The position numbers and the translations under genes are program-made. Below are positions 1-64,000 of a stretch of DNA of 64,000 bases, piece after piece. Below the pieces are notes generated by a model. The model did no database searches and was not told where the DNA came from. It saw only the letters and a list, made by a program, of their open reading frames with translations. Where the stretch lies: contig CM049417.1 of the NCBI GenBank assembly GCA_026929865.2, positions 2,003,501 to 2,067,500 on the forward strand, written 5' to 3'. The stretch is from Hyperoplus lanceolatus (Eukaryota > Chordata > Actinopteri > Uranoscopiformes > Ammodytidae). Position 1 is the stretch's first letter. Each line of letters begins with the position of its first letter.

Positions 1-930
1 ACATGTGTGAATACAGCAATCGCACTCGGGGGCGGACCAAACAAGCGGTCCGAGACCCAGCTGAAGAGGTGGTCTCGATGCGCTTCAAAACGCACTCTGC
101 TGCAGTTCGTATGTGGTGTGAATTTGGCCGGACTCGATCCGACCCAATTGCGGGAAGCACTGCGCCTTTTCTTTATTTTCTTTTTTAATAAATCGCCATC
201 AGCTTCACATTTTGGGAAAGTGTTGTTGTCGCCATTGTTAGGAAGATTAGTTGTGGTTTGACCGGGAGCCCCGAGCGAAAATATTACAGTTGATAATGAC
301 GCGTACACATGCTGATGTGTTCAGCGATCAGATGGAGAGGAGCGTCTCCCGTAGCCTACAGTGCCAACAGGTTCACGCTGCGCTTTGCATGAAGTGTGTT
401 TTTATTTGTCTTCCCTACGGGACTGTCAATACTGTCCCCGTGTCAGTTTGGAGCTGAACTGCGCCGACACCCAGCCGATACAGCTTAATCAGCTGTGTGT
501 CAGTTTGAGCCTATTCCTCGCGAGCCGCGCGTCCAGCAGCAAAAATACAGTAAAAATTATCACATCGTTGGCTATAAGCCACATAACGTGACATTGACAT
601 GGGGCTACATATTAGTATAACCATATGAAACAACAATAATTTGATGTTTTTCTTCTTTATTTATAGGGTAGATGTAGGCCTTTTTATTATTTTTAACCCC
701 ATATTATATCAATGATAAATTCGCACTTCGTTCTTCCTGCTTCTCTCCACCCCAGAATGTCTGTCCAATGAATGAATGACCTCAGATCACGTGTGGTTTT
801 GCTTCGTAATGCTGGTTCACTTGCAAAAGGGGCAATATGAAAGTGGACCACACCAAACAAAACAAATCTAAATTCTATTTGGTCTGGACCAAAGCAAGTG
901 AACTAACAGACTTTCCATGTGTGAATACAC
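1..930. mobile_element. Probable non-autonomous DNA-transposon sequence, cut by the window start
   Basis: No gene is visible here. A GTGTGAATACA word occurs near both ends (about 5-15 and 918-928), with GGACCAAA-type words next to it (about 36 and 886). Similar wording is common at the ends of short teleost DNA elements. The interior is not coding. The left end may lie outside the window, so neither terminal repeats nor a target duplication could be confirmed. The family assignment is inference. Confidence 0.35.
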
Positions 931-1026
931 CCTAAGAGACCACTCCAAATGTTCAGTGTCCCTCGTTTTACTATTTATAGGCAGTGAGAGTAGTGTAATA
1001 AAAAAAGTAGTGTAGTGTAAGAGCAT

Positions 1027-1037
1027 TTCTCTCTCTG

Positions 1038-1079
<42 letters not shown>

Positions 1080-1106
1080 CCTCCCCCCCCCCTCTCTCTC
1101 TCTCTC
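1027..1106. repeat. (CT)n low-complexity tract with a C run
   Basis: An almost pure CT dinucleotide tract is interrupted by a CCCTCCCTCCC stretch and a run of C around 1083-1092. The antisense open frame across it is only a Glu/Arg repeat and is not a gene. It lies inside the first intron of the presumed minus-strand gene that starts at 1293. Confidence 0.9.
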
Positions 1107-1244
1107 ACATTTCACATGCAATTTTTTATATGTTGTGGGGAACCATAAATGGCCACATAATAGGCTACCGGTGGAATAATCGAAAATGTCCGCTTCATAT
1201 ATGACCTCAAAGTCTGATTTCAAAAGTGAAAGTGTTTCACTTAC

Positions 1245-1293
1245 CTGTGAACTTCACAGCGAGAGACAGCAAAAACAGGAGTCTTAACCACAT
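1245..1293 (-). CDS. Signal-peptide exon of a gene that leaves the window (partial)
   Basis: Read on the minus strand, ATG at 1293 opens a 49-nt exon encoding MWLRLLFLLSLAVKFTG, a typical hydrophobic leader. It is followed at once by a consensus donor (GTAAGT) and ends in phase 1. Phase-1 signal exons of this size are the rule for the Ig-superfamily genes elsewhere in this window, so another Ig-type receptor running leftward out of the window is plausible. No further exon was recognised between 1 and 1244, where transposon-like sequence would lie in intron 1. The downstream product is unknown. This could be a chance leader-like ORF, but leader, donor and phase together make an exon more likely than not. 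Confidence 0.45.
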
Positions 1294-2785
1294 TAAGGCA
1301 AGTCTAGACTCAGCCACTATAAACTAAACTACCAAAAACGTTTGATAAATACTACTACGTTACACACGTTATGGCTGAACAATACGAAGGAATGAATGGC
1401 GCATGGCTCCGTCGAAGTTACTTTCTCTTTTACTAATCAGGAAGTCCATAAATGGCAGCATATCAAGTTTAAGGACTTCCCAGTGAGTTCATTTGATTGT
1501 GGCCATTACAACTACTACTGGGCCTTCTACTACTACTCATACAGTGTTGTTGTGTAGTAATGAACTCCATGCAATACAACTAGTATTTTTGCAGCAGCTT
1601 GCTGGTATTTTAACTACATTCATATTTACATATTATTAGTAGTAGTTAAATTACTTCTTAATCATTATTAGTTTTATTATTTGGCATTTTTGTGAAGTTA
1701 ACTTATGATACTATTAAAGAGTTGGGCCATAAAACGAAAGGAATTCATTTTAATGTGACCATTGCTTCTCTAATTGAACCTGGATTAACAAGCCCGTTTC
1801 CCTTGTTCAAACCACATTTAATTCATATTATATTTTTAGTTCATATTACCTACAAATTGGCAGTGTCATTTGCTGGCATGTGACTTTTTGTATATTTATT
1901 ATTTTGTTCTAATTTCATATTACATTATCAATTTGATCATTTCTTCCAAAGTACTTAGAAAACCTTTTTTCGGAAGAGGGTTTCCCGAAGATCTTCAAAG
2001 TTTACTGGCTGTCAGTCATGTGTAGCTGCTTTTACGTTACGTTACTTTATTAGTCAACGGTTACATTGAAATTTCTCTGTCCGCATATCAAAAACAAAAC
2101 TTTAAAATGAGGAAAATATATCCAGTTGCAGTACATTGAGCTCTCAGAGCCTTCACTGAAGTGGGGCAGATATTTGAAAACCTACATGTGTTCCAAAACA
2201 ACCAATAACAATTGTTTTGTTGGTGGGTTTATGGGCCACATTTAATGAAGGCTACTGTATTTGTTAAACTTCTAAATGTGTCTGTTTCACATCCTGTTTC
2301 TCTGAAATGAGACTCATTTCCTTTGTGATGGGTTTGATTCTGTGGTTTTCTGGGGCTGAGAATGACTTTCATCATGACAAGGTGGAGTTTGATTCTTGTG
2401 TTACAGCAGTTCCTATACCTATACAGCGCTGAAGTGGCCTTCATGACACCTCTTCGACTTCTTATTTTTTGCTTAACATTTACCTTTAGTTTAAACAATG
2501 TCTACTTGTAAAGTAGTAGAGTAAGCCATGTTTGTTTTTTGTTTTTGTTTTTTTAAATGTTTCTGAAGCAGGAGACAGTAGATTAGACGACGTGGAATGA
2601 AATCCCACTGGTGATATTTGCTCAGAGGGTGAGATATTTGGAAACGTTCGAGCTCTAGCAAGTTTGTAAAATGAGCAAAACGTGCTCATGCATCATTAAG
2701 GTGTGATCGTCATGGTTTCCTGTACTTGGCCAGGATGTGGTAGACAACAGGCTAAAACCAGGAAGACTAGACACAGCGACATAAG
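1294..2785. other. Spacer between divergent genes; nothing coding seen
   Basis: This is AT-rich sequence between the minus-strand signal exon at 1293 and the plus-strand receptor that begins at 2786. Short open frames exist on both strands but lack splice context or recognisable protein features. It may hold the promoters of both divergent genes, but no distinct element was identified. Confidence 0.5.
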
Positions 2786-5700
2786 ATGGAGTTCACATCA
2801 CTTTGCCTAGTGCTCTGTAAGTCATTTTACCTTTCCTTATCCTCTCCTGTAAACCATTGCGTCTTCTCAAGTCAACCTAGAACAATGTAACATCCGGAGT
2901 ACTTGAGTTTGTGCTATTTTGTAATTGATGACACATAGCCAAACATAAAGTCCTGCTCAGATAGGTAATGTAAACATTTTACAAAAATTGAGGTAAAATA
3001 GAAAGTGTGCAGAATGAAATTTATTTTTGTCACAGGTTTTCAAAATTTGAATATGCTTAATGTATACTGACATTGTTTCAACTGATTCCACGCCTAGTGT
3101 CATCTAGCGTCACACTGATGTGGTCCCCAAAAGACAAATAACTTAGAAAGATGAAAACGTTTTAAAACTGCTGGCATTTATTTCATGTCACTGGGGGGCA
3201 TAGAAATATGCTGATAGAAAGACAGATGTTTTTTTCTGGTAAATAAATCGACTCTTAGTGGACACTGTGCAACATTTACATCCTATCGATGTTATATGTG
3301 TCCGCATGATGTCCACCATCTGAGAAAAAAAATATGGCCCTTACTGCTACTTAACATGTTCCACTTTCTTCACAAACTGTGTCCATCTGTCATTTGATTG
3401 TGGACGGATTGCGTACAGGTTTTTTTTTTTATGTCTTGAACAACAACAATGAAATCTGTTGGTGAATATGTCCTGTTTGAAAATCCCCTTGCAGCCACAC
3501 TGAGCATCACTCCCGACAGATCCCAGTTCTTTCTCTATGAGCACATCTCTTTCAAGTGTGTGGGGCCGGCAAACTCCACGGGCTGGATAGTGAAAAGAAA
3601 CACATCCAAGACCTGGTCAGATGTTTGCAAGAAAGGTTGGGGGATCCCTGGTGAGAACTCCTGCATCAATAAAGGTGCCTTCCCATCAGACACTGGGGTG
3701 TACTGGTGTGAGTCCGGGCAGGGGAAGTGCAGCAACACCGTCAACATCACAGTGACAGGTAATAGCAAATATGCATTGAGCTTGTTTGTGTCAATTTCAG
3801 TGCAGCTTTGCATCTTTGTAATCTGCTGGGTTGTTAAAGTGACAAAGAGGAACTTTGTAATGTTAATGAAACTGTCTAGTTTTTCCTCTTAAGATCATAT
3901 ATGACCTGTGACAGCAAACCAAACCATCAGTGCAAAGGATGCCATTTTTTTTTCGTAATGACTTTGCTCGGGTCTGAATACCCGCCTTCTCAGACCAAAT
4001 CATTTATGGCAGGCAGACGGGGAAAGCCTGTGTTTATGAACGCTATACAAATCTCAGTTTACTTTGCTTCACCATGGTCATATTACCATAATTAATCTGA
4101 CACAGTCACATATAAATACATTACCTCATGGCCATGCATGCTGCTGTCTCTCTTTCACTCGCTCTATTAACAAATGGACGCGTTAGCAAATATCATTAGC
4201 ACAGCAGTTGCTGGCGTGGTAAAAACACTACTGCTTTTGTCTAAAGGGGGCGCTATAATCAACAACAACTTAAAGTTCCTCATATTTACTTTACACAGTC
4301 ATTTTTGCACTAAGAATTACTTTGAATCAATGAAATACATAAAGTATGGAAATGTATACTGTGTTTGTTCTTCAATACTTCAGATAAGAGCGTCATCCTG
4401 GATAGCCCTGCACTTCCTGTGATTGTGGGAGATAAAGTGACACTTTCCTGTTCCTACAAGGAAGAAGACCAAGATCAATCTACGTCAAACTTCCCTGTTG
4501 CCTTCTACAAAGACAATGTGTTCATCGGTAATAAGCCGGCAGGACAGATGATCCTTCCAGCAGTGTCCCGGTCTGACGAAGGCTTCTACAAGTGTGAACA
4601 TCCCACGAAAGGACAGTCAGAGCAGAGTTGGCTGGCTGTGATAGGTGACACCATTTATACATTCCTTTTGGGAAATAAAATATACAGAAAATACAATGAA
4701 ATAGTTAAGTAATGTTAAAATGTGGTTTCAACAAGGTACATGGAGGAAGAAGGTCTTTGACGTGTTAATATGTATGTTGTTGTTTGTTTGTGTTGCTATA
4801 TACAGACATTTGTAATTTGTTAAGAATGTGTTAAGACAAGACAGTTACAGTTACGCTCCTATAATGACTGTATGTCCTCTTGTTGCATCTTTTCATTTGG
4901 CACCGACTAATGAAAAATTTTCTTAAACTTCTGTTGATGATGATTGAATCTGTAATTGTTTTCTTCACAGATAAACCTCAAGTTGAAGTCCCCACCACCA
5001 CCTCTCTTCCTCCTCATCCTCTTATTCCTCTGCCCAAACTGGTGTGCTCTATCCTGCTGTTCATCCTCTACACTGGAATACTCATTCTGTGTATTTGCAT
5101 CTACCGACGCTGGGCTCGAGGTATGAACTCCTCTGAAAATCCTAAGGGTGAAAGTGTTAACTTAAAGATATCAACATGTTGCCAGTTGATTACTTCAATT
5201 GATACCATTCATATTTGTATTAAAATTAGTTTTAGAAATGTTTAAATAAATGTGAAAATCTGGCTATCTCTTTAAAAACCAAAGAATCGATGTTGGATAA
5301 AGCCAGAGTTAAAATCTTTATTTAATCAACAACATATGAACAAATCTTTCTGTAATGACCTTCACAATAGAGCAGGTACAATAGACCTCAATAAAAAGTG
5401 AACAAGCTCCAGATAGCGGTAAATCATTGTCCAAATAGCCACCTCCCCCACTGGCCGCAGGCTGTGGTTTAACCCAGTGACGTCAGCAGCAACAATGGTA
5501 GAAAACAGGAAGTCAAAGCTTCATATTTAAAACTGAGGTTAAAATTCAGGTTATTTTTTCTGTCCACAATGGAATTTTTTATTCTGCTCCACCACAATCA
5601 ACAACATAAGCAATGAAAACAGAACTACACCTGCCATATTGTGTATTAATGAGTAAATATTTTATAGAAAACCTAGCATTGAATGCCAAGGACTGCAGGT

Positions 5701-6476
5701 GAAAATGTGCCTGCATGGCTAAATCTGGGACATTTACATGTTGAAATCTGGTGCTCATGTTTATTAATGTGCGCTGTCCCTTCTAAATAAAGAAATCTAA
5801 AACATTAATAACTTAATTCATCGAACAATGGAGCCTGTACCTATTATTTTTGATGTTTAGTTCATGCCTGCAGTTAATTGGTCCTTGGTTTGCCAATGAT
5901 ATTAATCACTGTTTTAAAGTCTCTGGAAAGTTGCCTTTTAATTCTGACTTTAAGGTGTCTGAACTTTTTATTTTTATCTATCGAATGCAAAGTCCTTTAG
6001 CCAAGCAGTTGCCTCTTGCTCTGCTGTATGTAGGTTGACGAGTCCTCCTTTAAGTTTTTGTAGAGGGCATGCTTCAATGATGTGTCTGAACTGAGCACCT
6101 AAGTAAAAATAAGTTTCTTTTTACTTAGTTAAATTGACTCCACTTAAAGATGCTACGAGGAACTTTTAAATATATCTGAAAGAGCCTATTTTTTCCTCTG
6201 ATGATCATAAATTACATGTAACAGCAAACGAGACAATCAGTGCAAAGAATGCTGTTTTTATATAGTTTTTCTAAATGCCTTTGTCATGTGTATGCTCACC
6301 CAGGAACAACAACTGGCGTAGTAAAAACACTACCGCTTTCGTCCAAAGGGGGGCGCTAGAATTAAGACACACTGAAAGTTCCTTGCAGCATCTTTAAGAC
6401 TTTCTCTCCTGTGTTTTGTCCTGCAGCTCGAGCCGATGCTAAACTGAGAGCGTCTGATCATCTTGAACTCGAATGA
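2786..6476 (+). CDS. Fc-receptor-like two-Ig membrane receptor (FCRL-A)
   Basis: This is a cell-surface receptor of the Fc-receptor/FCRL-like (or fish leukocyte immune-type receptor) group. Exons read: 2786-2816 signal start ([10 protein letters not shown]), 3495-3758 Ig D1, 4384-4644 Ig D2, 4971-5120 Pro/Thr stalk plus membrane segment ([20 protein letters not shown]), 6427-6476 tail and stop. All junctions are GT-AG and phase 1, giving 251 residues. D1 has the Cys pair in FKCVG and GVYWCES plus extra cysteines; D2 has LSCSY and GFYKCEH. The tail ([16 protein letters not shown]) has no tyrosine and the membrane segment has no charged residue, so neither ITIM signalling nor obvious adaptor pairing is indicated. 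The small second leader exon (21-24 nt) usual for this family was not found. Everything from about 4318 on is duplicated at 30.1 kb. Ligand unknown; immunoglobulin binding would be inference. Confidence 0.75.
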
Positions 6477-7720
6477 AGAAGAAAAGATACATCTTGGGGC
6501 GGCAGTGGCGAAGTGGGCAGAGAGGTCGCCTCTGGAGTGCAGGGTCGGAGGTTCGATCTCCCGTCTACCTGCCACATGTCGAAGTGTCCCTGGGCAAGAC
6601 ATTGAACCCCGAATTGCTCCCGATAGTTAGCTTGCACCCTGCGTGGAAGCTGCTGCTATCTGTGTATGAATGTGTGTGTGATTGGGTGAATGTGTACGAA
6701 ACAATGTAAAGCGCTTTGAGTCTGTGAAAAACCATTTATCCTACATATATAATATATTAAAAAAAAAATTATTATTATTTTTCCTTCTAGCTGCTTTAAC
6801 GTGATGCCTATGAGCTTCATATAATAATCCTGTTCACTGAACCACGTTGTGCTGGTTAACCTGGTAATAAGCTTTACGCTATAAACATTATATTATTTAT
6901 ATTTCTTATTCCTATGTAGCAGTGTGTATCCAAACTGTTTTTGTTCAATTATAAAACTAATAAAAAACATTATTATTTTGGAGACTTCTCTAACCATATA
7001 TGCAAACTTGGACGAATGTTGATGCATTTATTTTTATGACTTCACACTGATAACTAGTTTATAACCAGACCAGTCATAAACCAAAGTATTATGAGAAGTT
7101 GGTGGTTCACAATTGTATTTACAATATAGATAGTGAAGTGGGAATAATGTCTATGTCCTTTTTTTACATTGCAATCCATTCAATATCTGTTGAGACATTT
7201 TAGCCTGACCAAGTGACTGAGAGAAACTTCATGACAAATTATCTTAGTTATAATTAGACAAAATAATTAATAATACGAACCGGTCTTTGCATCAAAACCT
7301 TTTGTTTATGGGTGTGAACAGTTACTGTCTGCTCAGGACCAAAATATACTGTATACTGTCCCACTGCTAACATGCATACAGTAAGTTTCTCACCATCTGT
7401 CACTCACAGCTACATGTGTCTTTACCAACAGCAGGGGGCGTTATTGAGTAGTTTATTATAAGAAGATGAGTCATCAGACAGCCATTCCAAAGCCCCAGTC
7501 CAGTCCGATGACCCATTTGTACCGGGCCTTAAAATAAAAAATAAATAAAAATGTAATTAAATAAATATTTCATTTTTATTTGTTTTCTTTTTTCTCTTAT
7601 ATTCTAAGGGGTCCTTACACACATATACAGAAAGTAAAGAACACCAAATATACACAAACAAAGATCTCCCAAGCCTAACTACTCAGACACCCACCTTCTA
7701 AATATAATGAGTAATAATTT
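4318..7720 (+). repeat. Segmental duplication, copy 1 (3' half of FCRL-A plus flank)
   Basis: This stretch matches 30127-33535 in the same orientation, through introns as well as exons. It covers the D2, membrane and tail exons of FCRL-A and about 1.2 kb of downstream spacer. The D2 proteins differ at about six of 87 aligned residues, so the duplication looks recent. The match starts at about 4318, inside the D1-D2 intron, and fades near 7720 where copy 1 is interrupted by a Tc1-like insertion. Confidence 0.85.
6494..6735 (+). mobile_element. tRNA-derived SINE
   Basis: The head has tRNA-like A-box (GGCAGTGGCGAAGTGGGCAG) and B-box (GGTTCGATCTC) promoter words. The body is a common teleost SINE sequence ending in TGTAAAGCGCTTTGAGT and an A/T-rich tail. 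It starts directly behind the FCRL-A stop codon, so it would be part of that 3' UTR. The duplicated copy at 32340-32430 keeps only the 3' part, so the element was either inserted in copy 1 or largely deleted from copy 2. Confidence 0.75.
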
Positions 7721-7728
7721 AATACATT

Positions 7729-8700
7729 TACAGTGCTGCTTGAAAGTTTGTGAACCCCTTAAGGAATTGTATTTATTTTAACCATTATCAATTAATTTTT
7801 ATTAATACCAGTATTTTTATATGAAATAACAGATGTTTGTTTATCAATTCAACATGTTTCTTTTTCAGAAATCAATTGTTAAAACAGATTTGACAACTTT
7901 TGGATGTGCAAAAGTTTGTGAACCCTAAGCTGCATTGCTTAAATCAAGCAAGGTAAACACAATCAGGTGGGCCAAACTGATTGATGAAATAGACCAATGT
8001 AATGAGAGATCTTGAGGGAAGAAATTGGGCGGCATTAGATAAAACAGAGATCAAACCAGGTCAGTTTAGGCTCACCAAACTGAACCCATACAGGTCAGAC
8101 ATGCCAAAAGGGGAAAAAATCTCAGAGGATCTCAGGAATAGAGTTTTGATGTTGCACATTTGTCTGAGGCTTTAAAGCTATAAATTCATATAAAAAAAAG
8201 TTTGAACTCCATCGGTCCACCGTGAGGCAAATCATCTACAAATGGAGAGCTTTAAGAGTGACTTAACATCTGCCTAGAAGTGGACTTCCTTCAAAAATAT
8301 CCACAAGCGCCACAAGAAAAGGGACTTTTCAGGTAAAAGCCAACCAAACATTACATCTGGAGATTTGCACCCAGCCTTGGAACGCCTCCACAGCCACATC
8401 ATCACAGGCCAGGTCCATAGCCCTGAGAAGGTTTGGTTGGACTCGTTGTCCCGCTTGATTACATAGTGCTGTAAATGACTCACTCGTAGTAACACTAACC
8501 AACTGATACAATAATCTGGTAGTTTTTTGTGAAATTATTTTGTTTCTGTTTGCAAAGTAAAATAATGTAATCATCCAAAAAGTAGGATGTTTGGAAAACC
8601 TGTGTTAAAAATGCCTTGCTCTGTTTGACAGCAAAACAAATGTAAAAAATTAAAAAAGTGAAATTTTCATAGATGGGCTAATAATTTTGTCCTCAACTGT
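7729..8700. mobile_element. Tc1/mariner-like transposon remnants
   Basis: The left edge (7731) has the Tc1-family terminal word CAGTGCTGCTTGAAAGTTTG. A related GTGCAAAAGTTTGTGAACCC word recurs near 7910. The right edge near 8670-8700 has GGGCTAATAATTTTGTCCTC AACTGTA, another Tc1-type end. No intact transposase frame remains, so this is likely a mosaic of more than one dead element. The insertion coincides with the end of the segmental duplication and with the truncation of a receptor-tail block that continues at about 8455. Confidence 0.5.
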
Positions 8701-8716
8701 ACATGTTTTTGTTCAC

Positions 8717-8788
8717 CTCTGAAGCGGTTGGGCTTCCCCTCCTGTGTGATGATTACATCAGTGTAGAAGACATCAGGGTCCTCTTTTC
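8717..8788 (-). pseudogene. Orphan copy of the ITIM-type receptor-tail exon
   Basis: This 72-nt minus-strand segment is flanked by an acceptor (TTGTTGCAG) and a donor (GTGAAC) and reads GKEDPDVFYTDVIITQEG followed by KPNRFR in phase 1. It is the same exon as 38442-38513 in FCRL-C, with flanking intron sequence also shared. No Ig or membrane exons lie upstream on this strand in the next 15 kb, and the last exon that would follow it has been displaced by Tc1-like sequence. It is therefore probably a stranded duplicate. It keeps the ITIM (VFYTDV), so use as part of an unseen or long-range transcript cannot be excluded. Confidence 0.6.
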
Positions 8789-9238
8789 CTGCAACAACAA
8801 CACACTGTCTGGATTTCAATAGATACAGGTAAGTGGGTTCTACTAAAACTGAAAAACCTGAAAAGAATCTTGTAATTGAGAGCAGGATTAGCTGCTTCAA
8901 AAGTTCACCCTTCTTTTTGCTCTGTTTTGGGTCTCCAACACCAAAAACTGTAAAAATCAATAGTGTTTTTATTATTTGAAGCACATAGATGATTTATAAT
9001 AAATTTAGTTTTATACATTTGCCCACAGTTCATTATAGATCAATATCAGTGTTATTAGTTTCAGTGATATGTGTTTGTTATGGTGCCAAACAAACATATT
9101 TCAAATATAAAATGCATTATAAACAAAATGATTTTGTAGTGTGTCTTACTATACATATTTTACTTAAAATTGTTAGTACCAGAAAACGAAAAAAAAATAA
9201 AAGCAAGATACAGTATGCATGCATTAGACAAATGGGAA

Positions 9239-9620
9239 TTAAAGGTGCAGTGTGTAATATGACATCATCAAGAAAGTTCTACAAAGTTCTAGAATGCAAC
9301 GCTCCCTGGGTAACCCCAACCCTTTAGAATAATAACAGAAGCTACAGTGGCCTTCAAGGACAAGAACAATTCTACATTTTAAACAATGCACCTGATGACA
9401 TTCCAACTATGACACTTTCAAGATGGCGGCACTAGGCCTTGGTCCAAAATATGCAGAAATATGGACATATATGAGACCCTCTCTAAGGGAAAAAATAATA
9501 ATTAAAAAAATAATTTTCAGCTATCATGCACTAAATTAAATGTACTCATGGATATTATAATTACTTTCTACAAATTCTGCTAGGAAATAAAACCCAAAAT
9601 TCTACACACTGCAGGTTTAA
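9239..9620 (-). mobile_element. Short inverted-repeat element with TTAA ends, copy 1
   Basis: The element is about 381 bp, bounded by TTAA on both sides, with related ends AAAGGTGCAGTGTGTA and AAACCTGCAGTGTGTA. TTAA target use is the hallmark of piggyBac-type elements. With no coding capacity this would be a piggyBac-type MITE. Near-identical copies lie at 38772-39153, 48590-48971 and 61508-61888, a truncated one at 39242-39410, and an end fragment near 14600-14632. Confidence 0.65.
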
Positions 9621-11340
9621 TACAGGTTATGTTTGGTTAATGCTGTGCTGATACAAAAAGTGGTTTATGTTTAAAAGTAGGGATTTGTAATGATCAGGTA
9701 CAAGTTAAATGAGGAATTCCTGCTGAATGATTTAAATTATTTATTGCAAAGATATAAAAAATAGAAACTCAGCTGGGTAACTTTCGACCCATAGAGTGAA
9801 TCAACATCAGGACTTGTTAGTATTTTGAAACAAGTAAAAAAAAAAAAAAAACTATGATCCTGAATAGACTGAACTGTCCACACACCTGAAGGTTACTGCA
9901 GGTTCAAATTCTCTGTGGGATCGTTACTATGAGTGAGACACATTTTGCAGACAACATGACATCATATAATAAATTTTTTATACAAAAGTCCTTTAAGGGT
10001 GCAGCTTTAATTCATATGGCATGTGTTTGATTGCTTTTTGTGAATGGAAGCCATTGGTGGCCTTATAAAAGAAACCACAGAAAACTATTGTGAACGTAAT
10101 GGAAAACTATTAACAGCCCATTAAACAGGTATTTCCTCATTCTTCTCACTTCACCACGTGATTGGTTTCAAAGTGACTCTGTTATGATAACACACCTTAA
10201 GCCACAGACCTGGCAAGCAATAATTATATGATTAACTTTATGTTATTTATGGACATCTAAATCAAAAGTTAGCTGAATACATTTATCTGTATGGTTACAT
10301 GAAACTCTTGAATCTAGTTAAGAAACCTTTCAACCAGAGCCTGCATACATGCTTCCACTCTTCACTATGAGAAAGACATGAATGGCAAGATTTTCTTTCC
10401 TTCACATACAAGGAAATGGAAACTGCACTTTTACTTTAATTCAATGTTGTTTCACAGTTCCATACAATACTGCTATTTCACTGTCCAATAAAGGCCTTTT
10501 TGCACAGTTCCACAGCTGCAGTGGATTTTATATTAGTATTATATTATCTGTATATAGAATTTTATAGTTTTATCCATTGTTTTTTTTTCATTACGTATTA
10601 CTTCAGATGAAAACTCAAACTCATGCTATCTACTCAACTGGACAAACTGAAATAATTTTTCTTTTTAAAACAAGTCAATTCTAACTGTTCTCATCCTGAC
10701 TGTTGTCATAAATTATTCAAGAAAGATTTTAATTCACTTTAAAAGCCTAAACGCACTGGACATCGGACAACCATAGCAATGCATCAATTATATCTGATTA
10801 TGTGTTTTTAGATAAGTATTGTTTTGTTATGGCTTATCTCCAGCGGTGAAGCTTTGACCTCGTGGCAGCTGATTTTGTTTTACTGTAACCATGGTGGTGA
10901 TGTCTGTTCAACCAATAAGAGCTTAGTAAAGGGGCTGATCATCTGTATCTAGGCAGAACACATAGAGAACACTTGTCCTTATTGTGTAACCTAACAGCTT
11001 CATTACAAAGTGCAGCAAATGCCTCACTGAAAGCAACAGTAACCAACTGTAACTATAATCTGGTAGTTTTTTTGTTTTTGTGAAATAATTCTGTTTCTGT
11101 TTGACGTGAGTCACAGTGCATGATTTATAATTATTTGTTGAATTTACTTTTATTTAAACACATTTTTTCAGTAGTTTCAGTTTTTCCTGTCAAGTTAAAA
11201 GCATGTATTTAAGATTTCAGCTGAAGTAATATAATAAACAAACCAATGGATAAAACTATAAAATACTACATAGAGATAATATACTAATAGAAAATCAACT
11301 GCAGCTGTGGAACTTTGCAAAACGGTTTGAAGAAATCAAT
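9621..11340 (+). repeat. Mosaic duplicated block A1, with an orphan terminal tail exon
   Basis: This non-coding block is shared with 11600-13860 (tandem copy A2) and, inverted, with 35830-38290 (A3). A marker sequence is the stretch around 9770-9970 containing GGTAACTTTCGACCCATAGA. Inside it, minus-strand 10923-10948 is a copy of the last FCRL-C exon (acceptor then DTDDQPLY and stop). That exon and about 200 bp around it are in the opposite orientation relative to block A2, showing an internal inversion. No complete gene is present. Confidence 0.6.
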
Positions 11341-12827
11341 GGATTGTCTCTTTCTGCAGAGTGAGTTGGAGGTTAATAAATAAGGTGAAATATTGAAACG
11401 TTAGTGTGTATGCCAATGTATTATTTTAGAAAATATTATTGTGTCCTCATCCTGTGTCCTTCACTCTCATTGCCAGTCACAACCCTTTTCATAGGACATC
11501 ATTTGGGATCGCAGACAGGTCCAGATATTTAGTATGCTAGATGTCCTCTATTGTTGCTGCAGCCATTTACTGGGGTTTGGTTTAAAATACCTTCAAAATA
11601 AATATATTTTCAGTCATTGTTGAAATTCTGATTTATCAAAAATTCAAAGCAAGTATGTTACAGTATTCATGTATGAAATAACATTGGGTATTGTTACAGG
11701 TTATTTTTGATACATGCAGTGCTGATACAAAAAAGTGATTTCTGTTTAAAAAACTGACAAAGTAGGGATTTGTAATGTTAAACAAGTTAAATGAGGAATA
11801 CCTGCTGAATGATTTCAATTATTTATTGCAAAGATAAAGAAACTCAGCTGGGTAACTTTCGACCCATAGAGTGAATCAACATCAGGACTTGTTAGTATTT
11901 TGAAACAAGTACAAAACCAAAAAGATGATCTTGAATAGACTTAACTGTCCACACACCTGAAGGTTACTGCAGGTTCAAATTCTCTGTGGGATCGTCACTA
12001 TGAGTGAGACGCATTTTGCAGACAACATGACATCATATAATACATTGTTTATACAAAAGTCCTTTAAGGGTGCAGCTTTAACTCATATGGCATGTGTGTG
12101 ATTGCTTTTTGTGAATGGAAGCCATTGTTCGGCTTGATAAAAGAAACACATTTTTACTTTCTGTTTCTGAATTGAATTGAATTGAATATAATTTTTATTT
12201 ATTTTTAACAGGTAAAGAAAAGGAAACAGTAAGCAATAACAAACTATCAAATCAAATTATGAAACAAATGGACAGTGACAATAAAGTAATATTTATAAAC
12301 AATGAAAATAAACTGTATCACTTGCTTTACCCGTTCAAGAAGGTCTTGGCCACAGCAAACCAGTACGTGATGGTAAACTATTGACAGCTGAACAAGCATT
12401 TCCTCATTCTTCTCACTTCACCACGTGATAGGTTAAAAAATGGTTCCCTTAACACACCTAAAGCAGACTCAGCAGTTGTTGTCTGTGTCTACTGTGTTCT
12501 ACAAGGAGGACACAGTCAGCAACATATTTCTACTCAAATACTTCTTCTCTTCTGCCTTTCGACACAGACAGCTGATGATTCCTTAAATATCTTTTAAGAA
12601 AATCACAAACTTCATGCATGTCCATGGATAGATTTATTTTTTCTTGTGTGTTACATGATTACATTATTTTACTTTGCAAAGAGAAACAAAATAATTTCAC
12701 AAAAAACTAAAAACTACCAGATTATTGTATGAGTTGATTACTGTTGCTATCAGTGAGTCATTTGGTGCACTATGTAATGAAGAGGTTACACCCACAAGGC
12801 CATGTGTTCTATGTGTTTTCTGCCTAG

Positions 12828-12853
12828 ATACAGATGATCAGCCCCTTTACTAA
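12828..12853 (+). pseudogene. Orphan terminal tail exon (DTDDQPLY-stop)
   Basis: An acceptor (TTTTCTGCCTAG) precedes AT ACA GAT GAT CAG CCC CTT TAC TAA, which reads DTDDQPLY and stop after a phase-1 junction. It is identical in protein to the last exon of FCRL-C at 38212-38237. No upstream coding exon of the same strand was found before the spacer at 9 kb, so it is probably non-functional. Confidence 0.5.
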
Positions 12854-13187
12854 GCTCTTATTGGTCGAACAGAGACACAGTGCAAGATTTATAATTATTT
12901 GACAAATTTACTTTTATTTAAACACATTTTTTCAGTTGTTTCAGTTTTTCCTGTCAAGTTTAAAGCATGTATTTAAGATTTCAGCTGAAGTAATATAGTG
13001 AACAAACCAAAAGATACAACTATAAAATACAGATAATATAATACTAATAGAAAATCAACTGCAGCTGTAGAACTGTGGAAAAAGGCCTTGATTGAACAGA
13101 GATATAAATACAGTATCTGACTGTTTCTACTATTTTATCCAGTGTGTTTCACTTTGCACGTTAATAGTGTTTATCCTTCGTCCACAG

Positions 13188-13213
13188 ATATTGCCACTAG
13201 ATCGACCTTCTAA
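13188..13213 (+). pseudogene. Orphan ITSM-type tail exon that has lost its tyrosine
   Basis: An acceptor (CGTCCACAG) is followed by a phase-1 reading DIATRSTF and TAA. The homologous minus-strand exon at 37639-37691 reads on through TFYTKV, an ITSM-type motif. Here six bases (CACAAA) are missing, which turns the tyrosine codon into part of a stop codon. In another frame the exon reads through to 13260 (PLDRPSKSNQELSDREKQHQ). The phase-1 reading is preferred because every other intron in these receptors is phase 1. Confidence 0.45.
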
Positions 13214-13879
13214 GTCAAACCAGGAACTGTCTGACAGGGAAAAGCAGCACCAGGACTGATAATGTATAAATCATAAATATGATAAACAGAAGAAATGTAA
13301 AACATGTGTATTTTGCTGGAAATTGTCTAAACCTGAACCACTTAAAAACACCGAACTCTCATTGGCTTATGGTGAAACTGACATCATGTTTGTTTTGTGA
13401 CCCCTAAGCAAGATTGGGTTTTTCAGTGCCCCCCATCCACTGTCAAGCTTTTCTCCTCACTTGCCTCTGAACCAATTTGTGCGTTGTGAATATTATTTGA
13501 AGCTCACATAATGTTGATTCAAAATATATATTTTTACTGGGGCCCCAAAGGCCTCTAAGACTGAATAATGTGCCAAATAGTTTCTGTTCATGTTTGCCAA
13601 GTGTTTCCTCAGTAATAAGTAATAAGTAGTAAGTTTAATAAAGTGTGTATCTATATTGAGCTTTATTAAATGCTTCTGTGACATATTTGTCTTCTGAACC
13701 TTCTAAAATCACAATGTTCAAGTTGTATTGTGTGGACCGGAAGAATGTAAGTTCTTATATAGTTGCAGAAATGTACTGGGGTTTGGTTTAAAATATCTTT
13801 AAAGTAAATATCCTTTTAGTCATGGTTGAACTTGTGATTTATCAAAAATTCAAAGCAAGTATGTTACAGTTATTTATTA

Positions 13880-14640
13880 CGTCATGGCGTAATGTACGTC
13901 AGTGGTCACGAGGCCAGGGCGGAGCCAGAGAGCGCGGGCCAACCAGCATAGAGACAGTGCATGAAATAGGCCACGCCCATGGCCACGCCCATCGTGGGGG
14001 AAAACATTGAACAGCGTTCCGTTCACTTTGTATTGAAGGAGACCTGTCTTCTGCAAACAAACTTAATTAAAACTTAATCAAACATCCATTTAACGAAAAA
14101 ACTTTACTTTCTTTAAAGCCACGACTCTTGTCTGTCTATACGAGCTGTTTTTGTGAAAAATAATTGAGTAATTTTCAATATTGAGGTGTTTTTGTCCGGT
14201 CGGACCCATCGTGGGGGAAACCGTTGAACACCGTTACGTTCACTTTGTATTGAAGGAGACCCGTCTTCTGCAAACACACGTAATTAAAACTTATTCAAAC
14301 ATCCATTTAACAAAAACACGTTACTTTCTTTAAAGCCACGACTCTTGTCTGTCCATACGAGCTGTTTTTGTGAAAAATGATTGAGTAATTTTAGATATTG
14401 AGGTGTTTTTTCCCATCCGACCTGGCTAGCCTACAGCAGAAGGCTAACATTAGCCTAGCATAAAGCATACATTAGTTAAGAGTTTTGTCTCGATATGGAA
14501 AATTACTCAATCAATTTTCACAAAAACAGCTCGTATAGACAGACAAGAGTCGTGGCTTTAGAGTATGTAACGTGTATTTGTGAAAGGCATGTCTTTCTTG
14601 ATGATGTCATATTACACACTGCACCTTTAAGGACCTGGGA
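13880..14640. repeat. Compound repeat: tandem and inverted copies in front of a signal exon
   Basis: A unit beginning CATCGTGGGGGAAA at about 13989 is repeated at about 14206 (roughly 217 bp apart). Part of the unit recurs inverted at about 14494-14565 (complement of the ACGACTCTTGTCTGTC region). The right end carries the terminal fragment of the TTAA element (about 14600-14632). At 13885-13935 there is a partial copy of the promoter-like sequence that recurs at 14650, so the repeat probably sits within a duplicated promoter region. No gene was found. Confidence 0.5.
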
Positions 14641-14795
14641 AACATCCATGTACGTCAGCGATCACGTGCAGGGGAGGCGGAGCCAGAGGTAGCTTTAATA
14701 CCAAGCATGTTCGTGCATTTATCATTCAATCATTCTCGGGTAGAGTAACCCAGACGCGGTATTTCGTCCTATTCGTCGTTGTAACGGCTACTTCT
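14641..14795 (+). promoter_or_regulatory. Conserved upstream region of the MVHYV signal exon
   Basis: This region matches the sequence upstream of the signal exon at 45892. Shared words include GGCGGAGCCAGAG, ATTCTCGGGTAGAGTAA and GTTGTAACGGCTACTTCT directly before the ATG. Conservation of upstream sequence between paralogues is consistent with promoter and 5' UTR function, but it could equally reflect recent duplication. No TATA box was identified. Confidence 0.4.
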
Positions 14796-14883
14796 ATGGT
14801 ACACTACGTGGACTCCGTGCTTCGCTTTGGTTTTCCCCTCTGGATTTTCGCTCTCCTCCTCGTGTGGACGACTACTGTTCAAG
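14796..14883 (+). CDS. Alternative or relic signal-peptide exon of a butyrophilin-like gene
   Basis: It encodes MVHYVDSVLRFGFPLWIFAL and on to TTTVQG, a clear signal peptide, ending in phase 1, so it could splice in frame to the IgV exon at 16978. Its paralogue at 45892-45988 has the donor GTAAGC. Here a small deletion leaves GTTTAA, a weaker donor. A second leader exon lies 1.1 kb downstream (15939-16011). This one may therefore be an alternative first exon with its own promoter, or the remains of a partly deleted second gene. Confidence 0.45.
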
Positions 14884-15938
14884 GTTTAATTCAACTTTCT
14901 TATGTGAAAACTTTAAGAAACTATCCTTCGGTTGAGTAGAAACGTGCAGTGTCCAAACGGCTAATTATAGTTTGTAGTGTTCTCAAAGTGTAATAGGTAT
15001 GAATACGCATATTCGCTGCAAATCAGTAAAACATTGTAAAATGCTGAAATGTTCTTAGAAAATAATAAATAGATAATGATGATGACGCAAGGGTGGAAAA
15101 ATCTAATTTATTTTCTTCTTTTTAAACTCTGTAAATTAAAAGACAATATGCATTCGACTTTGATTGTTGCTGTGTAGGAGATGTAATTTGTGCATGTTTT
15201 TTCTCCAAATTTTTCATGATCAAAAATGTTTTATAAATATCACCCTTTTTTTGATTTACCCTCTGATGTGCCAGCAGCAGCGTCGTGAGAGGAGGAAGCA
15301 GCACTAGGCTTTTTTACAGGTTTAAATAAGCGATACGCTACACAGAAAGTTTTGTTAGTCGGTTTGGATAAAGTAGTAAGTGAAGGAGGTGTTGTGCAAT
15401 GCATTTGCTAACCGAAAGAACAGGTTAACGTGTGAAAAAAGCTGCCGAGTAGCGTTCTAACTGCCTTTGCACCGGAGAGACTGCGCTCTGTGGCGTTTGA
15501 CGGGTGACAACCATAGGTGACAGCAGAAAAACAGGTGACTTTGGAGGCGGGATGTCGCCGTGCCCACCCAATCAGAAGCTAGGAATGGTAACGGTATATT
15601 ATATACACATTTTTTAATTGGCTGAAAATATAAAAATACTTTTTTTCACTTTTGATTGTCTGGGCAAGACACACAGTTGGGTAGGTTGAGCCGGAAAAGT
15701 GACTGTGTGCCAAAGGGTAAAATGTGGAAGTGCCAATATTGCATAACCGGTGAGTACCGGCCCACTGCGAGCACTGCATAAACCCCATATGAAAACTTGA
15801 GTTTTAACTTTTTTTTTGCTTCATATGGCAATAGGCCACATGCAAAGTAACAGGCAAGTAATGCCTATTTTTCCTTTTTCATAAAATCTGTCACTGTTCT
15901 CTGTTTATCTCCAGGACTTTAGATGCTTCACAGGAGGA

Positions 15939-22053
<6,115 letters not shown>

Positions 22054-23049
22054 AGTTTTAGCAGGAGCAGCAGGTAAAGATCAAACAGGTTCCTCTCTTT
22101 ACCTACTGTACATGTCTCACTCCTTTTCAGTGTTTTTTTTTAAATATGTGTTTTCCTTCCCAAAGCCTCCAACTGTGTATTCCCATTTTTTTGCAAATTA
22201 AATATATGAAATCAACTACAAAAACTACATACAGTGTATTTCATGATAAATGACAGAACAACCATCAGTGAAACACATCTAAAAAAAATCTTAAGACACA
22301 TGATCAATTACTAAAAACGTTGATCTAAGGTTTCTTTAATAATTTATTTCTGAATAATTTATTTAAATGTTTGCATATTTAAAATATTAAAAAATCTGAA
22401 ATATAAAACATAATTATTCATGATAAAATACGCACAACAACAGTGAGACACATATTATATCTAAAGAAAAAACTGAAGATGATGAATGTTTACATTGTGT
22501 CACATTCAAGCCAGAATTAAACAAGCCCTTTTCCAAACAAAACACAAAATTGAAACGGAATTGAAATTGTTTGTAGGATATGTCCTCTCTTACTTGTACT
22601 TTAACTCATATGCTGAATGAATCAGAGCGTTAAACAGAGTTTGTTTTTTACCTGATGAATGACTGTGTTATATAATCCCTCTTGTCTTTCTTTGTGTCTC
22701 TTTTCTCTAACAGCAATCTGAAAACCATCAGGCAGCTACAGCAGGAGCAACTGAAGAGGGAGGAAGTTCAGACGGAACTTTTTTTGTGTTTTACCAGATG
22801 TGCTTGAATGATTTTCAGTAACTTCTTTTACAACTAAGGTACAATACTGTGTATTTAAGGAATTTAATTGAAATACTTAATTCATGAAGTATCTAACAAG
22901 TACGAAGCTATTGACAAATATTTGAAACATTGATTACCATTATATCTGTATTTTAATTACATGTAAGATTCATCAAGAAAAGTTTACATTATTTAGCTGT
23001 AGAAACTCTGTGTTGTTGTTTAATAGCGTTTTTATCTGCATTTTATATA
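22054..23049 (+). pseudogene. 3' end of the coil array with a frameshifted exon copy
   Basis: At 22714, after the acceptor CTCTAACAG, there is a copy of the coil exon seen at 20773 and 21210 (GGCAGCTACAGCAGGAG core). A one-base shift breaks its frame and no donor follows. The rest is AT-rich spacer without coding signals. Confidence 0.45.
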
Positions 23050-23715
23050 CATTTTCTGATGTGGTCTGTGTATGAGAAGCTCAAATTATAACTGATACAT
23101 CTGTAGAGTCCACAATTAAACACACAATAACATATACTGAGAAAAGTATCATCTCGCCTTTTTAAAAATAGTTCCTTCATCAGTCATTGCTGCTGTGGTT
23201 TCTAACCTTTTCTCAGTGTAAAAAAAGACAAACAGCCGCTACAAGCATGAGTATGTGACTCAGAGGTTTGATATTTTACACCAGAACCAGGACACAAGAA
23301 AAAGTAAATAAGGATCAAATTTATTTTTTTTTTTTTTTAACCTTTATTTATACAGGTAAATCCCATTGAGTCCGAAGACTCTTTTGCAAGGGAGACCTGT
23401 TCCCATGTACACGTTACCATTCACACACCGATAGCAGGCTAACTATCGACATTCATACGAGGCAAGGTGGGTGAAGTGTCTTGCCCAAGGACACAACAAC
23501 TATGACACAGGTGGCAGGGCGTATAAATAAAATATAAAAATATATTGGTCAATTTTAAAGAGTATCTTCTCTGTTCTGACAGGTTTTCCAGACTTAAAAG
23601 AATGGTGGGCAGGTGTCACATAATCTTAATGACCAAACTTTATTTTACTTTTACTGTATATTTGAGTATTAGGTATTTTTATGTGGCTCTGAGTTTCTAA
23701 CGATGAAGTAGTCCC
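23050..23715 (-). repeat. Partial duplicate of the 3' end of FCRL-B
   Basis: The stretch 23055-23260 matches 23983-24190. The segment near 23540-23715 matches 24255-24410, including the end of the FCRL-B membrane exon (ATTTTTATGTG with the complement of the stop region). A SINE fragment separates the two parts. This is therefore a tandem partial copy of that gene's terminal region lacking intact coding sequence. Confidence 0.6.
23325..23522 (-). mobile_element. SINE fragment
   Basis: The AAGGTGGGTGAAGTGTCTTG and CCAAGGACACAACAACTATG stretches, the preceding T-run and the ACCTTTATTTATACAGGTAA sequence resemble the SINE at 52062-52405. The tRNA-like head is missing here. Confidence 0.5.
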
Positions 23716-24375
23716 ATCAACAATACAAATGTGATGTAACACAAATGTAACACTTGGATTGTTGTCATGTCTCTACAGCAGATAAACTCATCAGAAGTGA
23801 TATCGAATATGCAATGTACATTTTTCCTCTGTTATGTGTTTGTGTCAAGAGAGAGAGAATAAATGTTTGGTTTTCTAATTGTCCTAACTAGCTATATAAA
23901 TAAATAATACACATATTGGTCACATATTGTTCTGTGTTAATAGAATAATTTGTACATTTCAAATTCTTCTGCTTGAAAAAAATGTGGTCTGTGTATGAGA
24001 AGCTCAAATTATAACTGATAGCTGTAGAGTCCGAAATTAAACACAAAATAAAATATGCTGAGAAACCTGTCATCTAGCCTTTTTAAAAATAGTTCCTTCA
24101 TCGGTCATTGCTGCTGTGGTTTCTAACCTTTTCTCTGTGTGAGAAAATGTCTAACAGCCTCATGAACATGTGACTCACAGGTTGGACACTTTACACACAA
24201 CTTGGACAAAGTAAAAGTATAAACTGACAAAAGTAAAATGTTAAATATATTGGTGCCTTTTCAGGAGTATCTTTTCTGATCTGACAGGTCCCAGATAATA
24301 GGATGTTTTCTGTGTCCTTATCTTAACAGCTAAAAACTGTTTTAAAAAATAAATAATTTTTAGTTTCAGATATTT

Positions 24376-26890
24376 TTATGTGAGTCTGAGTTTCCCACGG
24401 TGAAGCAGTCCAAGCAGCAGCAGCTGCAGAGAAACCAGAACGATGGTGAAAACCGTCCTCAAGTGGAGGATGATGAGAACGGAGCGGTCTAAAGATGAAA
24501 AGGTCTCTCTGTGAAGAGCTGCAAAGACAAGAGGAAGTATGCTATTGGTCAAAAACAGCCCCATGTTTCCAGTTCTTTTGAAGTTTAAGCAGTTCAAGTC
24601 CAGTGAATGAGCTGAAATGGAACAAAGAGAATAAGTCTACTTTCCAGAGGCTGAAGAAAAGGTTTAGGTTACAAAAATGTCAAAAACTATTTCAATTCCA
24701 AAGATCTCCAAAAGGCCTTTTTCAGGGAACAAATAATGGGATCACTTCTGACTAGACCCTCTGAAGTATTATGTGGACAATAATGACCTGCAGGAAGTAG
24801 TCTATTGCTATTATTGTTAGATAAAATAGATTAGAAAGATTATCTTAATTCTCCATCTGCCCATCCTCCGAGGTCTGCAACCTGCACCATCTTTTTCAAC
24901 TCCCAAATCAAATCCAAAACCAAATCCATCCTCTATCTCAAAAACATTTCCAAGCTACATCTCTTACTCCCCGACCCATTAGCAGAGACTCTAAACTATG
25001 CTTTCAACCCCCCGCCTGGATTACTGTAATGGAGTCTTGTTCGGGTTAGTAGTAATGCCCTGAACAGTCTCCAGTGAGTGCAGAACTCTGCCTCCAGCAT
25101 CCTCACCTGCACCGATCCCTGGCAGCAGAGCCGGCCTAAGCGAAATATGATTAGGGGGCCACTCTCCAATGTTAGCGCAATATATATAGTGAATGCATTT
25201 AAATGCAGTGTGAGGAACGAAGCAGAAGAACTCTGTTATCCAGCTACTGTATCTTTTTTTCCACAGACAAGGCTGACATAGGCTATAAACTACACAGTGC
25301 ATGGGCAACTGAGGACAGCCCCATTTCCAATTGTTTTTAAATAAACTCAATACATACTGTGCATGGATGTGAACGTGACATGATCAGATAATTTCGGATT
25401 TCCTCCGAGATGAACTAATTACATTTTTAGGCTATTAATTATCTAGACCAAAACATTTTATTCCTTTTTTGTATGATAACTCACATTTGCACAATATGAT
25501 GTTAATATCAAACACACAAACTAAAAAAAATTAAAAAAAAAATTTTTTAGGGGGCCCCCCAGGCAGTCGGGGGCCCTAAGCGGCCGCTTAGTTCGCTTAT
25601 GCCTCGGGCCGGCACATCACTCCTACCTTCACTCACCTCCACTGGCTAATGATCAAGTCTTGCGTCCACTAAACTCCTTACTTAGCTCTCCAGGACATAC
25701 CCCAACCGCCACCCGTAAATGTATTGATGAAGAAAATGTTTATTTTAGAAACAGAATCAGTATTGTTCTTTGCATTTAGAAGAACCTTTTTACAATGCTT
25801 AGTCTTTCACCTCTTATAGCAAACCAGCTCTGTGGTGATTCTCCAGCTCCAGAGATGATGCACTTGTAAAATCCTTCATCAGATTTAGAAACATTGTGGA
25901 TGGTCATCTCTCCTGTAGAACTGCTCCTTATGAGGACGCCATCTTTGTAGAAGTCAGCTGAGATCTTTGGGGACGTTGTCTTGTTTCTGCAGCTCATTGT
26001 CACATCGTTGCCCTCCATTACAGGAAGGACAGGACTCTCCAGGATCACAGAACCAGCTGTAACCATATAAATAAAAACAGGCAGGATATTACATTTTCTT
26101 TAGAATGAAGTGTTCATTGGATTAATCGACAATCAAACAATAAATAAAGCTAATATTGTTCCATATAAAATATGGTGCAGTTGGCCTCATACATACCTGT
26201 GATGCTGATTGTGACGCTGTTGCTTCTCTCTCCGTCCTTAGTCTCACACCAGTATTCTCCACTGTCTGCTGGATAAGCTCGCTCAACAGTGAAATACAGT
26301 ACAGGCGTCCTCTCTTTGCACACTGAAATGAACTCCACTGTATTTCTGATCCCTTTCAGCTGAGTGGAGCCATCAAGACCCTCACAGTGAAACGAGACGG
26401 ACTGTAATTCAAACACTTGCAGTCTGTTTGAAACAACATGGATGGCTGCATCTGAGAAGGAAGGACAGAGAATAATAATACATAAAAGATAATCTACACA
26501 AATAGATCATAAAAGCACAAGACCACAATCAGTGTATCTGCACATTCTGACAGATATGGTCAAAATTTGGACTCTCAGTGTAAATTTGACAGTGCAAGTG
26601 GAACCCAGATTTTTTTGCACATAATAAATGTTGAACAATTAAATCATTTAGTTTAACGTATGTACTAAATTTGATGTGAACATTAAGAAAAATATGATCA
26701 AAAATATCCAACTTGCCTCTGTTCTGAACATGTGCACCCGGCAGAATGAGTACGAGTGTCACTGGAAAAAACAAAGAAAGCAAACTTTTCATCAACTATT
26801 GACTAATTCACATATATATTTAGAACTTAAAAAGAAGAAACCTGCAACTCAGTACTCACATATTCTGCAGCAGAGAGCTGTAGCCTCCAT
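24376..26890 (-). CDS. Fc-receptor-like two-Ig receptor with arginine in the membrane segment (FCRL-B)
   Basis: Minus-strand exons: 26860-26890 leader start ([10 protein letters not shown]), 26738-26761 24-nt leader mini-exon (LTLVLILPG), 26197-26451 Ig D1 (FHCEG, GEYWCET), 25811-26056 Ig D2 (MSCRN, GFYKCII), 24376-24518 membrane exon and stop. All junctions are GT-AG, phase 1; 232 residues. The 31-nt plus 24-nt split leader is the classic Fc-receptor gene layout. The membrane stretch begins [20 protein letters not shown] and ends [10 protein letters not shown]-stop. Its Arg sits in the outer part of the hydrophobic run and there is almost no tail, as in activating receptors that recruit an ITAM adaptor; that role is inference. 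D2 closely resembles D2 of FCRL-C. The D2-membrane intron contains a LINE relic and a DNA element. Confidence 0.75.
24880..25700 (+). mobile_element. L2/CR1-like LINE reverse-transcriptase relic
   Basis: Plus-strand fragments read [11 protein letters not shown], then QNSASSILT, and after an interruption [11 protein letters not shown]. These are hallmarks of the C-terminal part of L2/CR1-type reverse transcriptase (DYCN, LQ-QNsAA, HITP-LHWLP). The frame is broken by shifts and stops, so it is a dead fragment. It lies antisense within the FCRL-B intron and is split by the element at 25125-25615. Confidence 0.65.
25125..25615. mobile_element. Short DNA element inserted in the LINE relic
   Basis: The left end GAGCCGGCCTAAGCG and the complement of the right end (GCCGGCCCGAGGCATAAGCG) form imperfect inverted repeats. 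The GGGGGCCCCCC-rich right end is typical of a common teleost hAT-like short element. The flanking LINE reading resumes across it, which fixes the insertion point. The family is uncertain. Confidence 0.5.
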
Positions 26891-27049
26891 GGTGTCTTGT
26901 TGCTTTCTGAGCATCAGACTAAAGTACAGCCAAATTCTAATGTAGATAAAAACTTCCTCTTCCTGTTCAATATTTTTTCTAAACACTGATGCAAACGCTG
27001 GGGCCAGACTCACTGTGGGTTCAACAAAGTATTTATGGTGGGGGGGGGG

Positions 27050-27238
27050 AGTGCTTGGGGTGTAGTGGTTAGAGCGCCTGTCCATAGAGGTTCAGTTCTC
27101 AGAAGCAGCAGACTTACGGGTTCAAATCCGGCTGTGGTCGTTCTCTGCATGTCCTTCCCCTCTCTGCCCCATCTCATTTCTGTCTCTCTGACCTGTCTAA
27201 TGAAGCATACAAACGCCCCCCAAAAAACTAAAAACTAA
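27050..27238 (+). mobile_element. tRNA-derived SINE
   Basis: A-box-like GTGTAGTGGTTAGAGCGCC and B-box GGGTTCAAATCC lie at tRNA-like spacing, followed by a CT-rich body and an A-rich tail (CCCCCCAAAAAACTAAAAAC). It is not a functional tRNA: no acceptor stem closes. A 3' fragment of the same family is near 58245-58330. Confidence 0.7.
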
Positions 27239-27287
27239 TTTGGTGCCCCCACATGGCTTTAATGACTAATTACCCCTAGATATACCC

Positions 27288-27360
27288 AACCCAGTCTCCG
27301 GAGAAAAACGTTCTTTTGTGGAAGAGTCCTCTGAAAACGTTTTTCTCCGGAGACTGGGTT
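27288..27360. repeat. Perfect 25-bp inverted repeat with 23-bp loop
   Basis: The left arm at 27288-27312 starts AACCCAGTCTCCGGAGAAAA. Its exact reverse complement is at 27336-27360. The two arms could form a long hairpin. It may be a minimal palindromic element or the joined ends of an excised transposon. Confidence 0.85.
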
Positions 27361-28781
27361 GATATACCATGACCTTGATGATTTGGCCATACTAATGATT
27401 GACATGATTGTGCTTTACTCTGTCCAACAGGCAGGCAAGAATATCTCGTAAAAAGTGACTGCAGTCAATATTAACATTACATATTGGAAAATCTGAGGTT
27501 GTTCTTCAATTTCCAAACAGTTTGAACATGACAGAAACAGTTAATTTTCTGCCCCCCGCTGTACAATAGCAAACCCAACAACTGCACTCTTAAAGGCATA
27601 GTCAGTGATTCTAATCTTGAAAACTTTTTGTCAAAATCCGCTAATATCTACTAACCATCCGCTACCTGTCTAAAGTGTGTGCGTGCTGAAAAATAATCGG
27701 TGTTTATACACAACCAAGGCTCGTTAAACGGCTATCCTAACGCAGTGGCTCAGGGCGAGCCACACCCAGCTCGTCTGGGGTTGCCGCTTGGGCACAGCCC
27801 TCCCCCACCCCCCTGTGTCGATCGTATTGATAGACCTTCTTAAGGGCTTTGGATCTGAATGCAGCTGTAATATGCCATACTAGTGATCAGCTAGATAAGA
27901 ACTGGGTCAAAGTTCAGCTGTTTACAAAGTTACTCAAAGTGTAATTGACTGCAGAGCAACACAAGCAGAGCAATAAATTCAGTCAATAATTGACAGTTTC
28001 CTGACATGAACCACACATCATGCAGCAGGTACGTCTTCTTTGGTTTTAATTTTGATCAATTATACATGTGTAGTGGTATTTCAAAATCGCATGTTGGTCT
28101 GTATATCTCAATTAGGATTAGATTGAGTTAATAACAGATAAAAAAGATTTTAAAAAAGTTGGTTTTAAAGCTTTTGTGTAAGTGAAAGTAGAACAGTGTC
28201 CCTACACCATGCAAAGACATTGCTACATGTAGCTGAGCAGCCATAGACATATGTGACGGTGAAATCTATTTGATTTTGGATATAGCAAAAGTCCACAGAT
28301 AAGATGATTTTATAATGCTAAAGTACATTATGGGTATTCTCTGCTAGCTGTATTTCCATTATTAGACAAATGGAATCCATAGATAGCTAAAACAAAACTA
28401 ACACACTTAACATAGGTTCACATGTGCACACAGATACATACTTAAATACTGTAGATAATTACGTATTGTAATTATTAAGCCTGGATATCAAGCTACATAC
28501 CATTTTGTCTCGTGATTTGTTTAACATTTTATCTTTAAATCACAAAAGAGAGGACATTCGTAGTTTAACACTATCGTGACCTTGACCCATAGTAGGTAGA
28601 TAATTCATGACATCTCGATAACGGCTGCTTTAGGTTTTAGCTTTTGCTCTTTTATCATATGTATCTCAGGTGCAGTGCTCTTTTAAGACTGCTCAGTCAT
28701 GGCTAAATTCTACCTAAATAACAATTTTAAATAATTATTTATACTCTATCTATGCCATTGCTCCATTTTCAGAGATGTAGG
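27361..28781. other. Spacer upstream of the hybrid receptor; nothing coding seen
   Basis: AT-rich sequence with one GC-rich patch (about 27740-27810) and no recognised gene. Sequence just before 28782 (TTTTCAGAGATGTAG) allows a 5' UTR intron acceptor, but this is not certain. No promoter element was identified. Confidence 0.4.
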
Positions 28782-31700
28782 ATGCTTCATGGGGCCGACC
28801 AACTGTCCCTTCAAATTCCCCTCAGTGTTTTGGTTTTCCATCTTCTCCTGACACACCCTTGTAGAGGTAAACCACATACTATAAATAATAATTTTGTAGT
28901 CCTGTTGCAGAAACCCTGTCTTCATAAATTATTGTTATTAAATATAAATATATTTTGGAGATAAAGCTGGTTGGATGCCTGCATGTGTTCATTAAATTAT
29001 CATTGCAATTAACAACTAACCTTTATCCCACTGATTGTAAAATTGTGACTGATACTAAATTTATAATTTACTGTTAAAAATAAGAACAAATATTCCTTTT
29101 TTATTTGATGGGTGCTTTATAGTGCAGGAATTAATTTAAAGATCTATGTCTTTCTAGGTCAGTCTCAGATGATTGGTCCAACTCGATCAATAGTAGCAAG
29201 AGTTGGCGATGACATCATTTTGCCATGCCACCTGACACCTGCATTAGATGTTACTACAGAGACATTGGAGTGGAAGAGATCTGACATAAGCCCAAGATTT
29301 GTCAATGTGCGCCGTTCTCGTCAGGACCTGGAAAATGTCAGAAATCCATCCTACAAAGGAAGAACTTCCCTGTTCAATGACCAACTTGAGCAAGGAAACA
29401 TTTCACTGAAACTCTCCAAAGTGGAACCCTCCGATCAGGGAACATATGAATGTGACATCCCACTACTCCATAAAAAATCTTCCGTTAAGCTTGTTGTTGG
29501 TAAGTAGTCACATACAGTATGTGGTCATAGCACACTGGTATAGACTCTGTATCCTATAAAGGATTTTGGTGGGAACAACTTACTTTGATGTCGGGAAAGG
29601 AAAGTCTACAATGGCGCCAGAACAGTGACATTAACTTTTGGCATGGAAACATCTATTTTTTGTCGTTAATCACTCCCTACTATTTAAGAAACTGAATAAT
29701 ACAAGATATTAGACATGACATTTATTTTATTGACAGTTGTATCATCATGCTAATGTGGATCTCATAAAAGTCTTCAATATTGACAAACAGTTTTTAAAGG
29801 TGATTTTAATTATTAGATTTGAATTCTGTTCTTTATTTTTTTTTTAGAATTTGGAGATTATTAATTAAAAAAAAAATTGTTCCACTGACACTGCTGTTTT
29901 TCAATTTTCCCTTTTGCTCAGCATCAGATACTATCCCCCTGCCTGTCATCAGTTTAGCAGGGACTGACAGAAACAGAGGAGGAGTGGTGTTGCAGTGTGA
30001 GTCTAGAGGCTGGTGTCCAAAGCCTGAGGTGCTTTGGCTGGACGGTGAGGGAAAGCTCCTCTCTGCTGGACCTCCAGAGACAGTCACAGGTCCTGATGAC
30101 CTCTATACTGTCAGCAGCACAGTGAAATTTTTTTTGAATCAATGAAATACATAAAGTGTGGACATGTATACTGTGTTTGTTCTTCAATACTTCAGATAAG
30201 AGCGTCATCCTGGATAGCCCTGCACTTCCTGTGATGGTGGGAGATAAAGTGACACTTTCCTGTTCCTACAAGGAAGAAGACCAAGATCAATCTACGTCAA
30301 ACTTCCCTGCTGCCTTCTACAAAGACAATGTGTTCATCGGTAATGAGCCGGCAGGAGAGATGATCCTCCCGGCAGTGTCCCGGTCTGACGAAGGCTTCTA
30401 CAAGTGTGAACACCGCCCCACGAAAGGACTGTCAGAGCAGAGTTGGCTGGCTGTGATAGGTGACACCATTTATACATTCCTTTTGGGAAATAAAATATAC
30501 AGAAAATACAATGAAATAGTTAACTAATGTTAAAATATGGTTTCAACAAGGTACATGGAGGGAGAAAGTCTATGTATGTTGTTGTTTGTTTGTGTTGCTA
30601 TATACAGACATTTGTAATTTGTAAAGAATGTGTTAAGACAAGACAGTTACAGTTACTCTCCTATAATGACTGTATGTCCTCTTGTTGCATCTTTTCATTT
30701 GGCACCGACTAATGAAAAATGTTCTTAAACTTCTGTTGATGATGATTGAATCTGTAATTGTTTTCTTCACAGATAAACCTCAAGGTGAAGTCCCCACCAC
30801 CACCACCTTTCCTCCCTCTCCTCATCCTCTTATTCCTCTGCCCAAACTGGTGTGCTCTGCCCTGCTGTTCATCCTCTACACTGGAATACTCATTCTGTGT
30901 ATTTGCATCTACCGACGCTGGGCTCGAGGTATGAACTCCTCTGAAAATCCTAAGGGTAAAAGTTTTAACTTAAAGATATCAACATGTTGCCAGTTGATTT
31001 CTTCAATTGATACCATTCATATTTGTATTAAAATGAGTTTTAGACATGTTTAAATAAATGTGAAAATCTGGCTATCTATTTAAAAACCAAAGAAATCGAT
31101 GTTGGATATATATATAGTTAAAATCTTTATTTCATTTTTACAACATATGAGTGTCCAAAGTTCTTACAGACAAGATTTTGGATACAGCCTTATTTTTCCT
31201 TTTTATACTTTAAAAATACTATATTCTTATGCATTTTCCGCATGTTTGTAAGAAGAAAATGTCTCATAAATCAGACAATCATCAACATATGAAGACATCC
31301 TACTGTAATAACCTTCACAATAGTGCAGGTACAAGTGATGGACAATAAAAAGTGAACAAGCTCCAGATAGCGGTAAAATCATAGTCCAAATAGCCACCTC
31401 CCCCACTGGCCGCAGGCTGTGGTTTAAACCCAGTGACGTCAGCAGCAACAATGGTAGAACACAGGAAGTCAAAGAAGACACTGCTTCATATTTAAAACTG
31501 AGGTTAAAATTCAGGTTAATTTTTCTGTCCACAATGGAATTTTTTATTCTGCTTCACCGCAATCAACAACATAGGCAATAAAAACAGAACTACACCTGCC
31601 ATATTGTCTGTTAATGAGTAAATATTTTATAGAAAACCTAGCTTGTACTAACAGTGAATGCCAGGGACTCTGCAGGTGAAAATGAGCCTGCATGGCTAAA

Positions 31701-32324
31701 TCTGGGACATTTACATGTTGAACTCTGGTGCTCATGTTTATCAATGTGCGCGGTTCCTTCTAAATAAAGAAATCTAAAACATTAATAACTTAATCCATCG
31801 AACAACGGAGCCTGTACTTATTCTTTTTTATTTTTAGTTCATGCCTGCAGTTAAGTTGTCTATGGTTTGCCAATAATATTAATCACTGTTTTAACAACTC
31901 TAGAAGGTTGCCTTTTAATTCTGACTTTAAGGTCTCTGAACTGAGCAGCTGAGTAAAAATAAGTTGCTTTTTACTTGGTTAAATTGATTCCACTTAAAAG
32001 GTGCTACGAGGAATTTTTAAATATTTCTGAAACAGTCAATTTTTTCCTCTGATGATCATAAATTACATCAAACGAGTCCATCATTACAAAGAATGCTATT
32101 TTTATATAGTTTTTCTGAATGCCTTTGTAATTGGTATACTCTCACCCAGGAACAACAGCTGGCGTAGTAAAACACTACTGCTTTTGTCCAAATAAAAGGG
32201 GGCGATAGAATTAACACAAACTGAAAGTTCCTCAGAGCACTGTAAGACTTTCTCTCCTGTGTTTTGTCCTGCAGCTCGAGCCGATGCTAAGCAGAGAGCG
32301 TCTGATCATCTTGAACTCCAATGA
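28782..32324 (+). CDS. Hybrid receptor: butyrophilin-like IgV joined to Fc-receptor-like Ig, membrane and tail exons
   Basis: Exons with matching phase-1 junctions: 28782-28866 leader ([20 protein letters not shown]), 29158-29499 butyrophilin-type IgV ([15 protein letters not shown]), 30196-30459 Fc-receptor-like D2 (LSCSY, GFYKCEH), 30773-30928 stalk and membrane segment ([20 protein letters not shown]), 32275-32324 tail and stop ([16 protein letters not shown]). The sum is 897 nt, 298 residues. The butyrophilin IgC exon between them (29922 to about 30125) lost its 3' half and donor where the duplicated FCRL-A segment joins, so it must be skipped for this product; skipping keeps the frame. 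The IgV is close to that of BTNL-A. The tail has no tyrosine motif. If the IgC exon is instead read through, the protein stops shortly after the junction without a membrane anchor and would be secreted. Whether either form is made is unknown. Confidence 0.55.
29922..30125 (+). pseudogene. Truncated butyrophilin IgC exon at a duplication breakpoint
   Basis: The acceptor (TTTTGCTCAG) and first part of the IgC domain are intact ([20 protein letters not shown]) and match BTNL-A 18309 onward. The match stops after GTCAGCAGCACAGTGA, where sequence from the FCRL-A D1-D2 intron begins (from about 30133). The second domain cysteine and the donor are gone. The framework WYPKPE is WCPKPE here. Read-through meets TGA within ten codons. 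Confidence 0.8.
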
Positions 32325-33535
32325 AGAAGAAAAAATACATCTTGTGACATTGCCATCGGAGTGTGTGTATGAATGGGTGAATGTGGTAAGATATGTAGAG
32401 CGCTTTGGGGCTGAGAAAATCGGAAAACCATTTACCATTGCCGATATAACCGTGAAAAAGGCAATAGTCCTGTGCCTGTATTTATCCTACATACTGTATA
32501 TTATATACTTTAAATGTTGTATTTTTTTCATTTTTCATTCTAGCTGCTTTAACATGGTTCATTTAATAATACTTTGGACTGAACCACGTTGTGCTGGTTA
32601 ACCTGGTAATAAGCTTTACGCTATAAACATTATATTATTCATATTTCTTATTCCTATGTAGCAGTGTGTATCCAAACTGTTTTTCCTCAATTATAAAACT
32701 AGTAAAAAAGATTATTATTTTGGAGCTGAATTTTCATTTATGTATTATATATTTCAGAGACTTCTTTAACCATGTATGTGAACCTCTGCAGCTTGGACCA
32801 ATGTGGATGCATTTATTTTTATGACTTCACACTGATAACTAGTTTATAACCAGACCAGTCATAAACCAAAGTATTATATGAGAAGTATGTGGTTCACAAT
32901 TGTATTTACAATAGACAGTGAAGTGGGAATAATGTGTATGCGATCTGTTTTAAACACTGCAATCCATTCAATATCTGTTGAGACGTTTAAGCCAAAACCA
33001 AAGTGACTGAGAGAAACTTCATGACAAATGATCTTAGTTATGACAAGACAAATGAATTAATAATATGAACTGGTCTTTGCATCAAAACCTGTTGTGTCTG
33101 GATGTGATAACAGAGAAGTTATAAATGTTCTACCTGGGACAATTAACCAAGGACTACTGTCTGGTTAGGACCCAAATATACTGTCCCACTGCTAACATGC
33201 ATACAGTAAGTTTCTGATCAGCTGTCACTCACAGCTACATGTGTCTTTACCAACAGCAGGGGGCGCCATTGAGTAGTTTATTATAAGAAGGATAAACTCC
33301 TTGAGATGAATCATCAGACCGCCATTCCAAAGCCCCGGTCTGGTCCGATGACCCATTTGTACCGGGCCTTTAAATTAAATTAAATTAGATTACATTTGTA
33401 TTTGTTTTCTTTTTTCTCTTAGATTCTAAGGGTCCTCACACACATATTCAGAAAGTAAAGAACACAAAATACACACAAACAAAGATCAAGCCTAACCACT
33501 CAGACACCCACCTTCTAAATATAATAAGTAATACT
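30127..33535 (+). repeat. Segmental duplication, copy 2
   Basis: Same-orientation copy of 4318-7720, joined to a butyrophilin-like gene at about 30126-30133. Introns and about 1.2 kb of 3' flank are included. Small differences include one extra codon in D2, two extra codons in the stalk, and loss of the SINE head. Confidence 0.85.
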
Positions 33536-35829
33536 ATAAAAAGTTTACCTACATCCCTGTTAAACCAGCTATTAACAGTATAAACATGAACATGCATCAA
33601 CACATTAAAAAGGAAAACAATTGTCACTAACCCATCATTGTTTAAGCAGGGATCAATTGTCTTTTTTGCCTCAACTAATTGCAATACCAATACTTGCCTT
33701 CAGATGTCACCATTGGGACTGCTTTGAACATTCATTTTAGTGAAACTAGATGCAATAAAATGTGTTATTTACTTGGCTCCAGTGGCGTCACTAGGCTGTT
33801 TTATTCGCCCCGAATCTATTTTGTAAAAAAAAAAAAAAAAAATGTTTTCAATATTTTGAAAATGGATATGACACAGAGCCTGTGTCATATCCACACGTCG
33901 CACATGCTCCCATTGGTTAGGAGTCTTGCCTAGCTTACTGTTAGGAATATCTCTTCGACTGCTCAAGATTTTAAGCCATGAATTGATTAACTTGCATTGA
34001 AGAAAATATGTCAGTTTTCTGTGGGCTGTAAATAGGACAATCTATGAGGCTAAATAGTGTGCTAATATTGATGATTGATTGTGTCAAGTGTCCATGGATG
34101 AACGCTAACATGATTTGTTTCCAACTTTTGCCTTAAGTTACAATTTAGCTAACTAGCTAGCTGCCCAGTGCCCACCCTTTTCATTTCCAATGGTGGCTGT
34201 CATTTCATTATCAATGTTAAGTGGCATAAATAGTTAACACTGGTGCTGAGTCATGAATCCTAAAAAAGAAATACCCTAAACATGTGATATGTTTTGAATT
34301 TGCAGAAAGTTTTGAAAAATCCTGGGTGCCTGAGAGCCTTTCTGCATTATTCTATTATAGTTGATTCTTTAGTAACCTGAATGTTGTCTTTTCCTTCACA
34401 GAAAAAAAAAAATTTCCACTATAAAATGATGCAGAAAAGGCACAGATAGATGAATAAAAATCCACCAGAATGCAGGAAATTAAGTGTTTGACGCTCAAAA
34501 ATTTCTGGTGGAGGACCACCATATGTTTCAGAAACCTAGAAATGCCCCTGCAGTTGGCTCTCAACAAATGTTCTTCTATAATTGTATCACTTTCTACCTC
34601 TCAAATAGACAAAATAAATATGTATTCATAAAAGTTTAAAATCACATTTAATTAAACTGGACCTTGCAGAGAAAGAGAGAGATGTGCTATGGATGATGGT
34701 ACCAAATGTTATGGCAGTCCCTACAATATTTAATGAGATATTCCAGTCTGGACCAACAAACAAACCGATCGGCAAAACAAATAAGATGTTGACCCATTTG
34801 CAGCAATCCCCGAAAAATATCTGTCTGCTCTTCCTTGTGTAAAGTTCCTACAAAAAACTCACTACAAGGAAGGACATGAATGGGAATATGTTCTTTCCAT
34901 GACAAACAAGGAAATAGAAACTGCACTTTAAAAATCAATGTTGTTTTACAGTACCATACAAAGACAACAGTACTTTCCTTGGCGATGATCACATGAAACT
35001 CGAAAGGGGAATTTAATTAATTATTTACTGATACTACTTTTCCAAGTGTGTTCAAAACAACAGAGACTGACTGACAGGTGAGTCACACTTTCTAATAAAC
35101 AACTATTAGGGAATTTCTCTTGATGTGTTTACAGAAGGCCTTGTGATAGTCAGTGATCTAATATTTATTTAATTCAGGGGGATTTATTCTGTTGATTTTG
35201 GTCACAGGTTGTTTTCACATGCAGGCTAAAAACAGACTGAACCTGGTTGAAAAGTGAAAGTTGTTTAGATGCCTACAGGTAATTTAACCCTGTGAAGTCC
35301 TTGAGGTGTTTTCATTATGTTTGGGTTATTATTATCCCCAAAAATACGGCATCTAAATGTGGTTTAAATATAAGGTTAGAAGGTGACGTTGCAACAGTTT
35401 TTCTGACTGCATCAAATCAAATTGTATACCCCCGTTATATCATTATTTTCACCCTAATGAATACCAAAACATGGTTTTCTTCTATAAACTTTTCCTGCTC
35501 AATGTACAAAATGTAATATTGATATTTGTAATTCTCCGCTCAGGAGGATAATTCAGATTATTGGCAGAGGTGATTTTACACCAAAGTAGGACATAGATTA
35601 AGAGTGAGAGGATATTGATTCCCTTAAAATTAAAAGTTACACAGCTTACGCCCCTTTAGAGGTATCTTATTTAGTCGTTGAACTGTGATTAGTTAGGGTA
35701 CAACCCTCTGTTAAGCAACAATTATCAGACTATATTTCATAATAAAGCAGATACAGCAAAATCACACAAGTTTGATTTCAGAAATCACAGTTGTTCAACA
35801 GGTCTTAACCAAAATACAGATACATTTGC
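33536..35829. other. Spacer; no gene seen, one perfect hairpin
   Basis: AT-rich sequence. At 33863-33893 a 14-bp stem (TGGATATGACACAG) closes over a 3-nt loop. The part around 34868-34980 resembles 10370-10480, and 35498-35580 recurs at 39440-39520, so the region is partly built from local duplicates. No coding exon was recognised. Confidence 0.45.
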
Positions 35830-38290
35830 TACTTTAAGTAGATATCTATAAATAACATAAAGATAATCATATAATTATAGCTTACTAGGTATGTGGCATT
35901 AGGTGTGTAATGATAGCAGAGTCACTTTGAAACCAATCACGTGGTGAAGTGAGAAGAATGAGGAAATACCTGTTGAGCTATCAATAGTTCCCATGACATC
36001 ACAATAGTGGCTAAAAATAGGAAGTAATGTGTTTCTTTTATCAAGCCGCCAATGACTTCCATTCACAAAAAGCAGTCAAACACATGCCATATGAATGAAA
36101 GCTTCACCCTCAAAGGATTGTTGTATAAACAATGTATTAAATGATGTCATGTTGTCTGCAAAATGCGTCTCACTCATAGTGACGATCCCACAGAGAACTT
36201 GAACCTGCAGTAACCTTCAGATGTGTGGACAGTTCAGTTTATTCAAGATCATCTTTTGGTTTTGTAGTTGTTCAAAATACTAACAAGTCCTGATGTTGAT
36301 TCACTCTATGGGTCGAAAGATACCCAGCTGAGTTTCTATTTTTTATATCTTTGCGATACACATTTGAAATCATTCAGCAGGTATTCCTCATTTAACTTGT
36401 ACCTGATAATCACAGATCCCTACTTTGTCAGTTTTTTAAACAGAAATCACTTTTTTGTATCAGGGCTGAATGTATAAAAAAAAACAGTAATTATTCCCGA
36501 TATTATTTCATACATGAATACTGTAACATACTTGCTTCAACCGTGACTGAAAAGATATTTACTTTAAAGATATTTTAAACCAAACACTTCTAAATGCCTG
36601 CAACAATAAAGGACTTACTGTACATTAATCCAGTCCACACAATACAATGTCGTGATTTAAGAAGGTTCAGGAGACATACAGTATATGTCACAGGAGCATT
36701 TAGTGAAGCTCAAAATAAGTAAACACTTTATGGCAACCCAGACATACCAGATTCAGAACATGTCTAGATGAGGTTAATTGTCACACAGCTTTTACATAAG
36801 TGAATATTGTATCGGGTATTGCACAAGAAACTATGCTCAGCTGAGTGGGTGGGGTATCAGATCATGATTCAGTGAATTCTTTAGATGAGATCATCAAAGT
36901 GAAGCCTTATCATCTTCGACCTATACAACTCTACGATATACTATCACGACAACCGCCCAGATTTGGCTACTGTTCTGACGAGATATAAGTGTGTCTTATG
37001 ACCTTTACGCCTCCTTTACCTCGCCCTACCCATTCAGCAGTAAACACTGTTGCTTAGGATTCCCTATTCTCTACAATACAAATACACCAAGACAATAAAT
37101 AAAATATTTGAACTTCTGATAACATCTAAAGCAAGCTTTTAGCAATTTTTTTTTTTAGAAAACCCTTCACAAATAAAAACTACCGGAACTTTTTGGAGCA
37201 TATGGACATGATAACGCTGATTTTGACATTATGAGAACTTCAACTAATAAGCCAAGTGAGTAGAAAAGCTTGAGATTGGATAGGGGGGTGCTGGAAAACC
37301 TAATCTTGCTTTAGGGGTCACAAAACAAAACGTGATGTCAGTTTCACCAGAGTCCATAAGCCAGTGAGAGTTTGGTGTGTCAGACCGAGTCCCCTTGTTG
37401 ATAAAGTGGTTCAGGTTTAGACTATTCCCAGCAAAATACACAAGTGCTTTACATTTCTTCTGTTTAATCCACATGTACAGTAGATGATGTATACATCAGT
37501 TATCAGTGCTGGTGCTGCTTTTTCCTGTCAGGCGGTTCCTTTTTTTTTTTTGTATAATTAATTTTATATAAATGTTTTAACAACAAGCAAACAGACAAAA
37601 CAACAACAGATAAGGGGAAAAAAGGATGAGTGTATCTGTCAGGCATTTCCTGGTTTGACTTTTGTGTAGAAGGTCGATCTAGTGGCAATATCTGTGGACG
37701 AAGGATAAACACTTTTAACATGTGCAAAGTGCTACACACTAGACACAATCAGATATATTTACACGGTCCAATCAAGACCTTTTTGCACAGTTCCACAGCT
37801 GCAGTGGATATTAAATTAGTATCATATTCTTATTATCATATTATTTGTATGTGGTATTTTATAACTCATGCTCTCGTCTCAACAGGAAAACTGAAATAAC
37901 TTGTATTTTTAAAATAAGTCAATTCTAACTGTTCTCATCCTGACATTATTCAAGAAAGATTTGAATTTACTTTAAAAGCCTAAAGGCACTGGACATTGGA
38001 CAACCATAGCAATGCATAAATGACATCTGATTATGTGTTTTTAGATAGGCTACGTTGTCAACCTAGAAACTAATCTCAGTAGAAACTTGGTGACGCTGGG
38101 AGTAGTAGAGTTTTGTTATGGCTTATCTCCAGGGGCGGAGCTTTGACCTCGTGGCAGCTGTTTTTGTTTTACTGTAACCATGGTGATGATGTCTGTTCCA
38201 CCAATAAGAGTTTAGTAAAGGGGCTGATCATCTGTATCTAGGCAGAAAACCCAGAGAACACGCATGGCCTTGTGGGTGTAACCTAACAGC
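35830..38290 (-). repeat. Mosaic block A3, inverted relative to A1 and A2
   Basis: The complement of this region matches 9740-10160 and 11620-13260 (marker complement of GGTAACTTTCGACCCATAGA near 36310). It holds two receptor-tail exons on the minus strand, 38212-38237 and 37639-37691, which lie downstream of FCRL-C and in its orientation. This is probably the ancestral location of the block, with A1 and A2 derived from it. Confidence 0.6.
37639..37691 (-). CDS. Possible alternative last exon of FCRL-C with an ITSM-type motif
   Basis: The acceptor CGTCCACAG is followed by a phase-1 reading DIATRSTFYTKVKPGNA and stop. TFYTKV fits the ITSM consensus TxYxx(V/I), which binds SH2 adaptors of the SAP type or SHP phosphatases in known receptors. 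The exon lies 0.5 kb beyond the first possible last exon (38212-38237). It would be used only if that exon is skipped; both accept the same phase from 38442-38513. About 130 bp with an A-rich end is inserted just downstream, flanked by a CCTGACAG duplication, so the transcript end may have changed. Confidence 0.4.
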
Positions 38291-41200
38291 TTCATTAGAT
38301 AGTGCAGCAAATGATTACACACAGCAACAGTAACCAACTGATACAATAATCTCATAATAATATTGTCTTTATTGACTTTAATCTTCGGTTGGTAACTATT
38401 TTGGAAAGTAGGTCCAAAACAAGTTTTATGTTTTTGTTCACCTCTGAATCGGTTGGGCTTCCCCTCCTGTGTGATGATTACATCAGTGTAGAAGACATCA
38501 GGGTCCTCCTTTCCTGCAACAACAACACACTGTCTGGATTTCAATAGATACAGGTAAGTGGGTTCTACTAACACTGAAAACCCCAGAAAAGAAACAGAAA
38601 CTGTACAACTAAAATCACTGCTATAGACGTGTGTTTGTTTCACTTGGAGAAAATAAACCAAAGATTCCAACATGGAAAATTGGGGAAATATGGTTCAGAT
38701 GTCAAATCTATCCATGGAAACGCATGATGTTTGTTAATGTTCCTAAAACATTGCCAAATAACTTACATTTCTTAAAGCTGCAGTGTGTAGAATTGTGGGT
38801 TTTTATTTCCTAGCAGATTTTGTAGACAGTAATTATAATATCCATAAGTACATTTAATTTAGTGCATAATAGCTGATTTTTTTTTTATTATTATTATTTT
38901 TTCTCTTAGAAAGGGTCTCATATATGTCCATATTTCTGCATATTTTGGACCAAGGCCTAGTGTCGCCATCTTGAAAGTGTCATAGTTGGAATGTCATCAG
39001 GTGCATTGTTTGAAATTTAGAATTGTTCTTGTCCTTGAAAGCCACTGTAGCTTCTGTTATTATTCTAAATGGGTGGGGTTACCCAGGGAGCGTTGCATTC
39101 TAGAACTTTGTAGAACTTTCTTGATGATGTCATATTACACACTGCACCTTTAAGGAATTTCTTAAGCTGCTGAACAAAAACAATGCACTTCAGAATGTTG
39201 TTTGTTACACCATGTGTCGAAAGGCAGAAGAAAACATTTATTTAAAGGTGCAGTGTGTAATATGACATCATCAAGAAAGTTCTAGAAAGTTCTAGAATGC
39301 AACGCTCCCTGGGTAACCCCAACCCTTTGGAATAATAACAGAAGCTACAGTGGCCTTCAAGGACAAGAACAAGTCTAAATTTTAAACAATGCACCTGATG
39401 ACATTCCAAAAACATGGATTCCTCCATAAGACTTGCCTGCTCAATGTACAAAATGTAATATTAATATTTGTAATTCTCCGCTCAGGAGGATAATTCAGAT
39501 TATTGGCAGAGGTGATTTTACACCAATGAGGACATATTTATGAATGAGGATATTGATTATAGCTAATAAATTACTTAAAATGTTACACAGTGTCCCTTTA
39601 AGTACAAATATGTTGCAGCAGACAGATTTTGCCCTCCTTGTCGCAAACATCTTCGGAGTTTGAGGTCATACAATGATGCAAGTACAGAAATGTATAAATC
39701 TATTCACACAAATTTCCTCATCAATGTTTTTGTTCTACGTAGTGAACCTTGGAGTGCTCCTCACTGCAGCCGATGACATACAATCATCAGAAAAAATTAA
39801 GACTTTTTTTCATGTTGAATTGTCCGGACGTATCATGTAAGCCTGACGAACATTACTCCACCCACTATTGTCAAACTGTGGCTCGCTCTATTTAGGATGA
39901 ATAGAAGGACTTCATGTTAGTATGTGTGATGTAGTTTCAGCATTGTAGTCATAGTTGCGTAGGTGGAGACAATCGCAGTTCTCACGTTATTTTAGAATGC
40001 TATTTTTAAACATAACAGACATTCTATAATTCGCTTGTTTTGTTGCCTTAAGCCTAGATCAGACTACAAGTTAGTTCCAATTGCCGAAAGTTTCGGATGC
40101 TATGTGTGAACTGTTCAAAGACAAAATCTGACCAAAAAGAGGGGGAGAGAAAGATAAAATGAAGAAAAAATAATGGGGTTTTTTTTGTAAAAAAAATCAT
40201 CTTATAAAAAAGGGGGTTTTTTGAAAAGAAAGGGAAGAAAAAAAAAAAGAGGAAGGAAGGGGGAGGAACCCACCCTCTTTTCAAAAAAAAAACATTTCAA
40301 AAAAAACAACCTTCCCCCTATTTAAAAAAAAAAAAAAAAAAATTATTAACATCCAACTCACTCTGCGGAAAGAGACGATCCATTGATTCTTCAAATCATT
40401 TATTTTTCCTATATTTTCTTTTTACTTGCACAAACTATTTGCACTTTAAGTTTCTTGCGTACATCCATGTTTAGTAGAAACAAACATAAGCATTCATATC
40501 CGGTGCATGGTCTGGTGTGACGTCACGTGTCGCTTGTCACTTGTGTTTTGGCGACTAAACATAGTTTGGAGAGCAAACAAACCTGGTCAAAGATCTTGTC
40601 ATGTGTGACCGCCTGTCGCCTATTCATGTACTGTTCAAACCACAGTGACGTAAGATGTTTGATTACAAGGCAGAAAGTTGGCAGGGTTAACTGCACAGCG
40701 ATCCGACGCTGCTGCAAGTCCTGTAGTGTGTGCTTGGCCTTAAAATGAAAAATGTGCCACCAACCCCTGATCGCATTTTCTGTCACTCCTGAATGCATCC
40801 TGTGGCCTTAATCACAAACAACAAATGCAATCAATGTATAACTTTGAGAGACGTAACGCTGAGGCAACAGGTTGCAAAATGTCAGCGATAGATGTGACAC
40901 ACATACTGACCTTTACAGCTCTTCCAGAGGCAGAGCAGCGTCGCACAGATCAGTAAGATGCACACGACCACCACAGGAAGTAGAATGTATATGAGGGGAG
41001 AGTGAAGCGGCTCGGGGCGACCTGCTTCAAAACAGAAATACCACACAATGACCTCAATGCAATAAACAAAAAAGCAAATCCGTCAACATGGGTGGCGAGT
41101 GGCAGGTTTTATGCCGTGTGGGCTGGCTTTCACCAGGGGTGGGAATGTACCTTTGAAAGTAGAACATGTTCCAAATTTAGGAATTGAACCGCGTTAATCT

Positions 41201-43699
41201 GCCCTCAATTTTTTTTTTCGTTATTGTTCCATTTTGAAAATATTGTAGCTGCAGGCTGGATAACATCACAGCTAGAACAGTCACCCCGAGCCCCCGGACA
41301 TCATCAAGATGCTAAAACTTAAAATTTGAAGAAAACATCTAGAGTATTTGTATGTATGTATAGCTAAAATCAATTGAAAAAGAATAGATAATCTGCCTTT
41401 GTTTTGGTGCAGTTCGATCTCATTTGATTTACATTGGCAGAGTGAAAAGGAAGGAACTAGTGGTCTTGTGTGAAATGTACTTAACACCTCTAGATATGTC
41501 AGGAAATGTTGTGAAATCCACAGGTTGTTTTCCTCTCACCTCTCTTCTCATCTCTGACTGTCAGCCAGACGTCTGGTGACACTCCAACTCCAGAGATGTT
41601 GCACTTGTAGAATCCTTCATCAGATTTAGAAACACTGTGGATGGTCAGGTTTCTTGTAGAACTGCTCCCGATGAGGACGCCATCTTTATAGAAGTCAGTA
41701 GTGAGGCCGGAGGAGGATGTCTTCTTAGTTCTGCAGAGCATTGTCACATGATCTCCCTCCATCACAGGAAGCACAGGACTCTCCAGGAGCACAGAACCAG
41801 CTGAGGGACAGACAGATAAACAAGAAATAAGTTAGTAGCTCAGGTAACGTAAGGATTTTTTCGGCAAAACTTTAACATGGAAAGACCCTGATGTTTTTGT
41901 ATATGTATTATATTTGTAATTTGTCTTTCTCTTCCTGCCTAGGGACAACCGATTTTCCTATAAGCTGGCATTTTTAAAGCTGTAATTGTTACAGCTGCTC
42001 ATTAATATGCACTGTCCCTATAAAATAAATAAATAAATTGAAGGTCACAAACTGCAACACATTGGTTGGACAATGAAGATGTACTTTAAACTAAAAAATG
42101 TTTCTGGAGTTTTGACCTCCTCACACTTTTTCTTTTCTCCATGCACCTTGGAAGTAGGAGACGTTGGTGAAGAAATCCCTATCCCGGACGAGCCCCCAAT
42201 TTGTCATTTATTGCGACAACAAACCTTCTTGCAGAAAGATGCATGGAGGTCCATGTTTTTTCTCCCCTTATAAACTACAGTTTTGAAATGTTTGTTTAAA
42301 CCCACCGGTCACAGTGATGCGTACGGCCTTGCTGCAGTCTCCTGCTCCAGACTCACACCAGTACTCTCCAGAGTCACATGGGGTAAGGTCTATTGTACAG
42401 TGTGATTCATTTGTATCATTGTGACAAGATGTGAACCCCTCTTGGTTAATGTTTTTGGATGTGTTCCTCAAAAGTTTCCAACCAGAAGAGTTTCCCAGCA
42501 GCCCACAGCTCAGAGAGACAGACTCCCACTCAAAGAACATGGATCTGTTGGGAAGGACTTTCAGAATGGCTGCAAGAAACAGACAGACAAATTCAGATTC
42601 TCATCACACGTCTTGGCACGTTCATTAAAATATTATATGTACTGCAATATTGGTAAATATATCTGTATGTAACTGATTGATGTTGTATTGTCCCAAACAG
42701 GTCTCTCTTGAGCGTGAGACCCTGTGTCTCAATAAGAGTCAAACCAGGTCAAACAGGAAGACACAAGCCAGCTAACTCATCACTTTCTTCACATACGATT
42801 GTTTGCTGTTTCACAACGGATGTTTTTTTTGAACAATAACATGAGTTGGATCTAGCCGCTCCTGTGCAACCTTCATTTAGTTATTTCACTGAGTTAATCT
42901 CATATTAGTGACAACATTTAAGGGCAGTCAGCTTCTTTATAATGCAGCGCTGTAAATAAAAGGCCAAAGCAAAAGTCGACAGCATCTGCAGCTACGGGAG
43001 ATGCAATTAAAGCTTCACATCTCACCCACAATCAGAGACCAACGCTATGAAAGTAGCTGCTGTCTGTGTGAAACCACAAGAAGAAATAACATTTGCAAAG
43101 ATGAAGCTGCATCTCTACAAGATTCATATCTGTCTGTAAATAGAGGGCCTGGTGAGATTTTGTTGCATTCAATTGATTTGTAGTAATGTAAAATATTTAA
43201 AAACTATATGGTAGTCACTAGGTTATTATTTGGGCTGCAGAGGTTACTTAGTGTTAATACAATGAGGTAATGTTATATTAAGATATGATATGATATGATA
43301 TGATATGATATGATATGATATGATATGATATGATATGATGAGATTTTAAAATGCAACATGCTCAAAACACAGGTTGCATCTTGGTGAGTTGCATATATCC
43401 GTATGAGGAAAAATTAAAAGTATTGGCAGTAACTGTCTTGATTGCTTAAGATATTATTCATTAGAAATATGTTTGAAACCAGGATCATGGCTTATCTTTA
43501 ATCTGGCCTCAGGGCGATCACAGAGAACGTTTGAACAGTTTTAAAGTTTACAATCAGTGGGAGATACGGACATTAAAAATAGTGCACGAGCAAGACCAAA
43601 GGATGCAGTTAAAGTTTTGGTGTTATAGCAAAAAAGCTAAAGCTAAAAAACACAGATGTATTACTCACCAATGACAGCGCAGAGTGTTGTTATGGCCAT
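38212..43699 (-). CDS. Fc-receptor-like two-Ig inhibitory receptor with ITIM (FCRL-C)
   Basis: Minus-strand exons: 43669-43699 leader start (MAITTLCAVIG), 42306-42569 Ig D1 (LSCGLLG, GEYWCES), 41540-41800 Ig D2 (MLCRT, GFYKCNI), 40911-41021 membrane segment (SPLIYILLPVVVVCILLICA, then LLCLWKSCK), 38442-38513 tail exon GKEDPDVFYTDVIITQEG, 38212-38237 DTDDQPLY and stop. Every junction is GT-AG and phase 1; the sum is 765 nt, 254 residues. VFYTDV fits the ITIM consensus (S/I/V/L)xYxx(I/V/L), which recruits SHP-type phosphatases, so an inhibitory role is likely. The leader mini-exon found in FCRL-B (24 nt) was not located here and would add about eight residues. D2 is close to that of FCRL-B (shared [11 protein letters not shown] and KSDEGFYKC). 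The 2.4-kb gap before the tail exon contains TTAA elements and another short element. The link between membrane and ITIM exons rests on phase, order and strand. Confidence 0.65.
38772..39153 (+). mobile_element. TTAA-flanked inverted-repeat element, copy 2
   Basis: Bounded by TTAA on both sides with ends AAAGCTGCAGTGTGTA and, complemented, AAAGGTGCAGTGTGTA. About 381 bp, no coding capacity, and near-identical to copies at 48590 and 61508. It lies in the FCRL-C membrane-to-tail intron. Confidence 0.7.
39242..39410 (-). mobile_element. TTAA element, truncated copy
   Basis: It starts with TTAA and AAAGGTGCAGTGTGTAATAT like the complement of the full elements, then stops after CCTGATGACATTCCA. 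It runs into sequence that is a copy of 35440-35640. Confidence 0.6.
40046..40745. mobile_element. Inverted-repeat DNA element with a degenerate homopolymer core
   Basis: The left end CTTAAGCCTAGATCAGACTA and the complement of the right end (TTAAGGCCAAGCACACACTA) are imperfect terminal repeats of a short non-autonomous element. The middle (about 40120-40345) is a chain of A, G and T runs, unlike anything else in the window. No coding sequence is present. Confidence 0.45.
43282..43340. repeat. (ATATG)n pentanucleotide microsatellite
   Basis: About twelve tandem ATATG units in the first FCRL-C intron region. Confidence 0.95.
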
Positions 43700-43712
43700 G
43701 CTGCTCGGCTGC

Positions 43713-43743
43713 TGACTGACTGACTGACTGACTGACTGACTGA
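43713..43743. repeat. (TGAC)n tract just upstream of the FCRL-C start
   Basis: About eight TGAC units end 13 bases upstream of the FCRL-C initiator ATG (43699, minus). The tract is therefore probably in the 5' UTR or promoter of that gene, where length variation could affect expression. Confidence 0.9.
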
Positions 43744-44127
43744 AAGAGTTGCATCACACCAAAAGCTAAAATCTGTGACAGAGGCCGCAGCTTCCTGCCT
43801 GCAGTGCTGTCAGCTCTTTTTTACTTTTTACACCTCTTATGCCAACTCTTTGGGACCTCCACCTTTAACCTCAGTTAAACTCTGTATTGTTGCAGTAGCA
43901 GAAGATTTTACAATTTGCATCAAAACAGGCTGCACATAGAGGCTGGGATGAAGAGTGCAAAAGGTCTAGTTGATGTGGTCATCAGGACATGTGCCTTCTT
44001 CAATTGGTTGTTACTGCAAGAAGCAGTCGCAGACTTTTGGGGGCCGTAAGTAAATTAACTATGCAACTAAAATAACAAAATATGAGTTTAGTCTCACATA
44101 ATGTCCAACCAACTCAGCATGTGGTAA

Positions 44128-44224
<97 letters not shown>

Positions 44225-45704
44225 GAGCTGGGTCTGGTCACCGTGACCCAATCAAGCCGCCTGCACAGCTGCTTCCGAACCTGCCACCAGTCTGCTGCAG
44301 TATTCAAGACTCATCAGTACTCAGTTCGTACAGTCACCAACAGTGGTCCTATGTCAGGACTTGTGATGTGGTGTGGTGTGCTGCTTCTGCACTTTGAATG
44401 GCCTTGTGTCTGAATTGTGCTATATAAATAAACATGACTTGACTTGCTTTGATCAAGCTACTTCGATATCTCGATCCAGTTCCAGCTTCCTGTTCACCGC
44501 CCTCTTCCTGGAACAAGTCGTAGTCAGTTTTTGTTCGGAAGTTTTGCTTTTCTTCTTGGCTTAAAAATAACTTTTGGGTTTCATGTACTTTTTTCAGTTT
44601 TGGGTGATCTGATGCTCTGAGGTGTTTGGGGTTTCTGGACATTTTTTCTATTCAGACTATGTTGGGATTTCCAGGGGTCTCCCCAGAGCATTCACAGAAA
44701 AAAAAACACCAAACGGAGAGTAAGACTGCATCAGTAAAAATTGTACATTACGAAAAAAGATTATTATGACTTTATTTGTGACAAAATAGTTCACCTAAAA
44801 AGATATTCCCTGTTATAGTCAGTTTTGATAAATTTACTTGAGTCTTAAAAGAAATGCTGATTAGCCCTCCACACAATGATGATCATAATATGAAAGTTTA
44901 ACCCTGTCCTCACTTGGAAAAAGGGCAACAGAAAATGTTTTTCTTTGCATTTATTATTTTCTAGGAGCAAAAATAACAAGAATCTATGTTTTCTTTTTTT
45001 TTTTTTTTTTATATACAGGCTTCTGCCAACAGTTGAACGTTAAAGATTAAATTAAAGTGATTTTTCTTTTTACAGGCTTCTGCCAACAGTTGAAAGAACG
45101 TTAAAGATTAAATTAAAGTGATTGTGTAAAATATGGTCGTCATTTCGGCTAGTTGTATTACTTTTAACCATTTCTTATGTTCATAATAAATAATATACAG
45201 TTTTATTTGAGAATTGTATGAGTTCACAACACCTTGTCACTATATGAAGAGGTCCAATGTAAAATCGATGTCATAGAATAGGCATCATTTTCATTTGTCC
45301 ACTAAACTTGTATGTGTAAATAAATAAATTAACTCTTAAAGTAATTCAGTGAATCCAATTTCCCTCCCTATCTTTATATACACTTATTATATATTTTTTT
45401 TTTGGGGGGGGGTGCATGAAACAGGACTTATATAACATTCATGATGGTAGCCTACTAAATGTCTTTAAAATTCCTACATTAACTTGTTGAAACCATCAGA
45501 AACCCTGAAAACCTTATACATTAAAAGGTATTATGTGCTATGTTCTATTCTGTGACACTGTGGCCTACATCTAGAGAGAAAGATCTGGAAAGTCTATAAA
45601 GAAACATCTAGAAATTGCTTGTTGACTCTAGTTTAGTCTTATTCTGTTGAATCCAATGAGGCGTGTTGGTTTAATGAAGAAACATTACATAAACACACCT
45701 GACC
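43744..45704. other. Spacer with a (TG)n tract and a short tandem duplication
   Basis: No gene was recognised between the divergent starts of FCRL-C (43699) and BTNL-C (45892). The region contains a (TG)n microsatellite at 44129-44223. It also has a direct duplication of about 55 bp containing ACAGGCTTCTGCCAACAGTT (45016-45064 and 45073-45121). Confidence 0.6.
44129..44223. repeat. (TG)n microsatellite
   Basis: About 47 TG units; it gives Val/Cys and His/Thr open frames that are not genes. Confidence 0.97.
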
Positions 45705-45891
45705 TTTTCCATGACGTGGTGGAATGTCAGTGGTTACGAGGCCAGGGCGGAGCCAGAGCCAGCCAGCATGATGGAGGTTCCCTCATACAAAACGTGTTCG
45801 AGCAAGAAGTAGCTTATCATTCAACCATTCTCGGGTAGAGTAAACCATACGCGTTATTTTCGTCCGTTTAGTCGTTGTAACGGCTACTTCT
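45705..45891 (+). promoter_or_regulatory. Upstream region of BTNL-C conserved with 14641-14795
   Basis: GGCGGAGCCAGAG, ATTCTCGGGTAGAGTAA and GTTGTAACGGCTACTTCT recur in the same order upstream of both MVH-type leader exons. The spacing to the ATG is nearly the same, which fits a shared promoter and 5' UTR. No TATA box was seen. Confidence 0.4.
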
Positions 45892-47201
45892 ATGGTACAC
45901 TTCGTGGACTCCGTGCTTCGCTTCGGTTCTCCCCTCTGGATTTTCGCTTTCCTCCTCTGTCTGGCGGTGTGGCCGACGACTGCTCAAGGTAAGCTCGCAT
46001 TCAATTCAACTTTCTCATGTGAAAACTTTAATAAGCTATCCTTCGGTTGAGTAGACACGTGTGTCCAAACTGCTACTAATAGTTTGTATTGTCCTCACAC
46101 TGTAATGTGTATTAATACGAGTCGTTTTGTTTGGCATATTGATGTGATTATTTTAATTCATTCGTAAAACTTTGCCGCCAGACCGTTACAAATTAACTGA
46201 CGTAGACAAACGTCACGTCAACGGCTCAACCAAAAACGTAAAAAAAAGTGTTTGACTTGTAGTTTAAATGTTTTATGGCTTGAATGGCAGTGGGCTACAT
46301 TTAAAATAACTGTCAAGTAATTCCGTGGGACTGTGTGTCAGACGAAAGCAGACTAAACATTTGCATACTTTCTGTCTTTGTCATATTATGTCCCCTGAGT
46401 CATTTGTGATGTTTCCACTTTTCCCACTTGGTCTCACACACATGTTATCGCCAGTCACCTTAAGAAAATGTCTGTTGATGATGATGATGAGTTTAGAAAG
46501 TGACTCATTAGATTAAACCTTCCACGTGCTGCACAATGAGCTGGCAGCTCAGTGTTTGCCACACTAAGTCATTTTTTTTTTTTTTTTTTAAATAAACCGG
46601 AAACAAAGTCTTTCAGGATGTGTCACTGCCTCAATCAGTTTTCTTATGAAATAACTGGTAAAGGCGGCATTGTCTTATATTTTTTTTCAAATGTTGGGAT
46701 ACAGCCAATAGTTAAGGAGTGCCATATCCGGAAAAACAGAGTAACATTGTATCCTACCTAATACAATGTCTGAGTTCAGCTTCCATTCAAATTTGAATAG
46801 ATAGGTCTACGTTAATTTAATCCCAAAGGGAAATTTCTCTGCTGCAGTATTCCTAGTCATTTCCATAAAATAAACAAACATCAAGGTAAGTAGGTCAGAT
46901 CACACCAGGGTAAGAATTGAACTTCTCAGTTTGAACTGTAAAATATGTTTTTAAAAAGGGCGGGTTGTATACTTTCAAATATTTTGGGACATGGCCAGTA
47001 GTAGGCAGGGCAGTTAAACTGTAATTTGGCAGGGAAAACAAGGCGGGCTCTTGTAGTGTAGTGGTTTGGGCACTACAAAAAATACTTATTACAACAAATT
47101 GAAATTCGTGGACTGTTAGTCCAAAACCTGAACGATTAATTGATTTCTAATCAGAAAATCCCCGCAAACCAGTCAAACGCCCAAAAAAACGTTCGATTTG
47201 A

Positions 47202-47244
<43 letters not shown>

Positions 47245-48372
47245 TATTTTTATTTTTATTTTTTGTTAAAGCAAATCCGATTCCAGGGTTTAATTCTTCC
47301 CATAATTTCCCCCTAGCTGAGCCAGATGTGGTTGGACCCCCTCAGCCAATCATAGCCATCTCGGGTGATGATGTCATACTGCCGTGCCACCTGGACCCTC
47401 CGCTCAACGTGCAGAGGCTGACAGTAGTGTGGTCCAAACCCGATCTCAAGCCCGACCCTTTAGACCGACTGAGCCGCGTCGAGTACGTTCACCTTTACAG
47501 GAACCAGCACGAGGTCCCGGACATGAAGATCCAGTCGTACGTCAGCCGGACGGTGCTGTCCCAGGATGGGCTGAAGCACGGGAACATTTCACTCAAGATC
47601 AGGAACGTTACTGTGGCGGACCAAGGGAGATACAAGTGTCTGATCCCAAAGCTAAAAAGCGAAGTGAAGGAGGCCATTCTTGAGCTTGTCGTTGGTGAGT
47701 TATTTTTTATTTATTTTTCATGTCAAGGGTCTAGACTGCAACTTAAAACCCCTGTAAACCAGAATTCACATTCTAACTATGTAATTTTGGGGGTTAAAAA
47801 CAGTCATACTCAAAACCATGACTGTTGCCAATACTCAATTTTTTTGTCATTCGCCAATTTGTGTTTTAGATAATTAAATAATTCCAAATCTTGTGTTTTC
47901 TCAGAACAACGCTCTGTTGAAACGTGGACGAAAGAGACGCCGCTGCATCCCAGAGGTCTCCAAACTCCAGAACCAAAGGATGAGTCGGGCGTTACAGGTG
48001 AGAATAGGTTTTTGAAATTAAGATTTTCACTGAATTATTTCACGGCGCTCTGATTCATGTATTTGAAGTCTTCCAGTGACTAAATCTTTTGCCTCCATTT
48101 TCTTTCTCCCACCAGTTCGCCTGCAACATCTTCACATTCTGATCCCAGTGTTGGTCGTCCTTCTTACTGTTGGTGCATTTGTTGGATGTTTACTGAAATG
48201 CAAGTGTCAGAAAAATGATGTAAGTAAGATGTCAAACAAAACATGTTGCTTCTTAGTTGTGTAAACAAACCAGACTCGTTTTAGGAGACTGCTGACTAAT
48301 TCTCAAATTTGTGTTCATTTGTCCCCATAGTTACAGAAGTATGGACCCCCAGAAGAACAACTTTCTGCCTAG
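45892..48372 (+). CDS. Single-IgV butyrophilin-like membrane protein (BTNL-C)
   Basis: Exons: 45892-45988 leader (MVHFVDSVLRFGSPLWIFAF, then LLCLAVWPTTAQG), 47317-47694 IgV (VILPCHL, DQGRYKCLI), 47905-47997 stalk (EQRSVETWTKETPLHPRG), 48116-48219 membrane segment (ILIPVLVVLLTVGAFVGCLL), 48331-48372 short tail (LQKYGPPEEQLSA) and stop. Junctions are GT-AG; phases are 1,1,1,0. The sum is 714 nt, 237 residues. The IgV is of butyrophilin/MOG or B7-like type with a longer C'-D region than its neighbours (342 versus 378 nt). There is no IgC or B30.2 domain and no tyrosine signalling motif. The leader is almost the same as the orphan leader at 14796. A (ATT)n tract lies in intron 1. Function is probably cell-cell recognition or T-cell regulation, by family only. 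Confidence 0.75.
47202..47243. repeat. (ATT)n microsatellite
   Basis: About fourteen ATT units followed by a T-rich stretch in the intron just upstream of the BTNL-C IgV exon. Confidence 0.95.
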
Positions 48373-48589
48373 GTGCCTTGCTCAAGGGGCGGGTTGGGAG
48401 TTTATTGTAATGGAGATTAGTGTTAGACACTTTCCCCTTCTTGGATCATTCTGGGATTCGAACCAACAGCACGTCCAGCCACCGATGGGACCGGCAGGAG
48501 TGAGATCTTTATGATGGACAAACATCACCATCTAAAAGAGAATGTAAGGACTTGATCATGAACTTTGAACCACTGCTGATCAATTTCTC

Positions 48590-48971
48590 TTAAAGCTGCA
48601 GTGTGTAGAATTGTGGGTTTTATTTCCTAGCAGATTTTGAAGAAAGTAATTATAATATCCATAAGTACATTTAATTTAGTGCATAATAGCTGAAAAAAAT
48701 GTTTTGATTTATTTATTTTTCCCTTAGAAAGGGTCTCATATATGTCTGTATTTCTGCATATCTTGGACCAAGGCCTAGTGCCGCCATCTTGAAAGTGTCA
48801 TAGTTGGAATGTCATCAGGTGCATTGTTTAAAATGTAGAATTGTTCTTGTCCTTGAAGGCCACTGTAGCTTCTGTTATTATTCTAAAGGGTTGGGGTTAC
48901 CCAGGGAGCGTTGCATTCTAGAACTTTGTAGAACTTTCTTGATGATGTCATATTACACACTGCACCTTTAA
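48590..48971 (+). mobile_element. TTAA-flanked inverted-repeat element, copy 3
   Basis: Same element as at 38772 and 61508, bounded by TTAA. It lies 0.2 kb after the BTNL-C stop, probably within its 3' UTR. Confidence 0.7.
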
Positions 48972-48972
48972 T

Positions 48973-51360
48973 ATCTAGATAACAATATGATGTAACCTGG
49001 AGAAATGTGAAATGAGTTGATCCATACTTTGAAAGCATGAAAGTGTAACGTAGTCAAGCCACACTGCAACTCTTCTGATATTGTTTTAGTTGGAATATTA
49101 TTTCCACATTTGCATCTGATGTGGCTTCACTTTGCATCAGAGGTGCATTCAAATGAACTCTGCAGAAGTTTCAACCTAAATGTCACACAGTGTTTTTATG
49201 TATAAAGGTTTATATGCAGCTGGGTTGTAGTCTATTGTCAATATCGCCACTCACACTCCACTCTGTTTCCTTTGTCCACAGCTCCCCTAAAGGTCCTGAA
49301 AGTGTCTGGAAGAATTCAGAAAACTTGATTGTCTGTCCATATAGAGGTGGGAAAAACGGACAACACTCAAAACAAACTTGGGACAATCAATGTACGGATC
49401 TGGTACCTTTGGGGAAAACGGTGCCTTTTTGAAAACGACCCAAAACAGAACTGAAGGATTTTTTTCCCCCTAAAGTTTGGTTTTCAGCCTGAAGAAGGGA
49501 CTGTGCCAGAACTATAAATCGTCCTCAACAAAAGATCATGCGCAGATTGGATTTGCATCTACATGAGAGTTTTTTTTTTCTATGGAGAGAAAGTCACTGA
49601 ACTTCATGGCAGCGTTAGTTAAAGCACTTTAGTTTTTTTCAAATTTTACACATTGTCGTTCATTTTCAACCAGAGATGACCTCAAAAATGAAACACGATG
49701 GACATTGAATTCTGCAACATTTTTTTTTTATTCAACCTCAACTTTTTCTTTATAGTCAAGCTCTTATCCCTCCTCTCCCTGAAGGATAATACTCAATGAC
49801 CTATTTTGTGTTGAACTGAGCTTGTTACTCGACTGTCGTAGAATACATGTCGAGGTCCTTTGGGGACTTGCACCAATATATTTTGCCACAACAATGTGAT
49901 CGGGTTCGACAGGATAGTAAATTCATACTTTGTCTGTTCCTAACTTTGAATGTTTAGGTGGATCACTAAATTTAAACCGGTTGCACCAACACAAAGTACC
50001 TCTGTCTTGAAAGTTATTCGTTAGTAAATACTTACACCCCCTAACTACCGGGTGTAAGTGCTATGTGTCAACTGTAACTGAAATAGTTAACTCTGCTAAA
50101 ATATATATGACTCAACTAATGTGAAGAACAGGGATCCGATTGATGTATCCACACTTGATAACACTGCTTAATAACGAGGTAAATGTAACTCTTAGAGATG
50201 TTAAAATTCATGTCGCAAAAATAACAACATTCTTGTAATTATAAAACACAATGCATATTTCCTAGGAACAGACTTACACAATGGTCCAACCTCATTTATT
50301 AATCACCAGTTGGAAACTACATAGTAGTTCTGAGCTCTTTAAGTTCGAACTTGAATGTATTTATAAAAAGCTGGTGCAGAGCACCTGTTTATTTAACCCT
50401 TACTCAGTGAAAAGATAAGAAGGTATGTGTATTTGTGTTGGTAGACCCAACATTACAGCCAGAGTAGGAGAAGTAAATATGCGAAGGGGAAAGGTTTGCC
50501 TGGTGAGCTTTACATTTGTTTCTCCTACAGATCAGTCTGGCCTTTCTCCATTTGAATATAAATAACCGGGACAAACAGAACCTGCATTCTGACCGAATGT
50601 TCTTCGAAAGCAGCTTCTGATTGGTTCATGTAGTCGTCAATCTTGCTTCGCGAGACCAGACAAACTGTATCTCACGAGCTTATTCGTCAATCCATGATGA
50701 CGTCAACGACTACAGGAACCAATCGGGGGCTGCCTTCCATTAACGGACGGGGCCGGGCTCCTCCCAATGGAGATTGGAGAAAGTCCAGACTGATCTGAGG
50801 GGGAGAAACAAATGTCAAGCCCACACAATCAGGCTCTTCAGGGTTTGGGAAACATGGCTAAACTTCCCCGCTTGTTAAGACTGATGGGAACAGGAAATGA
50901 TGTAAAATCCCTGTGACTCTGATTAGAATAGTGTCTCTGAGAGTATTGGTGGAGTTTTTAGGTTAATTTTTAGGTTACGCCATGACTGAAAATAAGTCCA
51001 CAGGATGTGACAAAGTGTGCAAGTGAAATGTTCCGAATTTAACCATGGCACATGTAAATTCAGAGTTTAAATTTATTTTTTTACAAGTAAGAATTTCCAC
51101 ATGCCTTTGAGCAGGGCCTCACTGCGCTTATATTTATATAATTTTTTACTCAGCTTTTATTTAATTGTTCAATAAGGATTGAACTTCTTGTGTTGTTTAA
51201 GCACTGAATAAAAATCTCCATTCCAGATATTTGAAATGTATGGAAATATGTTTATTTTGCATTCTGTTATAGGAATACTATGATGTTTACAAGTTCTGCA
51301 CTTTGTTATTATTCCCAAACATTATGTGCTTTGATGTGAAGCTTAAAAAAATAAAGCACA
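48973..51360 (+). other. Probable long 3' UTR or flank of BTNL-C
   Basis: No further coding exon was seen. Candidate polyadenylation signals AATAAA lie at 51207-51212 and 51350-51355. Either could end a BTNL-C transcript with a 3' UTR of about 3 kb. Parts near 49020-49520 are related to 57840-58500, so this flank was duplicated together with the last exon. Confidence 0.35.
50506..50821. mobile_element. Palindromic short DNA element
   Basis: The left end (ACATTTGTTTCTCCTACAGA then TCAGTCTGG) and the right end (CCAGACTGATCTGAGGGGGA then GAAACAAATGT) are inverted repeats of about 35 bp. Inner parts are also complementary (GATTGGTTCATGTAGTCGT against ACGACTACAGGAACCAATC). This is a non-coding foldback-like or MITE-type element. 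Confidence 0.6.
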
Positions 51361-52061
51361 TTTTCAAATTACTGCATTGTGTCAACTGGTCTTTTAACAT
51401 TAAGTTAAAGGATAATATAATGTTAGACTAAACTCACATATGTCTAATGATAATCTAAGTTCTGCTTCATATCTTCATTAACACTTTCCATGATCTATTT
51501 ATGAATGACACGTTGCTCAAGCCACTATGTCCCCTCACATTTGTATGTATTGCTTTATTGTTGACACTTCTGTTGTGTGGTGCCCTCTAGTGTTTTATTG
51601 TTTTTTCTGAGACAAAAAACCTCAGGACTCTGAAATTGAAGTCTGAAGTCTAAGTTAGTTCTGACTTTTATTCAAAATATAAATTAAGACATTCACGGTT
51701 ATAACTTAATTCTTTGATCCATTCATTCTCTCTTTTTATACCACAACTCAGATTTAACAGGTTGCAATTAATCTAGTAGAAGTAGTGACTCTGAATATTT
51801 CAATACTAAAACCTTGACATTTCTTCACTGGCTGGCTGAAGTTTAATAAACCCCCCCCCCCAAAAACAAAAATCATAACCAGATGCCCCAATCACTTCAA
51901 CGGGCCCCTTTCTACATATTTATTTAAATTATCTTTTATTATTTGATAAGGAGCAAATATTGCATAGTTGGGCAGTCAGCATGGACAGAAACTGAAATGC
52001 CTGATTCTATGCTATAAATTGTACCGCTGATTTCATCCTACTATGGTAACTTATAACTGAT

Positions 52062-52405
52062 TGGATTTATATAGCGCTTTATTTCGATGTTGTTGACTCA
52101 AAGCGCTTTACAGGGTTCCAGGTTCAATTCGTTCACACACAGTCATACCGGTGGTGGTAAACTACGATTGTAGCCACAGCTGCCCTGGGGCAGACTGACG
52201 GAAGCGAGGCTGCCATACCGCGCCATCGGCCCCTCCGACCACCACCTCAAACATACAGCAATCATACACATTCACACAAGGCAGGGTGGGTGAAGTGTCT
52301 TGCCCAAGGACACAGCAACCATGACACAGGTGGCCGGGCGGGAATCGAACCTCCAACCCTTTGATCATTGGCCAACCCGCTTAACCACCTGAGCCACAGT
52401 CGCCC
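52062..52405 (-). mobile_element. tRNA-derived SINE, minus orientation
   Basis: Complemented, the right end gives GGGCGACTGTGGCTCAGGTG, then a B-box-like GGTTCGATTCCCGCC, as in tRNA-derived SINE heads. The left end has the AAAGCGCTATATAAATCC-type tail. It lies downstream of the first phospholipase gene. Confidence 0.75.
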
Positions 52406-52473
52406 ACTTGATTTAAATGATACACTTGATGATTCAGGAAACGGGGAAAATGAGAGATGCAGTCGTAATAGTG

Positions 52474-52479
52474 TTTATT
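52474..52479 (-). terminator. Polyadenylation signal of phospholipase gene 1
   Basis: Minus-strand AATAAA lies about 165 bases after the stop codon at 52641, with the same context as the signal of the tandem copy at 55739. Confidence 0.6.
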
Positions 52480-52640
52480 AATATCAGAATGACTTCACAA
52501 TTTCAAACCCAACAGGAGTGATTTCACACACGGAAGGAATGATGGATAGTTATTAGAAATCTTTAGTATAGTCTGTTCCAATACAGACATTTAATTAATT
52601 AACAATACAGTAATTAAATTGTGAATCCAATTTGATACAA

Positions 52641-53723
52641 CTATCCTTGTTTACAGTGTTTCTGGTCCAGGTCCCAGTAGTCAGCATTATACGGTGTGTT
52701 GGCAAAACACTCTGCGGCCGCCCTGTCACACTCACAGAGGATCATCTGACATTCGTCGTTTGTTTCCTCTGAGGAAGATAAAGTAGAGAGCACTGTCAAC
52801 AACCTTCAATTACAATTACAATTCTTATTAAATAAAAAAAAATAACATTTAACTGTAACATTAGCAGTATTCATATTATATCAATTATAACTAACATTTA
52901 TACCTACAAAAAAACGTTTTAATTTGATACAAAAGCTATAACTATAACAATGGAAAAGGAACATATAAACGGACATATTTCTGCAGCTTTTTAAGGAGCA
53001 AATGAAAACATTAAGATGAAAATCCCTTTGTTTCAGTGTACTCACTGGAGCAGGTGGCCTTTTTCTTTTCCTTGTCACATGTGTAGACATAGGACATAAT
53101 GTAAGGAACAACGTACTTCCCAAAGAAATTATCGCACTTAGGGTGTTTCTGAATCTTGCCGTAACACTCATCGTGCACTTGGCAGCACCTACAGATGAAG
53201 ACAAACAAACAAGACAGACTTTAAAACAGACTGGATCATTTTGTTAAATTATCTGAGTATGAAGCAGAGTGAGTAAATCATCACCTGTCCAGATCATCCA
53301 CAGGTGTGCCCTTGCCTCCATAGCCACAGTAGCAGCCGTAGTCGGTATAGGCGTAAGGATTGCTATTGGGCATGTTACACAGTATAACATCATTGAACTC
53401 GAAGACCGACCGCTTCAACAGGTCTTGAGAATTAGGGTCTGAAAAACAACAAGCAAGCACAAACATAATTCTGTTTGTACTTCAGTAGAACATTTGTCAG
53501 TTCACAGCCACAGGGTGTATCAATGATCTGCTTTAATCAAGTTGTACTCACCAGGAATGGGGTCTGCAGTCACAGAGGGGTCTAAAACACATCAAGCAGC
53601 ACAATCAGTATTCCAGTAGAAGATATGTCCATTCACATCTACAGTGTGTTCAGATGAACTGCAGTGGTACTCACCAACAGAGAGGACTACGGCCAAGAGA
53701 AGCAGCGCCTTGAGGGTCTTCAT
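52641..53723 (-). CDS. pla2g1b: Secreted phospholipase A2, group IB (pancreatic) type, copy 1
   Basis: This secreted enzyme hydrolyses the sn-2 acyl bond of phospholipids, calcium-dependently, in digestion or mucosal secretion. Exons (minus): 53675-53723 signal ([17 protein letters not shown]), 53552-53581 propeptide mini-exon ([10 protein letters not shown]), 53285-53438, 53046-53188, 52641-52768; sum 504 nt, 167 residues. Motifs: calcium loop [18 protein letters not shown], active site CCQVHDECY (His-Asp pair), and CDRAAAECF with the second catalytic Asp. The many cysteines fit the disulfide-rich fold. It is about 20 residues longer than a typical group IB precursor. Part of the difference is a segment after [20 protein letters not shown] that is five residues longer than in copy 2. 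A minus-strand TTTAAAG lies about 55 bases upstream of the ATG. Confidence 0.88.
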
Positions 53724-53776
53724 CCTGTGAGTCAGACGGCCAGTCAGGGAATGCTCTCACTCTAACATCAAGCCCT

Positions 53777-53783
53777 CTTTAAA
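53777..53783 (-). promoter_or_regulatory. TATA-like box of phospholipase gene 1 (TTTAAAG)
   Basis: It sits at the same position as the TATAAAG of the tandem copy (57012-57018), with one base difference, about 55 bases upstream of the ATG. Surrounding promoter sequence is conserved between the two copies. Confidence 0.5.
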
Positions 53784-54099
53784 CATCAACTTTATCTACT
53801 GTAGACATGAATGGTAATTCAACTCTTGTCGAGGTTGTCTCTTATTCCAGACTAGTACTCCTATCAGTCAGTCAGTCAGACAGGACAAGAGAGGAGGCAT
53901 TATCACTACATTTGAATATGTTCTCCTTGCTCTCCAGGCAGAACAAGCGGCAGGCTACTCTTTTGAGAGAGGATGTTGGTGGTATAAGTATAGTGGTACT
54001 GTTTGTGTGTACGTGTTTATATGTGGTTAAATACCAGTCTGTTGTTGTGGTGTGCGTGTGGATGGTTTGGGGGTAGTGTGTTTCTCCAGGAGCCTGACG

Positions 54100-54720
54100 G
54101 CTTGGGGGAAAAAACTGTTTGTCATCCACTGGGTTTTGGCCCTTAGGCTTCGGTACCGCTCCCTGACGGCAGTAGCTCAAACAGTTTCTGGTTGGGGTCC
54201 CAAATGATTCGGAGGGCCTTCTTAACACACCGGGCCTTGTAGGATGGAGGAAAACTCACATCCGCTGATCCTCTCAGCTGTCCGCACTACCATTTGCAGC
54301 ATTTTGTGGCTTTGGGCAATGCAGTTCCTGTAGCAGGCAGTGATGCATCCAGTCAATATGCTCTCTGCTGAAGAAGGCCCCCAGGATATTGGGCCCCATG
54401 CAGAAACTTTTTCAGCCGCCACAGCATGATGCTGCCACCACTATGTTTCACGTTGGGGACGGTGTGTTCAGGGTGATGTGCAGTGTTAGTTTTTCGCCAC
54501 ACATTGCACTTTGCATTCAGGCCAAAAATGTGAAGTTCGGCCTCATCTCACTATGCTGTGTCACCCGCATGGCTTGTGGCAAGGGTTGGAGGAAGGTGCT
54601 CTGGTCAGAGATCAAACTTGAAGTTTAATGCAAAATGCTGTGTTGTGGAAAACTAGCACTGCACCACCCTGAACACACCATCACCACCATGAAACAACGT
54701 GGTGTATTATCCTGATCATC
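54100..54720. mobile_element. Transposon-derived patchwork between the phospholipase copies
   Basis: The part 54400-54600 contains antisense Tc1-type transposase-like wording (CATGATGCTGCCACCACTAT, then GGCCAAAAATGTGAAGTTCG and CTCATCTCACTATG). Short inverted echoes follow at 54657-54700. The part 54100-54360 resembles a repeated non-LTR or LTR element fragment, but its family was not recognised. No intact frame is present. Confidence 0.45.
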
Positions 54721-55738
54721 TGATGCTGACATTTTGCTCTGTTGTGTGGCGCCCTCTAGTGTTACAAAAGTGGCGCATAACAATTTGAATTGATCAAGTG
54801 AAGATTTATTTAGCTTTCTTCTTATTAGATATTAAACTCTTCTGTCTTTGCTGGACATGTGTAAATCCTCAGAAAAGACACCAAATACTGATTTTCTACA
54901 GTAGTCTCTGAGGTGGTCTTGTTTTATTATGTTTATTTGGGGTGAGGACATGAGACATAGTGATTGTACATTCAATCTTAGTTAATTAATGAACAGGACT
55001 CTCAAATTAAAGTCTGACAAAAAATATTTTGGACATTTAATGAAAAAATATTATATTCTTAGATTAAAAATGCTCACATTTTCATCTCATAATTCAGATT
55101 TAAGATGTTACACTTAATATCCTAGAACTTCATGTTTTACTCATAGCTTTGTTTTTGAACATCTTATAATGGGGGGTGGGGGAGGCTACTATGGACAAAA
55201 GCAATTGACTTATGTTCACTTTCCTATAATAATATTGAAAGTCAGCGGACACATACTGTACAAACATGTTGAAAACAATCTGATCCCATTTCTTGATATG
55301 AGAAAAAGTTGATAAAATGTAATCCTTAACTCATATTTGTATTACAAGGAAAAACATATTACATTTTTATGAACTGATATTAAAACTAATTAGGTTTTCT
55401 TCTACAAGATCTGTGCGTGTTCAATTCAAAGCGGGTGTCTCTTCTTTTGCAACAAATGACAAACAGGCTGTCAGCTTAGAACAATTTAATATTAACAATT
55501 TGGCATTTCATCTCTGGCTGGCTGAAGTTAAAGCCAACCACAAAACGTCTTTATAGTATGACGCTCATCTATAACTTAACAGAGGAATGTTTGCATGTCC
55601 ACATACTTTAGACTAGATTAGACCTGCAGAGAAAAACGTAGACCATAGTACCTTCCATTCTAACGTATTCTGAGTTTATTCCCTTGATTTTTCAGTAAAC
55701 AACAAAGGAAGTAAAAATGAGATGCAGTTGTAGAAGTG
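54721..55738. other. 3' flank of phospholipase gene 2, part of the tandem unit
   Basis: The word GTGTGGCGCCCTCTAGTGTT (near 54744) recurs as GTGTGGTGCCCTCTAGTGTT near 51575, and later parts match 51600-52560 loosely. This marks the other end of the roughly 3.2-kb tandem duplication. No coding sequence was seen. Confidence 0.5.
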
Positions 55739-55744
55739 TTTATT
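55739..55744 (-). terminator. Polyadenylation signal of phospholipase gene 2
   Basis: Minus-strand AATAAA lies about 150 bases after the stop at 55892, in the same context as the signal of copy 1. Confidence 0.6.
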
Positions 55745-55891
55745 ATCAGGATAACTTCACAATTTCAAACCCAACAGGAATAATTTGGTACATGGAAGGA
55801 ATGATGGATAGTTATGAGTCATCAAAATTACACTGTATTCCCATACACAAACTATGACACTGATCTGTGTTAATTCAATTTGATACTGTCC

Positions 55892-56958
55892 TTATTTACA
55901 GAGGCTCTGTTCCAGGTCCCAGTTGTCAATGTTATAAGGTTTGGTGGCAAAACACTCTGCGGCCACCCTGTCACACTCACAGACGAAGTTCTGACATTCG
56001 TCGTTTGTTTCCTCTGAGGAAGATAAAGCAGAGAGCACTGTCAACAACCAATTTCATAACATTAAAGAAACTGAAAAGAGCGTTGTTTGACTGTAACAGT
56101 AACAGTTTTTCTTATCAACATTTATATCTAAAAATCTATTTTAATTTGTTCCTCACCCGTGCTACATTTACAATGAGTCAACAGCTCAAACTAGTGTGAT
56201 GGAAAAGTGCTTAAAGGGCGTAATAGCGCAGCTTTCATGAACAAATTAAAAAGTGTATAAGATCAAGTGACCAAAAAAACCATTTATTTTGGTGTACTCA
56301 CTGGAACAGGTGGCCTTTTTATTTTCCTTGTTACAGGTGAAGTCATAGGACGACCAGTAAGTATCGTGGTCCTTGCACTTAGGGTCCTTCTGGACATCGC
56401 CATAACACTCATCGTGCACTTGGCAGCACCTACGTTTAAAGAAAAACAAACAATACTTATAAAACAGACTGGATCATTTTCGAGTTATCTGAGTATGAAG
56501 CAGAGTGAGTGAATCATCACCTGTCCAGAGCATCCACAGGTGTGCCGGAGCCTCCATAGCCACAGTAGCAGCCGTAGTCGGTATAGGTCCAAGGTTTGCT
56601 ATTGGGCATGTTACACAGTATAACTTCATAAAACTCGAAGACCGACCGCTTCAACAGGTCTTGAGAATTAGGGTCTGAAACACAACAATCACAGTCAGAA
56701 TTATATTTGTCTACCAGTAAAAGATATGTCACTTCACAGCCACAGTTTGTACAGATTAACTGCTGCTTCTATCAAGTTGTACTCACCAGGAATGGGGTCT
56801 GCGGTCACAGAGGGGTCTAAAACACATCAAGCAGCACAATCAGTATTTCAGTAGAACATATATCTATTCACTTCTACAGTGTGTTCAGATGAACTGCAGT
56901 GGTACTCACCAACAGAGAGGACTACGGCCAAGAGAAGCAGCGCCTTGAGGGTCTTCAT
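55892..56958 (-). CDS. pla2g1b: Secreted phospholipase A2, group IB (pancreatic) type, copy 2
   Basis: Tandem paralogue of copy 1, with the ATG 3,235 bases away. Exons (minus): 56910-56958 signal (identical leader), 56787-56816 propeptide, 56521-56674, 56302-56429, 55892-56013; sum 483 nt, 160 residues. The calcium loop ([18 protein letters not shown]), active site (CCQVHDECY) and CDRVAAECF are kept, so it should be active. Differences cluster after the active site ([20 protein letters not shown], five residues shorter) and at the C terminus (LEQSLCK, against LDQKHCKQG). The leader and propeptide are unchanged, suggesting recent duplication with divergence of the mature enzyme surface. Confidence 0.88.
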
Positions 56959-57011
56959 CCTGTGAGTCAGACGGCCAGTCAGGGAATGCTCTCACTCTAA
57001 CATCAGGCCCT

Positions 57012-57018
57012 CTTTATA
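57012..57018 (-). promoter_or_regulatory. TATA box of phospholipase gene 2
   Basis: Minus-strand TATAAAG within GTATAAAGAGG lies about 55 bases upstream of the ATG at 56958, the expected distance for a short 5' UTR. Confidence 0.65.
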
Positions 57019-57589
57019 CATCAACTTTGGCTGGACATGAATGGCAATTCAACTCTTATCGAGGCTTGTCCACCAGAACTCCTATCAGTCAGTCAGACAG
57101 GACAAGAGAGGAGGAATAATTGTAACCATTTTTACAACAGTTTAGCTGGACAAAGGTCGACCTGGGTACAATCGTATCCATTGAGTATTTTGAATATTCA
57201 CCTCAAGGCAAGGGCACTAAAGTGGAGGATGTTAACCGTCAGGCTGCACAAGCAAATGGGAATTTGGGGCCAAACCCAGAGCTAACCCATCAAAGGCCTC
57301 TCAGCTGAACAGACAAGTATGTGGGTCTGAATGAAGAGGAGACTTTTCTTGGGTCTCTAAATTACACCAACGGCACAGAAGGGTTTAATTTGGAGGGGGA
57401 ACACCTTGGAAGCCTATGGAAGGGTTGTGGGCCTATCATACCATCCCCCTAAACCCCCCCCCCCAAACACTCACACACACGCACATACAAACACACACAC
57501 ACACACACACACATCAACACGGCTCCTACTTGGATACCCCTTGAATGATAACATAATCCACACTCACAACTCAAGTGCAAATCAAACCA
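57019..57589. other. Spacer with CA-rich tract
   Basis: No gene was seen. A C-run and a (CA)n-like tract lie at about 57455-57515. A direct ancestor relation to the BTNL-C intron is possible, because the following segment is a copy of that gene's end. Confidence 0.4.
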
Positions 57590-58500
57590 GACTCTTTGAA
57601 GAGACCGCTGACTAAATATTGCACCGCTGTTCAATTGTCCCTCCAGTTTCAGAAGTATGGCCCCCCCCCCCCAGGCGAACAGCTTTCAATCTATGTGCCT
57701 TGCTCCATGGCCCGCCACCGATGGACCAGCAGGACTAAGACCTTTATGATGGACAAAACGTCATCATCTGAGAATGTGAATCGAATTTGATCAATATATT
57801 TTAATATTAACATGATATAACATCTGACATTTTCAAATGTGAAATGAGTTGATCCATAATTTGAAGCACGAAAGTGTTACATAGTCAAACAAATGTGGAA
57901 GCTTTTGCACCTCTTTATCTGCTGTCGTTCTAGCAGGAATTATATTGTCCATATTTGCATCTCATTTGTATTGAAGGTGTATTCAAATGCACTCAGCACG
58001 CAGTTCAATCTGTGTTCACCTGCAGAACTTTGATCCTAAATGGCAAACAGTTTTTTAAATGGTTTATAAAGTTTACATGCAGCTGGGTTGTAGTTCATTG
58101 TCGATTTTGCCACTCACACTCCGCTTTGTGTCCTTTATTTATCCACAGCTCACTTAAAGGTCTTGGATGTCAGAGCACCCTGGTGGCAGTAGAGTGCACG
58201 CAGCCCACTAAGGCTTAAGTCCTTGTCACAGCAGTCCTGGATCCTTTATTGCATATCTCCCCATTTCATCTCTGTCTCTACACACTGTCAAGTAAAGCAT
58301 TAAAAAATGCCCTAAAGTCAAAAAATCATCTTAAAAAAAGGTGGCTGGAGCAATCTGGTTCTCTTAGAGAAAGGCGAGTTTGAAAGCAATCCCTTTCAGA
58401 ACTGAAGGATTTTCTTCCTAACATTTTTGTTTTCCAACTGCAGAAGTACAGTGCCAGATCTGTAAAACGTCTTGCAGGCTCTCAACACATGATCAGCAGC
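57590..58500 (+). pseudogene. Relic of a BTNL-C-like last exon and 3' flank
   Basis: The stretch from about 57600 matches 48280-48540: an acceptor (TCCCTCCAG), then CAGAAGTATGG followed by a run of C replacing the PPEE codons, then GAACAGCTTTC. Further matches include the GATGGACAAA and CACTCACACTCC stretches (58110 versus 49248). The exon is frame-disrupted and no IgV or membrane exon lies upstream. A second BTNL-C-type gene therefore probably existed here and has been lost, or only its 3' end was copied. Confidence 0.6.
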
Positions 58501-58524
58501 AGACTGAGTGGGTTTGCATCTGTA

Positions 58525-61500
58525 TTAGACTGATGGTGCAGTCACAGGGCACTGCTGCACTCCCTGGTTGCTAGGTGAGTTTGGCCTCTGAGGTTCAGTA
58601 TCATCTGTAGAATGACCAGGTCCTTTGAGGTCCAGATTCTCTCTCTGGCACTTTCCGGGTTCCAGACTACTGACTTCCATTTCCAAAGGTTCCTTTTGCT
58701 GCTCTCCTTCTAGAAGTTTGTTTGCTTTATTGTCGAGAAGCGCTTTGTCCCGCCCATAAATCTCATCTGTGAAAGAAAAGTGGTTAATGTGGCTATTAGC
58801 AGATCGTACTTGAGTACTCCAAGAGTAATTATATAGCAGGAACCACTGACACTGACACAATCTAAAAATGAATTACCGTTGCTGGAAGTCTTTCTCATGC
58901 ACCGATATCTCGGTCCTGGTGAAGCAACAAAAGATGAGCAGTATAGACGGATGCATAAACCAACCATTGGGTGTGGTGATAATTGTCATATGCAGAAAAG
59001 GACTTACCATAAGTGTAAATCAGCATCATCAAAGCCAGGATACTTATAACCACAAACACTATGAGCGATGTAGTCAGTGCAGAATTTGACCATTTCAGAG
59101 AAGCTATTTCCTCTTCTGCATCTGAAAAATACAAATACAATTATTAGAGGACAGAGGTTAACTTACAGTCTGTTGATCAACTTGAAAAATGTGACTGTAT
59201 ATCAAGCAGATTTTCTGTACTTGTCTAGTCCCTATCAGTTGATTATTCATGGTTTTAACACCCTCGGGATATTCTTTTAGGTGCACAACAGTGCAAACAA
59301 TTCATATTGTTTTGATAAAGTTCAGCATCTACACTACAGATTAACATACTTTAAAAATTGTGGAGATCCCGGTGGCTCACCTGGTAGAGTGTGTACCACT
59401 AAATCCATATCCTTGTCTCATGGGACCTTTGCTGAATGCCCCCCCCACCCCCACCCCCCATTTGCACTCCCCACTGAGCTACCACATGAAGTGCCACTGT
59501 GACTGAAAAGACTAGTTTGCTACTTTTATAATGTGTACAGAAGGGAAAGTTCTGCGGTTTAGCAAACATTTATTTGCTGTTTGTTTACTAATACGCTGAC
59601 AGTTAGAAATGTTTACAACACATTAATAAAAAGCCTGTTAGCATGGTCATGAAAGAAACTGAGAGACTTACTTGAGAAAGTATAATTCGTCGCCCTGGAT
59701 TGTCTGATGTCTTGTTGCCAGACTGTACACGTGTAAACGATGTTGGCTCTAATCTCCGCTGTGATTCTGCTACAGACGGAGTGGAATTCACCATCATGCT
59801 CTGTGTTGCAGTCATGAGAGTAGTCGATGATCTGTCCCTCACTGTCCGTCCACTCCATCTCAGGCTCTGGATACCAGTTCTTAGCATCGCACCTAAGGAC
59901 TGCTCTAGTTCCTTCAGTTCTCTCCTGAGAGATCAATGGCTCAGACACAGCCCCTAAGGATGAGGAAGAGAAATCGGTTTGACAATTCGAATGTGTCATT
60001 ATAACATAATAAAAACATTGTAGAGATATTCCATACGCTTACCAACAAGGACTTGGATAAAAGTCTCCAACTCTGAGGGAATCATTTTGCACGTGTATGT
60101 GCCTTTGTCAGAAAGTCGAAGTTCGCTCAGTTTTAACGACATGTTGCCGTTCTTTAGTTCTTGTTGGAACAACATTGTCCTATAATTGAAGGCTTTGTTT
60201 TGCTCGTCGTACACCATTCGCCCTTGACGGAAAATATAGACGTAACTGGGGCTCAGGTCGGATCTGGTCCACTCCACTGTCCTCTCTGTGACGCTCTCTG
60301 CAGGCTGCAGCTTGCATGGCAGGATGACATAGTGACCAGCTAATCCTACGACTGGCTCTGATGATCCGATCAGCTGAGGACCACCTAGGAAAGAGAAAAT
60401 AAAGAATTTAGGTAAATGACCTGTCAATATACACCCAAGATTTGTCAAAATATTTCAGTCAGGACCAAAGTGGACGGACTTAAAGGTCTTCACATTGCCA
60501 ATCCCTGCTAACATGGATGCAGCATGTTCAGGGACAGGGACGGTGTCATGGGGGGACATTTGCGGGCCATGCTCCCCCCAAATGTGCGGTTGTGGCCCCC
60601 CGACACTTTGAGTTAAATGATATTTAAGTTAATAAGTCTACAGGGGTGTAGTGCTGCCAGAGCACACCTGAATGGCAATATTTTCTCTCTAAATTAAGAA
60701 AATATAATAATTTCAGTTTACATATTCCAGTTGAAATTCATATAACCACTTTACTGAGAACTTCAAGATTCAATCACCATTAAAGTTAATGTTACGCTAT
60801 AGAGACAATAACGCAAACGCAGCGTTCATCATCTAGACATTTCATGAGGCTTGATTCATTCACAAAGTCCAGTAATGCAATGATTAACTAGAAAGAAAAC
60901 ACCACACCTTAGAATGTCTGCGGTAACAAGATCACCTGACTTTTATAACCTGTGGGTTAAAGACCAAAAACACACCTTGGTTTGAGAGCCTTTGAGAGTC
61001 TTTCACTTTGTTAAGTTTCGGACAAAATCCCTTTAATCTGATATAACTACATTTTATACACGTACGGAATACAGCTGGTTTAATCCTTTAACCCAAATCA
61101 CGATCTGCCTCTGAGTGTGTCACCAGGTGAACATATCATTTCAACAAGATGTGTCCCAAACGTGGTGAGCAGAAACTTCTCTGAATCTTTTGAGTGTTAA
61201 AAATGAGGTTTCGCATGACCTCTATGACCTGTTATGATCTGTTACCGCACCACTTGAGATCAATCTAAACTGTCTTGTTGTCACACTGAAATGTATTACT
61301 ATTTCCTGAGTTTTTTTCACAAGTTATTTCTCTCGTAGAGACAATGTCGTGTCTGAGGTTTTCCAAAAAACAATACTGTATCAGCACTCTGTCTTTTTGA
61401 TTAGCTGTATAGGACACACAGGGCTGTAGAAACAACAGAAGAAGCTTGGCTTGAACCATCTGGCAAATGCTCACAGAATCAAATGTTTAGAACTTTAAAT

Positions 61501-63116
61501 ATACCCTTTAAAGCTGCAGTGTGTAGAATTTTGGGTTTTATTTCCTAGCAGATTTTGTAGAAAGTAATTATAATATCCATAAGTACATTTAATTTAGTGC
61601 ATAATAGCTGAAAAAAATGTTTTGAATAATTTTTTTTCCCTTAGAAAGGGTCTCATATATGTCCATATTTCTGCATATTTTGGACCAAGGCCTAGTGCCG
61701 CCATCTTGAAAGTGTCATAGTTGGAATGTCATCAGGTGCATTGTTTAAAATTTAGAATTGTTCTTGTCCTTGAAGGCCACTGTAGCTTCTGTTATTATTC
61801 TAAAGGGTTGGGGTTACCCAGGGAGTGTTGCATTCTAGAACTTTGTAGAACTTTCTTGATGATGTCATATTACACACTGCACCTTTAAAGTATTATGTTT
61901 AACTAACAATAGAATGAGGAAAAATCTCCAACATCCAAACATGCCCTTATCAATCCACCACGAGGGTGAAGCTTGAATATCAATCTAAGGCAAGAAAAGT
62001 TTTGAAGAATATAGACTGAGTCGCTGTAGTAAAACAAAGAGGTGTTGACCGTGGCCGAGTGGGCCATTGTGTTTTACTACATTTGATATTACTTGAGGGA
62101 GAGGAGACATCTGACAGGCTTCAAGATAGACACGGAGGAGTAGGAGATCGGTCTAACAGGATTCTTTATTCAAAGGTTGACATCAGGTTACAGCTTAGCA
62201 GACAACTTCTACTATTCAACACAGGTATTATCTTATACGTTACAATAGATCAGATCTTTCCTCAATTCTCCTATCCTAGCCTATCCTGGACTCCGGGTAA
62301 AGGGGGAACCCCCACAGCAGCCGTCTCCTCGGGCACACGCGCAAAGGCCAAGGCCCTGATCTAGTGAAGGCCTCGGCTTAAATACACTATCTGTCTGGGT
62401 GTGTGTGTGTGTCTGTGTACGTGTGCATGTGTGTGTGTGTCTGTGTGAATGTGTGTGTGTGTGTCTGTGTACGTGTGCATGTGTGTGTGTGTCTGTGTGG
62501 ATGTGTGTGTGTGTGCAAGTGTGTGTGTGTGTGAGTGTGTGTAGGTGTTTGTGAGTGTGTGTGTGAGAGTGTGTGAGTGTGTGAGTGAGAGTGTGTGTGT
62601 ATGTGTGTGTGTGTGTGTGTGTGTGATGCATGTGTGTGTATGTGAGTGTGTGGGTGTGTATGTGAGTGTGTGTGTGAGAGTGTGGTGGGGGTGTGTGTAT
62701 GTGAGTGTGTGGGTGTGTATGTGAGTGTGTGAGATCTTATATCAAGCCTTATTAGCAATAGTGTGCTTTTAAATAGAACAGATGATAGTCTATCCGTAGG
62801 CAGTCTTGCAATCATGTTCCTATATTTGCTGTGTCTGCAACAGTTGTTGTTGCAGTTTGTGGCCTAAAAGGTCATTCTGTTCTGAGTGCTGACCTGTATG
62901 TGCTGTGGGCAGTCAAGCAGCCAAACCCAAAGGTTGCTTGCTCTCATGGTCACTGAGAGTCCTGTTACCTTAACTGCTTTCAAACTGATATCATAAATGT
63001 TGGAAACCACTACATCGCTCATGAAACAAGAGCTCTCTGTGCTTACCTTTAACAGCAGACAGGAAATGTGTTAACAAGACGACTCCAGTGCAGCCGAACT
63101 TAGATTTTAAAGTCAT
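58525..63116 (-). CDS. Butyrophilin-like IgV-IgC membrane receptor (BTNL-D)
   Basis: Exons (minus): 63047-63116 leader ([20 protein letters not shown]), 60043-60384 IgV ([16 protein letters not shown]), 59672-59953 IgC ([26 protein letters not shown]), 59008-59121 membrane segment ([20 protein letters not shown]), 58877-58915 ([13 protein letters not shown]), 58525-58766 tail and stop (starts [13 protein letters not shown]). All junctions are GT-AG, phase 1; the sum is 1,089 nt, 362 residues. This is the classic butyrophilin extracellular layout but without a B30.2 domain; the tail is Glu/Pro/Gln-rich. The IgC has two extra cysteines (HDC and HSVCS) that could form an added disulfide. Intron 1 (2.7 kb) carries a TTAA element and a GT-rich minisatellite. 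It is the most complete receptor gene of the window. Confidence 0.85.
61508..61888 (+). mobile_element. TTAA-flanked inverted-repeat element, copy 4
   Basis: Same element as at 38772 and 48590, bounded by TTAA, in BTNL-D intron 1. Confidence 0.7.
62397..62731. repeat. GT-rich compound minisatellite
   Basis: Interrupted GT repeats with recurring longer words such as CTGTGTACGTGTGCATGTGT (62412 and 62465), then GTGAGTGTGTGGGTGTGTAT at 62643 and 62701. The long His/Thr frames on the minus strand are repeat translations. Confidence 0.95.
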
Positions 63117-63472
63117 GTTGTAACTCTCTGTGTGACTGGTGGCTAATAATCAAAACTAAATCAAAATCTCAGAAATACCACTCCCGTGAAAAGTACGCAC
63201 TTAATCAATCACATTGCCACGTATAATGTATCTGGTTTAATCGGCACTTTCTGTTTCAAGATGAGCGTTGGACCAGCTGTTGGTCACTGCATTCGAGAAG
63301 ATAAGATGTCTGGAGGTGTCATAAAATGAGGTATTTCTCGGTTGACCCTTTGAACATAAATTCCCCTCTAACCCAATGAGTCAACGATTAAGAACTCTTC
63401 TGCATGACATCACAAGACAACATCTGAAATTGCCATGAAATTTTCCTTTCAGATTTTCTTCTGTGAATGCTA
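63117..63472. other. Upstream flank of BTNL-D; nothing distinct seen
   Basis: This region should contain the BTNL-D promoter (minus strand). No TATA box or other clear element was identified, and no other gene is visible. Confidence 0.35.
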
Positions 63473-64000
63473 AATTCCTAACTCAAAGCAGTAAAGCATT
63501 GTGTTGCATTGTGTTAATATCTATCTCTGTAATTCCTAACTCAAAGTAGTAAAGCATTGTGTTGCATTGTGTTAATATCTATCTCTGTAATTCCTAACTC
63601 AAAGTAGTAAAGCATTGTGTTGCATTGTGTTAATATCTATCTCTGTAATTCCTAACTCAAAGCAGTAAAGCATTGTGTTGCATTGTGTTAATATCTATCT
63701 CTGTAATTCCTAACTCAAAGTAGTAAAGCATTGTGTTGCATTGTGTTAATATCTATCTCTGTAATTCCTAACTCAAAGTAGTAAAGCATTGTGTTGCATT
63801 GTGTTAATATCTATCTCTGTAATTCCTAACTCAAAGCAGTAAAGCATTGTGTTGCATTGTGTTAATATCTATCTCTGTAATTCCTAACTCAAAGTAGTAA
63901 AGCATTGTGTTGCATTGTGTTAATATCTATCTCTGTAATTCCTAACTCAAAGTAGTAAAGCATTGTGTTGCATTGTGTTAATATCTATCTCTGTAATTCC
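63473..64000. repeat. 58-bp minisatellite, at least nine copies, running out of the window
   Basis: Near-identical 58-bp units start at 63481, 63539, 63597, 63655, 63713, 63771, 63829, 63887 and 63945. The only obvious variable site is C or T in AAAG(C/T)AGTAAAG, in the order C T T C T T C T T. The array continues past the window edge. Confidence 0.97.

Follow-up and report, generated by a model that had tools for sequence, protein, structure and literature searches.

Does the DNA at 28782-32324 hold a genuine gene in which the front of a butyrophilin-like (BTNL) gene runs into the back of an Fc-receptor-like (FCRL) gene, and would such a gene make a functional protein? The locus lies in a window of 64,000 nucleotides (C23:2003501-2067500), whose own numbering is used below unless C23 is given, and genome-wide searches covered the 806.7-Mb assembly of 527 contigs. 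As the best explanation overall we somewhat favour a real, fairly young BTNL-FCRL gene fusion in a cluster where genes of the two families are interleaved. The genes of the window are:

3.5-6.5 kb, plus strand: gene A, FCRL-type
16-19 kb, plus strand: gene B, BTNL-type, with IgV and IgC exons at 16978-18601, a relative of the 5' half of gene C
26 kb, minus strand: gene F, FCRL-type
28.8 kb, plus strand: gene C, the fused gene, with a BTNL-type front
41-42.6 kb, minus strand: gene G, FCRL-type
47.3 kb: gene D, BTNL-type
60 kb, minus strand: gene E, BTNL-type

Gene C itself is made up of the following parts:

28782-28866, plus strand: BTNL leader exon, ending in phase 1, common to two BTNL paralogues
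29158-29499, plus strand: BTNL IgV exon, phase 1-1
29922-30125, plus strand: 5' portion of a BTNL IgC exon, truncated ahead of its second cysteine and its donor
30126-30132, plus strand: BTNL/FCRL junction
30196-30459, plus strand: D2 exon, the FCRL second Ig domain, phase 1-1
30773-30928, plus strand: stalk and transmembrane (TM) exon
32275-32324, plus strand: cytoplasmic tail exon with the stop codon

Spliced together, the leader, IgV, D2, TM, and tail exons give 897 nt, encoding 298 residues and a stop codon without interruption, with GT/AG boundaries in all four introns. Gene B and a BTNL gene at C23:1871 kb have similar leaders, and the IgV of gene C is a V-set domain (2.7e-12) of the BTN/B7/MOG type, with CD276, BTN3A, and MOG heading its PDB matches. 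Beyond the IgV, where a BTNL gene would continue with a complete IgC and a BTNL TM exon, the BTNL likeness stops at 30125 and an FCRL TM exon occupies the place of the latter. A profile of nine cluster D2 domains, that of gene C included, matches FCRL5 (1.4e-34), as an FcR-type D2 should, whereas the D2 of gene C alone has Contactin-2 as its top match (3.2e-5), with FcR chains no better than 0.006, so the FCRL label of the tail half rests on the D2 profile and on the D1-D2 layout of gene A. The D1 that precedes D2 in FcR-type genes is missing from gene C. Read directly from the translation, the TM segment carries no charged residue, and the tail neither an ITIM nor an ITAM. One base ahead of the start codon lies an ATG-TAG start-stop element (28775-28780), which weighs against the fusion-gene reading.

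The change from one family to the other is sharp at base level. Upstream of the junction, 30066-30125 is identical to gene B at 58 of 60 bases, with no match to gene A (25/60, against a shuffle maximum of 31). Downstream, 30126-30195 agrees with gene B at 30 of 70 bases, which is chance level (shuffle mean 29.9, maximum 37), and 30138-30195 agrees with gene A at 56 of 58. In blastn, 29894-30125 corresponds to 18281-18512 of gene B at 84%, and 30133-31150 to 4321-5339 of gene A at 94%, the latter match beginning at 4321, inside the D1-D2 intron of gene A, and continuing in pieces to 33548 (7731 in gene A). The BTNL-front, FCRL-back locus is confirmed as an observation and is probably genuine. 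The first-pass annotation was correct on the chimeric layout, the junction, the exon phases, and the frame of 298 residues (blastn, exon model, GT/AG), save that it ended the locus at 32324, whilst likeness to gene A extends further, to 33548.

The strongest alternative is that a BTNL front and an FCRL back are adjacent remnants, joined by rearrangement and either not expressed as a unit or functionless, their frames still being open because the rearrangement was recent; this we regard as a credible possibility. It draws on the FCRL half, where the coding divergence from gene A (18/461) equals that of the introns of the same tract (20/577), and where the D2, TM, and tail exons give a dN of 0.036 and a dS of 0.047 (dN/dS ~0.77, Fisher p 0.57). 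Purifying selection on the FCRL half is not detectable, so gene C could be a pseudogene, and the word receptor, used of it in the first-pass annotation, is not supported as stated, given that coding sequence has diverged as much as introns. Furthermore, the half IgC exon has three changes specific to gene C, all of them nonsynonymous and none synonymous, and the poly(A) signal is weakened: 3' of the stop codon, AATAAA at 6959 in gene A reads AGTAAA in gene C, where the only poly(A) signals found within 1.3 kb are ATTAAA at 33374 and 33379. Against the idea of remnants stand the open frame and the intact boundaries of all four introns, as do the indels between genes C and A, both coding ones preserving the frame (2/2 multiples of three, compared with 6/29 in noncoding DNA), and the D2 of gene C, which has evolved no faster than that of gene A (branch lengths 0.027 vs 0.072).

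The openness of the frames can be weighed against neutral decay, under which the chance of finding the leader, IgV, and FCRL half all open is 0.0005 to 0.11 across six settings, the locus having been chosen for its open frame; the value of 0.11 arises when the fusion is dated by the tract of 3.5% divergence from gene A. Though it would go unused, the half IgC exon too has stayed open (neutral chance 0.21 to 0.65), so openness is weak evidence at such an age. An excess of departures from invariant positions in the half IgC exon was considered and rejected, its 2 of 42 lying within the range of 0 to 2 seen in other paralogues. Judged from the sequence, the chance that gene C makes a functional protein, rather than being a decaying pair of gene halves, appears somewhat under even. 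If unexpressed, gene C would be an unremarkable relic of the birth-and-death process by which an immune cluster evolves.

The BTNL half was compared with its paralogues. The IgV of gene C has one match at 100% in the assembly, with the next at 76% (seven matches, 7/7 candidates scored), and departs from 2 of 26 cluster-invariant positions, compared with 0 to 2 in the seven other genes apart from gene E, which has 8, row v1964 having been dropped ahead of this count. The first-pass annotation proposed dN/dS on the two halves as a check; the FCRL half gives the values above, and the IgV gives 0.36 against gene B, a signal of selection that is mostly older than the fusion. The IgV value was therefore set aside as fusion evidence, the divergence mainly predating the event. 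The resemblance between the half IgC exon and gene B, tried as a trace of the event, was likewise dropped, since the nearest relative of this exon in the 264 kb surveyed is the gene at C23:1870359, with a dS of 0.03 in the exon vs 0.61 in the IgV, and IgC exons appear to be homogenised cluster-wide. Pairwise dS among seven BTNL genes is 0.03 to 0.26 for the IgC and 0.15 to 0.97 for the IgV (gene B IgC 18310-18601, gene C 29922-30125, and five flanking genes; C23:1870-2034 kb). That these genes differ far less in their IgC than in their IgV exons suggests that the IgC is homogenised across the cluster while the IgV diverges. A BTNL paralogue at C23:1897333-1897668 (minus strand) has an IgV in which arginine replaces the first conserved cysteine.

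The half IgC exon no longer has a donor of its own, and what a transcript would do with this exon affects the predicted product. A candidate replacement lies within the exon:

30045-30046, plus strand: cryptic donor, strong (U1 duplex -8.8 kcal/mol), in frame with D2

Its U1 duplex of -8.8 kcal/mol compares with -5.8 to -8.6 kcal/mol at the four genuine donors of gene C. Use of this donor would give 339 residues in frame, and weaker in-frame cryptic donors at 29997 and 30090 would give 323 and 354 residues respectively, whilst with the half exon kept unspliced the frame stops at the junction after 216 residues. The first-pass annotation held that skipping of the broken exon follows and yields the 298-residue frame; the frame is as described, however skipping is predicted to be one of several possible splice outcomes, given the strong in-frame donor at 30045. 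The same annotation pointed to the phase 1 to phase 1 match of the IgV and D2 exons, which is correct as a fact and carries little weight as support. The IgV, D2, and TM exons of gene C and the D2 and TM exons of gene A all have lengths that are multiples of three and share the same phase, and because Ig exons are symmetric in this way an exon-level fusion stays in frame almost by default; the match, being expected, was dropped as fusion evidence.

How the two halves came together bears on a second alternative, that a duplicated 3' half of gene A landed in a BTNL gene until then intact and split the IgC exon of that gene, an account we consider unlikely. The two FCRL segments concerned are:

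30133-33548, plus strand: segment of gene C homologous to gene A, matching 4321-7731
4321-7731, plus strand: sister segment in gene A, with D2 at 4384-4644, TM at 4971-5120, and tail at 6427-6476

The 3.4 kb that genes A and C have in common, at 94% to 79% identity, is what such an insertion would leave. However, the 3' half of the BTNL IgC and the BTNL TM exon, expected beyond the insert, gave no match with gene B as the query from the junction to 41 kb, although the remainder of the BTNL gene could also have been lost. Nor do the substitutions point to copying from gene A: of the eight that separate the D2 exons, five are most simply derived in gene A, one to two in gene C, and one to two cannot be placed, the polarity having been read by eye from a table with distant outgroups. 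The FCRL tail of gene C is a sister of that of gene A and not clearly copied from it, and the gene A copy proposed by the first-pass annotation as imported is not supported, with five of the eight D2 changes derived in A.

Noncoding divergence between genes C and A rises in a step, from 3.5% within 30133-31130 (20/577) to 8.0% (77/966) and 8.9% (80/900) beyond 31130, counts that leave out 31131-31276 and a repeat after the stop codon. We take this step to reflect an early duplication followed by a conversion tract, in which case the divergence sets no more than limits on when the fusion arose. Among the 47 matches listed for the FCRL tail (40 of 7625 candidates scored), gene A is the sole other match to its exons, and the rest lie mostly on a repeat of ~250 bases found on many contigs. 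This repeat, mostly at 86 to 89% identity, occurs in the last introns of gene C (31993-32240) and gene A (6144-6390), with pieces also in the D1-D2 intron of gene A (3831-3966 and 4210-4282); the copies in genes A and C show four changes in gene A and five in gene C, with 17 not assignable, a tally that says nothing about relative rates. Among the candidates scored (IgV, 7/7; tail, 40 of 7625), the assembly showed no further copy of the fusion.

Set beside insertion, a deletion running from a BTNL gene into a neighbouring FCRL gene on the same strand would explain the fusion at least as well. No FCRL D1 was found from the junction to 41 kb, the nearest copies being those of genes F and G on the opposite strand. 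In the flank, a BTNL gene at C23:1917-1918 kb is followed 6.8 kb further on by a same-strand FCRL gene, and another at C23:1936-1937 kb is followed 5.9 kb further on in the same manner; a pair arranged like this, on losing the DNA between its members, would yield a locus such as gene C. The survey of the cluster covered 264 kb, including 35,000 bases of N, and revealed no other adjacent pair of IgV then D2. An FCRL D2-like stretch at C23:2073129-2073347, with no D1 found nearby, is possibly another fragment. An assembly misjoin of BTNL and FCRL segments is very improbable, for although the junction lies in a tandem cluster of paralogues, where misjoins happen, the contig runs for 22.7 Mb with no N in the window, and the gene C segment is distinct, differing from gene A by 3.5 to 9% in noncoding DNA.

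Under the favoured reading, that of a real gene fusion, a break inside the BTNL IgC exon would have been fused with the D1-D2 intron of a same-strand, A-type FCRL gene, the simplest such event being a deletion between two neighbours. The fused unit would retain the leader and IgV from the BTNL side and, from the FCRL side, D2 with the membrane anchor and a short tail, and would be transcribed from the BTNL promoter, with the half exon, its donor lost, either skipped (298 residues) or spliced from 30045 (339 residues). The predicted product is an IgV-Ig protein at the cell surface that lacks its own signalling motif and may bind a ligand, either as a decoy or via partners. A further step, to a working cross-family receptor in which a BTN-type IgV sits on an FCRL membrane-proximal Ig domain and anchor under a BTNL promoter, moving BTNL-type ligand recognition onto an FcR-type scaffold, is tentative and on present sequence evidence somewhat unlikely. 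If expressed, gene C would offer a recent cross-family example of vertebrate immune receptors gaining recognition domains, and so young a fusion could be traced in populations. With symmetric Ig exons and a mixed BTNL/FCRL cluster, deletion between neighbours would be a ready source of new receptors.

Compared with the other BTNL and FCRL genes in this cluster, each half of gene C is typical of its family, and the fusion is of a known general kind; what is unusual is the pairing across the BTNL and FCRL families. The first-pass annotation knew of no named receptor family with this pairing, and none was found by title in a literature search of open-licence papers. Hybrid KIR genes are reportedly chimeric Ig receptors formed by unequal crossing over in an immune cluster. 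These arise by recombination within one family, whereas gene C crosses families. In human BTNL8*3, a 56-kb deletion creates an in-frame chimeric transcript under the control of the upstream gene, with the protein detected (PMC3729544). The deletion proposed here would similarly yield an in-frame chimera in a BTNL cluster, predicted in our case from sequence; in contrast to BTNL8*3, where whole exons of two BTNL genes are joined (PMC3729544), gene C has a partner from the FCRL family and is broken within an exon. Catfish LITRs and Xenopus FcR-like receptors are described as having diversified via domain shuffling and intergenic exon recombination, with LITRs combining FcR-like and KIR-like domains, an account whose text contains no occurrence of the word butyrophilin (PMC2413239).

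Two minor features of the window lie outside these genes. On the minus strand, open frames at ~53.0 kb and 56.5-56.8 kb are candidate exons of a secreted phospholipase A2, and sit in a duplicated block of ~1.4 kb at 78% identity. Additionally, a tandem repeat with a period of 58 bases, whose copies are 98 to 100% alike, occupies 63473-64000 and runs to the end of the window.
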